Below are positions 1-64,000 of a DNA stretch of 64,000 nucleotides, in pieces. Source of the DNA: Pseudomonas maioricensis. GTDB taxonomy: Bacteria; Pseudomonadota; Gammaproteobacteria; Pseudomonadales; Pseudomonadaceae. The notes below the pieces were generated by a model that saw only the letters and a list, made by a program, of their open reading frames with translations, was not told where the DNA came from and made no database searches. The translations under genes were made by a program, and so were the position numbers. Positions within the stretch are counted from its first letter, which is position 1; the number at the start of each line of letters is the position of its first letter. The stretch lies in assembly GCF_022790535.1 (NCBI RefSeq), contig NZ_LOHG01000009.1, positions 137,083 through 201,082 of the forward strand, given 5' to 3'.

Positions 1-2124
1 GGCAAACAGGTGACCGCTGCCTGCACGCTGATTCTGATTTTCTTCTGCCTGTCCGGGCTTTATTTACGCTGGCCACGCAAGGCTCTGAACTGGCGTATCT
101 GGCTGACCATGGACTGGGCCAAAAAGGGTCGCAGCTTCAACTGGGACCTGCATTCGGTATTTGGCACCTGGTGCCTGCTGTTCTATCTGCTGTTCGCTGT
201 CACCGGTTTGAACTGGTCTTACGACTGGTTCAGCAATGGCATGCACGCGTTGCTGGGCGATGCGCCAATAGGCGAGCAGCGGCGGGGTGGTGGTATGCGC
301 CCTGTCGGTAAAAGCGAGCCAGCGCCGAAGGCTGATTACGTCGCGATCTGGAACAGTATTCAGGCGACGGCAGGTCCAGCATTGGCTTCGTACAATATTC
401 GCCTGCCCAACACTGCCGGTCAGCCCGCGACCATTTTCTACCTGCTCAAGGATTCGCCACATCCACGGGCGCTCAACCAGATCACCCTAGACCCTGCCAC
501 CGGCAGCATCAGCGCGGTGTCCCGCTATGCCGAGAAGAGCTTCGGCGCGCAGTTGCTGGTCAGCAATTACAGCCTGCACGTTGGCAGTTATTTCGGCATG
601 CCGGGGCGGATCATCATGACCGTCGCATCGCTGATGATGCCGCTGTTTTTCATCACGGGCTGGTTGTTGTATCTGGATCGTCGACGCAAGAAGCGCGATG
701 TGCGCAACGCCCGTGCGGGTGTCGCCAGCAACATTGAAGGGCCTGCATGGCTGATTGGTTTTGCCAGTCAGAGCGGGTTTGCCGAACAGTTGGCCTGGCA
801 GACGGCCGGGCAACTGCAAGCTGCGGGAATGCCGGTGAATGTTCAGCGCCTGGCTGATGTCACCGAACAGGACTTGAGCCAAAGCCGTAACGCGCTATTT
901 GTGGTCAGCACGTTCGGCGACGGCGAAGCGCCGGACAGTGCCCGGGCTTTCGAGCGCAAGCTGCTAGGGGCAGGGCTGTCACTGGAAAATCTGAATTATG
1001 CGGTGCTGGGGCTTGGCGATCGGCAGTATCAACATTTCTGTGCGTTTGCTCATCGCTTGCAGGACTGGTTGAAAGAGCGGGGCGGCCAGTCGCTGTTTGC
1101 CTCCGTGGAAGTGGACAGCGCCGACCCGGTCGCCCTGCAGCATTGGCAGCAGCAGTTGGGGCAATTGACTGGCAGTACGCCTGCGGTTCTCTGGCAAGCG
1201 CCCGCTTATGACAACTGGGTTTTGTCGCAGCGCGAACTGCTTAATCCGGGCAGCAGCGGTTCGAAGGTGTTTCTGTTGGGCCTGACACCGCCGCCGTCGA
1301 ACACATGGGCGGCTGGCGACCTGGTGGAGGTGATGCCACGCAACAGCCCGCAGGCCGTCGAAGACTTTCTCGCCGGGCTGGGTGTTGCTGTCGATAGCAG
1401 CGTGAACATTGGCGGGCTGGACGAGCCTGTCGAAGTGGCATTGGCCAGCCGTCAATTGCCTCACCACCGTGCGCATCTTGTGGGGCTGCATGCTCAGGCA
1501 TTGATTGATGCGTTGGTACCGTTGGCCCCGCGTGAGTACTCCATCGCGTCTATCGCCGAGGATGGCGTGCTGGAGTTGATCGTGCGTCAGGAGCTGCATC
1601 CGGATGGAGGTCTGGGGCTGGGTTCCGGTTGGCTGACGGAGCATGTTGCGCTCAACGAAGCGGTCAGTCTGCGAGTGCGGCGCAACAGCAGCTTCCATCT
1701 GCCCGCCGAGCCTCGACCATTGATCCTGCTGGGTAACGGCACCGGGCTGGCCGGGTTGCGCAGTCTGCTCAAGGCGCGCATCGCACAGGGGCAGTTGAGC
1801 AATTGGTTGCTGTTTGGCGAGCGTCATCAGGCCTTTGACTTTCATTGCGGTGACGAATTGCGGGCGTGGCTGGCGGCAGGAAAACTCACGCGGCTGGACC
1901 TGGCGTTTTCCCGTGATCAGGCTGAGAAGATTTATGTGCAGGATCGCTTGCTGCAAGCCGCGGACGAGTTAAAAGCGTGGCTTGCGGACGGCGCAGCGAT
2001 TTACATCTGCGGCAGCCTGGAAGGCATGGCGGCTGGAGTGGACACGGCGCTGATCGAGATCATTGGCGCGCAGGCAGTGGGAGAGTTGATCGAGGAAGGG
2101 CGGTATCGAAGGGATGTTTATTGA
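1..2124 (+). CDS. PepSY/flavodoxin/FNR fusion reductase (5' end missing)
   Basis: The frame is open from base 1, so the N-terminus lies before the window; about 707 residues are visible. In order I see transmembrane helices near 5-23, 53-73 and 203-227 in the PepSY_TM style, a flavodoxin-like domain (about 250-380, with FVVSTFGDGEAPDS) and a ferredoxin-NADP reductase-like domain (FAD motif PREYSIAS; NADPH motifs LLGNGTGLAG and YICGSLEGM). The family moves electrons from NADPH through FAD and FMN to a membrane acceptor. In pseudomonads such fusions lie beside siderophore receptors and are thought to reduce ferric siderophores, but the upstream neighbour is not visible, so that role is inference. 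Databases often label it sulfite reductase flavoprotein subunit. The GTG at 10 is only an internal codon. Confidence 0.85.
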   Translation, partial: GKQVTAACTLILIFFCLSGLYLRWPRKALNWRIWLTMDWAKKGRSFNWDLHSVFGTWCLLFYLLFAVTGLNWSYDWFSNGMHALLGDAPIGEQRRGGGMRPVGKSEPAPKADYVAIWNSIQATAGPALASYNIRLPNTAGQPATIFYLLKDSPHPRALNQITLDPATGSISAVSRYAEKSFGAQLLVSNYSLHVGSYFGMPGRIIMTVASLMMPLFFITGWLLYLDRRRKKRDVRNARAGVASNIEGPAWLIGFASQSGFAEQLAWQTAGQLQAAGMPVNVQRLADVTEQDLSQSRNALFVVSTFGDGEAPDSARAFERKLLGAGLSLENLNYAVLGLGDRQYQHFCAFAHRLQDWLKERGGQSLFASVEVDSADPVALQHWQQQLGQLTGSTPAVLWQAPAYDNWVLSQRELLNPGSSGSKVFLLGLTPPPSNTWAAGDLVEVMPRNSPQAVEDFLAGLGVAVDSSVNIGGLDEPVEVALASRQLPHHRAHLVGLHAQALIDALVPLAPREYSIASIAEDGVLELIVRQELHPDGGLGLGSGWLTEHVALNEAVSLRVRRNSSFHLPAEPRPLILLGNGTGLAGLRSLLKARIAQGQLSNWLLFGERHQAFDFHCGDELRAWLAAGKLTRLDLAFSRDQAEKIYVQDRLLQAADELKAWLADGAAIYICGSLEGMAAGVDTALIEIIGAQAVGELIEEGRYRRDVY

Positions 2125-2157
2125 CAGTCCCTGAAGCGAATTCAGTGAACTCGGTCC

Positions 2158-2249
2158 TATGTGGGAGCCGAGCTTGCTCGCGATAAGGTTCACACGATTT
2201 GTGTTAGATCGCGTACAACTTCATCGCGAGCAAGCTCGGCTCCTACAGG
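2158..2249. repeat. REP inverted-repeat element, family GAGCTTGCTCGCGA
   Basis: Left arm 2161-2183 and right arm 2224-2246 are nearly perfect inverted repeats separated by about 40 bases (core GCTTGCTCGCGA / TCGCGAGCAAGC). It lies between convergent genes, the reductase and dppF, where such elements can end or stabilise transcripts. Confidence 0.85.
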
Positions 2250-2269
2250 TCTATCATCAACCCTTAAAT

Positions 2270-3244
2270 TTACGCCGCCACAAACTGCTCGGCGTAATGG
2301 CAGGCAACCTGGCGGTTGTCGACCAGACGCAGGGCCGGTTCTTCAGTGGAGCAACGCTCGGTCGCGTACGGGCAGCGCTTGTGGAAGGCGCAGCCGCTTG
2401 GCGGGTCGAGCGGGTTAGGCAGTTCACCGACGATCTTGATCTTCGGCTTCAGCGGGTCCGGATGAATCGTCGGGGTCGCCGACAGCAACGCCTGGGTGTA
2501 CGGGTGCAGCGGACGGTTATAGATCTCTTCCTTGGGACCCATTTCCGCCGGGCGGCCCAGATACATCACCAGCACCGTATCCGCAACGTGACGCACCACC
2601 GACAGGTTGTGGGAGATGAACACGTAAGCCGTGTTGAACTCCTGCTGCAGGTCCATGAACAGGTTCAGCACCTGTGCCTGAATCGACACGTCCAGCGCGG
2701 AAGTCGGTTCGTCTGCCACCAGCACTTTTGGTTGCAGCATCATGGCGCGAGCCAGAGCGATACGCTGACGCTGACCACCGGAGAACATGTGCGGATAACG
2801 CTGATAGTGCTCAGGGCGCAAACCGACCTGAGCCATCATCGCCTGCACTTTCTCCCGACGTTCCTTGGCAGACAGGTTGGTGTTGATCAACAGCGGCTCG
2901 CCGAGCTGATCACCAATTTTCTGCCGTGGATTGAGCGACGCGTACGGGCTCTGAAAAACCATCTGCACGTCTTTGCGCAGTTGCTTGCGTTGATCCTTGG
3001 TGGCACCGGTAACTTCCTGACCGGCGATTTTCAGCGAGCCAGAGGATGGCTCTTCAATCAGGGTCAAGGCGCGGGCCAGGGTCGACTTGCCACAGCCGGA
3101 CTCACCGACCACAGCCAGCGTCTTTCCTGCTTCAAGTTCGAAAGACACGCCATTAAGTGCGCGTACCAGTGCGTGACCTTTGAACAGGCCACGGGAGACT
3201 TCGTAGTGACGGGTAAGGTCGCGGGCGGTAAGAACGACGCTCAT
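2270..3244 (-). CDS. dppF: Dipeptide ABC transporter, ATP-binding protein DppF
   Basis: 324-residue ATPase energising inner-membrane dipeptide import together with DppD. Walker A is GESGCGKS (47-54), the ABC signature is SGGQRQRIALARA, and Walker B is LVADEPTSALD. The C-terminal oligopeptide/dipeptide extension carries clustered cysteines (CAFHKRCPYATERC), as is usual for the family. I start it at the ATG at 3244 because that codon overlaps the dppD stop (TAATG), a classic translational coupling; an upstream in-frame codon at 3277 would add a non-homologous leader. It is the last gene of dppBCDF and is followed by a REP pair. Confidence 0.95.
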   Translation of the reverse strand: MSVVLTARDLTRHYEVSRGLFKGHALVRALNGVSFELEAGKTLAVVGESGCGKSTLARALTLIEEPSSGSLKIAGQEVTGATKDQRKQLRKDVQMVFQSPYASLNPRQKIGDQLGEPLLINTNLSAKERREKVQAMMAQVGLRPEHYQRYPHMFSGGQRQRIALARAMMLQPKVLVADEPTSALDVSIQAQVLNLFMDLQQEFNTAYVFISHNLSVVRHVADTVLVMYLGRPAEMGPKEEIYNRPLHPYTQALLSATPTIHPDPLKPKIKIVGELPNPLDPPSGCAFHKRCPYATERCSTEEPALRLVDNRQVACHYAEQFVAA

Positions 3245-4212
3245 TACGCCACCTCCTGATTCAACGGATAGAAGCAACGCGCCAGGCTGTGAGCTTTTGG
3301 ATCAAGCCCTGGGCGCTGGGTGCGGCATTTGTCCTGCACGTAAGGGCAGCGCGGCGAGAGCAGGCAGCCTTGCGGGCGGTCATAACGACCCGGGACCATG
3401 CCCGGGAGGGTCGCCAGACGCTCGGCACCCATGCTGTGTTCCGGAATCGCCGCCAGCAGCGCTTCGCTGTAGGGGTGTGCCGGCACGTCGAACAAACCGG
3501 GTACCTGACCCACTTCAACCGCCTGGCCTGCATACATCACGCAGACACGCTGAGCGGTTTCAGCCACAACCGCCAGGTCGTGAGTAATCAGCACCAGCGC
3601 CATGTCCTGCTCTTTTTGCAGGCTTAGCAGCAGTTCCATGATCTGCGCCTGAATCGTTACGTCCAGTGCAGTGGTGGGTTCGTCAGCGATCAGCAGCTTG
3701 GGTTCGCCAGCAATCGCCATGGCAATCGCCACACGCTGGCTCATGCCGCCCGACAGTTGATGCGGGTACGCATTGAGACGCGATGCAGCGCCCGGGATTT
3801 CAACTTTCTGCAGCAGCTCAAGGGCACGTTGACGCGCCGCCCTGCCAGACAGGTTCAGGTGTTGACGCAGAACCTCTTCGATCTGGAAGCCCACGGTGTA
3901 GCTGGGGTTCAGTGCGGTCATTGGGTCTTGAAAGACCATCGCCAGGTCTTTACCGATGATCTTGCGACGCTGCCGGGAGTTGAGCTTGAGCAGCTCATGG
4001 CCGTCGAAGTTCAGTGAGTCAGCGGTGATCACGCCAGGGTGATCGATCAGGCCCATCAACGCCATCATGGTTACGGATTTACCCGAACCCGACTCGCCGA
4101 CGATGGCCATGACTTCGCCTTTCTCGACGCTCAGCGACAGGCCATCGACAACAGGCACTGCGCTGGCATCGCCGAAGCGGACGTTGAGATTCTTGATTTC
4201 CAGAAGTGACAT
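3244..4212 (-). CDS. dppD: Dipeptide ABC transporter, ATP-binding protein DppD
   Basis: 322-residue ATPase partner of DppF. Walker A is GESGSGKS (39-46), the signature is [13 protein letters not shown], and Walker B is [12 protein letters not shown]. The C-terminus has the family cysteine cluster ([14 protein letters not shown]). The start is the ATG at 4212, preceded by a GGAG site six bases upstream; the frame is open to 4257 but without homology. It lies ten bases after dppC and overlaps dppF by one base, so dppBCDF is one transcription unit. Confidence 0.95.
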
Positions 4213-4222
4213 GCGAATCTCC

Positions 4223-5134
4223 TCAGGCGGCATTTTTGAGTTTCGGGTCCAGCGCATCGCGCAGCCCGTCGCCCATCAGGTTGATTGCCAGCACGCTGAG
4301 CAAAATGGTCAGACCCGGCAGGCTCACTACCCACCAGGCGCGTTCGATGTAGTCCCGTGCCGAAGCAAGCATGGTGCCCCACTCAGGTGTTGGCGGTTGC
4401 ACGCCCAGACCGAGGAAGCCCAGCGCAGCGGCGTCGAGGATTGCCGAGGAGAAACTCAAGGTCGCCTGCACGATCAGCGGTGCCATGCAGTTTGGCAGCA
4501 CGGTGATGAACATCAGGCGCGGCAGGGTAGCGCCAGCCAGACGCGCAGCCGTCACGTAGTCGCGGTTCAGTTCGCCCATCACCGCAGCGCGGGTCAGACG
4601 AACGTACGAAGGCAGCGAGACGATGGCGATCGCGATTACGGTGTTGATCAGGCCAGGGCCGAGGATGGCGACAATCGCCACTGCCAGCAGCAGCGAAGGC
4701 AGGGCAAGCATGATGTCCATCAGGCGCATGATTGTCGGGCCGAGAATGCGCGGGAAGAACCCGGCCAGCAGGCCCATCAGAATGCCCGGAATCAACGACA
4801 TGACTACCGACGACAAACCGATCAGCAGCGACAGGCGCGAACCTTCGATCAGGCGCGAGAGCAGGTCACGGCCCAGTTCGTCGGTGCCCAGCAGAAACTG
4901 CCATTGGCCGCCTTCAAGCCAGACCGGAGGGGTCAACAGGAAGTCACGGTATTGCTCGCTCGGGTCATGCGGCGCGACCCAAGGGGCAAACAGCGCGCAG
5001 AACACGATCAGGGTCATGAACATCAGGCCGGCAACCGCGCCTTTGTTTTTCGCAAAGGCTTGCCAGAATTCTTTGTACGGCGAGGGGTAAAGCAGGCTTT
5101 GATCGACTGCTACCGCAGGAGTAGGTGTGCTCAT
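4223..5134 (-). CDS. dppC: Dipeptide ABC transporter, permease DppC
   Basis: 303-residue inner-membrane permease. It has a cytoplasmic N-terminal stretch, a first helix near 30-50, and a run of about five more helices containing the BPD_transp_1 loop for ATPase contact (the EAA-like region in [22 protein letters not shown]). The segment [13 protein letters not shown] and the [15 protein letters not shown] motif are typical of DppC/OppC permeases. It starts 11 bases after the dppB stop. Confidence 0.94.
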
Positions 5135-5145
5135 AGGTAATGATC

Positions 5146-6156
5146 TCAGCGCTGGTGACGGATGCGTGGGTTGGCAAAGCCGTAGAGGATGTCCACCACG
5201 AAGTTGACCAGGATCACCAGGCAGGCGATCAGCAGAATGCCGTTTTGTACCACTGGGTAGTCACGGGCACCGATCGCTTCGATCAGCCACTTGCCGATAC
5301 CCGGCCAGGAGAAGATCGTTTCGGTCAGTACCGCACCGGCGAGCAGGGCGCCAACTTGCAGGCCGAACACAGTCAATACCGGGATCAGCGCGTTACGCAG
5401 GCCATGCACGAACACCACGCGAGCAGGCGACAGGCCCTTGGCACGAGCGGTCCGGACGTAGTCTTCACGCAGTACTTCCAGCATCGAAGAACGGGTCATC
5501 CGGGCGATCACCGCCAACGGGATGGTACCGAGCACGATGGCAGGCAGAATCAGGTGATGCAGTGCATCAAGGAAGGCGCCTTCTTCATCGCTGAGCAATG
5601 TGTCGATCAGCATGAAACCGGTTCTTGGCGGGATGTCATACAGCAGGTCGATACGCCCGGAGACCGGTGTCCAGCCCAGCGTCACCGAGAAGAACATGAT
5701 CAGGATCAGGCCCCACCAGAAGATCGGCATCGAATAGCCCGCCAGGGAAATACCCATCACCCCGTGATCGAATAACGAACCCCGTTTGAGCGCAGCGATG
5801 ACTCCGGCCAGCAAGCCAAGAATGCCCGCAAAGATCAGTGCTGCAATCGACAGTTCCAATGTGGCCGGGAACAGTGCGGTGAACTCGGTCCACACGCTGG
5901 TCCGCGTGCGCAACGATTCGCCAAGGTCGCCTTGGGCGAGCTTGCCGACATAATCCAGGTATTGCGCATACAGGGGTTTGTTAAGGCCAAGGCGTTCCAT
6001 GGCCTGAGCGTGCATTTCCGGATCGACCCGGCGTTCACCCATCATGACTTCAACCGGGTCGCCCGGAATCAGGCGGATCAAGGCAAAGGTCAGCAAGGTG
6101 ATGCCGAAAAACGTGGGTATCAACAACCCCACTCGGCGGGCGATAAAACTAAACAT
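5146..6156 (-). CDS. dppB: Dipeptide ABC transporter, permease DppB
   Basis: 336-residue permease forming the membrane channel with DppC. The N-terminus (FIARRVGLLIPTFFGITLL) is the usual DppB/OppB first helix. The motifs RLIPGDPVEVMMG, the EAA-like loop (VLREDYVRTARAKGLSP) and ETIFSWPGIGKW are all visible. Length is standard. It is the first of the four membrane-complex genes, 73 bases downstream of a binding-protein gene, with a hairpin in the gap. Confidence 0.95.
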   Translation of the reverse strand: MFSFIARRVGLLIPTFFGITLLTFALIRLIPGDPVEVMMGERRVDPEMHAQAMERLGLNKPLYAQYLDYVGKLAQGDLGESLRTRTSVWTEFTALFPATLELSIAALIFAGILGLLAGVIAALKRGSLFDHGVMGISLAGYSMPIFWWGLILIMFFSVTLGWTPVSGRIDLLYDIPPRTGFMLIDTLLSDEEGAFLDALHHLILPAIVLGTIPLAVIARMTRSSMLEVLREDYVRTARAKGLSPARVVFVHGLRNALIPVLTVFGLQVGALLAGAVLTETIFSWPGIGKWLIEAIGARDYPVVQNGILLIACLVILVNFVVDILYGFANPRIRHQR

Positions 6157-6191
6157 CTTTGTGTGTACCTCATCAGCCGGTTAGGCGTATT

Positions 6192-6220
6192 CCAGCGGGG
6201 CTCTGGTTAGAGCCCGCCGG
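6192..6220. promoter_or_regulatory. Intergenic hairpin between dppA and dppB
   Basis: A stem GGGCTCT / AGAGCCC (6198-6204 with 6209-6215) with a 4-base loop and flanking partial pairing. In operons where a binding protein is made in excess of its permease, such hairpins commonly protect the upstream message or partly end transcription. No long U-run follows in the minus direction, so stabilisation or attenuation is more likely than full termination. Confidence 0.5.
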
Positions 6221-6229
6221 ATTATTTTT

Positions 6230-7825
6230 CTACTTCACCCTGGTAGTGGCGAAGTTGTTATTGGTCAGCGGGCTAATTTGGTAGCCTTCGACGTTGCTAC
6301 GCATTGCAGTAAACAGTTTTGGATAAGCCAGGCTCAGCCAGGGTACGTCTTTAGCGAAAATCTGCTGGGCTTGTTCGTAGAGTGCAGCGCGCTCCGCCGG
6401 GTCGGTCTTTTCCCGAGCCTTGGAGATTGCCTCTTCAAAAGCCTTGTTACACCAGCGGGCGTAATTTTCACCATTCTTCGCGGCTTCGCAACTCAGGTTA
6501 GGTGTCAGGAAGTTATCCGGGTCGCCATTGTCGCCAGCCCAGCCTGCAAACACCATGTCGTGTTCACCTGCTTTGGCACGTTTTAGCATCTCGCCCCATT
6601 CCATGACGCGCAGATTCAACTTCAAACCGATTTTGGCCAGGTCCGCTTGCAGCATTTGCGCACCCAGCGCCGGGTTCGGGTTAGTCACTGCGCCGCCATT
6701 ACGCAAGAACAGGCTGAACTCCTGACCTTCCGGAACGCCTGCTTCTTTAAGCAGTGCCCGTGCTTTTTCCTGGTCGTGTGTCGGGTTCTTGATGTCGTGG
6801 GCGTAGCCGAGCAGGGTTGGAGGATACGGATTTACCCCTTCAGTTGCTTTGCCTTCGCCGAACAACGCCTTGATATACGCTTTTTTGTCGAACGCCAGAT
6901 TGATCGCTTCACGCACACGCACATCGCTCAGGTACTTATGCGTCGTGTTGATGGCGATGTAGCTGGTCATCATGGCTTCCATCTCGTCGATCTTGAGCTT
7001 GGGGTCTGCCTTGATGGTTGCGATGTCGTCCGGTTTTGGATAAAGCGCGACCTGACACTCATTAGCCTTGAGCTTTTGCAGGCGCACATTGCTGTCCAGT
7101 GTGATCGCAAAAATCAGCGCTTCACTGGGCACTGCACCCTTCCAGTAATCCGGGTTGGCTTTATAGCGAACTTGAGCGTCTTTGGCATAGCGAGTCAGGA
7201 TGAACGGGCCTGTGCCGATGGGCTTGCTGTTCAGTTCTGCTGTTTTGCCCGCTTTGAGCAACTGGTCGGCGTACTCGGCGGAATAGATCGAGGTGAACGG
7301 CATGGCCAGGTCACGCAGGAACGGCGACTCAGGACGCGTCAGGGTGAATTTGACGGTGTGGTCGTCGATCTTTTCGATGCTTTTAAGCAGGTCATTGAAG
7401 CCCATGCTTTCAAAATAAGGGTAACCGGTCAGAGATTTCTCATGCCAAGGGTGCTTCGGGTCCAGCTGACGCTGAAAGCTCCAAAGGACGTCATCGGCGT
7501 TCATCTCGCGGCTTGGTTTGAAATACTCGGTGGTCTGGAACTTGACGCCTTTGCGCAGGTGGAACGTGTAGGTCAGGCCGTCGTCACTGACGTCCCAGCT
7601 TTCAGCGAGGTTGGGTTCTGTCTCGGTGGTGCCGGGCTTGAAGCCTACCAGTTTGTCGAGGAACGTTTCTGCCGTGGCATCAGCCGTGACAGCGGTGGTG
7701 TATTGAACGATATCGAAGCCTTCAGGGCTGGCTTCGGTGCACACCACCAAAGGCTTGGCCGAGACGCTCATTGCCGCACTGAGCAGTGCCAGGGCGATAG
7801 AGTTGCGTAGCGATAGCAGTTTCAA
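6230..7825 (-). CDS. dppA: Periplasmic dipeptide-binding protein (DppA family), adjacent to dppB
   Basis: 531-residue SBP_bac_5 protein. Signal peptide residues 1-23 (cleavage after SVSA). The mature start LVVCTEASPEGFD matches the other three binding proteins in the locus. The conserved ADDVLWSFQRQ and GDNGDPDNFL segments are present. It captures di- or tripeptides in the periplasm and hands them to DppBC. By order it corresponds to the binding protein that lies between opdP and dppB in other Pseudomonas (DppA4-like). It is the most divergent of the four, so its ligand range is probably distinct. Confidence 0.9.
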   Translation of the reverse strand: MKLLSLRNSIALALLSAAMSVSAKPLVVCTEASPEGFDIVQYTTAVTADATAETFLDKLVGFKPGTTETEPNLAESWDVSDDGLTYTFHLRKGVKFQTTEYFKPSREMNADDVLWSFQRQLDPKHPWHEKSLTGYPYFESMGFNDLLKSIEKIDDHTVKFTLTRPESPFLRDLAMPFTSIYSAEYADQLLKAGKTAELNSKPIGTGPFILTRYAKDAQVRYKANPDYWKGAVPSEALIFAITLDSNVRLQKLKANECQVALYPKPDDIATIKADPKLKIDEMEAMMTSYIAINTTHKYLSDVRVREAINLAFDKKAYIKALFGEGKATEGVNPYPPTLLGYAHDIKNPTHDQEKARALLKEAGVPEGQEFSLFLRNGGAVTNPNPALGAQMLQADLAKIGLKLNLRVMEWGEMLKRAKAGEHDMVFAGWAGDNGDPDNFLTPNLSCEAAKNGENYARWCNKAFEEAISKAREKTDPAERAALYEQAQQIFAKDVPWLSLAYPKLFTAMRSNVEGYQISPLTNNNFATTRVK

Positions 7826-7858
7826 TGGGAAACCTCCGTTGATTGAGCGTCAAAGACT

Positions 7859-7891
7859 GATCCGCCGCGGTGTTGGCCCCCGCGGCGGATC
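7859..7891. promoter_or_regulatory. Strong hairpin between opdP and dppA
   Basis: Perfect 12-bp stem (GATCCGCCGCGG with CCGCGGCGGATC) and a 9-base loop. It lacks a U-run in the direction of transcription (minus), so it may stabilise the porin message or attenuate read-through rather than terminate fully. Confidence 0.6.
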
Positions 7892-7905
7892 GGTCAGGTC
7901 ACGAA

Positions 7906-9288
7906 TTACAGGATGTTGAATGGAATCGTGGTTACCAGACGGAACTCGTTGATGTTGCCATCAGCCTGGTTTTCGCTGGCGCGGTGCGTGGTGTAGGTCG
8001 CGCGGATCGCGGTGGCCTTGAGTGGGCCGGACTGTACAGCGTATGAAGTGCCGATGCCGTACTCGTAGTGCGTTTCGCCGTCCATTGCCAGCACGTCGCT
8101 ATACGCAGTGCCTTTGTACTTGGTGCCGTCGATGTCCCAGCCGCGAGCTTGGTAGATGTTGAATTTCAGACCTGGCACGCCGTATTCAGCCATGTTCAGC
8201 ACGTAGCTGAGCTGAAGGGATTTCTCGTTCGGGCCGTTGAAGTCCGACAGCAGGGAGTTGGCCAGGAAGATCGCGTTGGATTCGCCGAGGTAGTCAAAGT
8301 ACTCGTCGCCGTTCACGTCCTGATAAGCGATGCTAAAGCTGTGCGCTTTGTGGGTCGCGGTGAACGACAGGCTGTAAGTGTCGTTGTCGATCGGACCCAG
8401 CTTGCGGCTGCCGGAATCTTTGGTTTTGTAGTAGTTCAGGTTGGAGCTCAAGCCCAGTACGTCGGTATCGCCCAGTTCATGGGTGAACGCGAAATAGTAC
8501 TGGTGCCAGAAGTCTTCAACGTTGGACGCATACAGGCTGGTCGTCAGACTCTCGAACGGCTTGTAATCCATACCTGCCATGTCGACCCGATCAGCCGTCG
8601 CACCGTTGCCAGCATACGAAGAGCTGAACTTGGTCATGCTCTGTTGCATACGTGGCGAAATGCGATCGTAACTACCGGCCTGGAACGACAAGTTGTTGAA
8701 TTCGGCGCTTTTCAGCGTGACACCGTTGAAGCTCGATGGCAGCGCGCGGTTGCCGAGGTAGGCAATCACAGGGTTGTTCAGCGACTGGCGGCCTGCGGTC
8801 AGGGTGGTGTTGGAAACACGCGCTGTGATGTTGGCAAGACCTGCCTTGCTCCATTGGCCGACTGCGTCACCGTCACTGTCAGCCAGGGTGCGGTTGGAGC
8901 TGTTGATGAAGTGATCCTGATCACGATCCAGCGCAATCGCGTTGTAAAGTGCCAGTTCAGTGGAGAAGCCTACAACGCCTTGAGTGAAGCCCGAGGTGTA
9001 GTTAACGATGGTGCCCTGTTGCCAGTTGATGCGACGTGGGGTTGTTTTTGTAACGCCATCATCCTGATAACTGTAGCGCGGGGTATCTCGACGACGCAGC
9101 TCGTTCGAATACCAGTTACGCGTCGTACCGGTCAGGTGTGAATCTTCAATGAAGCCACCGGCCTCGCCCTGTGCACTTTTAGAACTCAGCTCGGTTGGCA
9201 CGAATGCCTGGCTAACAGGTTCTGCCTGGGCCATTGCGCTCAATGAAGCAATAGACAAAGCGACTGCTGCGGTACTGACTTTTCTCAC
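7906..9288 (-). CDS. opdP: OprD-family outer-membrane porin OpdP
   Basis: 460-residue outer-membrane porin. Signal peptide 1-22 (ends AMAQA) is followed by SQAFVPTELSSKSAQGEAGGFIEDSHL in two typical blocks, then alternating beta strands with the OprD-type RNWYSNE and the arginine-rich LRRRDTPRYSY region. The OpdP branch imports glycine-glutamate and similar dipeptides in P. aeruginosa. Its place inside the dpp cluster supports the same job: outer-membrane entry for the ligands of the four binding proteins. It could be called OpdC/OpdD by sequence alone; context decides for OpdP. Confidence 0.85.
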   Translation of the reverse strand: MRKVSTAAVALSIASLSAMAQAEPVSQAFVPTELSSKSAQGEAGGFIEDSHLTGTTRNWYSNELRRRDTPRYSYQDDGVTKTTPRRINWQQGTIVNYTSGFTQGVVGFSTELALYNAIALDRDQDHFINSSNRTLADSDGDAVGQWSKAGLANITARVSNTTLTAGRQSLNNPVIAYLGNRALPSSFNGVTLKSAEFNNLSFQAGSYDRISPRMQQSMTKFSSSYAGNGATADRVDMAGMDYKPFESLTTSLYASNVEDFWHQYYFAFTHELGDTDVLGLSSNLNYYKTKDSGSRKLGPIDNDTYSLSFTATHKAHSFSIAYQDVNGDEYFDYLGESNAIFLANSLLSDFNGPNEKSLQLSYVLNMAEYGVPGLKFNIYQARGWDIDGTKYKGTAYSDVLAMDGETHYEYGIGTSYAVQSGPLKATAIRATYTTHRASENQADGNINEFRLVTTIPFNIL

Positions 9289-9413
9289 GATTGAAGCTCC
9301 CTTTACTACTTATAGTTGCCAGTTTTTTTGGTCTGGCTCTGGTTGTATGAGGCTTTTTTTGCCCCGTTTTTTTGGATACATCTGCTAACAAAACGAATTT
9401 CTGGAACAGTGAT

Positions 9414-9442
9414 ACTCACCGCCCTGGTCAAGGGCAGTGAGT
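9414..9442 (-). terminator. Hairpin after a binding-protein gene, before opdP
   Basis: A 12-bp stem (ACTCACCGCCCT / AGGGCAGTGAGT, one non-Watson-Crick position) with a 5-base loop, lying just after the stop of the binding-protein gene at 9460. The gap to opdP (9289-9459) also holds T-rich stretches on the + strand. Likely partial terminator or 3'-end stabiliser. Confidence 0.55.
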
Positions 9443-9459
9443 GTCTGTTGGTCTTTTGC

Positions 9460-11058
9460 TTAGTCGGCGACGCTGACGCCGGTGAAAGTGTTACGTCCGA
9501 ACGGGCTGACTTTGAAACCCTGCACTTCTTTACGCAGCGGCTGGTTGACCGTGGAGTGAGCGATCGGTGTGATTGGCACTTGCTGTTTCAAGTACTGCTG
9601 GGCCTGTTTGTACAGGTCGGTACGCTTCTCTCTGTCCGCGGTGGCAACAGCGGCCTTGACCAGTGCGTCGTATTTCTCGTCGCACCACATGGAGTAGTTG
9701 TTACCGCCAATGGCCGCACAGCTGTACAGCGTGCCCATCCAGTTGTCCGGATCACCATTGTCGCCAGTCCAGCCGATTAGCGAGATATCGTGCTCACCCG
9801 CCTTGGTGCGCTTGAGGTATTCGCCCCACTCGTAGCTGACGATCTTGACCTTGATACCCACTTTGGCCCAATCGGCCTGGAGCATTTCAGCCATCAGTTT
9901 GGCGTTGGGGTTGTAAGGACGTTGTACCGGCATTGCCCAGAGGGTCAGCTCGGTACCTTCCTTGATGCCCGCAGCGCGCAGCAGCTCTTTGGCTTTTTCA
10001 GGGTTGTACGGGTTGTCCTTGATGGTCTCGTCGTAAGACCACTGGGTCGGCGGCATGGCATTGACGGCCAGTTGGCCTGCGCCCTGATACACGGCGTTGA
10101 TGATCGCCTGTTTGTTGACGGCCATGTCCAGCGCCTGACGCACTTCCAGTTTGCCCAATGGCTCATGGCGAACGTTGTACGAGATATAACCCAGGTTGAA
10201 GCCAGCCTGTTCCATCACCTTCAGGTCTTTGTCTTCCTTGAGCTTCTGGATATCGGCCGGGCGTGGGTTGAGCGAAACCTGGCACTCGTTGGCCTTGAGC
10301 TTCTGCATCCGTACCGAGGCGTCGGTATTGATCGCGAAAATCAGGTTGTCGATTTTGACGCGGCTCGGGTCCCAGAACTCCTTGTTGCCCTTGTAGCGAA
10401 TTTGCGAGTCTTTCTGGTAACGCTGGAATACAAAGGCGCCGGTACCGATAGGCTTCTGGTTGATGTCGTGCAGGTTGCCGGACTTCATCAACTGGTCTGC
10501 GTATTCAGCGGACAGAATCGAGGCGAAGTTCATCGCGACGTTCTGGATGAACGCGGCATCAACCTTGTTCAGGGTGAAGACCACGGTCAGCGGATCGGTT
10601 TTTTCCACCGACTTGATGTTCTTGTTCAGGCCCATGCCGTTGAAGTACGGGAATTCGGTCGGGTAAGCGACACGAAACGGGTGATCCTGTTTGAGCATGC
10701 GATTGAACGTGAACAGCACGTCATCGGCGTTGAACTCGCGGGTTGGTTTGAAGTACGGCGTGGTGTGGAACTTCACCCCTTCGCGCAAGTGGAAGGTGTA
10801 GGTCAGGCCGTCTTCGGAAACATCCCACTTGGTGGCCAGTGCCGGGATGACTGCCGTGCTGCCCTGTTCGAATTCTGTCAGGCGATTGTAGATCGGTTCG
10901 GCGGCGTCGTTATCGGTGCCGGCCGTGTACTGGGCGATGTCGAAACCTGCCGGGCTGCCTTCCGAGCAAAACACCAGATTGCTTGCGGCTTGAGCCGCAG
11001 GCGTCATGCCCAGCAAACCAAGGCTGAACAACGACGACATGGCAATGGTTTTACGCAT
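9460..11058 (-). CDS. dppA: Periplasmic dipeptide-binding protein (DppA family), upstream of opdP
   Basis: 532-residue SBP_bac_5 protein. Signal peptide 1-24 (ends PAAQA). The mature start is ASNLVFCSEGSPAGFD. Core motifs NADDVLFTFNRM, KPIGTGAFVF and GWTGDNGDPDNW are present. Position directly before opdP matches DppA3 of P. aeruginosa. It is closely similar to the next protein (11414-13042), including the run LAVNAMPPTQWSYD, which indicates recent duplication. It should bind peptides for DppBCDF. Confidence 0.9.
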   Translation of the reverse strand: MRKTIAMSSLFSLGLLGMTPAAQAASNLVFCSEGSPAGFDIAQYTAGTDNDAAEPIYNRLTEFEQGSTAVIPALATKWDVSEDGLTYTFHLREGVKFHTTPYFKPTREFNADDVLFTFNRMLKQDHPFRVAYPTEFPYFNGMGLNKNIKSVEKTDPLTVVFTLNKVDAAFIQNVAMNFASILSAEYADQLMKSGNLHDINQKPIGTGAFVFQRYQKDSQIRYKGNKEFWDPSRVKIDNLIFAINTDASVRMQKLKANECQVSLNPRPADIQKLKEDKDLKVMEQAGFNLGYISYNVRHEPLGKLEVRQALDMAVNKQAIINAVYQGAGQLAVNAMPPTQWSYDETIKDNPYNPEKAKELLRAAGIKEGTELTLWAMPVQRPYNPNAKLMAEMLQADWAKVGIKVKIVSYEWGEYLKRTKAGEHDISLIGWTGDNGDPDNWMGTLYSCAAIGGNNYSMWCDEKYDALVKAAVATADREKRTDLYKQAQQYLKQQVPITPIAHSTVNQPLRKEVQGFKVSPFGRNTFTGVSVAD

Positions 11059-11413
11059 GATGATCCTTATCCTTCAAGTGAGTAGTTAATGCCCAACAAT
11101 TGCCAGGCAAAGCATTGCCTGCAAGCTGGAAGCCTTCTCGACTGCTCAGTAACAAAATGAAATAGCTTGGCCCGCGCCCTCGAAGGTATGTCCGTTGGGC
11201 GAGACTGTATGTAGTACCTGGTGCCTAAAAGCGCGTAGGAAACTTCTGTATGTAGTTAGCGCACTTTATGTAGGCGCTGCCGAAGGCTGCGATAGCGTTA
11301 TATCTGACGCACCGCGATTCGCAGCCTTCGGCAGCTCCTATAAGGAAATACGAATATTTATATATCCGACAAAAGGAAGTAACTGCGCTGTTTGACAGCG
11401 CAGTTACTTGGTC
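11059..11413. other. Intergenic region with REP pair, no gene
   Basis: 355 bases between two binding-protein genes. It holds a REP pair at 11269-11340 (arms TGTAGGCGCTGCCGAAGGCTGCGA and its complement). The remaining sequence upstream of the gene at 11058 probably contains that gene's own promoter, but I cannot name convincing boxes. No credible reading frame. Confidence 0.6.
11269..11342. repeat. REP inverted-repeat element, family GCTGCCGAAGGCTGCGA
   Basis: Arms 11269-11292 and 11319-11340 are inverted repeats with a loop of about 26 bases. This is the second REP family of the window (core GCCGAAGGCTGCGA); matching copies are at 41801 and 44131. Confidence 0.85.
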
Positions 11414-13042
11414 TTACTTGCCGGTAACGCTAACGCCGTAGAACGAGTTCAGACCAAACGGGCTGATCTTGAAGTCTTGTACGGTAGTGCGCATCGGTTG
11501 GTAAACCGTCGAGTGCGCGATAGGCGTCATTGGCACGGCCTCTTTGAGGAGGTGCTGTGCCTGTTTATACAGTTCGGTACGCTTGGCCTGGTCGGTCGTT
11601 TCCTTGGCCTGGTGGATCAAGGTATCGAACGGCTTGTCACACCATTTGGCAAAGTTGTTGCCGTTGATGGCGTCACAGCCAAACAGGGTACCCAGCCAGT
11701 TGTCCGGGTCACCATTGTCACCGCTCCAGCCAATCAGCATTGCGCCGTTTTCACCGGCTTTGGCGCGCTTGATGTACTCGCCCCACTCATAGCTGACGAT
11801 CTTGGCGTTGATACCGATTTTCTTCCAGTCGGACTGGAGCATCTCGGCCATCAGTTTGGCGTTCGGGTTGTAAGGACGCTGAACCGGCATCGCCCACAGG
11901 GTGATTTCGGTGCCTTCCTTGATGCCAGCCTGCTTGAGCAAGGCTTTGGCTTTTTCAACGTCAAACGGTGCATCTTTGATGGTGGTGTCGTAAGACCACT
12001 GGGTTGGCGGCATGGCGTTCACAGCCAGTTGGCCCGCGCCCTGATACACCGCATCAATGATGCCTTGCTTGTTCACGGCCATGTCCAGGGCCTGGCGAAC
12101 TTCCTTGATGGCCAGAGGGTTTGGCTGATCGCTACCCTTGATCTTGTCCATGGTGTTGTAAGCGATGTAACCCAGGTTGAAGCCTGCCTGATCCGGCATC
12201 TTCAGGTCCTTGTCGGCCTTGAGTGGAGCGAGGTCGGCAGGGCGCGGGTAAGCGGTGATCTGGCATTCGCCTTTCTTGAGCTTCTGCGCACGAACCGAAG
12301 CATCGGTAGTGATGGCGAAGATCAGGTTGTCGATTTTGACGTCTTCAGGCTTCCAGTAGTCCTTGTTCCCGGTGTAACGGATATTGGAGTCTTTCTGGTA
12401 GCTCTTGAAGACGAAAGGACCGGTGCCGATAGGCTGCTGATTGATCAGCTCCGGCTTGCCTTCCTTGAGCAGCTTGTCAGCGTATTCAGCAGACTGGATG
12501 GACGCGAAGCTCATGGCCAGGTTCTGGATGAAAGCAGCGTCGACTGTGCCTAGCGTCATCTTGACGGTGTGGGCATCAACCTTCTCGATCTTGGTGATGT
12601 TGGTGTCCATCGCCATGTCGGTGAAATACGGGAACTCGGTCGGATAGGCTTTGCGGTACGGCATATCCTTGTCGATCATGCGATTAAACGTGAACAGCAC
12701 GTCATCAGCATTGAATTCGCGGGTTGGCTTGAAGTACGGGGTGGTGTGGAACTTGACGCCTTCACGCAGGTGGAAGGTGTAAGTCAGGCCATCCGGGGAC
12801 ACGTCCCAGCTGGTGGCCAGGCCTGGTACTACAGCGGTACCGCCACGTTCGAACTGGCTCAAACGGTTGAAAACCGTTTCCGCTGCTGCGTCGAAGTCGG
12901 TACCAGTGGTGTATTGGCCTGGGTCGAAACCGGCCGGGCTGCCTTCGGAGCAGAACACGAGGTTCGATGCCGCTTGAGCGAAAGGAGCTGCAGTGATCAA
13001 GCCTGCACTGAGTAGAAACGGAATGACCGCGTGTTTGAGCAT
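11414..13042 (-). CDS. dppA: Periplasmic dipeptide-binding protein (DppA family)
   Basis: 542-residue SBP_bac_5 protein, the longest of the four because of an insertion around DKIKGSDQPNPLAIKE. Signal peptide 1-24 (ends PFAQA), mature start ASNLVFCSEGSPAGFD. It shares NADDVLFTFNRM, LAVNAMPPTQWSYD and GWSGDNGDPDNW with its neighbours. Order corresponds to DppA2. The 283-base gap before it (13043-13325) has no gene and may carry its promoter. Confidence 0.9.
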   Translation of the reverse strand: MLKHAVIPFLLSAGLITAAPFAQAASNLVFCSEGSPAGFDPGQYTTGTDFDAAAETVFNRLSQFERGGTAVVPGLATSWDVSPDGLTYTFHLREGVKFHTTPYFKPTREFNADDVLFTFNRMIDKDMPYRKAYPTEFPYFTDMAMDTNITKIEKVDAHTVKMTLGTVDAAFIQNLAMSFASIQSAEYADKLLKEGKPELINQQPIGTGPFVFKSYQKDSNIRYTGNKDYWKPEDVKIDNLIFAITTDASVRAQKLKKGECQITAYPRPADLAPLKADKDLKMPDQAGFNLGYIAYNTMDKIKGSDQPNPLAIKEVRQALDMAVNKQGIIDAVYQGAGQLAVNAMPPTQWSYDTTIKDAPFDVEKAKALLKQAGIKEGTEITLWAMPVQRPYNPNAKLMAEMLQSDWKKIGINAKIVSYEWGEYIKRAKAGENGAMLIGWSGDNGDPDNWLGTLFGCDAINGNNFAKWCDKPFDTLIHQAKETTDQAKRTELYKQAQHLLKEAVPMTPIAHSTVYQPMRTTVQDFKISPFGLNSFYGVSVTGK

Positions 13043-13325
13043 GGTGGCCTCAGGTTGTTGTCATTTTTAAAATAGAGGATCTGACCTTGTGAGCCGATCT
13101 TGCCGATACTTATGCAGGGGCCATACCCAAAGCAAGATGTTGACGCCAAGGAAGTCTCAAAGTGTGGCACGACCGTACAGGAATGTCGCATAAGTGTAAT
13201 TTCTGACGCATTTGATCGTTTGCGCGTCGCATTCGGGAAGGTTTTGCGCACCAATCGTGCGCAGTCAAACGTGTTGAATGCACTCGATTGGCGCGGCAGT
13301 GTTACCAATTTTTCGAATGGTCCGG

Positions 13326-14927
13326 TTATTTGGTCAGGCTTACACCATAAAACGGCGTCAGGCCGAAGGGGCTGAGTTTGAAGTCCTGTACTTCCTTGCG
13401 CATTGGCTGGAAGACCCGGGAATTGGCAATCGGTGTGATCGGCACTTGCGCCTTGAGGATCTGCTGCGCCTGTTGATACAGCTTGATGCGCTCGTCGCGA
13501 TCTGTTGTCAGCTTGGCTTTCTGTACAAGCTTGTCGTAGGCGGGGTCGCACCACTTCGCGTAGTTGCTGCCTTTGACGGCTGCGCAGCTGTACAGCACAC
13601 CGAGCCAGTTGTCCGGGTCGCCGTTGTCACCCGTCCAGCCGTAGATCATTGCATCGTGCTCGCCAGCCTTGGCGCGCTTGATGTACTCGCCCCACTCATA
13701 ACTGACGATATTGGCTTTGATGCCGACCTTGGCCCAATCGGCCTGAATCATCTGGGCCGACATGCGTGCGTTGGGGTTGGAAGCGCGTTGCACGGTCATC
13801 GCCCACAGATTGATCTGGGTGCCCGGTGCGATCCCGGCTTCCTTGAGAAGCTGTTTGGCTTTTACCGGATCGTGCGGTGCATCCTTGATAGTCGGGTCAT
13901 AACTCCATTGGCCCGGAGGAATGGCGTTCTGAGCCAGTTGCCCGGCACTTTGGTAAACGGCCTTGATGATCGCCGGTTTATCAATGGCCATGTCCAGCGC
14001 TTGGCGCACTTTGAGTTGATCCAGTGGCGGATGGGTCACGTTATAGGCCAGGAAGCCGAGGTTGAAGCCCGGCTGGCTAATGACTTTGAGGTTTGGATCC
14101 TTCTCCATCTGCTCAATGTCCTGCGGACGCGGATAACCGCTGACCTGGCACTCGCCTGCCTTGAGTTTCTGCAGCCGAACCGCTGCATCGCCGTTGATAG
14201 AGAAGATCAGGTGATCAAGCTTCACATCTTCGGGTTTCCAGTACGCCGTGTTCGCGTCGTAACGAATCTGCGCGTCCTTCTGGTAGCGCTTGAACACGAA
14301 CGGTCCGGTGCCGATCGGCTTCTGATTGAGCTCTTCAGCTTTGCCCTGCTTGAGCAACTGATCCGCATACTCCGCCGATTGCACGGATGCAAAGCTCATG
14401 GCCAGGTTCTGCACGAACGCTGCATCGACGTTGTTGAGGTTGAACTTCACGGTCTGGTCATCGACTTTCTCGACGTTCTTGATCGTGGTGTTCATCCCCA
14501 TATCAGTGAAGTAAGGAGACTCTGACGGGTACGCCTTGCGGAACGGGTGGTTGGCGTCCAGCAGGCGCTGGAAGGTGAACAGTACGTCGTCGGCGTTGAA
14601 GTCCCGGGTGGGCGTGAAGTAATCAGTGGTATGAAACTTCACGCCGGGACGCAGGTGAAAGGTGTATGTCAGGCCGTCGTTGGAGACGTCCCAGCGTGTC
14701 GCCAACCCCGGCTCGACTTCAGTGCCGCCGCGCTTGAACTGCGTCAGGCGGTTGAACACCGTTTCTGCCGAGGCATCGAAGTCTGTGCCGCTGGTGTACT
14801 GGCTTGGATCAAACCCCGCGGGGCTGGCTTCTGAGCAATAGACCAGCGTGCTGGCAGCGTGAGCCAATGGCGCGCAGGCCAGAAGGGCGGTGGTCAAAAG
14901 CAGTGGTTTGAATACATGTTTTCCCAT
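13326..14927 (-). CDS. dppA: Periplasmic dipeptide-binding protein (DppA family), first gene of the dpp locus
   Basis: 533-residue SBP_bac_5 protein, DppA1-like by position. Signal peptide 1-24 (ends PLAHA), mature start ASTLVYCSEASPAGFD. Motifs NADDVLFTFQRL and GWTGDNGDPDNW are present. Start at the ATG at 14927 follows a GAGGG site. It is the most upstream of four paralogous binding proteins feeding a single DppBCDF. A perfect 8-bp hairpin sits in its leader (14953-14974). Confidence 0.9.
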   Translation of the reverse strand: MGKHVFKPLLLTTALLACAPLAHAASTLVYCSEASPAGFDPSQYTSGTDFDASAETVFNRLTQFKRGGTEVEPGLATRWDVSNDGLTYTFHLRPGVKFHTTDYFTPTRDFNADDVLFTFQRLLDANHPFRKAYPSESPYFTDMGMNTTIKNVEKVDDQTVKFNLNNVDAAFVQNLAMSFASVQSAEYADQLLKQGKAEELNQKPIGTGPFVFKRYQKDAQIRYDANTAYWKPEDVKLDHLIFSINGDAAVRLQKLKAGECQVSGYPRPQDIEQMEKDPNLKVISQPGFNLGFLAYNVTHPPLDQLKVRQALDMAIDKPAIIKAVYQSAGQLAQNAIPPGQWSYDPTIKDAPHDPVKAKQLLKEAGIAPGTQINLWAMTVQRASNPNARMSAQMIQADWAKVGIKANIVSYEWGEYIKRAKAGEHDAMIYGWTGDNGDPDNWLGVLYSCAAVKGSNYAKWCDPAYDKLVQKAKLTTDRDERIKLYQQAQQILKAQVPITPIANSRVFQPMRKEVQDFKLSPFGLTPFYGVSLTK

Positions 14928-14952
14928 GGAACCCTCGCGAGTGCGGCAGTGG

Positions 14953-14974
14953 CTGCCTGACTTTCATCAGGCAG
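14953..14974. promoter_or_regulatory. Leader hairpin upstream of the first dppA gene
   Basis: Perfect stem CTGCCTGA / TCAGGCAG with a 6-base loop, 26 bases before the ATG at 14927. It could be the end of the hetC transcript or a leader structure of dppA; there is no U-run to settle it. Confidence 0.5.
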
Positions 14975-15055
14975 TTGGACAGCGCAGGATGTCGTACTGT
15001 CGTGCCGCTCACAAGCCTCGCATGTCGAGAGTCGAAATTGCTTCCGATACCTGTT

Positions 15056-17275
15056 TTAAGCCTCTTTGCTATTGCCCATCGCCTTGGCGCTTTGGCGTTG
15101 TTTTATCTCTGCGACATCCTTGAGCCCGATGGCGCTACCAAGTTTCTTGAGATAGTCCCACGAGTTCAGACTTTCCTTCGCAAAGGTCTGGAACCTCTTG
15201 TGTACGACTTCCTGAAGTTCCTTGTGCAGTCTTTCGAGGTCGGTCAAAGAGCTGGCGCGTTTGATTTGCTCGGGATTTTTGCTCGCCCAATCAAGAAAGA
15301 TATCGTCCAGAAGGTAGGTGTCCTCCGGGTGTACAAAATAGCTGAGGGCGATATCGGTCGGTTTCATCTCCGAGCCAAACCGCCAGTAATTGAGCATGGC
15401 GCCCGCCACCTGCTTGATAGCGCTCGACGCGCAGCTTGCCGCCAGTTTATGCAACGGATGATCGGCATGATCCTTGGCCAACTGGGAATGCGTGGGATCT
15501 GTGGACCCGGTTCGATGGGGATCGGCCACGGTATGGGTCTGTATATCGTCGATACTGTTGCCGATGATTTGCAGTATTCCCTGGAAAATCGTGCTGTAGG
15601 CGTTGCCCGCTAAACGCAAGGGGCTGGAGATGACCCAGTAGTAGAGCTCAAGCAGATTGAAGCCGGGATTAGCGCTGGCCTTGTCACGGGCGGCAAGGAA
15701 GTCTTGAAACGTCTCCAGCAACCACGCTTCGTTATGTTCATTGAGCAGAATCAGCAGCATTTGCTCCGACTCGGAGCGATCGCCGGGCTTGGTCGGGGTG
15801 AAATCCCATATTTGGCCTGGCGCCAGGAGCTTGGCGATAGGGCCTGCCAGGCTGGCGATTATGTCAGTGCCTCCAAATGTACCGGTCACTACTGGCAGTT
15901 TGTGTTTGCAGTCGGCCGGGCCTGTCCACGGTAGTACGTCCTTATGATTCAGGGCAATGAGATTCAACTCGACAAAGTTGGAGTGCGCGAAAAAGTCTTC
16001 GAGTATATGCAGCGCTCCGCCCAGCTTGCGTAAACCTTCCGGGGTGTAACCCTCTTTCATGGCGGCGTACAGTTCCCTGTACATTTTTGCGCCTGAAAGA
16101 TGTATGTACGACTTCATCGACGTGTCGTAATCCACCTCCAGAAGTGGATCATCGTCCAGCACCCAGGCTTCGAACTCCGGATCGCGTTCAGCGGGATCCG
16201 CCGGGGTGGGATCTTCAACTCTCGGGTTGTCGATGTGATGGCTCGGGCGGTAGACCCCCAGTTTCTGCTCGGTCACTCTGAAGCTGGAACTGTCTTGGGC
16301 CCTTAACTCGGGAAATTTTCTGGCGGCCATTACATCGACCACCGCGGTCAGTGCTTCGCGCGACATGACCGCGGGGAAGTCTTTCTTCTGATTTTTGCCC
16401 CGGACGATCTTGGGATCCAGTAATTGCGCATGATCCCGAAGCCAGTTACCGAAATACATGGCTCGCAGGTCTTCTTTGGCAAAGCCAACCGCCTCCAGGC
16501 CTGCTTCGATTCGTTCGTGGCTGAAAAGGCCGTTGCCGCTGCCATCTGCTTCAAATGCTTCGCGGTCGGGGTCCATCGCGTCGCTCTCCAGCCGCACGAT
16601 GTCACTCTGTCTTTCCCGTACCGCTTGCATGCCCTGGGCGTAATTGATTTTGATGAGGTGTTCGGCTTTATCCCCCTCGACGTAGAGGCCGAGGATCAGG
16701 TCGTCTTCTTCCTGCAGCCCGGCCCCTGCCATGTGCAAAGCAAAGCGGGAGCCTTCTTCGCCGGCGGAATCCGAGTGCAGAGACGGTGTGCTGGCTGCGT
16801 GATGGGGGGCAATGTCCCGGCGGATTACATCGTCCAGGTGGTGGCCGAACTCATGAAGCAGCACGGCCAGCAGCTCCCAGGTGGCGTCGGGGTGTTTGAC
16901 GATGTGCTGCATTGCCGCCGCATGAATCCTGATGGTCCGGTCGCGGTTGTTGTAATCGGCTGGATAGGTACCCGACGAGACAATCTCGTAGCGAGGGAGG
17001 GGGACGGTCCCTGCGATCAGAGCTTTTTGCAGTTCCAGATACACCCTGGGAGGGATGTCCACGCCAAAAACAGTTGCCATTTCCATGATGAATTGAGGTG
17101 CAGCGTACGTACGGGCCAAACCGGTCAGGAGCGTCAGGGCAAAGGTACTGTCCAGGCGCTGTCGGCTCGTGCCTGATGAAGAGGCGAATGCGTTTTTGCC
17201 GACCGCCTTGCTGCCATGCATCAGGTGATTAATGTAGCGGGCGTTTTTTTTCGGTGAGGCAGTTTGAGGATTCAT
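15056..17275 (-). CDS. Het-C family protein
   Basis: 739 residues, recognised as a bacterial relative of the fungal heterokaryon-incompatibility protein HET-C. Diagnostic blocks are MYFGNWLRDHAQ (273-284) and GALHILEDFFAHSNF (420-434), the latter resembling the zinc-binding His/Asp pattern of the phospholipase C/nuclease fold. An HEFGH motif at 141-145 (HExxH) is a second possible metal site. No signal peptide. The start is the ATG at 17275, preceded by AAGGA eight bases upstream; an in-frame start at 17320 lacks such a site. It sits between the dpp cluster and the SIMPL/rox genes, which adjoin each other in P. aeruginosa, so it looks like an insertion. The molecular activity of bacterial members is not settled. 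Confidence 0.8.
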   Translation of the reverse strand: MNPQTASPKKNARYINHLMHGSKAVGKNAFASSSGTSRQRLDSTFALTLLTGLARTYAAPQFIMEMATVFGVDIPPRVYLELQKALIAGTVPLPRYEIVSSGTYPADYNNRDRTIRIHAAAMQHIVKHPDATWELLAVLLHEFGHHLDDVIRRDIAPHHAASTPSLHSDSAGEEGSRFALHMAGAGLQEEDDLILGLYVEGDKAEHLIKINYAQGMQAVRERQSDIVRLESDAMDPDREAFEADGSGNGLFSHERIEAGLEAVGFAKEDLRAMYFGNWLRDHAQLLDPKIVRGKNQKKDFPAVMSREALTAVVDVMAARKFPELRAQDSSSFRVTEQKLGVYRPSHHIDNPRVEDPTPADPAERDPEFEAWVLDDDPLLEVDYDTSMKSYIHLSGAKMYRELYAAMKEGYTPEGLRKLGGALHILEDFFAHSNFVELNLIALNHKDVLPWTGPADCKHKLPVVTGTFGGTDIIASLAGPIAKLLAPGQIWDFTPTKPGDRSESEQMLLILLNEHNEAWLLETFQDFLAARDKASANPGFNLLELYYWVISSPLRLAGNAYSTIFQGILQIIGNSIDDIQTHTVADPHRTGSTDPTHSQLAKDHADHPLHKLAASCASSAIKQVAGAMLNYWRFGSEMKPTDIALSYFVHPEDTYLLDDIFLDWASKNPEQIKRASSLTDLERLHKELQEVVHKRFQTFAKESLNSWDYLKKLGSAIGLKDVAEIKQRQSAKAMGNSKEA

Positions 17276-17493
17276 CCGTGAGTCCTTGGGGGTGTGCAGA
17301 CGCATAAGGTCGCGTCGCATTGAAATGAGTTGGGTGAGGCCGGATGAAGTTTATAGACGGGGCCTGACCGAAAAAGCAGGACCTGCCTTCAATTGCTGTA
17401 GGTGAGGGATTCAAGCGGGGTACGAGTGGTGAGCGATGATCCGGAGAGATGGCGGCAACCTGGGGCTGCCGCCGACTTATCAAGCAATAGTCA

Positions 17494-18207
17494 TCAAGGG
17501 ATGGCGACTTCGATCACGCCATCGGCAGTCACTGTTACATCGCTGGTGCCCGCTTCGACCTCAGGCGTCGGCGCTGCTGAGTCGCGAGCTGCTTTCATCA
17601 TCATGACGGGAGCACGCAGATAGGGCTGTGGGTAACCGGACGTGTTGAAGTTCAGGTTGACCACTTTGTAGCCCGTGCCGCCCAGTGCCTCGGTGACCAG
17701 TTGGGCCCGTGCGCGAAACGCCGTGACGGCTTCCTTGAGCAGCGTGTCTTCACTGGCCTTGCGGGTAGGTTTGGAGATAGAGAAGTCCATACCACCCATC
17801 TTCATATCGCCGAGCAGTTCACCGGTCAATTTGGACAGTGCTGCGAAGTCCGCGCTCTCCAGGCGTAGCTCGGCGCGCTCGCGCCAGCCGGTGATCTTCT
17901 GGCCTTTGTCGTCGTAGATCGGGTAGCTGTTGCGATTACCCTGGCGAATGGTGACGTCCTTGACCTGACGTGCCTGGCCAAGCGCCTTGTTCAGGGTTTC
18001 GGTAATTTCGGCCGCCAGTTTGGCTGGGTCGGTATTCTGCGCTTCGCTGTACAGCGTGACGTTCATCAGGTCACGGGTGACCTCCTGATTGACCTCCGCA
18101 TGTACAGAAACCTGGTTGTAGTTAACGCTGTCTGCCAGGGCTGGAACGCTGGTCAGGGCAGCGGCGCCGAGGGTGAGCAGGGCGGCGGTAGGGCGAAGGC
18201 TGAACAT
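17494..18207 (-). CDS. SIMPL domain (DUF541) periplasmic protein
   Basis: 237-residue protein with a signal peptide (MFSLRPTAALLTLG..., cleavage after VPALA at about 25) and one SIMPL/DUF541 domain (VSVHAEVNQEVTRDLMNVTL at the start; ATNL-like VVNLNFNTSG near the end). E. coli YggE, the best-known member, lowers oxidative stress; the biochemical mechanism is unclear. I choose the ATG at 18207 for its AAGGAG site and clean signal peptide; the frame is open to 18459 but the extra 84 residues look random. It is divergent from roxS, as in P. aeruginosa (PA4495 beside PA4494). Confidence 0.85.
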   Translation of the reverse strand: MFSLRPTAALLTLGAAALTSVPALADSVNYNQVSVHAEVNQEVTRDLMNVTLYSEAQNTDPAKLAAEITETLNKALGQARQVKDVTIRQGNRNSYPIYDDKGQKITGWRERAELRLESADFAALSKLTGELLGDMKMGGMDFSISKPTRKASEDTLLKEAVTAFRARAQLVTEALGGTGYKVVNLNFNTSGYPQPYLRAPVMMMKAARDSAAPTPEVEAGTSDVTVTADGVIEVAIP

Positions 18208-18457
18208 TGGAAACTCCTTGTTATGAGGCGTGTCGTTGTCGAACAGGCCTGCACCGCAGGTTGCTGCGGCGCAAAGCTTTAAGACTGTGAGTAAGGAATG
18301 TGGTTCCGGCAGCGTCATGGCTGCCAGCCACCTGATCGCCGAAACGAAAGGTAAATTATTCATGAAACCTGTGGTGGTTTGCCGCAGTTTGCGCAGTTTT
18401 TGTTGTTGCTTGGTTATACTCGCTGCGATCCGCCTGGAGCACTCATCAGGAGAGCTC
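18208..18457. promoter_or_regulatory. Divergent promoter region, SIMPL gene / roxS
   Basis: 250 bases between two divergent genes. A TATACT at 18415-18420 is a plausible -10 box for roxS. No -35 is convincing. Both genes may be controlled from here. Confidence 0.4.
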
Positions 18458-19717
18458 ATGCTCGCCCCCGTTCAAATGTTGTCCGCTACGCGCCAGAATC
18501 TCTGGCGTCTGACGTTTATCCGCACGCTGGTACTGGCTGCCCAGGCCGGTTCCGTGGGCATTGCGTACCTGTTCCATTTGTTACCTCTGCCGTGGATGCA
18601 ACTGGCGATCACCCTCGGATTCTCGATGATCTGGTGTGCGGTGACGGCAGTTCGCCTGCGCACGTCGTTGCCGGTGACGGAGCAAGAGTACGCCGTGCAG
18701 TTGGCTTTCGACCTGTTTATTCACAGCGCGCTGCTGTATTACTCGGGCGGTTCAACCAACCCCTTCGTTTCTTACTACCTTGTGCCGTTGACCATTGCGG
18801 CGGTCACGTTGCCATGGCGCTATTCGCTGATGCTGTCGGGCATCGCGCTGGCGCTTTACAGCTGGCTCCTGGGGCATTCCTTTCCGCTGGACACCTATCC
18901 GATCTCCCGGGAAAACATGCAGATCTATGGCATGTGGCTGAGCTTTGCCCTGGCCGCAGCCGTCATCACTTTTTTTGCGGCAAAGATGGCCGAGGAGTTG
19001 CGACGTCAGGAGCAACTGCGCGCCGAGCGCCGTGAAGAAGGGTTGCGCGATCAGCAACTGCTGGCGGTGGCGACGCAGGCGGCCGGTGCGGCCCATGAGC
19101 TGGGCACACCGCTGGCGACCATGAGCGTACTGCTCAAGGAAATGCGCCAGGACCACAATGACCCTGCGTTACAGGATGATCTGGAAGTCCTTCAGGAACA
19201 GGTTAAACAGTGCAAGCAGACCCTGCAGCAACTGGTGCGTGCCGCAGAGGCCAACCGCCGTCTGGCAGTGGAAATGCAGACCGTCAGCCATTGGCTCAAT
19301 GAAGCGCTTGATCGTTGGCACTTGATGCGCCCTGAGGCCAGCTACCGGTTTCAGTTGCTTGGCAAGGATGCAGCGCCCATGCTTGCGCCGCCGCCTGACC
19401 TGACTCAGGCGCTGCTCAACCTGCTTAATAATGCTGCCGATGCCTGCCCCGAGGGCCTGGAAGTGAATCTGAACTGGGACAGTACCGAAATCTGTATCAG
19501 CATCCGCGACCATGGGCCCGGCGTGCCACTGGCAATCGCCGAACAAATCGGTAAACCTTTCTTTACGACCAAAGGTAAGGGCTTCGGCCTCGGCCTTTTC
19601 TTGAGCAAGGCCAGCGTGACCCGCGCAGGTGGCTCGGTAAAACTCTACAGTCATGAGGATGGCGGCACGCTCACCGAGCTGCGCTTGCCCCGTGACGCCC
19701 GAGGAGATGATGTATGA
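18458..19717 (+). CDS. roxS: Redox sensor histidine kinase RoxS (RegB/PrrB family)
   Basis: 419-residue membrane histidine kinase sensing the redox state of the respiratory chain. About six helices fill residues 18-175 and include the RegB quinone-site signature GGSTNPF (97-103). The H-box is AAHELGTPLATM with His213. Cys252 (VKQCKQTL) aligns with the redox-active cysteine of RegB. The N-box is at about 322 (NLLNNAAD), with DHGPGV (351-356) and GKGFGLGLFL (373-382) as ATP-lid motifs. Start at the ATG at 18458 follows AGGAGA. Its stop overlaps roxR (ATGA), so the pair is translationally coupled. It is known to control cyanide-insensitive oxidase in Pseudomonas. Confidence 0.93.
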   Translation: MLAPVQMLSATRQNLWRLTFIRTLVLAAQAGSVGIAYLFHLLPLPWMQLAITLGFSMIWCAVTAVRLRTSLPVTEQEYAVQLAFDLFIHSALLYYSGGSTNPFVSYYLVPLTIAAVTLPWRYSLMLSGIALALYSWLLGHSFPLDTYPISRENMQIYGMWLSFALAAAVITFFAAKMAEELRRQEQLRAERREEGLRDQQLLAVATQAAGAAHELGTPLATMSVLLKEMRQDHNDPALQDDLEVLQEQVKQCKQTLQQLVRAAEANRRLAVEMQTVSHWLNEALDRWHLMRPEASYRFQLLGKDAAPMLAPPPDLTQALLNLLNNAADACPEGLEVNLNWDSTEICISIRDHGPGVPLAIAEQIGKPFFTTKGKGFGLGLFLSKASVTRAGGSVKLYSHEDGGTLTELRLPRDARGDDV

Positions 19718-20274
19718 GCGATGAAACCCAGGTTGAAGGCGAAGAACTGCCGCATCTGTTGCTGGTTGATGATGACGCCACTTTCACGCGTGTAATGGCG
19801 CGGGCAATGTCCCGTCGCGGTTTCCGTGTGAGTACCGCCGGTTCCGCCGAAGAAGGTTTGATCCTGGCTCAATCGGACATCCCTGAATTCGCTGCGCTGG
19901 ACCTGAAAATGGACGGCGATTCCGGTCTGGTGCTGCTGCCCAAGCTGCTGGAACTGGACCCGGACATGCGCGTAGTGATCCTCACCGGTTATTCGAGCAT
20001 TGCCACGGCGGTCGAGGCCATCAAGCGCGGTGCCTGCAACTACTTGTGCAAACCTGCCGATGCCGACGATGTACTCGCAGCGCTGTTGTCGCAGCATTCG
20101 GACCTGGACACGCTGGTGCCGGACAACCCGATGTCGGTTGATCGCTTGCAGTGGGAGCACATCCAGCGTGTGTTGACCGAACACGAAGGCAACATTTCCG
20201 CTACCGCCAGAGCGCTGGGCATGCACCGCCGCACCTTGCAGCGCAAGTTGCAGAAACGCCCCGTACGCCGCTAA
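19714..20274 (+). CDS. roxR: Response regulator RoxR (RegA/PrrA family)
   Basis: 186-residue regulator. The receiver domain has the acidic pair LLLVDDD (15-21), phospho-acceptor Asp63 (ALDLKMDGDSG), Thr at ILTGYSS and Lys at LCKPAD. A short linker leads to a Fis-type helix-turn-helix (about 148-184, NISATARALGMHRRTLQRKL). It is phosphorylated by RoxS and activates respiratory genes such as cioAB in related species. Overlaps roxS by four bases. Confidence 0.94.
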   Translation: MSDETQVEGEELPHLLLVDDDATFTRVMARAMSRRGFRVSTAGSAEEGLILAQSDIPEFAALDLKMDGDSGLVLLPKLLELDPDMRVVILTGYSSIATAVEAIKRGACNYLCKPADADDVLAALLSQHSDLDTLVPDNPMSVDRLQWEHIQRVLTEHEGNISATARALGMHRRTLQRKLQKRPVRR

Positions 20275-20360
20275 CAGTTGCTGTTTGTCATGGATGATCG
20301 CGCAGTGCGTCCGCCGCTAACGCCCGGACGCTGAACTTCACCAGAAGTCGAGTCGTCACC

Positions 20361-22097
20361 ATGAGTAGCAATGCCGAGTATTCCACTGTCAATGACAGCG
20401 TGCGGGAGAAGTTCTTCTCTCGCGTCTGGAAACTGATCACCCCTTACTGGCGAAGCGAAGAAAAGCGCCTGGCCTGGGTTCTTTTGATCGCCGTGATAGT
20501 CCTTTCGCTGTTCAGCGTGGCCATTTCCGTGGTGCTCAACAGCTGGTATCGGGACTTCTATAACGCACTGGAAAAGAAAGACCTCGCGGCCTTCACGCAG
20601 TCGATTCTGTATTTCTGCGGCATCGCCACCGTCGGGATTCTCGGTGCCGTATATCGCCTGTATCTGACGCAAATGCTCACGATTCGCTGGCGGCGCTGGC
20701 TCACCGAGCAGCATTTCACCAAATGGCTGAGCCATAAAAGCTATTACCAGCTGGAACAGAACGGTTACACCGATAACCCCGACCAGCGTTTGTCCGATGA
20801 CCTCAACCAATTCACCAGCAACACCTTGAGCCTGGGCCTTGGCTTGATGAAGACGGTGGTCAGTCTGGTGTCCTTTTCGATCATTTTGTGGGGCGTCTCC
20901 GGCAGCATCGAAGTGCTCGGCGTCACGATCCCGGGCTACATGTTCTGGGCTGCGTTTCTCTACGCGGTGGTGGGCAGTTGGCTCACACACGTGATCGGTC
21001 GCCGGTTGATTCCGCTGAGCAACCAGCAGGAGCGTTATGAGGCAGACCTGCGTTTCTCACTGGTTCGCGTGCGGGAAAATGCCGAGAGCATCGCGTTGTC
21101 TGATGGCGAGCCCAACGAGAACCAGCGCCTGAGTTCACGCTTCGGCATGGTCTGGAGCAACTTCTGGTCGATGATGCGCGTGCAAAAGCGCCTGACGTTC
21201 TTTACTGCGGGTTACTCACAGATTGCGATCATCTTCGCCTTTGTCGTGGCTGCACCCCGCTACTTTGCCGGCAAGATCGAGCTGGGCGAGCTCATGCAGA
21301 TCAACTCCGCCTTCGGCAGTGTGCAAGAGAACTTCAGCTGGTTCATTGACGCCTACGCCACGCTCGCGTCGTGGCGTGCGACGTGTGATCGTCTGCTCAG
21401 CTTTCGGCAAGCCCTGGATCAGAACGAAGCTCATGTGTCAGCCATCAAAATCAGCCATGCCGGTGACTCGCTGAGTCTGGCCGGGCTGGCGCTGCAACTG
21501 GGCGCAAGTCGACAGCTGCTGAACAACACGAGCCTGAACGTTGCTGCCGGTGAGCGGGTCATGGTGGGCGGCCGCTCCGGCAGTGGCAAAAGTACCTTGC
21601 TGCGGGCACTGGGTGGGTTATGGCAGGACGGCAAAGGCCATATTCAGCTTCCCGCTGAGCGTTATTTATTCCTGCCGCAGAGGCCTTATCTGCCCATCGG
21701 CACTTTGCGTGAGGCCATGAGTTATCCACAGGCCGTGGAAGTCTACCCGGCAGAGCGCTTCGCGCAGGTGCTGAAGACCTGTCGGCTGGAGCATCTCGTG
21801 TCGCGCCTTGATGAGAGTAATCACTGGCAACGCATGTTGTCCCCGGGTGAGCAGCAGCGGGTGGCCTTTGCTCGCGCGCTATTGTTCAAGCCTCGCTGGC
21901 TTTATATGGATGAAGCCACGTCGGCCATGGACGAGGAAGACGAGGCGTTGCTGTATCAGGCGCTGATTGATGAGTTACCGGATGTAACTCTGATCAGCAT
22001 CGGCCATCGCAGCAGCCTGAGGCGTTTTCACAGGCGGCTGCTGCGAATAGAGGGCGGAGATTTGCGCGAACAGCCGCATTCTCTGCCTGTTGTATGA
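20361..22097 (+). CDS. ABC transporter, fused permease/ATPase (YddA/SbmA-related)
   Basis: 578-residue half-transporter. It has an SbmA/BacA-like membrane domain (first helix about 38-60; NSWYRDFYNALEKKD is typical) followed by a nucleotide-binding domain: Walker A GRSGSGKS (404-411), signature LSPGEQQRVAFARA, Walker B PRWLYMDEATSAMD. The family includes E. coli YddA and vitamin B12 or peptide transporters; the substrate here is unknown. It starts 86 bases after roxR and could be a separate unit. Its stop codon lies inside a possible operator of the next gene. Confidence 0.85.
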   Translation: MSSNAEYSTVNDSVREKFFSRVWKLITPYWRSEEKRLAWVLLIAVIVLSLFSVAISVVLNSWYRDFYNALEKKDLAAFTQSILYFCGIATVGILGAVYRLYLTQMLTIRWRRWLTEQHFTKWLSHKSYYQLEQNGYTDNPDQRLSDDLNQFTSNTLSLGLGLMKTVVSLVSFSIILWGVSGSIEVLGVTIPGYMFWAAFLYAVVGSWLTHVIGRRLIPLSNQQERYEADLRFSLVRVRENAESIALSDGEPNENQRLSSRFGMVWSNFWSMMRVQKRLTFFTAGYSQIAIIFAFVVAAPRYFAGKIELGELMQINSAFGSVQENFSWFIDAYATLASWRATCDRLLSFRQALDQNEAHVSAIKISHAGDSLSLAGLALQLGASRQLLNNTSLNVAAGERVMVGGRSGSGKSTLLRALGGLWQDGKGHIQLPAERYLFLPQRPYLPIGTLREAMSYPQAVEVYPAERFAQVLKTCRLEHLVSRLDESNHWQRMLSPGEQQRVAFARALLFKPRWLYMDEATSAMDEEDEALLYQALIDELPDVTLISIGHRSSLRRFHRRLLRIEGGDLREQPHSLPVV

Positions 22098-22141
22098 TCG
22101 GTTCGTACTATTCAGTCGTTTTTACGAATGTGATCGTATAA
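22090..22141. promoter_or_regulatory. Nested inverted repeats upstream of the GntR/FadR gene
   Basis: Outer arms TTGTATGATC (22090-22099) and GATCGTATAA (22132-22141) match at 8 of 10 positions; inner arms TTCGTA (22102-22107) and TACGAA (22123-22128) are perfect. The placement just before a GntR-family regulator suggests an autoregulatory operator. TTGTACGAT upstream of kdgD (23219-23227) is nearly the same as TTGTATGAT here. Confidence 0.5.
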
Positions 22142-22190
22142 CCCGGTGAGCTATCATCACTTCTTTCATTGCTTGAGATTGACGTTGGAT

Positions 22191-22940
22191 ATGGAAAATC
22201 AAAGCGCACTGCCTCGCGCACGCCGCAAGCACCGCAGCCTTGCGCAAGAGCTGGTTACTGAACTGTCCGAGCGGATTCGCAGCGGGCTGCTCAAGCGTGG
22301 CGACAAGCTACCGACCGAATCGGCCATCATGGAAGAGCAGGGCGTCAGCCGCACGGTGGTGCGTGAAGCCATTTCACGTCTCCAGGCATCCGGCCTGGTA
22401 GAAACCCGTCACGGCATCGGTACCTTTGTGCTGGATACGCCGAGCCCCAGTGGTTTCCGGATAGACCCGGCGACCATCGTCACCTTGCGTGATGTGCTGG
22501 CGATTCTCGAGTTGCGTATCAGCCTGGAGGTCGAATCGGCCGGGCTGGCTGCGCAGCGACGTACTGACGAGCAATTGCTGGCGATGCGTCAGGCGCTGGA
22601 CGCATTGAATGAAAGTGCTTTGCATGCCACTGATGCGGTGGGTTCGGACTTCCAGTTCCACCTGCAGATTGCGCTGTCGACAGGCAACCGCTATTTCACT
22701 GACATCATGACCCACCTGGGTACCAGCATCATCCCTCGTACCCGTCTGAACTCGGCGCGCCTTGCGCATGACGATCAGCAGCATTACATGAACCGTCTGA
22801 GCCGTGAGCACGAAGAGATTTACGATGCCATCGCTCGACAGGACTCCGACGCCGCCCGCGCCGCGATGCGCCTGCACCTGACCAACAGCCGCGAACGCCT
22901 GCGCCATGCCCATGAAGAGGCAGAATCGCAAAGGGCTTGA
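22191..22940 (+). CDS. GntR/FadR-family transcriptional regulator (hexarate catabolism)
   Basis: 249 residues from the ATG at 22191; an in-frame start at 22146 would add 15. N-terminal winged helix-turn-helix (SIRSGLLKRGD-like linker, LPTESAIMEEQGVSRTVVRE, wing ETRHGIGTFVL), C-terminal all-helical FCD ligand domain with the His/Asp metal-type residues (DFQFHLQIALSTGNRYF; SREHEEIYDAI). It precedes kdgD-MFS-garD on the same strand, and the shared TTGTAYGAT motif supports its control of that operon in response to galactarate, glucarate or a product. Ligand is inferred. Confidence 0.85.
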   Translation: MENQSALPRARRKHRSLAQELVTELSERIRSGLLKRGDKLPTESAIMEEQGVSRTVVREAISRLQASGLVETRHGIGTFVLDTPSPSGFRIDPATIVTLRDVLAILELRISLEVESAGLAAQRRTDEQLLAMRQALDALNESALHATDAVGSDFQFHLQIALSTGNRYFTDIMTHLGTSIIPRTRLNSARLAHDDQQHYMNRLSREHEEIYDAIARQDSDAARAAMRLHLTNSRERLRHAHEEAESQRA

Positions 22941-22970
22941 TTGAGTGCCGCTGGATGGCGCGCCTCAATA

Positions 22971-23062
22971 CCTGTGGGAGCAGAGCTTGCTCGCGATAAG
23001 GCTGGATGCGGTTCATTTCAGATCGCATCCAGCCTTATCGCGGGCAAGCCCAGCTCCCACAG
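22971..23062. repeat. REP inverted-repeat element with extended stem
   Basis: Arms run from CTGTGGGAGC (22972) to GCTCCCACAG (23061). The inner part CGATAAGGCTGGATGCG / CGCATCCAGCCTTATCG is perfect, giving one of the longest stems in the window. It lies after the regulator gene and probably acts as its terminator. Confidence 0.85.
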
Positions 23063-23292
23063 AACTTGCGTAGTCCGGCAGGGCCGCTCGCCCCAGTGAT
23101 CATACGACCTTAGTCTATTCAATTTCCCGCCAAGGCCCATTCCTCCGGGGCCTGCGCTACCATCTGCTACCGCTCGCGGAAAAAACCGAAAATCCCTGTT
23201 GAGTGATTTTATTATCAGTTGTACGATGACTTACGACATCGGCAGACGACCGGTGATCCATTCACAATAAATGCTCCCAGGGTGTTCGAATA
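23063..23292 (+). promoter_or_regulatory. Promoter region of kdgD with possible regulator site
   Basis: 230 bases without a gene. TTGTACGAT at 23219-23227 resembles the motif before the GntR gene. It is followed by a TTACGAC (23231-23237) that partly repeats the ACGA core. I take this as a candidate operator 65-75 bases before the kdgD start. Confidence 0.4.
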
Positions 23293-24204
23293 ATGAATCC
23301 ACAAGAACTGAAGTCCATCCTTTCCCACGGTCTGCTGTCCTTCCCGGTTACCGACTTCAATGCGCAGGGCGACTTCCATCGCGCTGGCTACGTTAAACGT
23401 CTTGAGTGGCTGGCCCCGTACGGCGCAAGCGCTCTGTTCGCTGCCGGCGGTACAGGTGAGTTCTTCTCCCTGGCAGCCAGCGAATACTCCGAAGTAATCA
23501 AGACCGCGGTCGATACCTGCGCTACCAGCGTGCCAATCCTGGCTGGCGTTGGCGGTTCGACCCGTCAAGCCATCGAATACGCTCAAGAAGCAGAGCGTCT
23601 GGGCGCCAAAGGCCTGCTGCTGCTGCCGCACTACCTGACTGAAGCCAGCCAGGACGGCGTTGCTGCCCACGTTGAAGCCGTTTGTAAGTCGGTGAAAATC
23701 GGCGTGGTTGTTTACAACCGTAACGTCTGCCGCCTGACTGCTCCACTGCTGGAGCAACTGGCTGAGCGCTGCCCTAACCTGATCGGCTACAAAGACGGTC
23801 TGGGTGACATTGAACTGATGGTTTCGATCCGCCGTCGTCTGGGCGATCGCTTCTCGTACCTGGGTGGTTTGCCGACCGCTGAAGTCTATGCTGCGGCCTA
23901 CAAAGCGCTGGGCGTTCCGGTGTATTCCTCGGCAGTTTTCAACTTCGTACCGAAGCTGGCGATGGACTTCTACCACGCTATCGCGAAGGACGATCACGTT
24001 GCTGTTGGCAAATACATCGACGACTTCTTCCTGCCATACCTGGACATCCGTAACCGTAAATCCGGTTATGCCGTCAGCATCGTCAAGGCGGGCGCGAAAA
24101 TCGCCGGTTACGACGCAGGTCCAGTGCGTACACCACTGACTGACCTGACTGCCGAAGAGTACGAAATGCTCGCCGCGCTGATGGACAAGCAAGGTAAGCA
24201 GTAA
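23293..24204 (+). CDS. kdgD: 5-dehydro-4-deoxyglucarate dehydratase
   Basis: 303-residue DHDPS/NAL-family aldolase-fold enzyme (EC 4.2.1.41) that dehydrates and decarboxylates 5-keto-4-deoxyglucarate to 2-oxoglutarate semialdehyde. Schiff-base Lys167 lies in IGYKDGLGD, the carboxylate-binding loop GGTGEFF is at 52-58, and the Tyr141 region VVYNRN is present. Length is exactly typical. It is the central enzyme of the cluster, acting after GarD (and any glucarate dehydratase elsewhere). A strong hairpin follows the stop. Confidence 0.94.
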
Positions 24205-24216
24205 CACACCACGGAA

Positions 24217-24246
24217 ACAAAGCCGCTGAGCGATCAGCGGCTTTGT
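24217..24246 (+). terminator. Intrinsic terminator-like hairpin after kdgD
   Basis: Perfect 13-bp stem ACAAAGCCGCTGA / TCAGCGGCTTTGT with a GCGA tetraloop, 12 bases after the kdgD stop. The U-run is short (CTTTGT), so some read-through into the transporter gene is possible. Confidence 0.75.
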
Positions 24247-24430
24247 GCCATGGGCGGTTTGCCAGCGACACAAGGGCTGATGAAGTTTGCATTGGCTTGT
24301 AAGGAAGCGCATTAACTGTGGGTGGGGAGCGTCGTACACACGACCATTCCCAAGGGGCCGGCAGGCGCAAGCAGCAAAAAAAATAGATTTACCCGCGTAA
24401 AAAAAATAATTAGTGGGAGTTCACACACAC

Positions 24431-25810
24431 ATGCAACAGTCCAAGCCGACTCACGTCCGCTATTTGATCCTGCTCATGCTTTTTCTGGTGACCACGATCA
24501 ACTACGCCGACCGCGCTACCATCGCTATCGCGGGCTCCAGCCTGCAAAAAGACCTTGGTATCGACGCTGTCACTCTCGGGTACATCTTCTCTGCTTTCGG
24601 CTGGGCCTACGTGGCTGGTCAGATTCCAGGTGGCTGGCTGCTCGACCGTTTCGGTTCCAAGAAAATCTACGCATTAAGCATCTTCACCTGGTCGCTGTTC
24701 ACCTTGCTGCAAGGCTATGTAGGTGAATTCGGCGTCGGCTCCGCCGTCGTTGTGCTGTTCATGCTGCGTTTCATGGTCGGTCTGGCCGAAGCGCCTTCCT
24801 TCCCTGGCAACGCGCGTATCGTGGCAGCCTGGTTCCCGACCGCTGAACGCGGCACGGCATCTGCCATCTTCAACTCCGCGCAATACTTCGCCACCGTACT
24901 GTTCGCTCCGCTCATGGGCTGGATCGTCTACAAGTTCGGCTGGCAGCATGTGTTCGTCGTGATGGGTGCCATCGGTATCGTGTTCTCGGCGGTCTGGATG
25001 AAAGTCATCTACAGCCCACGTCAACACCCGCGCATCAACAAGGAAGAGTTTGATCACATCGCCAACAACGGCGGCATGGTCGACATGGATCAAGACCAGG
25101 GCAAAGGTAAAGGCACGAGCGGCGGCCCTAAATGGGACTACATCCGTCAGCTGCTGACTAACCGCATGATGCTCGGTATCTATCTGAGCCAGTACTGCAT
25201 CAACGGCATCACCTACTTCTTCCTGACCTGGTTCCCGGTGTACCTGGTTCAAGAACGTGGCATGACCATCCTCAAGGCGGGCATCATTGCGTCCCTGCCA
25301 GCGATCTGTGGTTTCATCGGTGGTGTATTGGGCGGTGTGATTTCCGACTACCTGCTGCGCAAAGGCCACTCGCTGACCTTCGCTCGCAAGGCTCCGATCA
25401 TCGGCGGCTTGCTGCTGTCGACGACCATCGTTGCTTGTAACTACGTTGATATCGAATGGATGGTGGTTGGCTTCATGGCCCTGGCATTCTTCGGTAAAGG
25501 TGTAGGCGCGCTGGGTTGGGCGGTTATGTCCGACGCTTCGCCAAAGCAGATCGCCGGTTTGAGCGGTGGCCTGTTCAACACCTTCGGTAACATCGCTTCG
25601 ATCACTACTCCTATCGTGATTGGTTACATCATCAGCTCCACTGGCTCGTTCAAATGGGCTCTGGTGTTCGTGGGTGCCAACGCTGTGGTAGCGGTGTTCA
25701 GCTATATCTTTATTGTTGGCGAGATCAAACGCGTTGAACTGAAAGAGCCTCCAACCAAGGGGCCACTGACTGGCGAAGACGCCAGCGAACTTTCTCAAGC
25801 TAAATCCTGA
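24431..25810 (+). CDS. MFS transporter, probable hexarate (galactarate/glucarate) importer
   Basis: 459-residue anion:cation symporter-type MFS protein with about 12 helices. Family signature motifs: [20 protein letters not shown] near the N-terminus, [11 protein letters not shown] (loop 2-3) and the [18 protein letters not shown] segment typical of GudP/D-galactonate transporters. I start at the ATG at 24431; a GTG at 24413 is also in frame. It is flanked by kdgD and garD, so the substrate is most likely galactarate or glucarate. A GTCGT-N4-ACGAC palindrome upstream (24332-24345) may be a regulatory site. Confidence 0.88.
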
Positions 25811-25820
25811 GGAAACCGTG

Positions 25821-27374
25821 ATGAACCTGATTCAACATGCCGACTCCCCACGCTACATCCGGCTGCATGAGCTGGATAACGTGGTGGTAGTAGTTAACGA
25901 TCAAGGTGTGCCTGCCGGTACTGAATTTGATAATGGTCTGGTGACCGTCGATAACGTTCCGCAGAGCCACAAGGTCAACACCGTCGATATCGCTGAAGGC
26001 GAGCCGATCATTCGTTATGGGCACACCATTGGGTATGCCCTGCAGCCGATTCCACGGGGCAGTTGGGTCAGGGAAGATCAACTGCGTATGCCATCGGCAC
26101 CGGCTCTGGACAGCCTGCCGATGTCAGACGCGGTGCCGGAAAGAGGCGCACCGCTGGAAGGTTTTACCTTCGAAGGTTATCGCAACGCCGACGGTACTGT
26201 CGGCACGCGCAACATTCTGGGCATTACCACCACCGTGCAGTGCGTGACCGGGGTGCTTGACCATGCGGTCAAGCGCATCCGCGAAGAGCTGTTGCCCAAG
26301 TACCCCCATGTCGATGACGTGGTGGCACTTACTCATACTTACGGCTGCGGTGTAGCTATTACCGCGACCGATGCTTACATCCCGATCCGTACCGTGCGTA
26401 ACCTTGCGCGTAACCCGAACCTGGGTGGCGAAGCGCTGGTGATCGGTCTGGGCTGCGAAAAACTGCAGGCCGGGCAAGTCATGCATGAAGACGACCTGTC
26501 CGTCGATCTCAGTGATCAGTGGATGTATCGCCTGCAGGACTCCAGCCATGGCTTCAATGAAATGATCGAGCAGATCATGGAATTGGCCGAAGTGCGCTTG
26601 AAGAAGCTGGATCTGCGTCGCCGTGAAACCGTGCCAGCCTCGGAGTTGATTCTGGGCATGCAGTGCGGCGGCAGCGATGCGTTTTCGGGTATCACCGCCA
26701 ACCCGGCGCTGGGATACGCCTCGGACTTGCTGCTGCGCGCAGGCGCAACGGTGATGTTTTCGGAAGTGACCGAAGTGCGCGACGCCATCTACTTGCTCAC
26801 CTCCCGCGCGGAGACGCAGGAAGTGGCCGAGGAACTGGTGCGGGAAATGGACTGGTACGACCGTTACCTGGCAAAGGGCGAGGCTGATCGCAGCGCCAAC
26901 ACTACGCCGGGCAACAAGAAGGGCGGTCTGTCGAACATTGTCGAGAAGTCCCTGGGATCGATCGTCAAGTCCGGCAACAGCGCGATCAATGGCGTGCTTG
27001 GCCCTGGCGAGCGGTTCAAGCGCAAAGGCCTGATTTTCTGTGCAACGCCGGCCAGCGACTTTGTCTGCGGCACCTTGCAACTGGCAGCCGGTATGAACCT
27101 GCATGTGTTCACCACCGGTCGTGGTACGCCGTATGGCCTGGCAATGTCACCTGTGGTCAAGGTCTCGACCCGTACAGAACTGGCGCAGCGCTGGCCTGAT
27201 CTGATCGACATTGATGCCGGTCGTATCGCGACCGGGCGTGCAACCATCGAAGACCTGGGTTGGGAGCTGTTCCACTTCTACCTGGACGTGGCCAGCGGCA
27301 AGAAAAAGACCTGGACCGAGCATTATCGTCTGCACAACGACATTACCTTGTTCAACCCGGCGCCGATTACATAA
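25821..27374 (+). CDS. garD: Galactarate dehydratase
   Basis: 517-residue UxaA/GarD-family dehydratase (EC 4.2.1.42) converting galactarate to 5-keto-4-deoxyglucarate, the KdgD substrate. An N-terminal SAF-like domain (about 1-100) is joined to the large C-terminal domain with [17 protein letters not shown] and [13 protein letters not shown] blocks, where cysteines and histidines bind the metal. ATG at 25821 follows GAGGAAA; a GTG directly before (25818) is less likely. It begins ten bases after the transporter, so both are co-transcribed. Confidence 0.94.
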
Positions 27375-27385
27375 CCTCCCGGTTT

Positions 27386-27470
27386 TTGTAGGAGCCAACT
27401 TGTTGGCTAAAGGGCCTGACGCGGTGTTGTGTCAGGCACGCTGCCTTCGCGAACACGTTCGCTCCTACCG
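27386..27470. repeat. Degenerate REP element after garD
   Basis: Outer arms TGTAGGAGC (27387) and GCTCCTAC (27460-27467), with weaker inner pairing (CCTGACGCGG / TGTCAGGCAC region). A diverged REP pair in the garD-alcohol dehydrogenase gap. Confidence 0.6.
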
Positions 27471-27604
27471 GTCCAAAGCATCGTTACGTCGCCGCTGGTC
27501 CTCTCACTTTCAGGTCCTCTGAACTTACGTCTTCCCATCGCTCTCACTTGTTAGGTCCGGGCATTTCTGCCCGCTTGGTTCTCATAGCCTGCAAGGAGAG
27601 AAAA

Positions 27605-28795
27605 ATGCGTGCACTGACTTATCACGGGGCTCACGATGTTCGCGTCGATAACGTTCCTGATCCGGTTATTGAAGAAGTCGATGACGTTCTGTTGAAAGTC
27701 ACCGCAACGGCCATTTGTGGCTCGGATCTGCACTTGTACCGCGGCAAGATCCCGGCAACGGAGTCGGGCGATATCTTCGGCCATGAATTCATGGGTATCG
27801 TCGAAGAAGTCGGCTCTCAGGTCACAACGGTCAAGCCTGGTGACAGGGTGGTTATTCCTTTTGTGATTGCCTGTGGCAGTTGTTTCTTCTGCCAGCTGGA
27901 TCAATTCGCAGCGTGTGAAACCACGAACACCGGGCGTGGCGCGATCCTCAACAAAAAGTCCATTCCACCGGGTGCAGCGCTGTTCGGTTTCAGCCATTTG
28001 TACGGCGGTATTCCAGGCGGCCAGGCTGAGTATGTCCGCGTGCCTAAAGGCAATACCGGGCCCTTCAAAGTGCCGGGCACGCTGGCTGATGAAAAGGTGT
28101 TGTTCCTTTCCGACATCCTGCCAACCGCCTGGCAAGCAGTGCTCAATAGCGGCGTGGGTCAAGGCTCAAGCCTCGCTATTTATGGCGCCGGGCCGGTAGG
28201 TCTGCTCAGCGCAGCGTGTGCACGAATGCTGGGCGTCGAGAAAATCTTCATGGTTGACCATCACGCTTACAGGTTGAGCTACGCGCAAAGCACCTACGGC
28301 GTGATCCCCATCAACTTCGATGAAGACGATGATCCGGCCGACACGATCATTCAGCAGACGCGAGGCATGCGCGGGGTCGATGGTGTTATCGATGCCGTGG
28401 GTTTCGAAGCCAAGGGCAGCACCACCGAGACGATTCTCGCGACACTGAAACTGGAAGGCAGTAGCGGTAAAGCGTTACGTCAGTGCATCGCTGCAGTACG
28501 ACGCGGCGGTGTCGTGAGCGTGCCGGGCGTTTACGCCGGTTTCATCCATGGCTTCCTGTTCGGCGACGCGTTCGATAAAGGCCTGACGTTCAAGATGGGT
28601 CAGACCCATGTGCAGCGCTATCTGCCTGAACTGCTGGAGCACATTGAAAGCGGCGCGCTGGAACCAGAGGCGATCATTACCCATCGCATGTCGCTGGAAA
28701 ATGCCGCCGAGGGCTACACACTTTTCGACAAGAAGCAGGAGGAGTGTCGCAAGGTGATTCTGGTGCCGGGGCTTGATGGCCGGGAGGGCGATTGA
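27605..28795 (+). CDS. Zinc-dependent alcohol dehydrogenase (FdhA-like medium-chain family)
   Basis: 396-residue medium-chain dehydrogenase. The catalytic zinc motif ICGSDLH is near 37-43 and GHEFMG near 61. The structural zinc site is C-x2-C-x2-C-x7-C ([16 protein letters not shown]). The NAD fold has [10 protein letters not shown]. The closest described relatives are glutathione-independent formaldehyde dehydrogenase-like proteins; the substrate is not clear. Start at the ATG at 27605 follows AAGGAGAG. It lies downstream of garD with its own gap and REP, so membership in hexarate metabolism is only possible. Confidence 0.85.
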
Positions 28796-28894
28796 TTCCG
28801 TTGGCGATTATATAGTTGCCCATGTGCTGACAGGCCGACCGCCACTCCGACGATACAGGCGTCTCGGCCCGTCAGACATACGGTGTCATCGTTC

Positions 28895-28921
28895 ATCGCG
28901 GGCAAGCACCGCTCCCACAGA
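28895..28921. repeat. Half REP element
   Basis: Single arm TCGCGGGCAAGCACCGCTCCCACAG-like sequence with no matching partner arm upstream; a remnant of the GCTTGCTCGCGA family. Confidence 0.6.
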
Positions 28922-28972
28922 ACGCACGCATCCCGCCTGGGCCTCGGTCGGTGCGCGAGAGCTCATTGCCTC

Positions 28973-29743
28973 TCAGGAATACTTCGCCGAATGGTGTGGG
29001 AAGCCGACGAGGCGCGCACCGATCACCATCTCGCTGATCCAGTTAGTCAACATCGAGCTGTAGATGCTCTGGCTCAGGTCGCTGCTCAATGCATGGTCTG
29101 CGCCATCCACCAGACGATAGGTGAGGGAGTGGGCCAGCTCGAATGCGCCGCGATAGCTCATCAGGGTTGCATGAGGTACGTAGTCATCCTGCTCGGATTC
29201 AATCAGCAACACGTCGCCCTTGAACTCCTTGCAGGCGGCCAGTGCCCGATTGTCTGCCGCCGTCACGGCTGAACGGCGATAGTGCGCAAGCTTGTCGCGA
29301 TCCAGCTCTTGCTTGGGCATTTGCCAGTCCGCATCCCAGTACAGCGCAGGCACCCGCAAGGCGAGCCATTTCACCGGGCGCATGGAGCTGAGGATCGTTG
29401 CCAGATACCCGCCGTAGCTGCTGCCGATCACGGCGATGGCATCGTTATCCACCGCCGGGTGGCTAATCAGTCGGTCGTAGGCCGCGAGCAGGTCGGCCAG
29501 GCTTTGCTCGCGTGATACCTTGCCGCGCATTTCGTGGGTGCGCTCATGGCCACGCAGATCGAAGGTCAGGCACACGCAGCCAAGACCGGTGATGTTCTTG
29601 GCGCGTGCCAGATCTCTTTGCTGGCTACCGCCCCAGCCGTGTACGAAAAGAATGCCGGGAATTTTTGCGCCAGGAGTCAGTATCGTCCCGGAGATCGATT
29701 GACCATCGACTGCAATTTCAATGCTTTCACTGCTGACACTCAT
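28973..29743 (-). CDS. Alpha/beta hydrolase
   Basis: 256-residue hydrolase of the dienelactone/acyl-peptidase type. Nucleophile elbow GSSYGG (107-112, Ser109), oxyanion region FVHGWGG (33-39), acid residue near ESEQDDYVPH, and histidine in VDGADHAL. No signal peptide. The ATG at 29743 lies inside the end of the upstream gene (stop at 29727), so translation is coupled; the open frame to 30055 is antisense-like filler. Substrate unknown. Confidence 0.85.
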   Translation of the reverse strand: MSVSSESIEIAVDGQSISGTILTPGAKIPGILFVHGWGGSQQRDLARAKNITGLGCVCLTFDLRGHERTHEMRGKVSREQSLADLLAAYDRLISHPAVDNDAIAVIGSSYGGYLATILSSMRPVKWLALRVPALYWDADWQMPKQELDRDKLAHYRRSAVTAADNRALAACKEFKGDVLLIESEQDDYVPHATLMSYRGAFELAHSLTYRLVDGADHALSSDLSQSIYSSMLTNWISEMVIGARLVGFPHHSAKYS

Positions 29744-30851
29744 AAGGTTGGACCTTTGTGAATTTGCTAATGAAACCGACTTGGGGATCGTCGCCTTCGT
29801 AAAGAACGCTGGCATCCGCCGGGATCTTGGTTTCGCCGTAGATTTCGTGAGTCGACGCGCAAATACGCTGCAGCGCGGGGTCGGCAGCGAAGGCCAGTAA
29901 CGCCTCCACTTCGGCGGGGCTCGCACCGCCGATTCGCCAAGACTGTTCAAGCACTCCGGAACAGCGTTCGCCTTTGGCGTTGGTACCCTGAGCGATATCG
30001 TAATTTCGCCGTGAGGCGATAAAATCCGGGAAGTGTTTGAGCGCTGCGTTTTCATAATCCATGGCTTGGGTCACCGCACGCCGCACGTACTCTTCAAGCT
30101 CCAGCGCGAGCAGCGCTTCATAACCGCCGCGCACCACCCACAGGGTAGAGCCGCCGTAGACCGTTTCACCGGTGTTGTCTTCGGTCAGGCATTGAGTTCC
30201 GTGGTAGCTGGCGGTGATCCCGCCGACGGTCACCTGGCCAACGCTCAGCGTAACGACGTCAGTAAGATCCTCCTCAATCACCAGACCCCATGTCGCGACC
30301 TCGTCCATGTTTTGCTCGCCGATGGCCGCTTTGAGCTGAGCCTGGTGGGTCACAACGATTTGCCCGCGACCCGCCGTTGCCAGCACAGGTTTGATGCGCG
30401 CAGCCCCTGTGGCGAGAATCTGCTCGCCCGCACGTAGCGCATCGGCCTCGTTGAACACGGTGAAACCACCCAGCACCGACTGCGCAGCGTCTTCATGAAA
30501 TCGACGTGACCATCCGCGTGGCTGCTGGGTGGCATCTTTCAGTAAAGGATGTGAAATGGCTTTGGTGGCCATGAATGGCTCGGCAATCAACCCGCCAAAC
30601 AGATCGTCGGCCGACTGGATGTTCAGCGCGCTGTTTTCCTGCTTGCCGATCAAGGTGTCCGACGGGATGAAGTAGAGGTTCGCAGCGGTATGAATAGCGC
30701 TGTCATAGAGACCGAGAAACTCGCACCCCAGCAGGGTTGCGAGTTTCTCGGCCAGCTTTTGATGAACACTCACTTCGTGCGTGGCGAGTTTTTTGTGGGT
30801 GGGCAAAAGAACTACTGCAGCTTTTTCAGTGCTCGTTCCGGATTCGCTCAT
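29727..30851 (-). CDS. DUF3182 family protein, ATP-grasp-like
   Basis: 374 residues, recognised as DUF3182 of pseudomonads. Several blocks resemble ATP-grasp enzymes: IKPVLATAGRGQIVV (lysine and glycine loop) in the middle, WGLVIEEDL, and GGSTLWVVRGGYEALL. Function is unknown; ATP-dependent ligase activity is inference from these motifs. It starts 25 bases after the Rho_N-domain gene and overlaps the hydrolase, forming a three-gene operon. Confidence 0.75.
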   Translation of the reverse strand: MSESGTSTEKAAVVLLPTHKKLATHEVSVHQKLAEKLATLLGCEFLGLYDSAIHTAANLYFIPSDTLIGKQENSALNIQSADDLFGGLIAEPFMATKAISHPLLKDATQQPRGWSRRFHEDAAQSVLGGFTVFNEADALRAGEQILATGAARIKPVLATAGRGQIVVTHQAQLKAAIGEQNMDEVATWGLVIEEDLTDVVTLSVGQVTVGGITASYHGTQCLTEDNTGETVYGGSTLWVVRGGYEALLALELEEYVRRAVTQAMDYENAALKHFPDFIASRRNYDIAQGTNAKGERCSGVLEQSWRIGGASPAEVEALLAFAADPALQRICASTHEIYGETKIPADASVLYEGDDPQVGFISKFTKVQPYECQQ

Positions 30852-30876
30852 GGACGACTCCCTGTGTCGGAAATGA

Positions 30877-31254
30877 CTACGAAGCTTGCTCTATGGCGCT
30901 GATCAGTTCCTGCTTGTTCATGCTTGAACGCCCCGCAATCTGCAGGCCGCGGGCACGTTGAAGCAGGTCGACCTTGGTCTGGGATTCCAGAGACTGGTTA
31001 CTGCGTGGGGCGCCCTTTTTGGTAGCGACGGCTCGCTTGGCGGAGTCCTTGCGGTCATGAGATTTTGCAGCCGGAGACTTTTGGGTTCCCGAGCCACCTT
31101 TGCGCTCACCGCCGCCGGACTGCTTGTTGACGGTAGCCCAGGCGCGGGCTTCGGCTTCCCCTTTGGAGACGCCTTTTTGCTCGTAGCCCTCTTCAATGTG
31201 GGCCGCTTTGCGTTTTTGCTCCTGGGTGTATTTGTCTTTATTTGCGGTAGGCAT
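30877..31254 (-). CDS. Small Lys/Ala-rich protein with Rho N-terminal-like motif
   Basis: 125 residues, very hydrophilic. The N-terminal part (ANKDKYTQEQKRKAAHIEEG) resembles the ChaB-type stress motif found in so-called plasmid stabilisation proteins; the middle is low-complexity (Gly, Lys, Ser); the C-terminus (VDLLQRARGLQIAGRSSMNK and following) is a Rho_N/SAP-like helix pair that could bind nucleic acid. Start ATG 31254 follows AGGAGA. First gene of the operon with DUF3182 and the hydrolase. Confidence 0.8.
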   Translation of the reverse strand: MPTANKDKYTQEQKRKAAHIEEGYEQKGVSKGEAEARAWATVNKQSGGGERKGGSGTQKSPAAKSHDRKDSAKRAVATKKGAPRSNQSLESQTKVDLLQRARGLQIAGRSSMNKQELISAIEQAS

Positions 31255-31386
31255 TTGCGTTTCTCCTTCCGTTAGTGGCACCCGAACAAGCCAAAACATT
31301 GCGTCGGGCTTCACTGTTATGAATCGCGGCGCAGGAGGAGAGTTCCTTGGCGCTGACCGCCGGAAAGAGGTAGCCCGTTCAACATC

Positions 31387-31764
31387 TCATTCGCTTGTGA
31401 GATCACCTTCACGCTTATGTGCAGCCCCCAGAGCGCTGTATTCCTTGCGTAACGCCCGCAGTTCTTTCTGGTCCAGCTTGTCCAGATTCAACAACGCGTT
31501 CTGAGCATCCTTGGTCACCCGCAACAACTCATCGATCTTGATGTGCAGCACATCGTTGTCGCGGTTTTGGGTGTTCTGGATCAGGAATACCATCAGGAAC
31601 GTGATGATCGTGGTGGAGGTGTTGATGATCAGTTGCCAGGTGTCGTTGTAATGAAACCAGGGACCGGTAATGGCCCACAGGCAAATCAGGGCAATGGCAG
31701 CGATGAATGTTCGTGCGCTTCCAGCCCACTTTGATAAACCTTGGGCAAATCGGGAAAACTTCAT
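31387..31764 (-). CDS. Low-affinity iron permease family protein
   Basis: 125-residue membrane protein with two helices (about 19-35 and 45-63, TTIITFLMVFLIQNTQNRD), the core of the Iron_permease (PF04120) family, followed by a charged helical tail. Despite the family name, iron transport has not been shown for bacterial members. Start ATG 31764 has AAAGGC upstream; the open frame to 31866 is not supported. Confidence 0.82.
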   Translation of the reverse strand: MKFSRFAQGLSKWAGSARTFIAAIALICLWAITGPWFHYNDTWQLIINTSTTIITFLMVFLIQNTQNRDNDVLHIKIDELLRVTKDAQNALLNLDKLDQKELRALRKEYSALGAAHKREGDLTSE

Positions 31765-31937
31765 GCGGTGCAGCCTTTCGTGGATTCTATTCACTAGAGA
31801 CCACACATGAATCCTGAAATTTCTTCTTACAAATACTTTCATGCAGACCGACGGCGAAAACTTCATCTACAGTGAAATTGTTTTGCAACGCTGAAGTGTT
31901 TATATCCCCTCATGGATCGAATGACAGGAGAGATATT

Positions 31938-32132
31938 ATGCCGATGATCGCGAGATGGGCCCTGCAAGGGATCGCACTGTTCCTGTTCGCCTGGATGGCG
32001 ACAATGGCGGGGCAGTGGAGCAGCAAAATTATGGACGGCACTCGCTCAGACCGGCTTGCGATAGTGGCTGAAGGTGCGCTGATGAATGCGAAGACAGTCG
32101 CCAGTAATGAAGCGGCGAGCAGCGCGCAGTAG
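31938..32132 (+). CDS. Small single-pass membrane protein
   Basis: 64 residues starting at the ATG at 31938 (AGGAGAG site seven bases upstream). One hydrophobic helix (WALQGIALFLFAWMATMAGQ, about 6-25) followed by a polar, alanine-rich tail. I do not recognise a family. It is divergent from the iron-permease gene. Confidence 0.6.
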   Translation: MPMIARWALQGIALFLFAWMATMAGQWSSKIMDGTRSDRLAIVAEGALMNAKTVASNEAASSAQ

Positions 32133-32213
32133 GCTATCGGATTTAAACGATTTATTGAGGGTGGCGGCTGTAGTTTATCGCTACCTCGCAGTCTCGCAGC
32201 CAACAGGGATCCG

Positions 32214-32301
32214 TTGGAGCGAGGCTTGCCCGCGAACCGAACGACGCGGTATGACGACCCTCCGCATTATCGTTCTTCGCGGGCAAGCCTCGCTCCTACA
32301 A
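32214..32301. repeat. REP inverted-repeat element
   Basis: Arms 32214-32236 and 32276-32300, GCTTGCTCGCGA family variant with GCTTGCCCGCGAA core. Confidence 0.85.
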
Positions 32302-32360
32302 GTCCAATGCCTGCTGCGTGACTGCGCACAGAAGGCGCCATCTGCATCAAATAGCAGGCA

Positions 32361-32386
32361 AAAAAAGACCCGCTACGAGGCGGGTC
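32361..32386. terminator. Hairpin GACCCGC/GCGGGTC
   Basis: Stem 32367-32373 with 32380-32386, preceded on the + strand by AAAAAA, which is a U-run for minus-strand transcripts. Candidate terminator for the small gene at 32514 reading leftwards. Confidence 0.65.
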
Positions 32387-32464
32387 AGGAGATTCAACAG
32401 GAGTGACGCTAGGTTAAAAGCGACCCCGTGAAAATCATGTGAAAAGGATGTCGCAGAAACGAAA

Positions 32465-32496
32465 AGCCCGGCAATTAGCCGGGCTGTTTATTTTCT
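32465..32496. terminator. Terminator hairpin AGCCCGGC/GCCGGGCT
   Basis: Perfect 8-bp stem 32465-32472 with 32478-32485, followed by GTTTATTTTC on the + strand and preceded by GAAAA, so it can act in both directions. Confidence 0.75.
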
Positions 32497-32513
32497 GGTT
32501 TATAGCTTGATCA

Positions 32514-32711
32514 TTAGCGCGCATGTGCCGCCGTCTGTTTAACCGAGGTAGCGCTAAATTGCCCCGGTAATGTATGAGGGGCATTAATGCGTGATGTCAT
32601 TTTGTTAGCAAATTCACGTGCTTCGTCCAGGCTGCGACATTTAACCGGGTAATTGTCCAGCTTCACGACCCAATTGGCGCCGTGAGTCCCTTCTTCTATT
32701 TGGATAAGCAT
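32514..32711 (-). CDS. Small conserved hypothetical protein
   Basis: 65 residues from the ATG at 32711, which has GGAG ten bases upstream. The first half (GANWVVKLDNYPVKCRSLDEAREF) looks like a small beta-alpha domain; the tail is polar. I know no function. Not secreted, no membrane segment. Confidence 0.6.
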   Translation of the reverse strand: MLIQIEEGTHGANWVVKLDNYPVKCRSLDEAREFANKMTSRINAPHTLPGQFSATSVKQTAAHAR

Positions 32712-32937
32712 AAGCAAGCATCTCCATCAGTGAGGTGAACGAAACGCCGATCAACGGCGGCTGAAAACGTCGGGAAAATCCTGCACCGAAAATGGCGAAT
32801 GAGCTACACAAAAATTACCAAACCGATGAACGTAACGTGCCCGTATTTATTGACCGAAACGCCCTTTGTTGAAACGACAAAAACACCGCTCTGCGTGTGG
32901 CAGTAGCGGCGTTTTAGTATCAGTTTTAACGTGATGC

Positions 32938-33957
32938 TTAGTTCAAGTGTGCCTTCAGCTCAGTACCGGCCTGACGCATCGCGGCTTGTACTTGCGGAAT
33001 CTGGCTCAACGGGTTGAGCAAGCCATAGTCGTGGATCATGCCGTTGTAACGCACGGTGGTTACAGCAACACCGGCAGCATCCAGTTTGCGGGCATACGCT
33101 TCGCCTTCGTCACGCAGTACATCGGCGCCTGCGGTCTGTACCAGTGCTGGCGGCAGGCCGCGCAGTTGTTCGATTGTCGCTTTGAGTGGCGAAGCGTGGA
33201 TCTGAGCACGCTCTGTAGCGCTAGTGGTGTAGTTGTCCCAGAACCATTTCATCATGCCCTTGGTCAGGAAGTGACCTTCAGCGAATTCGTTGTACGAACC
33301 GGTCTCGAAGTTCGAATCGGTCACCGGCCACAGCAACAGCTGGAAGCGCAGTTTAGGGGTGTTCTGTTCCTTGGCCATCAAGCTGACCACGGCTGCCATG
33401 TTTCCGCCGACGCTGTTACCGGCCACTGCCAGACGCGAACCATCGACGCCGATTTCCTTACCGTGCTCAGCCACCCATTTAGTCGCGGCGTAAGCCTGAT
33501 TGATTGCAGTCGGGTAGTGCGCTTCGGGAGACGGCGTGTAGTTGACGTACACCGCTACTGCACCGGAGTTGACCACCAGGTCATGGATCAGGCGTTCATG
33601 AGTAGCGAAGTCACCCAGTACCCAGCCGCCACCATGGAAGAACATGAACACCGGCAGATCACCTTTCACATTGGCCGGGCGGACGATTTTCAGATCAATC
33701 GATTCGCCTGCCACTTTGATGCTGCGGTCGCTAACTTGTACACCCGACAAATCAACCTTTACCGATTGCTGTGCGCCGGTGAGCACGGCGCGTGCATCTT
33801 TGGGGCTCAACTGTTCAAGCGGCTTGCCGCCACCTGCGGCCAAGGCGTTGAGAAAGCCTTGGGTCTGGTGCTCGATGTACGGGGTTTCAGCAGCGAAAGC
33901 GGTGTTGATAGACAGCGCGAGTACGGTCAGTGCAGTGGCTTTTTTGATGATGTTCAT
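32938..33957 (-). CDS. Secreted esterase/lipase of the hormone-sensitive lipase family
   Basis: 339-residue alpha/beta hydrolase with a signal peptide (1-22, ends NTAFA). The HSL oxyanion motif HGGGW is at 108-112, nucleophile Ser182 in GNSVGG, Asp near ADVLRDEG (about 278) and His in MIHDYG (about 308). Predicted periplasmic or secreted carboxylesterase; the substrate is unknown. It follows the DoxX gene by 50 bases and may be its operon partner. Confidence 0.88.
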   Translation of the reverse strand: MNIIKKATALTVLALSINTAFAAETPYIEHQTQGFLNALAAGGGKPLEQLSPKDARAVLTGAQQSVKVDLSGVQVSDRSIKVAGESIDLKIVRPANVKGDLPVFMFFHGGGWVLGDFATHERLIHDLVVNSGAVAVYVNYTPSPEAHYPTAINQAYAATKWVAEHGKEIGVDGSRLAVAGNSVGGNMAAVVSLMAKEQNTPKLRFQLLLWPVTDSNFETGSYNEFAEGHFLTKGMMKWFWDNYTTSATERAQIHASPLKATIEQLRGLPPALVQTAGADVLRDEGEAYARKLDAAGVAVTTVRYNGMIHDYGLLNPLSQIPQVQAAMRQAGTELKAHLN

Positions 33958-34007
33958 GGCGATAGTCCTTGAATACTAATGGTCGTTAAAAGTCGTTCGA
34001 ATGTTGA

Positions 34008-34421
34008 TCAGGCAACAGCCAGTGTTTTGCGGCTGCGGGCATCCAGGCTGAAAGCCCCTGCGCCGTTGGCAGCGATCTGCAGCAAGCCACCGGCGATGGC
34101 GACGTTTTTCAGGAAGTTGATCAACTGGCCCTGGTCAGCAAAGTTGTTGTGGAAGACTACTGCGGTCACGACGGTGAAACCGGCCATCAGCAGCGCAATC
34201 AGGCGCGCCTTGTAGCCCAGCACCAGAGCAGTGGCGAAGCCGATTTCCACGATCAGTGCAGCGATGAACGCCAGGTCCGGAAAAGGCATGCCGCTGGAGG
34301 CGATGTAGCCTTTGGTTGCTGCCGGTGCTGCCAGCTTGCCGAAGCCGCTGAACAGAAACAGAGAGGCGAGCAGTGCGCGGCCAGCCAGAGAAGTGAAAGC
34401 TGCTTGAGTGTTGGTGTTCAT
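34008..34421 (-). CDS. DoxX family membrane protein
   Basis: 137 residues, four hydrophobic helices (about 12-30, 48-68, 72-92, 102-120), with the DoxX hallmark LLASLFLFSGFGKL at the first helix. Bacterial DoxX proteins are poorly defined; some act in sulfur or redox stress responses. First gene of a likely unit with the esterase. Confidence 0.85.
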   Translation of the reverse strand: MNTNTQAAFTSLAGRALLASLFLFSGFGKLAAPAATKGYIASSGMPFPDLAFIAALIVEIGFATALVLGYKARLIALLMAGFTVVTAVVFHNNFADQGQLINFLKNVAIAGGLLQIAANGAGAFSLDARSRKTLAVA

Positions 34422-34802
34422 GGTTGTTGCTCCAAATTCGAATCAGTCAGATTTGTGTGCTGGGGGTCTGTGTCAGCACCATGGAGCGAATAGTAGAGAG
34501 GTAGCGAGATGTGATAAATCGGCTGGAAACGGTTTTACTGTCAACTAGAACGGGACAGTTGAGCCGAGCTCAATTCCACCTGTAGGACCGGCTTTAGCCG
34601 GGAGGGCGATATCCCAGGCGATACAAAGTTGTTGGGTGAAAGATCGCTCTCCCGGCTAAAGCCGGTCCTACGGGGTGCCTGGAAAAGAGTCATGCCGAAA
34701 CCGACTGATATCCGGAGTAAAGGTCGTTTGGTATTGCCCTTGCATCGGATCAAGAATGAAGCAGGTTTTTTCGTGTTCAGTTCGGGCGGGGATCAAGTCG
34801 AG
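34422..34802. other. Gene-free region with long REP pair
   Basis: Divergent gap between DoxX and the FAD oxidoreductase. The main content is the REP pair at 34580-34673. The open frame that reaches back to 34629 runs through this repeat and is not credible coding sequence. Confidence 0.65.
34580..34673. repeat. REP element, family ACCGGCTTTAGCCGGGA
   Basis: Arms 34582-34610 and 34643-34671 are 29 bases with one mismatch. Third REP family in the window, with a related copy at 44683. Confidence 0.88.
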
Positions 34803-36089
34803 ATGGATCAGTTGCGTGAGCAGTGTTTGTGGGAACAAGTCACGATTCGTCAGATTCAACCTGTTGCCTTAAGCGCGTCGCTTAGGGTCGATGTTTGCGT
34901 GATCGGCGGCGGTATCACCGGTTTGTCCGCGGCACTGCATTTACTGGAAAGCGGCAAGTCTGTCGCGCTGCTCGAAGCCTCGCGCATAGGCACCGGTGGC
35001 TCGGGGCGCAACGTCGGGCTGGTCAATGCCGGTAGCTGGATTGCACCTGATGACGCTGCCGCGATTCTCGGCCCCGGCGTGGGCGAAAAATTCAACACGG
35101 TCATGGGCCTGGCCCCTGCGCTGGTGTTCGACCTGATCGAAAAATATTCGATAGATTGCCAGGCGCGTCACGACGGTACGTTGCACATGGCGCATAACGC
35201 CAATGGCGCCAAAGACATCGAGGCGCGCCACAATCAATGGAAGCGCCGTGGCGCCGATGTCGAGTTGCTGACCGGCGCCAGGTGCCGTGAATACTGCGGC
35301 ACCGATAAAATCCCGACCGCGTTGCTCGACCGGCGTGCCGGCACGATTAACCCGATGGCGTACACCGTTGGCCTCGCCGAAACCGTGCTCAAGCTTGGTG
35401 GGCAGATCTTCCAGAACTCGCCCGTGCAGGCCGTTACTCGTGAAGGCTCGGCATGGGTCGTCAGCACCGTCGGTGGTGCGGTCACGGCTGACAAAGTCGT
35501 GGTCTCCACTGGTGCTTACACCGAGGGCGAGTGGGCCGGTATCAAACAGAATTTCTTCAAGGGCTATTACTACAACGTCGCGTCCGAGCCGTTGAGCTCA
35601 AGCGCCGCGGATGAAGTACTCAAGCACGGTCAGGGCTCCTGGGACACGCGCATGGTGCTAAGCAGTATTCGACGTGATAACGAAGGTCGTCTGATCCTCG
35701 GCAGTATGGGCAAGATGAACAACAAACCTGACTGGTTCATCCGCAGTTGGGCGGACCGTATTCAGAGCCATTACTTCCCGCAACTGGGGAAAGTCCAATG
35801 GCAGATGCACTGGACGGGCTGCATCGACTTCACCCCTGATCACATGGTCAAACTCTTCGAGCCTGCGCCGGGGCTTGTGGCCGCCAATGGCTATAACGGT
35901 CGCGGTAATACCACGGGGACGGTTATGGGCAAAGCCTTCGCAGACTTTCTGGTCAAGGATGACCCGAGCGTGCTGCCCATCCCGTTCGCGCCAGCCCATG
36001 AGTTGAAAAGCGCAGGCGTGCGCGCGCTGGCCTATGAAACCGGCTTCAACCTGTATCATGCCGGGCAGTGTCTGCGGGTTATTCTTTAA
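34803..36089 (+). CDS. FAD-dependent oxidoreductase, AmaA-like (probable L-pipecolate oxidase)
   Basis: 428-residue DAO-family flavoenzyme. The FAD dinucleotide motif VCVIGGGITGLSAALHLL is at about 31-48, RIGTGGSGRNVGLVNAGSW follows, and a late NGYNGRGNTTGT motif closes the FAD site. The length, the CLWEQ N-terminus and the location near hglS resemble L-pipecolate oxidase AmaA of P. putida, which feeds lysine-derived pipecolate to aminoadipate. That substrate is inferred. The start is the ATG at 34803; the frame opens earlier through a REP. Confidence 0.8.
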   Translation: MDQLREQCLWEQVTIRQIQPVALSASLRVDVCVIGGGITGLSAALHLLESGKSVALLEASRIGTGGSGRNVGLVNAGSWIAPDDAAAILGPGVGEKFNTVMGLAPALVFDLIEKYSIDCQARHDGTLHMAHNANGAKDIEARHNQWKRRGADVELLTGARCREYCGTDKIPTALLDRRAGTINPMAYTVGLAETVLKLGGQIFQNSPVQAVTREGSAWVVSTVGGAVTADKVVVSTGAYTEGEWAGIKQNFFKGYYYNVASEPLSSSAADEVLKHGQGSWDTRMVLSSIRRDNEGRLILGSMGKMNNKPDWFIRSWADRIQSHYFPQLGKVQWQMHWTGCIDFTPDHMVKLFEPAPGLVAANGYNGRGNTTGTVMGKAFADFLVKDDPSVLPIPFAPAHELKSAGVRALAYETGFNLYHAGQCLRVIL

Positions 36090-36105
36090 GGCTGGAGTGG
36101 CGGTT

Positions 36106-36187
36106 CTGTAGGAGCGAATTTATTCGCGAAAGGGCCATTACATCCGGTACATTTTCGATCCTTCGCGAATAAATTTGCTCCCACAGG
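36106..36187. repeat. REP inverted-repeat element
   Basis: Arms 36107-36130 (GTAGGAGCGAATTTATTCGCGAA) and 36162-36185, almost perfect. A variant with the core GAATTTATTCGCGAA. Confidence 0.85.
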
Positions 36188-36213
36188 TTCTCCATCGACT
36201 TCAGGACTTCCCT

Positions 36214-36420
36214 ATGCCTACCGACTGGCACAGCAACGCCATCACCCGTGCCACCCCTGTCGACAAGACCTACAAGAACACCCAGAACGTGCGGCGTTTC
36301 ATGCTTGAGCAGTGCGGGGACGGGTTCAAGTTTGATCGGGATTTCATGGCCTGGATTCGCAACGAGACCCCCAAGACCATGGGCGATGTCGCCGATGAGT
36401 GGCACCGTCGGCAGCGCTGA
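36214..36420 (+). CDS. DUF6434 domain protein
   Basis: 68 residues from the ATG at 36214 (AGGA nine bases upstream). Conserved pattern of the family: TYKNTQNVRRFM, then FKFDRDFMAWIR and a TMGDVADEW end. Small soluble protein of unknown function, sometimes linked to SAP-domain proteins. Converges with the next gene; the stop abuts that gene's stop. Confidence 0.75.
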   Translation: MPTDWHSNAITRATPVDKTYKNTQNVRRFMLEQCGDGFKFDRDFMAWIRNETPKTMGDVADEWHRRQR

Positions 36421-36765
36421 TCAATCGGCCCGGAAGCCCCAGACAATTTCTACCACCCGTACCGCGACAATCAAATACAGCAGGCAAAAGAACACCTGCA
36501 GCAGGACGTGGTAGCGCAGTTTGGCTAAACGATGCAGACCGTCGCTGATATTCATCAACATCAGCACGGTGGACACCACGATCAGCCCCAGCCCCGTCAC
36601 CTGCGATCCCCATAACCCCATGAAAACCTGGTGATTACCGTTAAGCGCGCTGCTGCCTGCGGCAAATAGCAACGCGCAGACCAGCAGGTTTTTGACGTTG
36701 TCGAACACCTTGGTATTCAGATCGTGGTCCAGCAGACCCAGATACCGCCTCCATAACTTGCTCAT
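36421..36765 (-). CDS. Small inner-membrane protein
   Basis: 114 residues with three probable helices (about 27-43, 55-73, 86-106). N-terminal RRYLGLLDHDLNTKVFDNVK is polar and likely cytoplasmic. I do not recognise a characterised family. Ends back to back with the DUF6434 gene. Confidence 0.7.
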   Translation of the reverse strand: MSKLWRRYLGLLDHDLNTKVFDNVKNLLVCALLFAAGSSALNGNHQVFMGLWGSQVTGLGLIVVSTVLMLMNISDGLHRLAKLRYHVLLQVFFCLLYLIVAVRVVEIVWGFRAD

Positions 36766-37080
36766 GTTTCGTCACCTTTGCTAACGCAGCAGACGGGGGA
36801 GCGCTTGAGCAAGGATAGGTCGTCAGACACCACATCACTCCCTGATCGGTAACAGATTAAACGGCATCTTCCAGATTGCCCCTATTCTGTAGGAGCTCAC
36901 CGAGGTTACGAGGCCAGCGATAGCGGTTCGTCAGACACCACATCACTCCCTGATCGATAACGGATTTCTGTAGGAGCTGACGAGCAGCGCGAGGCTGCGA
37001 TGGCGGAGTATCAGACAGACCACTATCGCAGCCTCGCGGTGCTCGTCAGCTCCTACAGGGCAACAGGGTAATGCGAACGA
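36766..37080. other. Gene-free region with REP pair and a direct duplication
   Basis: Contains a duplicated segment of about 38 bases (36821-36858 and 36929-36966, beginning CGTCAGACACCACATCAC), a half REP at 36887-36915 and the full REP pair 36968-37059. Confidence 0.7.
36968..37059. repeat. REP inverted-repeat element with 34-base arms
   Basis: Arms 36968-37001 and 37025-37058 (CTGTAGGAGCTGACGAGC... and complement), nearly perfect; a further family variant with the core GAGCAGCGCGAGGCTGCGAT. Confidence 0.85.
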
Positions 37081-38481
37081 TCACGCCAGCGGCGCGATCC
37101 CCAATGCTTGCGAGCACTCCAGTAATGAGCGGCGCTGGGTGTCGGCGTAGAGCTTGAGTTCGTTGATGGTGCTGCGCCCCAGTGCGCGTTCGAAGTCCTG
37201 CTGATTCGAACTGGTGCCGTAATGGGACTGCGCGTCATCGCCCAGGTTGGACTGGAAAATCCCCGCCGCGCTGACGGGCAGGAAGTCCTCATAGACCAGC
37301 GGCTCGAAGTGCACGTAACCCGCCTCGATCAACTGCTCAAGATCGGCGCTCTGCTGCACGCCTGCGCCCATCGCCACACCTTGCTCTGTAGCGAAGTAGC
37401 GGAAGTAAGCCAGATCCTGCGCACGCATCTGTTCGTAGCTGTCCGGGAACGCCGTGAAGGTTTTCCCCAGCAGTTCGGCATAGCGCACCGCGTTACCTTC
37501 GTTGGGGAATTCACCCAGCGCGCCCCGGGCCTCGTTCAGCAACTGGTCGTACAGCTCGCGGCCTTTAGGTGTAAGAGCCGCGCCACGTTGTTCTATTTCA
37601 CCGAAGCGTGCTGAGTGGCTGCCTGCTTCAGTGGCGGACTGACCGACAAACGTAATGGCTTCTTCCAGCGCCTTGAAACTGGTCTGGCGCAGCAGGATAG
37701 GGCACTCGCGACGCGGCGGACCTTCCACTACGGCCTTGGGCGTGATGCCTTTTTTGGGCATGCCGTCCTGCACCGTATCGATGTCCAGCGTGCGTGGCGT
37801 CAGGTGATTGATGTGCGGGCCGCGAAACGCCACCACGTCAGCAATCAGGCGATGTTGGGCGTTCAGCTGTTTGTACTGCTCCAGGCTCACGGTTGCAGTG
37901 CTGTGCCAGCGGAACGTTTCCAGCGCTTGCTCAACGAAGTCCAGCGCGTCGGCTTCAGTCAGGCCGCCGTCCAGTTCCGATTTTTCAATCAACTGCAGTG
38001 CGCGAGGAGTGAAGATGTTGCGCTTGCTCAGCACCTGACTGGCGAAATCCCGCAGTTCGGTATTGTCGATCAGCTCCAGGCGCAGCAGCGAGGTGAATAC
38101 CCGAAACGGGCTGACTTGCAGCGCGTGTTCATGCACGGCGCGAAAAGCCGTGGAATGCACGGGCACGCCCGCAGGGGTCAGGTCGTAGTAGCCCACGGGC
38201 TCCATCCCCATGACCGCAAACAGGCGGCTTAATGTGGCCAGTTCGGTCGCGGTGCCGACGCGGATTGCGCCATGGCGCTCCATGTCCAGACGCTGAATTT
38301 CGCCCGTCTGCTTCAAGCTCTGCGCAACCTGAGCGTTGCGCGCCAGCACGCCTTCGTTGGTCTCTGCGACCAGATCCATCAACGTCCCGTAGAGCGGCAC
38401 TTCGGTTTTGTACATGTCCGACATCGCACGGGAAAAGCGGGCGCGGATCTCGTCACGGTTAGCGAAGCTTGAAGCTGTCAT
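37081..38481 (-). CDS. hglS: 2-oxoadipate dioxygenase/decarboxylase (HglS, DUF1338)
   Basis: 466 residues, matching the DUF1338/YdcJ family whose P. putida member HglS converts 2-oxoadipate to D-2-hydroxyglutarate in lysine breakdown. The Fe(II) ligands expected for the family are visible: His70 (MERHGAIRV), His226 (GPHINHLTPR) and the glutamate at about 295 (RFGEIEQRG); Arg74 is also present. The start is the ATG at 38481, with AGGAG upstream; the open frame to 38541 is unsupported. The nearby AmaA-like oxidase and class III aminotransferase fit the same pathway. Confidence 0.9.
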   Translation of the reverse strand: MTASSFANRDEIRARFSRAMSDMYKTEVPLYGTLMDLVAETNEGVLARNAQVAQSLKQTGEIQRLDMERHGAIRVGTATELATLSRLFAVMGMEPVGYYDLTPAGVPVHSTAFRAVHEHALQVSPFRVFTSLLRLELIDNTELRDFASQVLSKRNIFTPRALQLIEKSELDGGLTEADALDFVEQALETFRWHSTATVSLEQYKQLNAQHRLIADVVAFRGPHINHLTPRTLDIDTVQDGMPKKGITPKAVVEGPPRRECPILLRQTSFKALEEAITFVGQSATEAGSHSARFGEIEQRGAALTPKGRELYDQLLNEARGALGEFPNEGNAVRYAELLGKTFTAFPDSYEQMRAQDLAYFRYFATEQGVAMGAGVQQSADLEQLIEAGYVHFEPLVYEDFLPVSAAGIFQSNLGDDAQSHYGTSSNQQDFERALGRSTINELKLYADTQRRSLLECSQALGIAPLA

Positions 38482-38565
38482 TGCAGGGATTCTCCTATTA
38501 TTCGCAATCAGGCCTTGCTGGCCTATATCGGCGCAATCCACGGTTGCAGGTATTGGAATGGCGTT

Positions 38566-38659
38566 TATGTGGGAGCAGAGCTTGCTCGCGATTCAGACAC
38601 CTCGGTTTGCCTGATGCACCGAGTTGCCAGAATCGCGGGCAAGCCTCGCTCCCACATAG
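38566..38659. repeat. REP inverted-repeat element
   Basis: Arms 38566-38593 and 38631-38658, GCTTGCTCGCGA family; lies between hglS and the aminotransferase. Confidence 0.85.
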
Positions 38660-38761
38660 ATCGCGCAATACTCGGCGTCGTGATCAACCATTGAGCTTGC
38701 AGGCTAAAAGGTACTCAAACATTCCATAGGCTAGCTGGGAGAGCGTTTTATCCACTGATGA

Positions 38762-40012
38762 TTATTCCAACCCAGCCAGACACTGCTCAAAAATATCCAG
38801 CCCTTCGCGCATCACCTCTGGCTCAATCGTCAACGGTGCCAGCAGGCGGATGATGTGCCGCGACTTGCCGCTGGGCATCAGCAACAGCCCCGCGTTACGA
38901 GCCGCTTCCAGCAATTGCGCCAACTGCCGTGTGCCGGGCGCGCCGTCGGCGGTGATCAATTCGATACCGCGCATGGCGCCAACGCCTGTCAGCCGTCCAA
39001 GATACGGCGACAGTTTGTTGGCCAGCCATGCTTCGTAACGGCTGACGATCATGTTTTCCTGCATCTCGCCCCAGGCCGACAGGTTCTCGTCGTTCAACTG
39101 GTCGAGGCTGGCGATACCCGCCGCGCAGGCAATCGGGTTGCCGGAATACGTACCGCCAAGGCCACCTTTAGGCAGCGTATCCATCAATGCCCGACGCCCG
39201 ACCACCGCGCCCATCGGGATGCCGCCTGCAATGCTTTTGCCCAGCAAGATCAAGTCGGGTTCTATACCCAGCCTCGTAAAGGCAAAGCGCTGCCCGGTAC
39301 GCCCAAAGCCTGACTGGATTTCATCAGCGATCAGCAGGATGCCCTTGTCGTCACAGAACCTGCGCAACGCCTGAGCGAAGTCGGGCTGCATGGCCAGAAA
39401 ACCCCCTTCACCCTGAACCGCTTCGAAGATGAAACAGGCCACATCGTTGACGTCGATTTCAACGCTGAACAGCCGATCAAGCGCCTTGAGCGCCTGTTCG
39501 GTAGTGACGTCGTTGTCTTTGCTCGGATAGGGAATGTGAAACACCGGGCCAGGCAACACGCCGACTTTCTGCTTGTACGGCGCGACTTTGCCATTGAGGT
39601 TCAACGTGGCCAGCGTGCGGCCATGAAAACCGCCGTCAAAGGCGATAACCGCAGTTTTACCCGTGGCGCCGCGCACGATCTTCAGCGCGTTTTCGGCAGC
39701 TTCAGCTCCGCTGTTGGTGAGCATGCCGCTGAGCGGATAAGACACCGGGACAAACTTCTCCAGCTTGTCCATGAACTTGACGTAGGGCTCATGAGGCACG
39801 GCATTGAAGCAGTAGTGTGTGAGTCGGGTGGCCTGATCCTGAATAGCGGCCACCACCTGAGCATTGGTATGCCCTAGATTGAGCACCCCAATACCGCCAA
39901 CAAAGTCGATGTAGCGCTTATTGTCGGTGTCCCATACTTCGGCGTTTTTACCGTGGGAGAGTGTCAGCGGATGAACATGAGAAATCGACTGACTGATGTT
40001 TTCGCGACTCAT
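38762..40012 (-). CDS. Class III aminotransferase (probable 2-aminoadipate or 4-aminobutyrate transaminase)
   Basis: 416-residue PLP enzyme. PLP Lys259 is in LLGKSIAGG, the cofactor aspartate Asp230 in LIADEIQSGFGRTG, and the phosphate-binding SGAEAAENA is at 101-109. Databases would call it 4-aminobutyrate or aspartate aminotransferase. P. putida uses a class III enzyme (PP_4108) to turn 2-aminoadipate into 2-oxoadipate, the HglS substrate, and the position beside hglS supports that role here. The ATG at 40012 is preferred over a TTG six bases upstream. Confidence 0.85.
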   Translation of the reverse strand: MSRENISQSISHVHPLTLSHGKNAEVWDTDNKRYIDFVGGIGVLNLGHTNAQVVAAIQDQATRLTHYCFNAVPHEPYVKFMDKLEKFVPVSYPLSGMLTNSGAEAAENALKIVRGATGKTAVIAFDGGFHGRTLATLNLNGKVAPYKQKVGVLPGPVFHIPYPSKDNDVTTEQALKALDRLFSVEIDVNDVACFIFEAVQGEGGFLAMQPDFAQALRRFCDDKGILLIADEIQSGFGRTGQRFAFTRLGIEPDLILLGKSIAGGIPMGAVVGRRALMDTLPKGGLGGTYSGNPIACAAGIASLDQLNDENLSAWGEMQENMIVSRYEAWLANKLSPYLGRLTGVGAMRGIELITADGAPGTRQLAQLLEAARNAGLLLMPSGKSRHIIRLLAPLTIEPEVMREGLDIFEQCLAGLE

Positions 40013-40309
40013 TATCAATGTCTGCCCAGAGAGAGTGCGCCTATATAAGCGAGTAAAGCCAATCCCTCACAAGCGAAATAAACTCGCGGCGTTATTCCAA
40101 TAATTCGGGACGTGTTGATGATTGACAGACCGCGTCTGTAGGAGGGAGCTTGCTCGCGATGCTTTTTTCCATTCAGAGAACGACTCCCAGGCAGGACGCC
40201 ATCGCGAGCAAGCTCACTCCTACAGGTGATCACTTAACCTGTGGAAGCGAGGCAGGGACTGGGCCGCATCCGGACGATGAACAATGACGCGATATGTCTG
40301 ATGCCCAAC
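40013..40309. other. Intergenic region with REP pair
   Basis: About 300 bases between the aminotransferase and the cupin gene; the REP pair at 40136-40225 is its main feature. The aminotransferase promoter should lie at 40013-40130, but no boxes are obvious. Confidence 0.6.
40136..40225. repeat. REP inverted-repeat element
   Basis: Arms 40136-40160 and 40201-40225, GCTTGCTCGCGAT core. Confidence 0.85.
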
Positions 40310-40696
40310 TCAAATCCACACATCATTAACCGCCGTCCGGTCACTCTCCTCATGCCCGGTATTCAATACTCCGCGCGGTTCGATCAGCAGCAGTTTCACT
40401 TCTTGCTCAGCATAGGGTTTGTGCTCGATGCCTTTACCAACGACATACATCTCACCGGCAGCCACCGTGACAAACCCGTCACGAAAATCGATGCGCAATT
40501 CGCCTTCAAGAATAATGAACGTCTCATCGGTATCGGTATGGGAGTGCCAGATAAAGTCACCCTGGATCTTCACCACTTTGAACTGATAGTCGTTCATTTC
40601 GGCCACGACTTTTGGCGTCCATTGCTCATTGAACAGCGCATATTTGGCGGCGAAATTAACCGGGGTGTAGGGCGGGGCAGAACAGGTGCTGGTCAT
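40310..40696 (-). CDS. Small cupin-domain protein
   Basis: 128 residues with one cupin barrel: motif 1 is DFIWHSHTDTDETFIILEGE, with His/His/Glu metal ligands, and motif 2 is MYVVGKGIEHKPYAEQEVKL. Likely metal-binding; enzyme or sensor role unknown. Lies 90 bases after an AraC-type regulator on the same strand, which may control it. Confidence 0.82.
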   Translation of the reverse strand: MTSTCSAPPYTPVNFAAKYALFNEQWTPKVVAEMNDYQFKVVKIQGDFIWHSHTDTDETFIILEGELRIDFRDGFVTVAAGEMYVVGKGIEHKPYAEQEVKLLLIEPRGVLNTGHEESDRTAVNDVWI

Positions 40697-40786
40697 GGTC
40701 GGTGCTCACGGTTGATTGAGAGGCCACAACCTTAGCGAGCCACACATGACCCGTATTGCATGATCGTGCAGCTTTGGCGGTCGCTG

Positions 40787-41596
40787 TCAGCTGCGGCCGA
40801 GCATCTTCAGCCAGCGGGCGGGCGAGATACCAAACGCTTGGCTGTATTGGCGCGTCATGTGGCTCTGATCGAAGAAACCACAGGCCAGCGCAGCGTCACT
40901 CAACGGTTGGCCTGCAACCAGTAAACGACGCACTTCGGCCAGGCGGCGCTGGGTGATGTAGCGATAGGGACTGGTGCCATACAACGCGCGAAAATCCCGC
41001 GACAGACTCCAGCGATCACGCCCGCTGGCCTGCACCAGATCGTCCAGCGTAATGACCTGATCCAGCGCGTCATGAATGTAAATCCGCGCCCGCTCTGCCG
41101 CTGCATAGTCCAGCGCCCGCCGACCACGCTTATTGCCCGCAGCCACATCCAGCGCCTGCGCCAGGTCGTAAATGGCGTCCTCTTCTTCAAGTGGATCCAG
41201 CGCGTTATCCATGCTTTGCAGCAAAGCACTGGTCGCCGCAAACAAGCGTGGATCGCTGGACAAACCACCCGCCACAAAGGGCAATGACTTGCCGCCCAAC
41301 ACTTGTTGAATCAGTGAGGGTTCGATGTAAAACATTCGGTAGTGAAAGCCTGCATCGGTCCCGGCCTCGCCGTCATGGACTTCATCCGGGTGCAAAACCA
41401 TCGTGCCACCGGCCAGGCTGTGGCGGTAATCGTTGCGGTAATGAAAACTCTGCACACCCGCCAGCGTGCGCCCGATGGCGTAGGTGTCGTGCCGATGAGG
41501 CGTGTAGCCGTGCCCGCCGAAGTAAGCCTCGATCCGTTCCATCTTCCGCGACTGCGGCGCGCGCACCAGCCAGTCGCGTTTGTTTTGTGTGGTCAT
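40787..41596 (-). CDS. AraC-family transcriptional regulator
   Basis: 269 residues from the ATG at 41596; a GTG at 41608 is four codons earlier. N-terminal cupin-like arm (PHRHDTYAIGRTLAG), C-terminal pair of helix-turn-helix motifs (ITLDDLVQASGRDRWSLSRDF and AALACGFFDQSHMTRQYSQ-type block) ending in the usual PARW signature (GISPARWLKML). Inducer unknown. Confidence 0.88.
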   Translation of the reverse strand: MTTQNKRDWLVRAPQSRKMERIEAYFGGHGYTPHRHDTYAIGRTLAGVQSFHYRNDYRHSLAGGTMVLHPDEVHDGEAGTDAGFHYRMFYIEPSLIQQVLGGKSLPFVAGGLSSDPRLFAATSALLQSMDNALDPLEEEDAIYDLAQALDVAAGNKRGRRALDYAAAERARIYIHDALDQVITLDDLVQASGRDRWSLSRDFRALYGTSPYRYITQRRLAEVRRLLVAGQPLSDAALACGFFDQSHMTRQYSQAFGISPARWLKMLGRS

Positions 41597-41683
41597 GGAG
41601 GTTTGCACCCCAAGGTTACGATGGGCACACGATAGCTAAAAAACAGGGGAGAAGGGGCAAGTAAATGCGGGGAGTCGGGAATT

Positions 41684-41770
41684 TGCAGGAGTGAGCTTGC
41701 TCGCGATAGCGTCAGCTCAGGCGATGATTTTCGACGGAGAAGTCGAATCGCGAGCAAGCTCACTCCTACA
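41684..41770. repeat. REP inverted-repeat element
   Basis: Arms 41684-41706 and 41748-41770 are inverted repeats; GCTTGCTCGCGA family with GTGAGC shoulder. Confidence 0.85.
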
Positions 41771-41800
41771 AAAACAACACGTATCTGAACTTGCTCAGCG

Positions 41801-41885
41801 CCTGTAGGAGCTGCCGAAGGCTGCGATCGCGGTATGCCAGGGAGACTGCTATCGGCGCCGTCGTAACCTCCGACAACGCCTACAG
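41801..41885. repeat. Degenerate REP element, GCCGAAGGCTGCGA family
   Basis: Intact left arm (41801-41827) and a decayed right arm ending GCCTACAG at 41885. Confidence 0.65.
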
Positions 41886-41946
41886 AAATAGCACCGGCTA
41901 AGCGCTTGACCGTGAATAGAGTTCCTACAGGGCTTTGGTGCTTAGA

Positions 41947-42699
41947 TCAAAACGCCAGGCCGACCTTCACGCCATACTCATCGCGCTTGAGTTTGGTGTT
42001 ATCAGCCACGTCCGAATCCTCGTCGAGCTTGTATTCGGAGCGGGTGTAATAGACGCCAGCGGTCAGAGGTAGAGAGCCGTTCTGGTTCATCAGGAAGCTG
42101 ACTTCGGCATAAGGGTTGGTGCGGTCCTTGAGGTCGACGGTGTCGCTGCCCAGATCATTCACCTTGATGTACGTATCGGAGTTGATCGTGCGGCGTGCGC
42201 CCAGCTCAACACGCATCGTGCCTTGATCGAACTTATGGTTGTAACCCAGCGCAGCTTTGGCAAACGGCGAGCGGGCGGTCATTTCGATGTCGTACTCGTC
42301 AGAGTCCGGCTCGTAACGCGTCCAGCCATAACCACCCCCGACAATCACGTCCACGAAGTTGCGCGCATCCAGTGCCGCACGCCAGCCCAGGTCTACATCA
42401 CCTTGGCCTTCCTTGAGCTTGTTGTCGCTCTTCTTGCCGTACTTGGCCTCAACACCCGCCTGATAAATAAAGCCCGACTCGGCCGTCAGTTTGTTACCGA
42501 AATTGAAAAACAAACCCGCCTGGGGCATGTGCTCTTTATCCGACTCGCTGCCGCCTTCCAGCTTGAAGTCACCGTAACTGCCCAGCAAACCGGCGATGAA
42601 AATCGGGTCGGTGGAGGATGCAGCCATCGCGTAAGGCGCGGTCAGCAGAGCGGTGAGGGCGGAGAGTTTCAGCAGGCGAGGGGCAAAACGAATAGACAC
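41947..42699 (-). CDS. YfaZ-family outer-membrane beta-barrel protein
   Basis: 250 residues with a signal peptide (1-26, ends PYAMA). Alternating amphipathic strands run to a C-terminal phenylalanine (YGVKVGLAF), the barrel-assembly signal. The family is small and its function unknown. Standalone gene flanked by REPs on the 3' side. Confidence 0.82.
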   Translation of the reverse strand: MSIRFAPRLLKLSALTALLTAPYAMAASSTDPIFIAGLLGSYGDFKLEGGSESDKEHMPQAGLFFNFGNKLTAESGFIYQAGVEAKYGKKSDNKLKEGQGDVDLGWRAALDARNFVDVIVGGGYGWTRYEPDSDEYDIEMTARSPFAKAALGYNHKFDQGTMRVELGARRTINSDTYIKVNDLGSDTVDLKDRTNPYAEVSFLMNQNGSLPLTAGVYYTRSEYKLDEDSDVADNTKLKRDEYGVKVGLAF

Positions 42700-42933
42700 T
42701 TTTCAACTCCTTGTGAAAAAAATGTGAAAACAAAGCGTCTGGTTCGAGGGGATCGGGCGGGAGAAGTTCGGGGGCTGGTGTAGGAAAATGCCGCTGCCTC
42801 GACATTCCTGCAGTGCACCCAGCGGACGGCATTGGCAGAAATTAAGACAGATCCTACAAAGCTTCGCGTTGATGGATGAGACGACGAGGTAACGTATGAT
42901 TGCCGTCTTATCGAAATCACCAAGGACCCAGCC

Positions 42934-43293
42934 ATGCCGACGTTGAGCAAACGCGATCAGGCCCGTATCGAACGTCGCCTGGCGTCTACCCTGACCGAAG
43001 CGTGCGAAACCGCAAAAGCGGAAATCGTTGGTTTCTCCTGGCTGACCCACGAAGTGGATTACGCGGCATTCCCCGCCAGCCTGCGCGTGGTGTGGATCTT
43101 CGATACACAAGCGCAAAAAGATCAGGCGCTCGCCACTGGCCAGCGTGAGCGCATGGTTGAGCTGACTGCCCAGGCATTGGAAGACGCAGAAATCGTCATT
43201 GCCGATGTGAGCAAACGCGTGCAATTCGACAGCGAAGAGCAATGCCAGCGCGCCAACGGCGGCAACTGGCAACAACGCCTGGCTCGGGGCTGA
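42934..43293 (+). CDS. Conserved hypothetical protein (often labelled Fis-family regulator)
   Basis: 119 residues. Start ATG 42934 follows AAGGAC. Soluble alpha/beta protein beginning LSKRDQARIERRLASTLTE, with a central SLRVVWIFDTQAQKDQAL. The public label Fis family regulator seems unjustified: I see no helix-turn-helix. It is three bases from the DUF1289 gene and co-transcribed with it. Confidence 0.75.
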   Translation: MPTLSKRDQARIERRLASTLTEACETAKAEIVGFSWLTHEVDYAAFPASLRVVWIFDTQAQKDQALATGQRERMVELTAQALEDAEIVIADVSKRVQFDSEEQCQRANGGNWQQRLARG

Positions 43294-43296
43294 AGC

Positions 43297-43479
43297 ATGG
43301 CCAAGGACATCGAGAACCCCTGTACCTCTGTTTGCCAGTTGAGTGGCGACTTATGTGTGAGCTGCGGCCGTAACAAAGAAGACATCCGCAAATGGCGGCG
43401 AATGAACCGTCCCGAGAAAATGGCCGCCGTGCAGCGCGCCAGTCAGCGACTGAAAAGCCTGAATAAAAAGAAAGGATAG
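43297..43479 (+). CDS. DUF1289 Cys-rich small protein
   Basis: 60 residues. Four cysteines in the family pattern NPCTSVCQLSGDLCVSCGRN (C9, C13, C20, C23), suggesting a small metal or iron-sulfur site, and a basic C-terminus. Function unknown. Starts three bases after the upstream stop. Confidence 0.85.
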   Translation: MAKDIENPCTSVCQLSGDLCVSCGRNKEDIRKWRRMNRPEKMAAVQRASQRLKSLNKKKG

Positions 43480-43564
43480 GCACGCGTTGTCAGGCGCTGT
43501 GAAAGCCGCTGCCCTCTGCAATACTTCTTGAAAATCGTCACCCGACTTGTCGCCAGGGAAAATC

Positions 43565-44113
43565 ATGAAAACAAAAAGCCTGATGTTCTTGTGTCTGTTC
43601 AGTGTGCTCGGAGCCTTGCAGGCGAACGCCGCGGATAAATCCTGTGCTGAGGCCATTGGCGACAAGCGCTCGGCACTGCTCGTGAAGCAATGCATCAGCG
43701 TGTCGCCCGCCACACATCCACCGTGCAACGCGGCCAACAGCTGCGAAATGATCAACAGCGAAGTCGAACGCGGTTGCGGCATGTTGAGCGACGACGCGAG
43801 CGCGCCGGACTTCTGCACGTTCGCCCTCACAAAACCTGAAACCTTCCAGGGCGCATTAATCTCCGGCAGCGGAATCGAGGACCACACCGTCACCGTGCTG
43901 CTCAATGACGGCCGGCGCTTCACCGCCTATTGCGACGGCAAATGCGGTTCGTGGTTTATCGCCGAAGACGAAGGGGAGGCCACCTTGCTGCCCAATATCG
44001 TGGGCCGCAACGTCAAAGTCACCGTGGCGAGTGAGCCCAACAAAGACCGCATCGCCGGGCCTGCAGAAGATGAGAAGTTGGTGTTTGTGAAGAAGATTGA
44101 GTTGGTTAAGTAA
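43565..44113 (+). CDS. Periplasmic Cys-rich hypothetical protein
   Basis: 182 residues from the ATG at 43565 (AGGGA upstream). Signal peptide 1-20 (ends LQANA). The first half has seven or so cysteines (DKSCAEAIGD, KQCISVS, PPCNAANSCEM, GCGMLSDD, DFCTF), probably disulfide-linked; the second half is a small beta domain (FTAYCDGKCGSWFI). No family recognised. Confidence 0.75.
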   Translation: MKTKSLMFLCLFSVLGALQANAADKSCAEAIGDKRSALLVKQCISVSPATHPPCNAANSCEMINSEVERGCGMLSDDASAPDFCTFALTKPETFQGALISGSGIEDHTVTVLLNDGRRFTAYCDGKCGSWFIAEDEGEATLLPNIVGRNVKVTVASEPNKDRIAGPAEDEKLVFVKKIELVK

Positions 44114-44129
44114 CACGCCGACTTCTGAC

Positions 44130-44205
44130 GTGTAGGAGCTGCCGAAGGCTGCGATTTGCCATGCGCCAGGATTGACGCCTTCGCAGCCTTCGGCAGCTCC
44201 TACAA
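44130..44205. repeat. REP inverted-repeat element, GCCGAAGGCTGCGA family
   Basis: Perfect 24-base arms 44131-44154 and 44181-44204, followed on the + strand by AAAAAA. Confidence 0.88.
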
Positions 44206-44260
44206 AAAATATATTCCAGATAGGGGTTGATGGCGCTAAGGCTGCGACTGCGGCTAACCT

Positions 44261-44509
44261 CTACTTCTGCGGCTCAAACGCCTCAAGCCGCGCCTGCACC
44301 GCATCGTCGAAAATCATGTACAGCGCTTCAACATCACTCGGTCGCAAGCGCTTGGCCGTCTCCAGCCCAAGGATGAAAGCGATCTGTAACTCGCCCTCGC
44401 TCTCAATATCTTCGCGGGTGCTGGCGGCATCCAGAGAGCGGAGCAGCTTATCAATGGGCCCACGAATAGGCTTTGGCAGCCTTAACAGGTCCAGCCGTTC
44501 TTGTGGCAT
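44261..44509 (-). CDS. Small conserved hypothetical protein
   Basis: 82 residues from the ATG at 44509, chosen for its GGAGAG site seven bases upstream; the frame stays open to 44734, but that extension crosses a REP element. Mostly helical and charged (PIRGPIDKLLRSLDAAST, then ELQIAFILGLETAKRL). No known function. Confidence 0.65.
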   Translation of the reverse strand: MPQERLDLLRLPKPIRGPIDKLLRSLDAASTREDIESEGELQIAFILGLETAKRLRPSDVEALYMIFDDAVQARLEAFEPQK

Positions 44510-44842
44510 TACGCTCTCCAGGCCATCGACCGGGTCGAGGGCGGTTAGTAAGCCGATCATAGTGGGCCAAAACGGGCGGGAAGGGGATAGAAAAAGCGAC
44601 GTAATGTTTGGGACAGCCCCACAGCGCAAATTCTTCGGTTGCTGTCTTTGTGCCCATGGCGCCACGCTGTCGGGCGGCAGATACAGGACCGGTGGGACCG
44701 GATTCATCCGGGAAGAGGCCAGTGCATCCGCCACATCATCGTTGTGTGGAATGCCGCCTTCCCGGATGAATCCGGTCCCACCGGTTCTGTGTAGCTTCAG
44801 ATAATTAAGTGTTGTTGGCAGGAGTGACCGCAGGAGTGTCTG
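44510..44842. other. Gene-free region with REP pair
   Basis: About 330 bases between two minus-strand genes; the REP pair 44683-44790 occupies a third of it. The stretch 44510-44680 should hold the promoter of the 82-residue gene; nothing clear is visible. Confidence 0.55.
44683..44790. repeat. REP element, family ACCGGATTCATCCGGGA
   Basis: Perfect 28-base arms at 44688-44715 and 44758-44785. Same class as the element at 34580 but with a different inner core. Confidence 0.88.
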
Positions 44843-45349
44843 CTACGCACCCGGCTTCACCCGCTCTATCAAGTCATTCAGCACATACGTGTCCAGAAAT
44901 GCCTTCACCTGCGTGACCTGCCCGTCCTTGAATGTCAGGTGCCACAGGTAATTATTTCGGTACGGCTGCTGATCAATGGCTGTGGCTTCACCGTTCCACA
45001 GCACAACCACCACATCGCCTTCAGCCACGATGCTCAAAACGGTTGGTTTGATAGGGGTGGCCAGTCGCGCACTGATCGGCTTTACCGCTCGCTCCAGAAA
45101 GTCCTTTTTACCTTGGTACACGCCAGAGACAGGGCTGGAACCGGCGACGGTCCACTCAGTGTCAGGCGTTAACAGATCGAACGTTGTGCCCTTGCCTTGC
45201 TGCCAGTTCACAAACGATTGACGGACCAACTCGGCGTTTGAATGCGCAGCTGATTTGTCCGTCGCCCATGCTGCGCTCGTCAAAAGCACAGCAAGCAGAG
45301 CAGCAGCCTGAACTCGAAAAACCGTTTTCACCCATGCAGTCATGACCAT
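44843..45349 (-). CDS. Periplasmic NTF2/SnoaL-like protein
   Basis: 168 residues. Signal peptide about 1-29 (ends SAAWA). The rest is a SnoaL/NTF2-like fold (NAELVRQSFVNWQQGKGTTF; WTVAGSSPVSGVYQGKKDF; NNYLWHLTFKDGQVTQVKAF). Such proteins bind or isomerise small hydrophobic ligands; ligand unknown. Either the ATG at 45349 or 45343 can be the start; both are served by the same GGAG. Confidence 0.75.
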   Translation of the reverse strand: MVMTAWVKTVFRVQAAALLAVLLTSAAWATDKSAAHSNAELVRQSFVNWQQGKGTTFDLLTPDTEWTVAGSSPVSGVYQGKKDFLERAVKPISARLATPIKPTVLSIVAEGDVVVVLWNGEATAIDQQPYRNNYLWHLTFKDGQVTQVKAFLDTYVLNDLIERVKPGA

Positions 45350-45681
45350 TCACTCCATTGCGGTTGTAGGGATTCTTGTCTAGAAGACCCTAACCCGCAG
45401 GTGGGCTGGTGGTGTAGCTCGATACTGCCTGGAGATTGCCTGATGCTGCATTCTTCAAGCAGGCTACATATGCGTATTGTTTTACGTATGACAGTGCGTA
45501 TAATCTGCAAGCGCTGCAACCTACGATCAGGGCCAATTTACAGGCCTGCTAACCTGCGAACGTTATGAATCAGAGCACGTGTTCAACGTGCAGATGCATT
45601 CAATCTACGAACATTATGAATTTACGCGCGTACTCATCCTGCGAACGTATTCAACCACGAACATACCGAGGCATTAAGCGC
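45350..45681 (+). promoter_or_regulatory. Promoter and repeat-bearing leader of the toxin-antitoxin pair
   Basis: A good sigma-70 promoter is visible: TTGTTT (45477-45482), 16-base spacer, TATAAT (45499-45504). Downstream, a motif close to CCTGCGAACGTTATGAAT recurs at 45551, 45602 and 45635, with shorter forms at 45518 and 45653. These may be binding sites of the antitoxin. Confidence 0.6.
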
Positions 45682-45963
45682 ATGAGTGCACTCCTGGACC
45701 GAGCTGAGCAGGCGGTATCCGCAACAGCAATGGTGCGTGGCTTCAGTGCGAAATTGAAGGAAGTCACCAGTGGAGTGATTACTCACCTGGTGATTTTCAA
45801 GGACAACGAGCCCGCGGCAGTGCTGATAGGTGTAGACGCCTACCAGGCCTTGCAGGACGAGCTCGAAGACCTTCGCGCTGAACGCCTGGCCATTGAGCGC
45901 CTGCCCACCTTGAACGATCAGAACACAGTGAGCCTTGAGGATATGGAGGCTCGCTTCAAGTAG
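45682..45963 (+). CDS. RelB/Phd-like antitoxin
   Basis: 93 residues from the ATG at 45682; the frame opens earlier but runs through the leader repeats. N-terminal DNA-binding part (AEQAVSATAMVRGFSAKLKEV) and the block VIFKDNEPAAVLIGVDAYQAL typical of Phd/YefM/RelB antitoxins, then an acidic tail that would wrap the toxin. It probably represses its own promoter. The toxin gene starts ten bases after its stop. Confidence 0.85.
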   Translation: MSALLDRAEQAVSATAMVRGFSAKLKEVTSGVITHLVIFKDNEPAAVLIGVDAYQALQDELEDLRAERLAIERLPTLNDQNTVSLEDMEARFK

Positions 45964-45973
45964 GCATCAGCCA

Positions 45974-46261
45974 ATGCAATGGAGCGTCCGTTTCCACCCC
46001 GAAGTAGAGCAAGACCTCAAACAGCTGGGAACGGCTGAAGCGAGGAGAATCCTAAAAGTCATTCGTGAGCGTATCGCTGAAGGGGAGCCCGATAAAATCG
46101 GCAAGCCACTGCGCGGAATGCTCACCGGATACCGCAGGATTCGGACAGGTGATGTGCGCATTATGTACCGCATTAATGGCACGGAGATTGTTCTTGTGCT
46201 GTGTGGGCGCCAGGCGCGACGACGAAGTCTACGCGGCCGCCACCCGGCGAGCCTGACTTGA
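45974..46261 (+). pseudogene. RelE/ParE-like toxin with frameshifted C-terminus
   Basis: The first 75 residues are an ordinary RelE/ParE toxin (WSVRFHPEVEQDLKQLG, KPLRGMLTGYRRIRTGDVRIMYRI, EIVLVL). The usual ending, CVGARRDDEVYAAATRRA, is encoded in another frame from 46200 to 46256. In E. coli RelE that segment (VGKRERSEVY) holds catalytic Arg81 and Tyr87. A 2-base loss or 1-base gain in the GTGTG run at about 46199-46206 moves the frame, so the protein ends CGRQARRRSLRGRHPASLT. It is probably inactive, unless a frameshift restores it or the base calls are wrong. Confidence 0.75.
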
Positions 46262-46284
46262 ACCCTGCTTCGGCGGGGTTTTTT
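46261..46284 (+). terminator. Intrinsic terminator after the toxin gene
   Basis: Hairpin AACCCTGC-TTCG-GCGGGGTT followed by TTTT, a textbook terminator with a UUCG tetraloop. Confidence 0.85.
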
Positions 46285-46308
46285 CGCTCTATCGTTTTGT
46301 GAGTGTCT

Positions 46309-46605
46309 TCAGGGTTGGCGCCCGCTGATCTCCAGGTGACCATCACAGCTCATCAAAGCCATTAGCTTCTTTTGCCCGATGTCGAACGGGACAATCCACC
46401 AGTCCGTTCTGGAGTCATACGATGCCCCAGGCTGCAGTTCATAGGGTGTTGTTTTCACCTGCTGAGGGTGCCTTAAGAAATAAGCATCCAGTGACTGCAG
46501 CCAGAACTGCTCACCGTAATCGGGACAGGACATTTCAGGTCGCTCTTCGCATCCGGCAAGCATGACCGGCAGCAAAATCGCCAAAGTTTTAAAGCAGACT
46601 TTCAT
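46309..46605 (-). CDS. Small lipoprotein, unknown function
   Basis: 98 residues with a lipobox (VMLAGC, Cys19) after a hydrophobic signal. The rest has paired cysteines and the pattern YGEQFWLQSLDAYFL / DSRTDWWIVPFDIGQKKLMALMSC. Family not recognised. Base use is ordinary for the region. Confidence 0.7.
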   Translation of the reverse strand: MKVCFKTLAILLPVMLAGCEERPEMSCPDYGEQFWLQSLDAYFLRHPQQVKTTPYELQPGASYDSRTDWWIVPFDIGQKKLMALMSCDGHLEISGRQP

Positions 46606-46634
46606 TGGCTATTCCTTGGGAGGTCGGGCTAAGC

Positions 46635-46844
46635 CTAACAGAGCTGCTTGTTTGACAGGCTGCGTGACGGAAGCAACACCCTTGTCGCTAGAGCCACACT
46701 GCCCGCCGAAATATCAAAAGTCGTCCCGTTAGCCCGCGCCATATCATCGGACAGGATGGCCGCCACCGCACCACCGATACCCTGCGCCACATAGGTGTTC
46801 ACTTCTTGATTGTCGCGCACCACGCCGCCGCCAAAGTCGTCGGC
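46635..46844 (-). pseudogene. C-terminal remnant of a short-chain dehydrogenase (SDR)
   Basis: The frame encodes DFGGGVVRDNQEVNTYVAQ, then IGGAVAAILSDDMARANGT and FDISAG, which read like the end of an SDR enzyme (usual form: DFGGG...RDN...DIGGAVAALLSDD...VSGG). The dozen residues normally between VAQ and IGG are missing, the ending is abnormal, and upstream sequence (46850-46925) is a decayed REP. No Rossmann or catalytic YxxxK part remains. I take it as a pseudogene fragment. Confidence 0.55.
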
Positions 46845-46849
46845 AAAAA

Positions 46850-46925
46850 GGTAGGAGCGAACCTGTTCGCGAAGCGGTAGACCTGACGCACCGCGTGAGA
46901 CCCCTCGCCAACAAGTTGCCCCCAA
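46850..46925. repeat. Decayed REP element
   Basis: GGTAGGAGCGAACCTGTTCGCGAAG and a weak complementary right side (CTCGCCAACAAGTTG). It fuses in frame with the SDR remnant, giving a misleading longer frame. Confidence 0.5.
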
Positions 46926-46971
46926 CTGACACCTCGCCATTTCAATCAAATGCGCAATTGAAAATACATGA

Positions 46972-47298
46972 TCACGCTGACTGCCGTTCAGGCTCATGAC
47001 GGCTGAACACCGCCTCACCTGCGTTCCAAAGACGCGTCTCGATCACCCGATGCACATCGCACACTTCCAGCATCAACAGGTGAGCGGTGCTGGCAATGGT
47101 CAGCAGATCGGTCTCGTCCGCGTCGGTGGGCTTCATGTTGATCAGCGTATCGAGGAAGCGCGTAACAAGGCTGACTCGCCGCTCAGCACAGGCTTGCAAG
47201 TCTTTCAATGGCGCCTCGGAGTCCAGCAAAAAAACGGGGTTGTCCTGACCCGGTTGGGTGAGAGGGATGTAGCGGGGGAGTGGTGGGCTGTGGCTCAT
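46972..47298 (-). CDS. DUF6124 family protein
   Basis: 108 residues, start ATG 47298 with AGGAG seven bases upstream. Typical for this Pseudomonas family: a variable proline-rich N-terminus, then TDLLTIASTAHLLMLEVCDV and a polar tail. Often present as several paralogues per genome; function unknown. A highly structured sequence lies directly upstream. Confidence 0.75.
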   Translation of the reverse strand: MSHSPPLPRYIPLTQPGQDNPVFLLDSEAPLKDLQACAERRVSLVTRFLDTLINMKPTDADETDLLTIASTAHLLMLEVCDVHRVIETRLWNAGEAVFSRHEPERQSA

Positions 47299-47335
47299 TG
47301 TGAAGCTCCTATGTTGTGTTCGACCGCCGCGACCG

Positions 47336-47470
47336 TCGTCAAACGATCAAGGCGGCAGCTGTGCGTGGATTGACGAACCGGAACATAGGAACAACCCGGC
47401 AGGCCGTGAGGCCTTCCACGCACAGCCACCATAACAGTGGCAGCTGCTTCACCTATGTTGAACGGATCGT
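47336..47470. ncRNA. Possible structured RNA or regulatory element upstream of DUF6124
   Basis: Stem CTGTGCGTGGA (47359-47369) with TCCACGCACAG (47415-47425), a perfect inner hairpin AGGCC-GTGA-GGCCT (47401-47414), CCAC/GTGG (47426-47440), and GAACATAGG (47381-47389) facing CCTATGTT (47452-47459), which could pair across the stem. This is too much order for chance, but strand and role are unknown. Confidence 0.35.
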
Positions 47471-47759
47471 CAAATCCAGTCGTTGATTTGGCAACGACGG
47501 CGCGCAGGTTAGGGGTCTAGCAGGAGGCGAAGGGGGTATTTATATATATTTTTTCGTGAGGTTGAAGCATGGATGTATTGCCGGGCATGAGCGGCCGACA
47601 GTCGACCTGTAACACCAGCTGGAGCGGTTGGGATCGTTGTGGGTAGGGGGCTCATCTGCTTGGGCGTTGGTGGCATGGCTCGATACGGCATGGCAATTAT
47701 CTAGTGCTTTACGGGAAAGAACGCTGAAAGTACTGGTAACTCAACCAACCAACGGCCAC

Positions 47760-47792
47760 AAAAAGCATCTGCGTCGCCGCGAGGTGCTTTTT
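47760..47792. terminator. Terminator-like hairpin
   Basis: AAAAAGCATCT...AGGTGCTTTTTT pairing (one G-U) around a GC-rich middle, flanked by A and T runs, so active in either direction. No gene clearly ends here; it might close an unrecognised small RNA. Confidence 0.6.
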
Positions 47793-48048
47793 TACTGCTG
47801 GGCCGGGGTAATTTGAAACAAGTCGGTATCTATCTGTTTTTTCTAGTTAATAATTTATTGGTCAACTTGCTTGGAATACCAGTTGGAACGCAGCGTGGTC
47901 TGGATTCCGATGGACGGTGCTTTTGTGAACCGCCCCCAAAAGCGAATCGGGGCCAAATCTATCAAGCAAATGGTAGTGCTGTTGATTGTTGCCCCTGCGC
48001 GTACGATGTCCCCACTCGCACGTACAGGAGCTCCTGACAACGATACCG

Positions 48049-49916
48049 TCAATGATTACTGTGCTGGCTAAGCCGACTCTTGAAGTACTGCGCAGTCTCT
48101 TTGTCGGTGCAGTATAGGTAGCAACCCTTCATCCCGCGTGTCATCAGGGTTCGGTACGTATTTTTGATGATCAGGTCTGTTTCACTTTTCGCGAGGGTAG
48201 GTTGCTCTTTCATCATTTTTTTCCACCCGCGAATCGATTTATCGTGCTTGTCGCGCTCATCCGGGGATGTCACTACCTGACCGTCACGTACGACTAGATC
48301 TGGCCCGATAATCACCCCGATGTAGTCGACTTCCAAACCTTGGCAGGTATGAATGCAGCCAACCTGCTCGATGGAGTTCTCAGCGATGATCCATAGGCTG
48401 CCATCCTGATTCAGGTTCCATTGGCGTTTGTAGTCACCAATGACGATATCAGCAGCGGCGGGGTCTTTCTTGCTCAACCATGGCCAGCAATAGCCCGCGA
48501 CCACACGAGCTTTGTTTCCATGGTTTTTCTCGTTGATTGCTTCATGCATCGTCTGAGGTGAGTCGAACATCTTAAACTCGTACTCTTGAGTCTCAAGCGT
48601 CGGATTTGCCGTCGTGCGAATGCCTAGCGTGTCATCCAGCCATGCCAGGTAACCGTCAGAGCCACTGCAGCGAAACTGCGAAGACAGCACGTGTTCTTCC
48701 ACCACAGCACCCTTGGCTTTTGCAAAGGCGCGTATCGCCTGCTTGCTGCCGATATCGCTCAAGGTTACACGCTGGTCTTCATCAATGAAGAAAATTGAGC
48801 ATTTCGCTGAGTCAATCAGCTCTTTGATCTGGTTCTCCCCAAGGTTTCCGTAAAGCCCGCTTTTCTCATTCAGCCGGTGAGCTTCGTCCACGATAAGCGC
48901 ATCGAACGTGTTGGGCTCAGTGTCGATGAATGCCCCAGAGCCTGAAAAGAAATTCGAGAAATGGCTGCGCTTGATGGTGCCAACCAGTTTGCTTTCGTAG
49001 ACCTTGCGTGGGGCAGCATTCTTGGAGACGTATTTGCTCATCAGCTTCAATTCGGTGAGTTTCACCAGCAGATTGATAGCGAGAACAGTTTTCCCGGTGC
49101 CCGGTCCACCTTCGATGATCATCACCTTGGGGGCTTGGTCCGAGGCCTCGCTTGCCGCCGCCAGCGCCGACTCAAAAATTGCTTTCTGATCGTCAATCAA
49201 TACGAACTCGGGTTTGCCTTTCATCAACCCCCCGAGCGCTTCGGCTAGCGCCTTGGACGGGCGAATTTTTCCTTCGGACAGCTCGTAAAGAACCTCTTTG
49301 TTGTCGCCATGACTTATATGCTTTTTCAGAAAGCTTCTGAGTTTACTGAGCTCTTCCGGGCCTTTCAGAAACAGGGGAGCCTTGCTGATGTGGGGCTCGT
49401 AGTGAGCTGAATCTATGATGCCGTCGCTGACGTAGTTATGGAGGTAGGCACACGGGCGGATTTCGATGCTTTTGTCATACACCGCCTCGTTGAAGCCTTC
49501 AACAGCGCTGCATATGACCACACCTGATAGGACGGGTGAATGGTCTCAATGAGGCCGCCACCCAATGCCGTTTTGACGATGGCATCCTTGGTTGTGGCGT
49601 TGGCCTTACTCCATTGCTTCAGCTCGATCAGTACGGCCTTTTTTGCCTGGTTTTCGTCGCGACCGGTGAGTAGAAAGTCGATTCGCTTCGACGACTGCGG
49701 AATGTGCAATTCAATGGCCAGGCCTGCATCACTCGGCAGGCCCTCATCTCTAAGGACCTTGGCCATATATGTTAGGGACCCTTGCCACGACCTGATTTCC
49801 GAGGTGCCAACGTTCTTGCCGGTAGCTTCCTTGTAATGCCTGAGGATCACCTCCTCGATGTCATCGTTATCGTTGTCTTTAAGAAATTGCTGTTTGGTCG
49901 CAGCGTAAACGATCAC
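48049..49916 (-). pseudogene. DUF2075 nuclease-helicase (Schlafen group 3-like), split by a frameshift
   Basis: Two overlapping minus-strand frames (49916-49413 and 49521-48049) make one protein of about 622 residues. The N-terminal part starts IVYAATKQQFLKD and has a PD-(D/E)xK-like site: Asp80 in SKRIDFLL, Glu98/Lys100 in VLIELKQW. The second part has Walker A EGGPGTGKT and Walker B ALIVDEAHRL, then a late helicase motif (CQGLEVDYIGVIIG). Homologues read HPSYQVWSYAALLEGFNEAVYD; here one base is lacking at TTGAAGG (about 49496-49502), so AALL continues as KASTRR and ends at 49413. The downstream part could still be made from its own start. It lies 24 bases after the MazG-like gene. Confidence 0.8.
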
Positions 49917-49940
49917 GGGTTGTCCTTAGATACGGGGTGG

Positions 49941-50324
49941 TCAGAGTCGGTCGTACTTTTTGCTGCTGCTTCTGGCTTTAGCCACGGGGTACTTCTGGCC
50001 ATTCGAGGCGAGTTTCCGTGTCACCGCCTCGTTGAGGTCAATGCCGAGTACGCTGCTCAGGCGAACCAGGTACATCAGTACGTCCGCCAGTTCGTCCTTG
50101 ACGGCTTGGCCGATTTCGGGATCTGTTGCGGCAGAGATCGAGTCGGCATCGCTCATCCATTGGAAAATCTCGCACAGCTCGCCGACCTCGCCAGTGAGAG
50201 CCAGGATGAGATTTTTGGGAGAGTGGAACTGCTGCCAGTCGCGATCATCTGCGAACCGCTGGAGGGATGCGGCAAGCTTCACTACGTCAACCAGTGGCGC
50301 GGATGAGCTGTCTGAGTCACTCAC
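49941..50324 (-). CDS. MazG-like nucleotide pyrophosphohydrolase (dCTPase family)
   Basis: 127 residues from a GTG at 50324 with AAGAGAT seven bases upstream; the frame is open to 50507 but the extra part is unrelated. All-alpha NTP pyrophosphatase: metal ligands in ALTGEVGELCEIFQW (Glu46, Glu49/52) and KDELADVLMYL (Glu78, Asp81), as in RS21-C6 dCTPases. It would hydrolyse dNTPs, perhaps modified ones, to NMPs. It is 24 bases upstream of the DUF2075 gene and downstream of the helicase, so it is probably part of the same module. Confidence 0.85.
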   Translation of the reverse strand: MSDSDSSSAPLVDVVKLAASLQRFADDRDWQQFHSPKNLILALTGEVGELCEIFQWMSDADSISAATDPEIGQAVKDELADVLMYLVRLSSVLGIDLNEAVTRKLASNGQKYPVAKARSSSKKYDRL

Positions 50325-50739
50325 GGGGTTATCTCTTTGGGAATCAGTGGGGAAAATGTGTAGGAAAACTGGCCTTGGATTGTAAGAGTTTTTTCTGTGT
50401 TCGCAGATTTTTTTGTGTTTTTTCTCACCTGTTGGTTGCCGGCCGGAGTGCTTGCCAGTGTTCGCCATCGATGAGTGTGAATCCGCAGAGGGTGACTGCG
50501 AATTCACAGCTGGGGTCTGTCGCTTTTTAGTGAACTATTTCTTGGATTGCGGGCTGAATGTGAGTTGCCCAAAACTTCACCAGAGGGCTACAAGTGATGT
50601 GAAACATTAGCCAGCATGCGTAGATGACGTACCCCCCCGATCACAAGCTGCCCCTGTACTGACTCGGTTATCCAAACGTAGGCAATCCCCCCCAATACTT
50701 TGGGGGGGTTAATTACTGTTTAACCTTGAAGGAGTGAAC
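50325..50739. other. Gap between helicase and MazG-like gene, with a G/C-tract hairpin
   Basis: 415 bases without a gene. CCCCCCC (50687-50693) faces GGGGGGG (50702-50708) around AATACTTT, 31 bases after the helicase stop, and may end its transcript, though no U-run follows. T-rich DNA (50390-50425) probably carries the MazG-like promoter. Confidence 0.5.
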
Positions 50740-53700
50740 CTATGGAGATGTGAAGATCTTGAGATCTACATCAAGTTCATCCGCAGTACTCAACCAGTCC
50801 TCAATCAGTTGATACGCCTGAATACTAGTGGCCGGACAAGCTAGTGGGTTTTCCATGCTTTTTATGAAATGTTTAGTGGAGAAGGAGTTGCCAGCGACAA
50901 TCCAAATCTCCTTCTTACATTTCATCGATACTCTTCGCTTGCAGATAACATCCCAGACTTTGTCAGAAAGTGAATCGTCATCCGGGGCAGGATGATTAAT
51001 AACTCCGTCCACTAACCGATACCGGGTGTCTAGCGGAAACTCTGCATCATCAGAGGGCCAAGATTGCTTCCATGTAAAATAGTTCCCAGGCTTTACGCTC
51101 TTACGGCCCGAAACCAACATGTGAATATTTTTTATTGCCTGACTACCCACCTCTGCAATAGCACCAGCTGAAGAGCCTGGATTTAGGGCATCACCGCACT
51201 TGACATGAACGAAGCATAACTTATCTGGCGAAGACAAAATAAAATCAGCGGGCTCAACTCCCATGTCGCAGCACAGTACGATATCGCAGCCAGGGATATA
51301 TGTCGTGAAGGGGCCGAGCGATCCAAGTGGAGTTGCTGGGTCTCCGTAACCCTTCAGTAGGTCGATCAGGTGAAAAATCGAATCCGTATCAAAAAAATCT
51401 CGGGTGGTGCGATGATACTTATGATCACGGGTGTGCCCCTTCTCTCTGAGATCGGGAGCTTTCAGTGCATCTAGTGGAAAGAGGGCATTGCCTGCGAAGC
51501 TGTCCTCGGCAGAAATTCCACGCTCATAGGGCAAGGCTAATCTGTAAAAAGCCCCTGCCAAATAAGTTACGCCGTCTTCATACAATACTTTCAACTTGTG
51601 TCCTGTATTCAGATACTCGACGACCCACTCGATATCAGCCCTGTCTTCGGAAGCCCCAGATAGAGAGACCTCGAAATAACCGTCATTATCCAAATACTCC
51701 AGCGCAAGTTCTATCAGATCACCCTGCGCGTCGATAGTTATCCCTTGTTGATAGTCAGCATAAATGAAATCAGGATAGATTACCCCGTTAGCAGTTTGTA
51801 CCGGGCCCTCAAGATCCGTAAAGTCCAGTAGCACGGATAGGATTTCTGAGGTCGGCTTTTCGGTGATCGGTTGTGCGTAGGACTTTATCAGACGCCCAGC
51901 ATTACCTCCGGCATTGATACATTCGCCAATCGCGTCGACCCATTGAGAAACATCTTGAAGGGTAAAATTAGATTCTTTTTGATCTACGACCCTTCCTGAC
52001 CTTGCGCCAATGTAATAGCTGCTGTCTCTTTTGCCATCCAGACCAATGTTATCGACCTTTACCATAGTTAATGCATAACGAGAATTGCTCTGACTGCCGC
52101 GTCCGCCATCGAGGTTCTGCCCCTTCAGCGCCACGGACTCAGGGCGGCGTACCGCCTGGCCGATTGCACGCGCGTGGGTTTCTTTGATTTGGTGAATTGC
52201 TGTTTTTGCAGCCAACGCAGTCAATTTGTCAATATGAATGGCATCACCGAGCCGATATTGTTCCTGATTGTAATAGCGCCCACCGCCGCTATCGAAGATA
52301 GCTACGCCTGAGTCAATTTCCTTTACAACAATGACGTGCAGCTTCGGCTCGAAGAAAAGCTTGCCTGTAAAGAATTTTGAGCTATTGAACTCAACATAGA
52401 CCATGACCCGTAAATCAAGAACCTCGTCATAGGCCTTGACTAGTGAGCCAGAACCATGCAACTCCCAATACAGGCGATCCATAAGTAAAGGCAGAGAAAA
52501 ATCATTTTCTTTCTGAACAAAGCACATCGACACATAAGGAATCTTTAGATCATCTTCCGGGTCTATGGTGTTGAGATTTACCCTCTCTTTGAATTTTCCG
52601 TCAAAATAGCTGTACCTCGGGAAACTTTCGAGAAAAGATTCAATCAGATAACTTGTGCTCAGGGAACTAACAAATTCTGATGCGCCGCCATTGGCAAGGT
52701 AGTCATCGAATTGTTTGTATCCTTCCCACATGCCCTCATTCGCGCCCCGGCTTAAGTCGACCACTAGTGGTTGAACATCCCCATAGCGGCGTACGATCCG
52801 ACCTACGGCCTGGACCAGTTCGCGCCCACTCCCCAACTCATAGGTGAGGATCAGCAGCTTAGCCTCAGGAATATCAACTCCTTCATCAAGCTTGTGCTGG
52901 TGAATGATCACCCGCAGCCCTTCGACTTTAAGCGCTCGGCCAACTCGCTTGAACTTATTTTGCGCCTCGTCGATTTCCAATCGCTCATGCACGCTTGCCG
53001 TGGTGAATGATTGAGAAAGGAGGTCATGATATTTTTGTATCTCCTCAAGGCTCTTGCACTTCACGATACACTTCACGTTCTTGTTCGTATCGAGATAGTC
53101 TATAATACCTGCAAGTAGCTCCGCTTCCCCTTCGATCTGCTTGTACTGGGGCTCCATAATGACCCCATCCTCGATGGCCTCTTTGAACGTAAAAACATAA
53201 AAATGGTCGGTGCTTACATTTAGCTCAAATAAGTCATTGCGATAAGGTGTTGCAGTGACCACCACTTTCATTGCTGAGGACTGACGTATTATTTCACGCC
53301 AAACTGGAGATGGCTCAGAGTGTCCTTCGTCTACAATGATCAGATCAAAGTCGTCTTGGACGTTTTTTAGTTCATCCTCACCCAACCTCGTCAGTTTCTG
53401 GAAGCTGGTGATGTAGACTCCATCACCCTGATCAAAATCAGAGTCACGAAAGGTTTTTTTAAGCTCAAGCTCTTGGTCGCCAATCGTACTCCGGAAAAAC
53501 TTTCTTGAGATCTCTCGGAAAAGCTGATCTTTCACAGCTTTTCGATGGCATATCACAAGAACTTTCAGCGCATCTGATAGATGCGATATGAGAGAGATAA
53601 CACCTGTTTTCCCGGCGCCCGTGGGTAAGTTGATCAGGAAGCCCCTCTCAGTGTCGTTTTCTTCGGCATATCTGACAAAGCTGCGAACAGCTTCCAGCTG

Positions 53701-53751
53701 ACATTTTCTTAACTTTTCTTCAGCAGAATCCAAGTATTCCAGGATAGTCAC
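50740..53751 (-). CDS. Large SF2 helicase with nuclease-like C-terminus (candidate defence protein)
   Basis: 1003 residues, GTG start at 53751 with GGAAG six bases upstream. Superfamily 2 motifs: Walker A LPTGAGKT (42-49), motif II DEGH (141-144, instead of DEAH/DEAD), TATP (166-169), HQHKLDEGVDIPEA, and motif VI QAVGRIVRR. After a long central region without known motifs, PADFILSSPDKLCFVHVK (D836, K851) looks like a PD-(D/E)xK nuclease site with His in the usual Glu position. HsdR/Res-like proteins of restriction systems combine such parts, but no methylase or specificity gene is present. Visibly AT-richer than the flanking chromosome, indicating transfer. Confidence 0.75.
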   Translation of the reverse strand: MTILEYLDSAEEKLRKCQLEAVRSFVRYAEENDTERGFLINLPTGAGKTGVISLISHLSDALKVLVICHRKAVKDQLFREISRKFFRSTIGDQELELKKTFRDSDFDQGDGVYITSFQKLTRLGEDELKNVQDDFDLIIVDEGHSEPSPVWREIIRQSSAMKVVVTATPYRNDLFELNVSTDHFYVFTFKEAIEDGVIMEPQYKQIEGEAELLAGIIDYLDTNKNVKCIVKCKSLEEIQKYHDLLSQSFTTASVHERLEIDEAQNKFKRVGRALKVEGLRVIIHQHKLDEGVDIPEAKLLILTYELGSGRELVQAVGRIVRRYGDVQPLVVDLSRGANEGMWEGYKQFDDYLANGGASEFVSSLSTSYLIESFLESFPRYSYFDGKFKERVNLNTIDPEDDLKIPYVSMCFVQKENDFSLPLLMDRLYWELHGSGSLVKAYDEVLDLRVMVYVEFNSSKFFTGKLFFEPKLHVIVVKEIDSGVAIFDSGGGRYYNQEQYRLGDAIHIDKLTALAAKTAIHQIKETHARAIGQAVRRPESVALKGQNLDGGRGSQSNSRYALTMVKVDNIGLDGKRDSSYYIGARSGRVVDQKESNFTLQDVSQWVDAIGECINAGGNAGRLIKSYAQPITEKPTSEILSVLLDFTDLEGPVQTANGVIYPDFIYADYQQGITIDAQGDLIELALEYLDNDGYFEVSLSGASEDRADIEWVVEYLNTGHKLKVLYEDGVTYLAGAFYRLALPYERGISAEDSFAGNALFPLDALKAPDLREKGHTRDHKYHRTTRDFFDTDSIFHLIDLLKGYGDPATPLGSLGPFTTYIPGCDIVLCCDMGVEPADFILSSPDKLCFVHVKCGDALNPGSSAGAIAEVGSQAIKNIHMLVSGRKSVKPGNYFTWKQSWPSDDAEFPLDTRYRLVDGVINHPAPDDDSLSDKVWDVICKRRVSMKCKKEIWIVAGNSFSTKHFIKSMENPLACPATSIQAYQLIEDWLSTADELDVDLKIFTSP

Positions 53752-54138
53752 AGCAGTCTTCCATGCAATTGAAAGTGGCCGTCTCGGCTATTAACGCCGC
53801 GATGCCAGTAGAGAGTGTCAAAAGGCCACAATGCCACATCCCTCCGGGCCGGTGGCAGTTTTTTTGATACCCTTCATGCAGCAGAGTAGAGTCCCCTCCG
53901 TGCTATGCCGCAGGCCCGTGATCGACCATCGCCTCTGTTTTCGGCTAAAAACATTATTTGAAGCCCATACGACCAGCTTTCTTTCAGCGCCTCAGCCAGA
54001 GGTGGCGCCAATGCCCACAGAATCGGTATTCGCACTGGCCAGGTAACGTATGCTATTGCGTACGTTAGGTGCGTAAACGGCCACCTAGGTATATGAAAAT
54101 AGACGTTATGCTTATCCGAAGCATGTCCGACTCGGCAA
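53752..54138. other. Gene-free stretch between helicase and recombinase unit
   Basis: 387 bases. No frame with a ribosome site or recognisable product. It must hold the helicase promoter (left of 53800 on the minus strand); nothing diagnostic is visible. Confidence 0.5.
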
Positions 54139-54420
54139 TCAGCGAGACCATTGGCCAACCCATGGTTTTTCTAATCGACGAGAAAGCAGTCGTATGGTCA
54201 GCAGGTAGTAGTACCGCGTCGCCTCGCTGTGTCGATCTAGGCGATGTTCAAGAAACCAAACCACATGCTTTCTCTGCCAAGCCCAAGGTGTTTCTCGCTG
54301 CCAGCGATCTGCAATTTCAGCTTGGATAAGCGTTGCTTGCCGTAAATGGCGCTGCTGCGTCGCGTGCGATCCGGTCAGCACTCCAGCCAAGAACAGCTCC
54401 ATATCGAATGGCTTGCTCAT
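54139..54420 (-). CDS. Small recombinase-associated protein
   Basis: 93 residues; its ATG overlaps the recombinase stop (ATGA), so translation is coupled. Basic, helical, rich in Arg and Trp (ETPWAWQRKHVVWFLEHRL, then RYYYLLTIRLLSRRLEKPW). Reads like an accessory DNA-binding protein that travels with this recombinase type; I cannot name the family. Confidence 0.7.
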   Translation of the reverse strand: MSKPFDMELFLAGVLTGSHATQQRHLRQATLIQAEIADRWQRETPWAWQRKHVVWFLEHRLDRHSEATRYYYLLTIRLLSRRLEKPWVGQWSR

Positions 54421-55397
54421 GTCCGTCCTCCAATGTATGTAGCGACCACATCGATCCGACCGTGCCCCAGCTCATAGCTGATTTGACTCCGGGCCACACG
54501 ATCAAGGTGCCTATTTACCTGGCAGCATCGGCCGCCGTTGATAGGCGCGAAGTGTTGGGTGATTTGCTCGTAGCGATCACATGCGTACGCCGCCCGCAGC
54601 TCATGAAAACCTTTGAGATTGCCTGCATGTAGGGTGTCCCGCGCTGGGCGGACGATTTCCTGCAGAACGTTCAGGTAGCTTTCGTTTGGCGCAATCAGGT
54701 TGCGGCTACCTGCAGGCAATACCTGCCGTGCAAACTCAAGTGCATCTCGAACATCGACATCCACCGCAATCCAACGGGGCGCCGAGGCGCCGGCGCGGCC
54801 TCCTTTGGTGCCATCCTGAATGTTTATCCTTCCTAGGTCAGTAGCCTCACGGCTTAGCCGTGGCAGGTCACCCAAGATGGCTTCACGCAAGCGCATGCCG
54901 GTGGCTCGCGCCAATAGAACGATCGCAGCGGCCCGCAGTTGATGTTGGCTGCAAAGCGCATCGACGATCTGTTTCACCTGTTCGCGATTCTGGCCTTGCG
55001 GCACTGATTGTCGAACCCCGTTGCGCTGCATACCTAACGCCTTGCTCGGACTTGGCAGCTTCACGTACTGATCACCGCGAAGCGCGGCCATGGTCCTGTT
55101 AACGCTGGATAGCCGGTTTTGTGCAGTGCTGATGGCGAGCTCACCGCGCGCTACAACGTCGCGCAGATACGCCGCATAGTCGGCCAACACCTTCCGATTA
55201 ATCTGCCGCGCATCATTAATGCCGGGCCCCTGTTCGGAGCGGCACCACTTCACGAATGCCTGCCACCGATCACAGTGCGCCTTGACCGTGCCGTAATGGC
55301 CTCCGCCGAACATGCCTTTCAGCGCCTGCGGTCCTGCGTAGCTCAACTGCCTGCCGTAGCCGAAATTGCGGCCATTCCGCCTACCTATCAATGCCAT
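54417..55397 (-). CDS. Tyrosine recombinase (phage integrase family, ICE/plasmid type)
   Basis: 326 residues from the ATG at 55397 (GAGGTGAT seven bases upstream). SAM-like N-terminal domain (about 33-108) and catalytic domain with Arg169 (GMRLREA), His265/Arg268 (FHELR), His312 (LGHGR) and Tyr321 (ATYIGG), the complete active set. The nucleophile tyrosine is unusually close to the C-terminus. It differs from the P4-type enzyme at 56346 and probably serves another step or an older insertion. Confidence 0.85.
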   Translation of the reverse strand: MALIGRRNGRNFGYGRQLSYAGPQALKGMFGGGHYGTVKAHCDRWQAFVKWCRSEQGPGINDARQINRKVLADYAAYLRDVVARGELAISTAQNRLSSVNRTMAALRGDQYVKLPSPSKALGMQRNGVRQSVPQGQNREQVKQIVDALCSQHQLRAAAIVLLARATGMRLREAILGDLPRLSREATDLGRINIQDGTKGGRAGASAPRWIAVDVDVRDALEFARQVLPAGSRNLIAPNESYLNVLQEIVRPARDTLHAGNLKGFHELRAAYACDRYEQITQHFAPINGGRCCQVNRHLDRVARSQISYELGHGRIDVVATYIGGRT

Positions 55398-55818
55398 GTC
55401 GATCACCTCTTCACCTGGTCTCAGACTTTCGCCCCACGTCATCCCGCCAAGAATGCTGAGTGTTATCAGGGATCAAGGCCCCTGCGGCCTGTGGGGTGTC
55501 CTCTAGCGCGGGACTGGCGGCTCCTTACGACCGGGAGCAAGGGCATCTCATGATCTGGCCTCCTGAGCACCGTTACCGGTGGGCGGGTGGAGGCAGCACT
55601 GGCTGACGAGACCAGCGCCTGAAGATCCTGAGTCGGGTGAACGCAGCGGTGCGATGACCGGGGCATGCCTGACTGTCAGTCAGGTGCAGTCCATTCCCTG
55701 GTCTGCGGCACCATCATCTGTAGCGCTGTTGCTGGTGATATCGGCGTTTGTCACGCCGATTGTCACGAGGAGAGTTGCGGCAAAGCCCCGTTCTATATGG
55801 GCTGCAGCAGTGGTAGGA

Positions 55819-55853
55819 GCGCCCGTCTCTTTCCAGTAGAAAGAGACGGGCGC
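55819..55853. repeat. Perfect 14-bp inverted repeat
   Basis: GCGCCCGTCTCTTT and AAAGAGACGGGCGC with a 7-base loop CCAGTAG. Unlike the REP families of the window. No U-run follows on either side. Confidence 0.7.
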
Positions 55854-56215
55854 AGGTTGGCGCAAGATTTGGCCAAGCGGATAGGTTGCTGCAGGGCAGC
55901 GAAGTAGGAAGTGTCGTTGGCACACGAGGGCCATGATCTGAAGTAGGCATCCATCACCGGGGAGGTGACCGGGCGAGCTGCCGGATGCTAATCGCCCTTG
56001 GGGAGAACCACCGCGGGAGCGGCATGACCTTTAAGGTTCGGGTCACCTGGGGTGCTGTCATCGACAGCGTTTGCACGGCCAGTTCTACGCCTGTGGATAA
56101 ACCCGGTCAAGGGCCGAAATTCAGCGCTTTTGGGGGCGTGCAAAGTGGTTATCCATCGGTGGAATTCCGTGGTAAGTCACGGACAAAGTCGTGGCTTTTA
56201 GCTCTTTAAAGTGAG

Positions 56216-56258
56216 GTCCATCCAAACAGGGCGGCTTTGCAGCCCAGTTTGGATGGAC
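56216..56258. repeat. Large hairpin after the P4-type integrase gene
   Basis: Perfect 12-bp stem GTCCATCCAAAC / GTTTGGATGGAC plus an inner GGGC/GCCC stem. It lies about 90 bases after the integrase stop; possible terminator or recombination-related structure. Confidence 0.65.
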
Positions 56259-56345
56259 CCGTGCTAAAAAGCGGATAAGCGAGGCTGCCTGCCCCGAATC
56301 TTGAGCGCTCAAATGTTGCTGCTGCCGTTCTTGCGCTGTACAGAG

Positions 56346-57602
56346 CTAGCGGATCGGCACCACGTTATTGTCTCTGACTTGACCGTATGCAGAGGCGAGC
56401 AGGCTGCCGGTGGCGGCCTTCTGGATGTACTCACTCCACCAGGCCATCATCGGGCGCCGGCGCTCGATGTAATCGGCTCGGTTGTAGGCGCTGCGCACCT
56501 CATCCTTGTCGACGTGCGCCAGTGCGACCTCAATGAGTTCCGGGTCCCACCCATGCTCATTCAAAATGGTGCTGGCCATCGAGCGCATGCCGTGGCTGAC
56601 TAACCGATCCTGGAACCCCATGCGTTTCAACGCCATGTTGGCAGTTTGGCTATTGGCGTGGGTGCGCGGATTTCTGTCTGCCGGGAAGACGTATTCGCGA
56701 TGGCCGCTGTGAGTCTTCAGTGACTCCAGCAACGCGACAGCGTGATCACTCAAAGGAATGCTGTGTGGGCGGCGCTTCTTCATCCGCTCCGCAGGGATAG
56801 TCCAAACGCGCCTTTCAAAGTCGATGTCTGCCCAGCGAGTAGTCGCCGCCTCCGCGGGGCGAGTCATCGTGTGCAACTGCCATTCGATCAGGCAGCGGGT
56901 GGTGCGTTTGATGCTGGCGTTCGCGATCTCCAGCATGAGCTCGGGGAGCTCTTCGGGTGGAAGCGCAGCCATGTTCTCTTTCTTGGGCTTTTTGAAAACC
57001 GCCCTGATCCCGCTGAGCGGGTTGGCGAAGATCAGGCCGGAATTTACACCGTAGGTCATGATCTCGTTTAGCCGCTGGCTAAGCCGTTTGACCGTCTCCA
57101 GGCTGCCTTTCGCTTCTATTGGTCGAAGCAATGCGATCACCATCGGTGCGGTGATTTTCGTCAGTGGTGTCGTCCTCAAGTCGGGGAATACATGCAGCGA
57201 GAGCGACCGCCAAATGTCCTCGGCGTAGGCCGGGGTCACCGAGTCTTTCTTGAGCTCGAACCAGGCGGTGGCCACGTTCTCGAAGGTGTGTTCCGTTTCT
57301 GCGCGCTTGGCTTCATTCAACGTATTGCGCTGTACCTTCGGATCGATCCCTTGGGCGAGCAGCTCGCGTGCATCGACTGCCATCTTTCGTGCGTTGGCCA
57401 GTGACAGTTCAGGATAGGTCCCGAAGCCGATGTTGATGCGCTTCTTGGTCACCGGTTCGCGGTAGTTGAAATTCCACAGCAACGAGCCGTTGCTGCGTAC
57501 GCGGAGCTGTAAACCGTCACCGTCTGTAAGGACGTAATCCTTGGACGCGGGTTTGACTCCCTTGAGCTGTCGATCGGAGAGGCGGAGGTTTTGAGCAGGC
57601 AT
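56346..57602 (-). CDS. P4-type tyrosine integrase (island integrase)
   Basis: 418 residues, start ATG 57602 with GAGGAGA seven bases upstream. N-terminal DUF4102 arm domain (LSDRQLKGVKPASKDYVLTDG at 8-28; INIGFGTYPELSLANARK), core-binding domain, and catalytic Arg248 (MTRPAEA), His337/Arg340 (HGMRS), His363 (ALAHVD) and Tyr373 (SAYNRADY). The set is complete, so it should be active. The gene lies 187 bases from the 3' end of ssrA and reads away from it, the usual arrangement of islands inserted at a tmRNA. Confidence 0.93.
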   Translation of the reverse strand: MPAQNLRLSDRQLKGVKPASKDYVLTDGDGLQLRVRSNGSLLWNFNYREPVTKKRINIGFGTYPELSLANARKMAVDARELLAQGIDPKVQRNTLNEAKRAETEHTFENVATAWFELKKDSVTPAYAEDIWRSLSLHVFPDLRTTPLTKITAPMVIALLRPIEAKGSLETVKRLSQRLNEIMTYGVNSGLIFANPLSGIRAVFKKPKKENMAALPPEELPELMLEIANASIKRTTRCLIEWQLHTMTRPAEAATTRWADIDFERRVWTIPAERMKKRRPHSIPLSDHAVALLESLKTHSGHREYVFPADRNPRTHANSQTANMALKRMGFQDRLVSHGMRSMASTILNEHGWDPELIEVALAHVDKDEVRSAYNRADYIERRRPMMAWWSEYIQKAATGSLLASAYGQVRDNNVVPIR

Positions 57603-57752
57603 GAGATTCTCCTCAGGCACTGATTCGGTATTCCAAAGATTAGCACCGAGTGAGGTGGAATACCGCCTGGAATACCCGAACGGTTGGAACTCAAAAACTC
57701 TCAAAAGACCGCAAAAGCGCTGGAGGCCGCGTATTTCCTGGGTTTCAGGCAC

Positions 57753-57784
57753 AAAAAAAGACGTCCGTGGACGTCTTTTTTTGA
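57753..57784. terminator. Bidirectional terminator after ssrA
   Basis: AAAAAAAGACGTCC-GT-GGACGTCTTTTTTT, perfect palindromic stem (57753-57766 with 57769-57782), seven bases from the ssrA 3' end. Confidence 0.9.
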
Positions 57785-57789
57785 TCATT

Positions 57790-58177
57790 TGGTGGAGCCG
57801 GGGGGATTTGAACCCCCGTCCGCCAGTACTCCGCTGTCGGTCCTACATGCTTAGCCGTGTCTATTAAGTTAACCCTCAGCGACCCGACGGGCAGGGTGCT
57901 TTGGGCGAGCTGTGTAAGTTTTAGCCGATTCGTCCACAGCGTACTGCACGGCGATTCTGTTCTATATGACAATCATTTTGGGTTTACAGACATCCCCTGA
58001 TGATTGCTGGAGCCGAAGCTACCAGAAGTGCGGCTAGGCTGCTTACGCAGCTAGTTGAGCACCGTAGTTATCGTCATTGGCAACTATAGAAAGTTGCAAC
58101 AGTGGATTTACGACTTCTGTTACCAAGTCGGCATGCACCTAAAGTTTCATCACCGGCGTCGAATCCTAATCGGCCCC
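57790..58177 (-). ncRNA. ssrA: Transfer-messenger RNA (tmRNA)
   Basis: 388-base one-piece tmRNA. The 5' end starts GGGGCCGATTAGGATTCGAC and the 3' end is a tRNA-like TTCAAATCCCCCCGGCTCC with encoded CCA (57790-57792). The tag frame (58081-58043) reads ANDDNYGAQLAA and stops with TAA. It rescues stalled ribosomes and marks the products for proteolysis. Its 3' end is a common integration site, and an integrase lies next to it; the 3' sequence is intact here. Confidence 0.97.
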
Positions 58178-58285
58178 AGGTGACTGCTTTCGCAGTCAGG
58201 TCGCGGAGTGTACTCCAATGAGCTCCTCGCGTCGACCTTCTGGCGCATCCGTTTTCGGCCAGCCAGGGGCTGGCCGAAATGCGAA

Positions 58286-58570
58286 TTACTTGGCGCCTTC
58301 GCTGGCCGACCCAGTGTTTTTCAGCTTGGTGATGGTTTTGGTGGTCAGCTCTATACACGTTTTATCGTCGCCAGCTTTTTGGGCTTTTACCGCATCGGCT
58401 TGGGTTTTCTCGATTTCAGCTTTAGTGTCGGCCGACATGTTGGCATTGGCTGAAGTATGGGCATCCTTCAGCGTCTGCAGGTTGGCACCACACAGGTCAT
58501 CGGCGGCGAAAGCCGGGGAACCCAACAGGGCGGCGGTGAGGAACAATCCAGTAAGTGCTGTGCGCTTCAT
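58286..58570 (-). CDS. Small periplasmic helical protein
   Basis: 94 residues, signal peptide 1-22 (ends SPAFA). Mature part is helical, Lys/Ala-rich (DLCGANLQTLKDAHTSANANM) with two cysteines that can form a disulfide. Conserved beside ssrA in pseudomonads as far as I recall; function unknown. Good AAAGGAG site before the ATG at 58570. Confidence 0.78.
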   Translation of the reverse strand: MKRTALTGLFLTAALLGSPAFAADDLCGANLQTLKDAHTSANANMSADTKAEIEKTQADAVKAQKAGDDKTCIELTTKTITKLKNTGSASEGAK

Positions 58571-58783
58571 GTGTATCTCCTTTTAAGCCTGTGGACTCGG
58601 TGTGGCCGGTCGATGAGGCCTGTAGCCGAGGTCTGTGAGTAAGCCCGACTACAGAATTGGCGGGCTCACAGAAACTGACTGCTCACAAACGCAGGGGTTC
58701 TATTTTTTTTCGTGCTCATGTGAAAAAGCCATATTTCGTGATAAGGGCACCAAAATGGGGCGATTGCCGCTGTTATGTCGCGA

Positions 58784-61594
58784 TCAGGCAGTTTTGGCCT
58801 GTGTGACGCGATCTACTAGATACACCAACCCGTGGTAGTCGATACCGCCATGTTGTGAGAGGCCGATCTCGCATGTGCGGCTGGTCGAAATGCCTTCGTT
58901 GCACTGCTGGACCGCTTCTTTGAGGGTGCGCAGCGAGTGTGCGTTCAGCTCGGGTGTGGTGAAGCCTTTGTCGCCCGCAAAGCCGCAGCAATGGATGCCT
59001 TCAGGGATGACGACGTTGATGCTGCACAGGCGCGCCAGCTCGATTAGCGCCTGACTTTCACCCAGATGCTGAGTGCTGCACGTGACGTGCACGGCGATCG
59101 GTTCTTGCTGTGGCGTGAAGGTCAGTTTGTCGAGCAGATGCGTGCGGATAAAGCGCACGGGATCGTACAGATCGAGGCCTGTTTCCTTGAGGTTTTCAAC
59201 CAGGCGCAAGGTGCAGGGGCTGGTGTCGCAATAGATTGGGTCGAGCCCACCCCGGCTGGCTTTGCCGAGCGCGGCGAGCAGTTGCTCACGTTTGCTGTCG
59301 GCTTGCTCCTTGTAACCTTTTGACGCAAAAGGCTGGCCGCAGCACAGGTTGTCCTGATCTTCGGGGAATACCACTTGGTAGCCTGCTTTTTCGAGCAGGC
59401 CACGGGTTTTATCCAGTAGCGACATTTGTTCTTTATCACCCGCTGCGGGGCCCATCACCCGGGATACACAGGCTGCGAGGTAAACCACTCGCGGACGTTG
59501 GTCCTCGATGGGCGGGGTAAAGCGTATCGCTTGTTCAGGCTGCGGCATGGCGGGGGACCATTGCGGCACTCGACCGGCCGAGGCTTTGCTCAGCGCGGCG
59601 GAAATTTTGGCGAGACGCGGCGCACCGAGCAGCATGCGTGCGCCATTGGCGGCATGCAGGGTGAAGCGCGCGCCTTGCAGCATGGTCTTGAAGTGATTGG
59701 CCATCCAGCCCGCAGCCTGTGCATGACTGGCTTCCTGGCTGCGCAGTTTTTTGACCAGTTCGCCGGTGTTGATCCCTACAGGGCAGCGCTGTGCGCACAG
59801 ACCGGTGGCTGCGCAGGTTTCGATTCCTTGATAGTGGTAGGCCTTTTCCAGTTCATCGGTGTTGGTACCCGCTCGTTTGCGCGCCTGAATGTCTCGCCAG
59901 ATGACGATGCGTTGTCGCGGGCTGAGGGTCAGGCCTTTGGAGGGGCAGACCGGTTCGCAGAAGCCGCACTCGATGCACTTGTCGATGATTTCGTCGGCTG
60001 CGGGTAAAGGCTTGAGGTGCTTGAGGTGGATCTGCGGGTCCTCACTCAGGACCACGTCAGGGTTGAGAATGCCGTTGGGGTCGAGCAGGCGTTTGAGTTG
60101 CCACATCAGTTGGTAAGCATCGTGGCCCCATTCCAGTTCAACGAAGGGGGCCATGTTGCGGCCGGTGCCGTGCTCGGCTTTGAGCGAGCCGCCAAACTCG
60201 ACCGCCACCAGTTGCGCCACGTCTTCCATGAACGCCTGATAGCGGGCGACTTCTTCCGGGTTGTTGAAGCCCTGAGTGAACACGAAGTGCAGATTACCTT
60301 CCAGGGCATGGCCGAACAGGATGGCTTCGTCGTAGTGGTGTTTGTCGAACAGCGCAATGAGGCGACGCACGCCGTTGGCCAGTTCCTCAACGGGGAAGGT
60401 GACGTCTTCGATGATCACCGTGGTGCCGGTCTGCCGCACGGCGCCGACGGCGGGGAAGGTGTCTTTGCGGATGGCCCACAGGCGGGCGTTTTCCAGCGGG
60501 TCTTCGGTGAAGTCGACCTGCTTCTCCACCGGGAACGACGCCAGAGAAGTCATGATCTGCGCCAGTTGCTCGTGCAGCAGCGGGCTGGATGCCGCGCGGG
60601 CTTCGATCAGTAGCGCGCAGGCATTTGTCGACAGTTCACGTACGAATGCGGGCATACCGGGTTTGTTCTGCACCGAGCGCATGCTGCGTCGGTCGAGTAA
60701 CTCGACGGCGGCCACAGGTTGGCTTTTCAGGACGGTGACGGCGTTGCAGCAGGTTTCCACATCCGGGAAGACGATCAGGGCCGAGGCTTTATGAGGATGA
60801 TCGACGACGGTGTCGTACGTCACCGCGCTGATGAAGCCCAACGTGCCTTCGGAACCCACTAGCAGATGGCTGAGGATATCCAGTGGCTCGTCAAAATCCA
60901 CGAGGGCGTTGAGTGACAGGCCGGTGGTGTTTTTCAGGCGGTATTTGTGGCGAATTTTGGCGGCCAATTCGGTATTGGCACGGGTCTCGCGGCTCAGTCT
61001 GGCGAGTTGTTCCAGCAGGTCAGCGTGGCTGATGCGAAAGGCAGCCACGCTGTCGGGGTCTTCAGTATCGATGCGCGTACCGTCGGCGAGCACCAAGCGT
61101 ATGCCAGCCAGCGTGTGATAGGTATTTTGCGCCGTACCACAGCACATGCCGCTGGCATTGTTGGCCACGATGCCACCGATTTTGCAGGCATTGATGGACG
61201 CCGGGTCTGGCCCGATCTTGCGTCCGTAAGGTGCGAGCCAGGCATTGGCCTGCGCGCCGATCACGCCGGGTTGCAGGCGTATCTGGGTGCCGTGCTCGCG
61301 TACTTCGCGGCCATTCCAGTTATCGCCGAGTACCAACAGCACCGAATCGCTGATGGCCTGGCCCGAAAGGCTGGTGCCTGCTGCGCGAAAGGTCAGCGGT
61401 ACGTTTTCCCGCTGGGCCAGTTTCAACAGGCTGACCACTTCGTCTTCGGACTCAACGCGAATCACCAGCTTGGGGATCAAGCGGTAGAAGCTTGCGTCCG
61501 TGCCGAATGCCAGCGTTGAAAGCGGATCGTCGAAGCGTCGCTCGGCGGGGATAAGCCGAGCGACATCGGTCAGGAAGGGGGCAGGGAGGTTCAC
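58784..61594 (-). CDS. dld: FAD and iron-sulfur D-lactate dehydrogenase (quinone-dependent)
   Basis: 936 residues from a GTG at 61594 with GAGG six bases upstream. An N-terminal FAD-binding type 4 domain (RAAGTSLSGQA, GGIVANNASGMCCG, LLVGSEGTLGF) and FAD-oxidase C domain are fused to two 4Fe-4S motifs (CIECGFCEPVCP and CAATGLCAQRCP) and two cysteine-rich CCG blocks (CCGQPFASKGY and CCGFAGDKGF). The family includes D-lactate dehydrogenase of P. stutzeri and relatives of GlcDF. The lldP-lldD neighbours make D-lactate the likely substrate; D-2-hydroxyglutarate is the main alternative. Confidence 0.88.
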   Translation of the reverse strand: MNLPAPFLTDVARLIPAERRFDDPLSTLAFGTDASFYRLIPKLVIRVESEDEVVSLLKLAQRENVPLTFRAAGTSLSGQAISDSVLLVLGDNWNGREVREHGTQIRLQPGVIGAQANAWLAPYGRKIGPDPASINACKIGGIVANNASGMCCGTAQNTYHTLAGIRLVLADGTRIDTEDPDSVAAFRISHADLLEQLARLSRETRANTELAAKIRHKYRLKNTTGLSLNALVDFDEPLDILSHLLVGSEGTLGFISAVTYDTVVDHPHKASALIVFPDVETCCNAVTVLKSQPVAAVELLDRRSMRSVQNKPGMPAFVRELSTNACALLIEARAASSPLLHEQLAQIMTSLASFPVEKQVDFTEDPLENARLWAIRKDTFPAVGAVRQTGTTVIIEDVTFPVEELANGVRRLIALFDKHHYDEAILFGHALEGNLHFVFTQGFNNPEEVARYQAFMEDVAQLVAVEFGGSLKAEHGTGRNMAPFVELEWGHDAYQLMWQLKRLLDPNGILNPDVVLSEDPQIHLKHLKPLPAADEIIDKCIECGFCEPVCPSKGLTLSPRQRIVIWRDIQARKRAGTNTDELEKAYHYQGIETCAATGLCAQRCPVGINTGELVKKLRSQEASHAQAAGWMANHFKTMLQGARFTLHAANGARMLLGAPRLAKISAALSKASAGRVPQWSPAMPQPEQAIRFTPPIEDQRPRVVYLAACVSRVMGPAAGDKEQMSLLDKTRGLLEKAGYQVVFPEDQDNLCCGQPFASKGYKEQADSKREQLLAALGKASRGGLDPIYCDTSPCTLRLVENLKETGLDLYDPVRFIRTHLLDKLTFTPQQEPIAVHVTCSTQHLGESQALIELARLCSINVVIPEGIHCCGFAGDKGFTTPELNAHSLRTLKEAVQQCNEGISTSRTCEIGLSQHGGIDYHGLVYLVDRVTQAKTA

Positions 61595-61674
61595 ACGGTC
61601 TTCCTCATGCAATCAGCTTTAGGGTGCCGCAGCATCTGGCGTGCCGCGTGCTTGCTGCTTCAGGTTGTACGGGC

Positions 61675-62820
61675 TTAAGCGCCTAGCTCACGGACCAGTG
61701 AATCGCGAGAAATCTCGCTGATGGATTTGGCTCCAGTCAGGACCATGGCCACGCGCATTTCCTTTTCAAACAGGTCGAGCAGGTTTTTCACTCCCGCTTC
61801 ACCGTGGGTGGCCAAGGCGTAGATAAACGCACGGCCAATCAGCACCGCATCGGCACCGAGGGCGATCATGCGCACCACGTCCAGGCCACTGCGGATCCCT
61901 GAATCTGCGAGGATTTTCAAGTCGCCCTTCACCGCGTCGGCAATGGCGGGCAAGGCACGGGCGCTGGACAGCACGCCATCGAGCTGACGGCCGCCATGGT
62001 TGGAAACGATGATGCCGTCGGCACCGAATTTCACGGCGTCGCGGGCGTCTTCGGGGTCAAGAATGCCTTTGATGAGCATCGGCCCGTCCCAGGTTTCGCG
62101 AATCCATTCCAGGTCTTTCCAGGAAATGGACGGATCGAAGTTATTGCCCAGCCAGCCAATGTAGTCGGCGAGCCCGGTGGGATTGCCGCGGTAGGTGGAA
62201 ATGTTGCCCAGATCATGGGGGCGACCATTTACACCAACATCCCATGCCCATTGAGGATGAGTCATGGCTTGCAGCACCCGGCGCATCGGGCCGTTTGCGC
62301 CGCTCATGCCATGGTGGGCGTCGCGGTAACGAGCGCCGGGCACCGGCATGTCGACGGTGAACACCAGCGTCTTGACCCCGGCAGCCTTGGCCCGCTCAAG
62401 GGCGTTGCGCATGAAGCCGCGGTCCTTGAGCACGTAGAGCTGAAACCAGATGGGGCGGTCGATGGCGGGAGCAACTTCTTCAATCGGGCAGACCGACACC
62501 GTGGACAAGGTAAACGGGATGCCTTTGGCCGCTGCCGCGCGCGCCGCCTGCACTTCGCCTCGCCGTGCATACATGCCGCACAGGCCGATAGGTGCCAGCG
62601 CCATGGGCATGCTCATGGACTCGCCGAACAACGTGGTATTCAGGCTCAGTTCCGACATGTTTTTCAGGACGCGCTGGCGTAAGGCAATGCTGGCAAGGTC
62701 CGAGACGTTATGGCGCAACGTGTGCTCGGCGTAGGCGCCGCCGTCGGCGTAATGAAACAGGAAGGGCGGCAGTTTGCGTTGCGCTGCGGCGCGGTAGTCA
62801 GTGGAGGCAGAAATAATCAT
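61675..62820 (-). CDS. lldD: L-lactate dehydrogenase (FMN, quinone-dependent)
   Basis: 381-residue FMN-dependent alpha-hydroxy acid dehydrogenase converting L-lactate to pyruvate at the inner membrane. Catalytic His275 is in [13 protein letters not shown] contacts APIGLCGM, the QLYV segment, Lys251 and [10 protein letters not shown] are present; length is standard. It lies between lldP and the D-lactate enzyme, so both lactate isomers are handled by one operon. Confidence 0.96.
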
Positions 62821-62889
62821 GGGCTCTCACAGCGTCGAGTAAGTGGGGCGAAGGCCGGGCGCACCTGAGCGCGCCCGACGCTCGTTTCA

Positions 62890-64000
62890 TCAGTGCACCA
62901 GCATGCCGGTGAACCAGTACGCCTGGGCGTAGGTCATGCAGCCAATAATCGTGGCGAAGAAAATGCTGTGCTTGAGGGTGAAGCGGAACAGGTCAGACTC
63001 TTTGCCGACCAGCCCGGTTGCTGCGCAAGCCACGGCGATGGACTGCGGCGAAATCATCTTGCCCGTCACGCCGCCGGTGGAGTTCGCCGCCACCATCAGC
63101 ACATCGCTGACGCCAACCTGATGCGCGGTGGTCGCTTGTAACGAGCCAAACAGCGCATTGGACGATGTGTCCGAGCCGGTCAGGAACACGCCCAGCCAGC
63201 CGAGGAATGGCGAGAAGAACGGGAAGGCTGCACCGGTTCCGGCCAATACCAGCGCCAGCGTCGAGGACATTCCCGAGTAGTTCATGACGAAGGCAAAGGC
63301 CAGCACCATGCCAATGGAGATGATCGCCCAGCGCAACTCTTTGAGGGTTTCTTTGAACGTGGTCAGGCCCGTCATTGGAGTGATCCGCAACACGAGCATC
63401 GCGAGGATGGCCGAGAACAGGATCGCGGTCCCCGAGGCGGCGATCAGGTCAAACTTGTAAACAGCAGGCATGGCTGTCGCGTTGGCAACGATAGGTGCAG
63501 TTTTCATCACCAGTTGATCGAGATGCGGGATGGGAATGTTTATCGTCCACGCCTGCATCGCGCCGCCAGCGGCAAACATGGCCTTGAAGGGTTTCAGTGT
63601 CCAGATGGTGACCATCACCGTGAGTATCAGGAAGGGAGACCATGCCTTGATGATTTGCCCGATGGTGTAGGGCGATTTAACCGATGTGCGGGGCTGACCA
63701 AAACCGCCAGGGCTGCCCATGACTGCTGCACCGCCGGACTGGATGATGTCGGTTTCCCCGGCTTTTTTGGGCTGCCAGACTTTGAGGAACAGGGTCAGCG
63801 ATACCATGCTGACCAGTGCCGAAGTGATATCGGGCAGTTCCGGGCCAATATAGTTGGAGGTGAGGTATTGGGTGATGCCGAAACTCACGCCTGCGACCAG
63901 CGCTGCAGGCCAGGTCTCCTTGACCCCTTTAACGCCATCCATCATGAACATCAGCCAGAACGGCACGAAGACCGACAGGAACGGCAATTGCCGACCTGCC
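62890..64000 (-). CDS. lldP: L-lactate permease, C-terminal part (cut by window end)
   Basis: About 370 residues of the LctP family with many hydrophobic helices and the typical [15 protein letters not shown] and [20 protein letters not shown] blocks. The frame is open through base 64000, so the N-terminus is outside; the ATG at 63987 is only internal. It imports lactate by proton symport. First visible gene of lldP-lldD-dld. Confidence 0.94.

What the first reader, a model, noticed from the sequence alone, without database searches (positions are those of the whole stretch)
15056..17275. Bacterial Het-C protein inserted beside the dpp locus
The protein combines the HET-C signature with a separate HExxH motif near the N-terminus. 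In P. aeruginosa the SIMPL gene adjoins dppA directly, so this gene interrupts a conserved order. Its fungal relatives trigger cell death on contact between unlike strains, which raises the question of a toxin role.
Basis: partly seen in the sequence, partly recalled or inferred. Interest (0 to 1): 0.5.

Follow-up and report, generated by a model that had tools for sequence, protein, structure and literature searches.

The report
Swappable HET-C effector gene beside dppA
A plant-associated Pseudomonas carries, at a site where related species hold different versions or none, a gene for a protein related to a fungal cell-death factor, here fused to a protease-like domain, which may serve against fungi or other eukaryotic neighbours.

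Summary
It is a bacterial HET-C protein (Pfam E 6e-42) with a separate N-terminal HEFGHH...EEG zincin-like domain that reaches no Pfam family. The family is known: in print (seen second-hand), phcA of P. syringae triggers cell death in Neurospora, and HET-C was filed as a toxin domain, Tox-HET-C, in 2012.

'Inserted' is only half right. 34 of 298 sampled Pseudomonas genomes carry a full HET-C protein, 19 at this SIMPL-dppA interval, 14 at a second site near purL. What looks new is the site's behaviour. Species with near-identical flanks can hold HET-C proteins about 50% identical, with breaks close to the gene's ends; other relatives have an empty site. In the window's lineage a long zincin+HET-C allele sits where sister species hold a short HET-C-only allele of another clade. 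HET-C motif residues are invariant in 38 of 38 proteins; the zincin site is intact in 14, decayed in 14, absent in 10. So HET-C is the core and the zincin an accessory.

No linked immunity gene was seen. Best reading: an exchangeable effector aimed at eukaryotes, fungi first. Function, delivery and substrate are inferred; structure prediction failed.

The parts
15056..17275 (-). HET-C gene, 739 aa, start ATG 17275
   Evidence: ORF and translation; PF07217 E 6.3e-42; RBS AAGGA 17287-17283
16568..17155 (-). N-terminal zincin-like domain, residues about 41-236
   Evidence: Region shared by 28 of 38 relatives and lacking in 10; matches no Pfam family; dN/dS 0.22-0.24. Borders set by eye
16832..16855 (-). 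HEFGHHLD, residues 141-148, putative zinc site
   Evidence: HExGHHxD invariant in 14 of 14 proteins of the intact form
16751..16771 (-). D169 and EEG 173-175, putative third zinc ligand (gluzincin-like)
   Evidence: Invariant in 14 of 14; the ligand role is inferred
15206..16567 (-). HET-C domain, residues about 237-690
   Evidence: PF07217; dN/dS 0.08-0.11. Borders set by eye
16229..16237 (-). HxD motif, residues 347-349
   Evidence: H347 and D349 invariant in 38 of 38
15968..16009 (-). HxxxDxxxH and NxxE motifs, residues 423-436
   Evidence: H423, D427, H431, N433, E436 invariant in 38 of 38
15881..15886 (-). TG motif, residues 464-465
   Evidence: Invariant in 38 of 38
14951..17498 (-). Segment absent or replaced in relatives: from the SIMPL stop to just before dppA
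   Evidence: DNA similarity to the short-allele species L045 stops at 17498 and resumes at 14951; to the empty-site species L075 it stops at 17493 and resumes at 14960. A 62.8% identical stretch inside the gene remains against L045
17494..18360 (-). SIMPL (DUF541) gene, upstream flank
   Evidence: PF04402 E 1.3e-33; start codon uncertain, the longest ORF runs to 18459
13326..14927 (-). dppA-like SBP_bac_5 gene, downstream flank
   Evidence: PF00496 E 4e-105

Best explanation
The gene encodes a stand-alone effector of the phcA / Tox-HET-C family, aimed at eukaryotic neighbours, fungi most likely. Its core is the C-terminal HET-C domain, taken to be a metal-dependent hydrolase of the phospholipase C / S1-P1 nuclease kind that damages membranes or nucleic acids in the target (the fold is a published prediction, only weakly supported here). 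The N-terminal zincin-like domain is an accessory: it may cut the protein free after delivery, cut a factor in the target, or license activation. The type VI secretion system is the likeliest route, because relatives in the same order carry HET-C on VgrG spikes; this step is inferred. The gene lies at a fixed chromosomal site where homologous recombination through the conserved SIMPL and dppA flanks exchanges whole promoter-plus-gene alleles. Shown: domains, motifs, conservation, pattern of exchange or loss, no linked immunity gene seen. Inferred: activity, target, delivery, role of the zincin, and recombination as the cause.
For: PF07217 E 6e-42; the motifs listed for Tox-HET-C in PMC3482391 invariant in 38 of 38 proteins; purifying selection. 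The zincin site is intact in 14, decayed in 14 and the domain absent in 10 of 38, while HET-C is always kept. No recurrent candidate immunity gene (ORFs of 60 aa or more) at 37 loci. Allele exchange: L036 and L047 have flanking proteins 98-100% identical but HET-C 53% identical; clade constraints rejected; the window's lineage nests among short-allele species on the flank tree. In the same order, 2 of 4 other HET-C genomes have VgrG-HET-C fusions and a third has HET-C close to a VgrG gene; VgrG-HET-C is also reported in Acinetobacter and Stenotrophomonas (passages). The genome has a T6SS sheath gene. phcA of P. syringae triggers cell death in Neurospora (passages).
Against: No activity was tested. 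phcA was compared only by family, not by sequence, and its paper is not held. Structure models failed, pLDDT 35 and 38. Profile comparison with S1-P1 nucleases was negative, and Zn_dep_PLPC touched only 4 of 38 proteins, best E 7e-4. The gene is not linked to VgrG or any T6SS gene in the window or at the 36 other Pseudomonas loci as far as annotated, and the T6SS sheath gene lies on another contig. Missing immunity can also mean that the protein is not a toxin. Old tandem copies with differential loss could mimic exchange: L052 still has two.
Confidence: 0.5

Rival explanations
1. An antibacterial effector or polymorphic-type toxin whose immunity gene lies elsewhere, or whose compartment makes immunity unnecessary.
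For: HET-C is listed among polymorphic toxin domains (PMC3482391) and sits on VgrG spikes, some with LysM domains that bind peptidoglycan, in the same order.
Against: No recurrent neighbour fits an immunity gene at 37 loci (ORFs under 60 aa not looked at). PMC3482391 lists no immunity protein for Tox-HET-C.
Confidence: 0.17
2. A housekeeping or nutritional enzyme of the bacterium itself, such as a phospholipase or phosphatase with a protease domain, not used against others.
For: Purifying selection, no immunity gene seen, neighbours at both sites are metabolic or transport genes.
Against: Patchy presence (34 of 298), exchange of deeply different alleles, decay of the zincin in half of the long forms, spike-borne relatives, phcA's effect on Neurospora.
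Confidence: 0.18
3. The zincin is the active toxin and HET-C only targets or anchors it.
For: A strictly conserved HExGHHxD...EEG site in 14 of 14 proteins of the intact form.
Against: The zincin is decayed or missing in 24 of 38 proteins, HET-C motifs in none.
Confidence: 0.05
4. An anti-phage or self-killing defence protein, the bacterial counterpart of fungal incompatibility acting inside the cell.
For: Fungal relatives act in self cell death (PMC1325252 passage); allele exchange resembles defence genes (inference).
Against: No PADLOC match. The flanking families that were scanned are not defence genes.
Confidence: 0.07

Closest known systems
phcA of Pseudomonas syringae (Wichmann et al. 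2008; paper not held, seen as citations and passages in others)
   Same: A HET-C homologue of the same bacterial group; its expression stimulates cell death in Neurospora (PMC4065252 passage)
   Different: Not compared by sequence here.
Tox-HET-C domain (PMC3482391, passages)
   Same: All listed motifs present; no immunity partner listed there either; a metallopeptidase association is listed there too
   Different: The listed protease is the PVC-metallopeptidase; the domain here matches no Pfam family. No PVC or T6SS genes at this site
VgrG-HET-C fusions of Acinetobacter and Stenotrophomonas (PMC6838775, PMC13055248, passages) and L110, L111 here
   Same: HET-C domain
   Different: Here no VgrG domain and no VgrG neighbour; a zincin instead
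Fungal HET-C (PF07217)
   Same: PF07217 domain; balancing selection at the fungal locus (title of Wu 1998 in a reference list) is loosely parallel to the allele exchange here
   Different: No signal peptide or glycine-rich C-terminus by eye; extra N-terminal zincin

Membership tests
Het-C, PF07217 | Score over the curated cut-off | tested here: met
   144.3 bits against 21
Tox-HET-C (PMC3482391) | Motifs H, [DE], HxD, HxxxDxxxH, Nxx[DE], [ST]G | tested here: met
   H253, D281, H347/D349, H423/D427/H431, N433/E436, T464/G465, invariant in 38 of 38. Which H and [DE] the paper means for the first two is my guess
Tox-HET-C (PMC3482391) | Phospholipase C / S1-P1 nuclease fold | tested here: inconclusive
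   hhalign against S1-P1 negative; Zn_dep_PLPC weak in 4 of 38 and in L110; structure models failed
Tox-HET-C (PMC3482391) | Toxic activity | not testable with these tools
   Needs expression tests
phcA orthologue | Same locus and sequence as P. syringae phcA | not tested
   No named P. syringae genome was at hand; phcA's locus was not seen in any call
Fungal HET-C | Signal peptide and glycine-rich C-terminus (PMC1325252) | tested here: not met
   By eye on the translation; no predictor was run
VgrG-borne T6SS effector | VgrG domains in the protein or a VgrG neighbour | tested here: not met
   Pfam of the protein; neighbours
Polymorphic toxin with immunity gene | Adjacent immunity gene | tested here: not met
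   No recurrent candidate of 60 aa or more at 37 loci
PVC-metallopeptidase | Match to that domain | tested here: inconclusive
   No Pfam match to any catalogued peptidase family at significance. That the domain corresponds to Pfam DUF4157 is recalled
Zincin metallopeptidase | HExxH plus a downstream acidic ligand | tested here: met
   HEFGH 141-145 and EEG 173-175. Only weak profile contact with known peptidases: Zincin_1 E about 0.1 in 3 of 14, M3 peptidases E 3e-4 and 7e-4 over the motif. Activity untested

The most novel reading that the evidence does not exclude
The SIMPL-dppA interval is a dedicated exchange site at which Pseudomonas species swap whole HET-C alleles, with and without a self-processing zincin, under diversifying selection from eukaryotic targets. 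It would be a bacterial, outward-facing counterpart of the fungal het-c locus.
Probability: 0.25. Interest if true: 0.65.

Novelty: new variant of a known kind. Interest (0 to 1): 0.42.

Why it matters
If right, plant-associated Pseudomonas keep an exchangeable store of antifungal HET-C alleles at one fixed site. The proposed bacterial origin of the fungal het-c cell-death domain (PMC3482391) could then be tested by comparing divergent bacterial alleles side by side. The zincin fusion, kept, decayed or lost in different species, is a natural series for asking what the protease part does.

Tried and rejected
AlphaFold2 on both halves, each with a 4-sequence alignment, gave unusable models; no fold search was run, since matches of such models mean nothing. 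Searches of solved structures gave nothing for HET-C and only chance-level hits for the zincin. NCBIfam and PADLOC: no match. Plasmids and phages: no tblastn match. Viral contigs: 62 pattern matches, none a relative. So a mobile-element carrier is not supported.

hhalign of HET-C against S1-P1 nucleases: of 11 loci the script took 9, and one of these gave no usable frame, leaving 8 proteins. The score did not exceed the decoys. Of 27 decoy families one did match HET-C (probability 95.6%); its member L071 proved to be a VWA7_N/HET-C relative, so it was no true decoy. The other 26 gave nothing.

A first impression that the purL-side loci were T6SS clusters was wrong: Pfam showed PTS, PhoX, Tat and T2SS genes. 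A type III export signal was considered because residues 1-41 of the window's protein have no acidic residue and several serines, but relatives vary, no type III secretin exceeded the cut-off in the genome (three matches under it), and no background rate was computed, so it was dropped; the rule behind it is recalled.

Full report
What is there. The gene runs on the minus strand from ATG 17275 to a stop ending at 15056, 739 residues, with AAGGA 7 nt before the start. It is a member of Het-C PF07217 (E 6e-42). Residues 141-148 read HEFGHHLD, and D169 and EEG 173-175 follow. That N-terminal domain matches no Pfam family (3 of 14 members touch Zincin_1, best E 0.095). The upstream gene is SIMPL, the downstream gene a dppA-like binding protein, the nearest of three in tandem. 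Three named relatives were found: Pseudomonas viridiflava p8.G8 (90% identical), Pseudomonas sp. ICMP 561 and P. folii (82% each), all with the gene in the same place.

Distribution. PF07217 hits occur in 36 of 298 sampled Pseudomonas genomes. Two of these (G037, G104) have only short weak matches. The G037 match (L071), and a second match in G234 (L069), lie in VWA7_N-type proteins; a second match in G022 gave no Pfam family for the frame scanned; the G104 protein was not scanned. The other 34 carry a full protein: 19 at the SIMPL-dppA interval (site A), 14 at a site near purL (site B; purL in view in 13, a contig end in the other) and one beside a ferrochelatase gene. With the three named records, 37 loci and 38 proteins were compared; L052 has two in tandem. 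In L037 the gene lies on the far side of SIMPL. Over the order, 5 of 194 genomes have HET-C, the window included. Of the other four, two carry VgrG-HET-C fusions (one of them with LysM), one a HET-C-LysM protein close to a VgrG gene, and one a HET-C protein with no VgrG among the two proteins scanned there.

Architecture. Of 38 proteins, 14 have an intact zincin site, 14 the same region with the site decayed, and 10 lack the domain. These states need at least 5 changes on the HET-C tree. The motifs named for Tox-HET-C are invariant in 38 of 38. Selection against the three named relatives is purifying: dN/dS 0.08-0.11 in HET-C, 0.22-0.24 in the zincin, 0.24-0.73 in residues 1-40. So HET-C is the kept core and the zincin an accessory. 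The zincin profile hit 27 of 296 genus genomes; 25 hits are in HET-C frames and two are M3 peptidases matched only over the active-site motif.

The site exchanges alleles. Of the 30 genomes whose SIMPL is most like the window's, 16 have HET-C directly downstream, one has it on the other side of SIMPL, one (G018) has it beyond an IS110 transposase gene, eight have dppA directly after SIMPL, and four show neither within the stretch held. The empty-site genome G026 (L075) is 81% identical in DNA on both sides of the window's gene, with breaks at 17493 and 14960. L036 and L047 match at 93-95% DNA identity over most of 18.6 kb, and SIMPL, dppA, RoxR and the ABC gene are 98-100% identical as proteins. 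Their HET-C domains are 53% identical, and the DNA match breaks about 210 bp upstream and 33 bp downstream of the gene; one 65% stretch remains inside it, and a second gap of about 170 bp lies 5.7 kb upstream. The AU test rejects one HET-C clade for L036, L047 and L050 (p 6e-51) and for the window's species group (p 4e-59); both groups were chosen after seeing trees. On a tree of four flanking genes the window's lineage, with long alleles, nests among species with short alleles of another HET-C clade (100/100 and 100/99), and allele classes need at least 5 changes, 4 without L052. The grouping of the window's allele with those of L055, L059 and L052 is only moderately supported (87/90). Exchange by homologous recombination through the flanks, or old tandem copies with differential loss, could both give this; the sharp breaks in the very close L036/L047 pair favour exchange. 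G+C gives no sign of foreign origin (55.9% against 56.7% around it).

What it probably does. Literature seen: HET-C in P. syringae was noted in 2005 (PMC554113 and PMC1325252, passages), the latter suggesting that it may inhibit epiphytic fungi. phcA expression stimulates cell death in Neurospora (PMC4065252 passage); PMC3482391 says a P. [quoted passage not shown] PMC4237756 cites the phcA paper for a T6SS role in this killing (passage). The phcA paper itself was not held, so these are second-hand. My own tests of the fold are weak: Zn_dep_PLPC touches 4 of 38 proteins and the VgrG fusion L110 (E 9e-4, under the cut-off), while a profile comparison with S1-P1 nucleases was negative and the structure models failed. 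No immunity gene recurs among ORFs of 60 aa or more at 37 loci (genes called by a simple script). The genome has a T6SS sheath gene on another contig and three secretin matches, none over the type III cut-off. I therefore hold an exchangeable effector against eukaryotes as most likely (0.5), with T6SS delivery a guess from relatives.

Novelty. The family and the toxin idea are known. I saw no description of the zincin fusion in Pseudomonas, or of exchange at this site, in the searches, which cover only open-licence papers and of which I read passages of nine papers, none whole. PMC3482391 does list a metallopeptidase associated with HET-C in PVC systems. I rate it a new variant of a known kind.

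Noticed in passing
9460-14927: Three dppA-like binding-protein genes in tandem, followed by an OprD-family porin gene at 7906-9288.
   Followed up: no
L052:6509-10377: Two HET-C genes in tandem at the same site: a short one and a long one with a decayed zincin site, of different HET-C clades.
   Followed up: partly
L039:10043-11050: An IS110-type transposase gene between SIMPL and HET-C.
   Followed up: no
L061, L064, L065, L067 (upstream of HET-C): At site B some HET-C genes follow tatC directly, with tatA/B-like, T2SS-K-like and PhoX genes nearby (families scanned on representatives; order).
   Followed up: partly
L071:7500-8489, L069:7662-8585: About 300-residue proteins that hit VWA7_N over its cut-off and HET-C weakly: a possible bacterial bridge between HET-C and the VWA7 N-terminal domain, with faint Zn_dep_PLPC hits.
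   Followed up: partly
L111:3947-8971, L112:5554-8361: HET-C proteins ending in a LysM domain, one fused to VgrG and one close to a VgrG gene.
   Followed up: no
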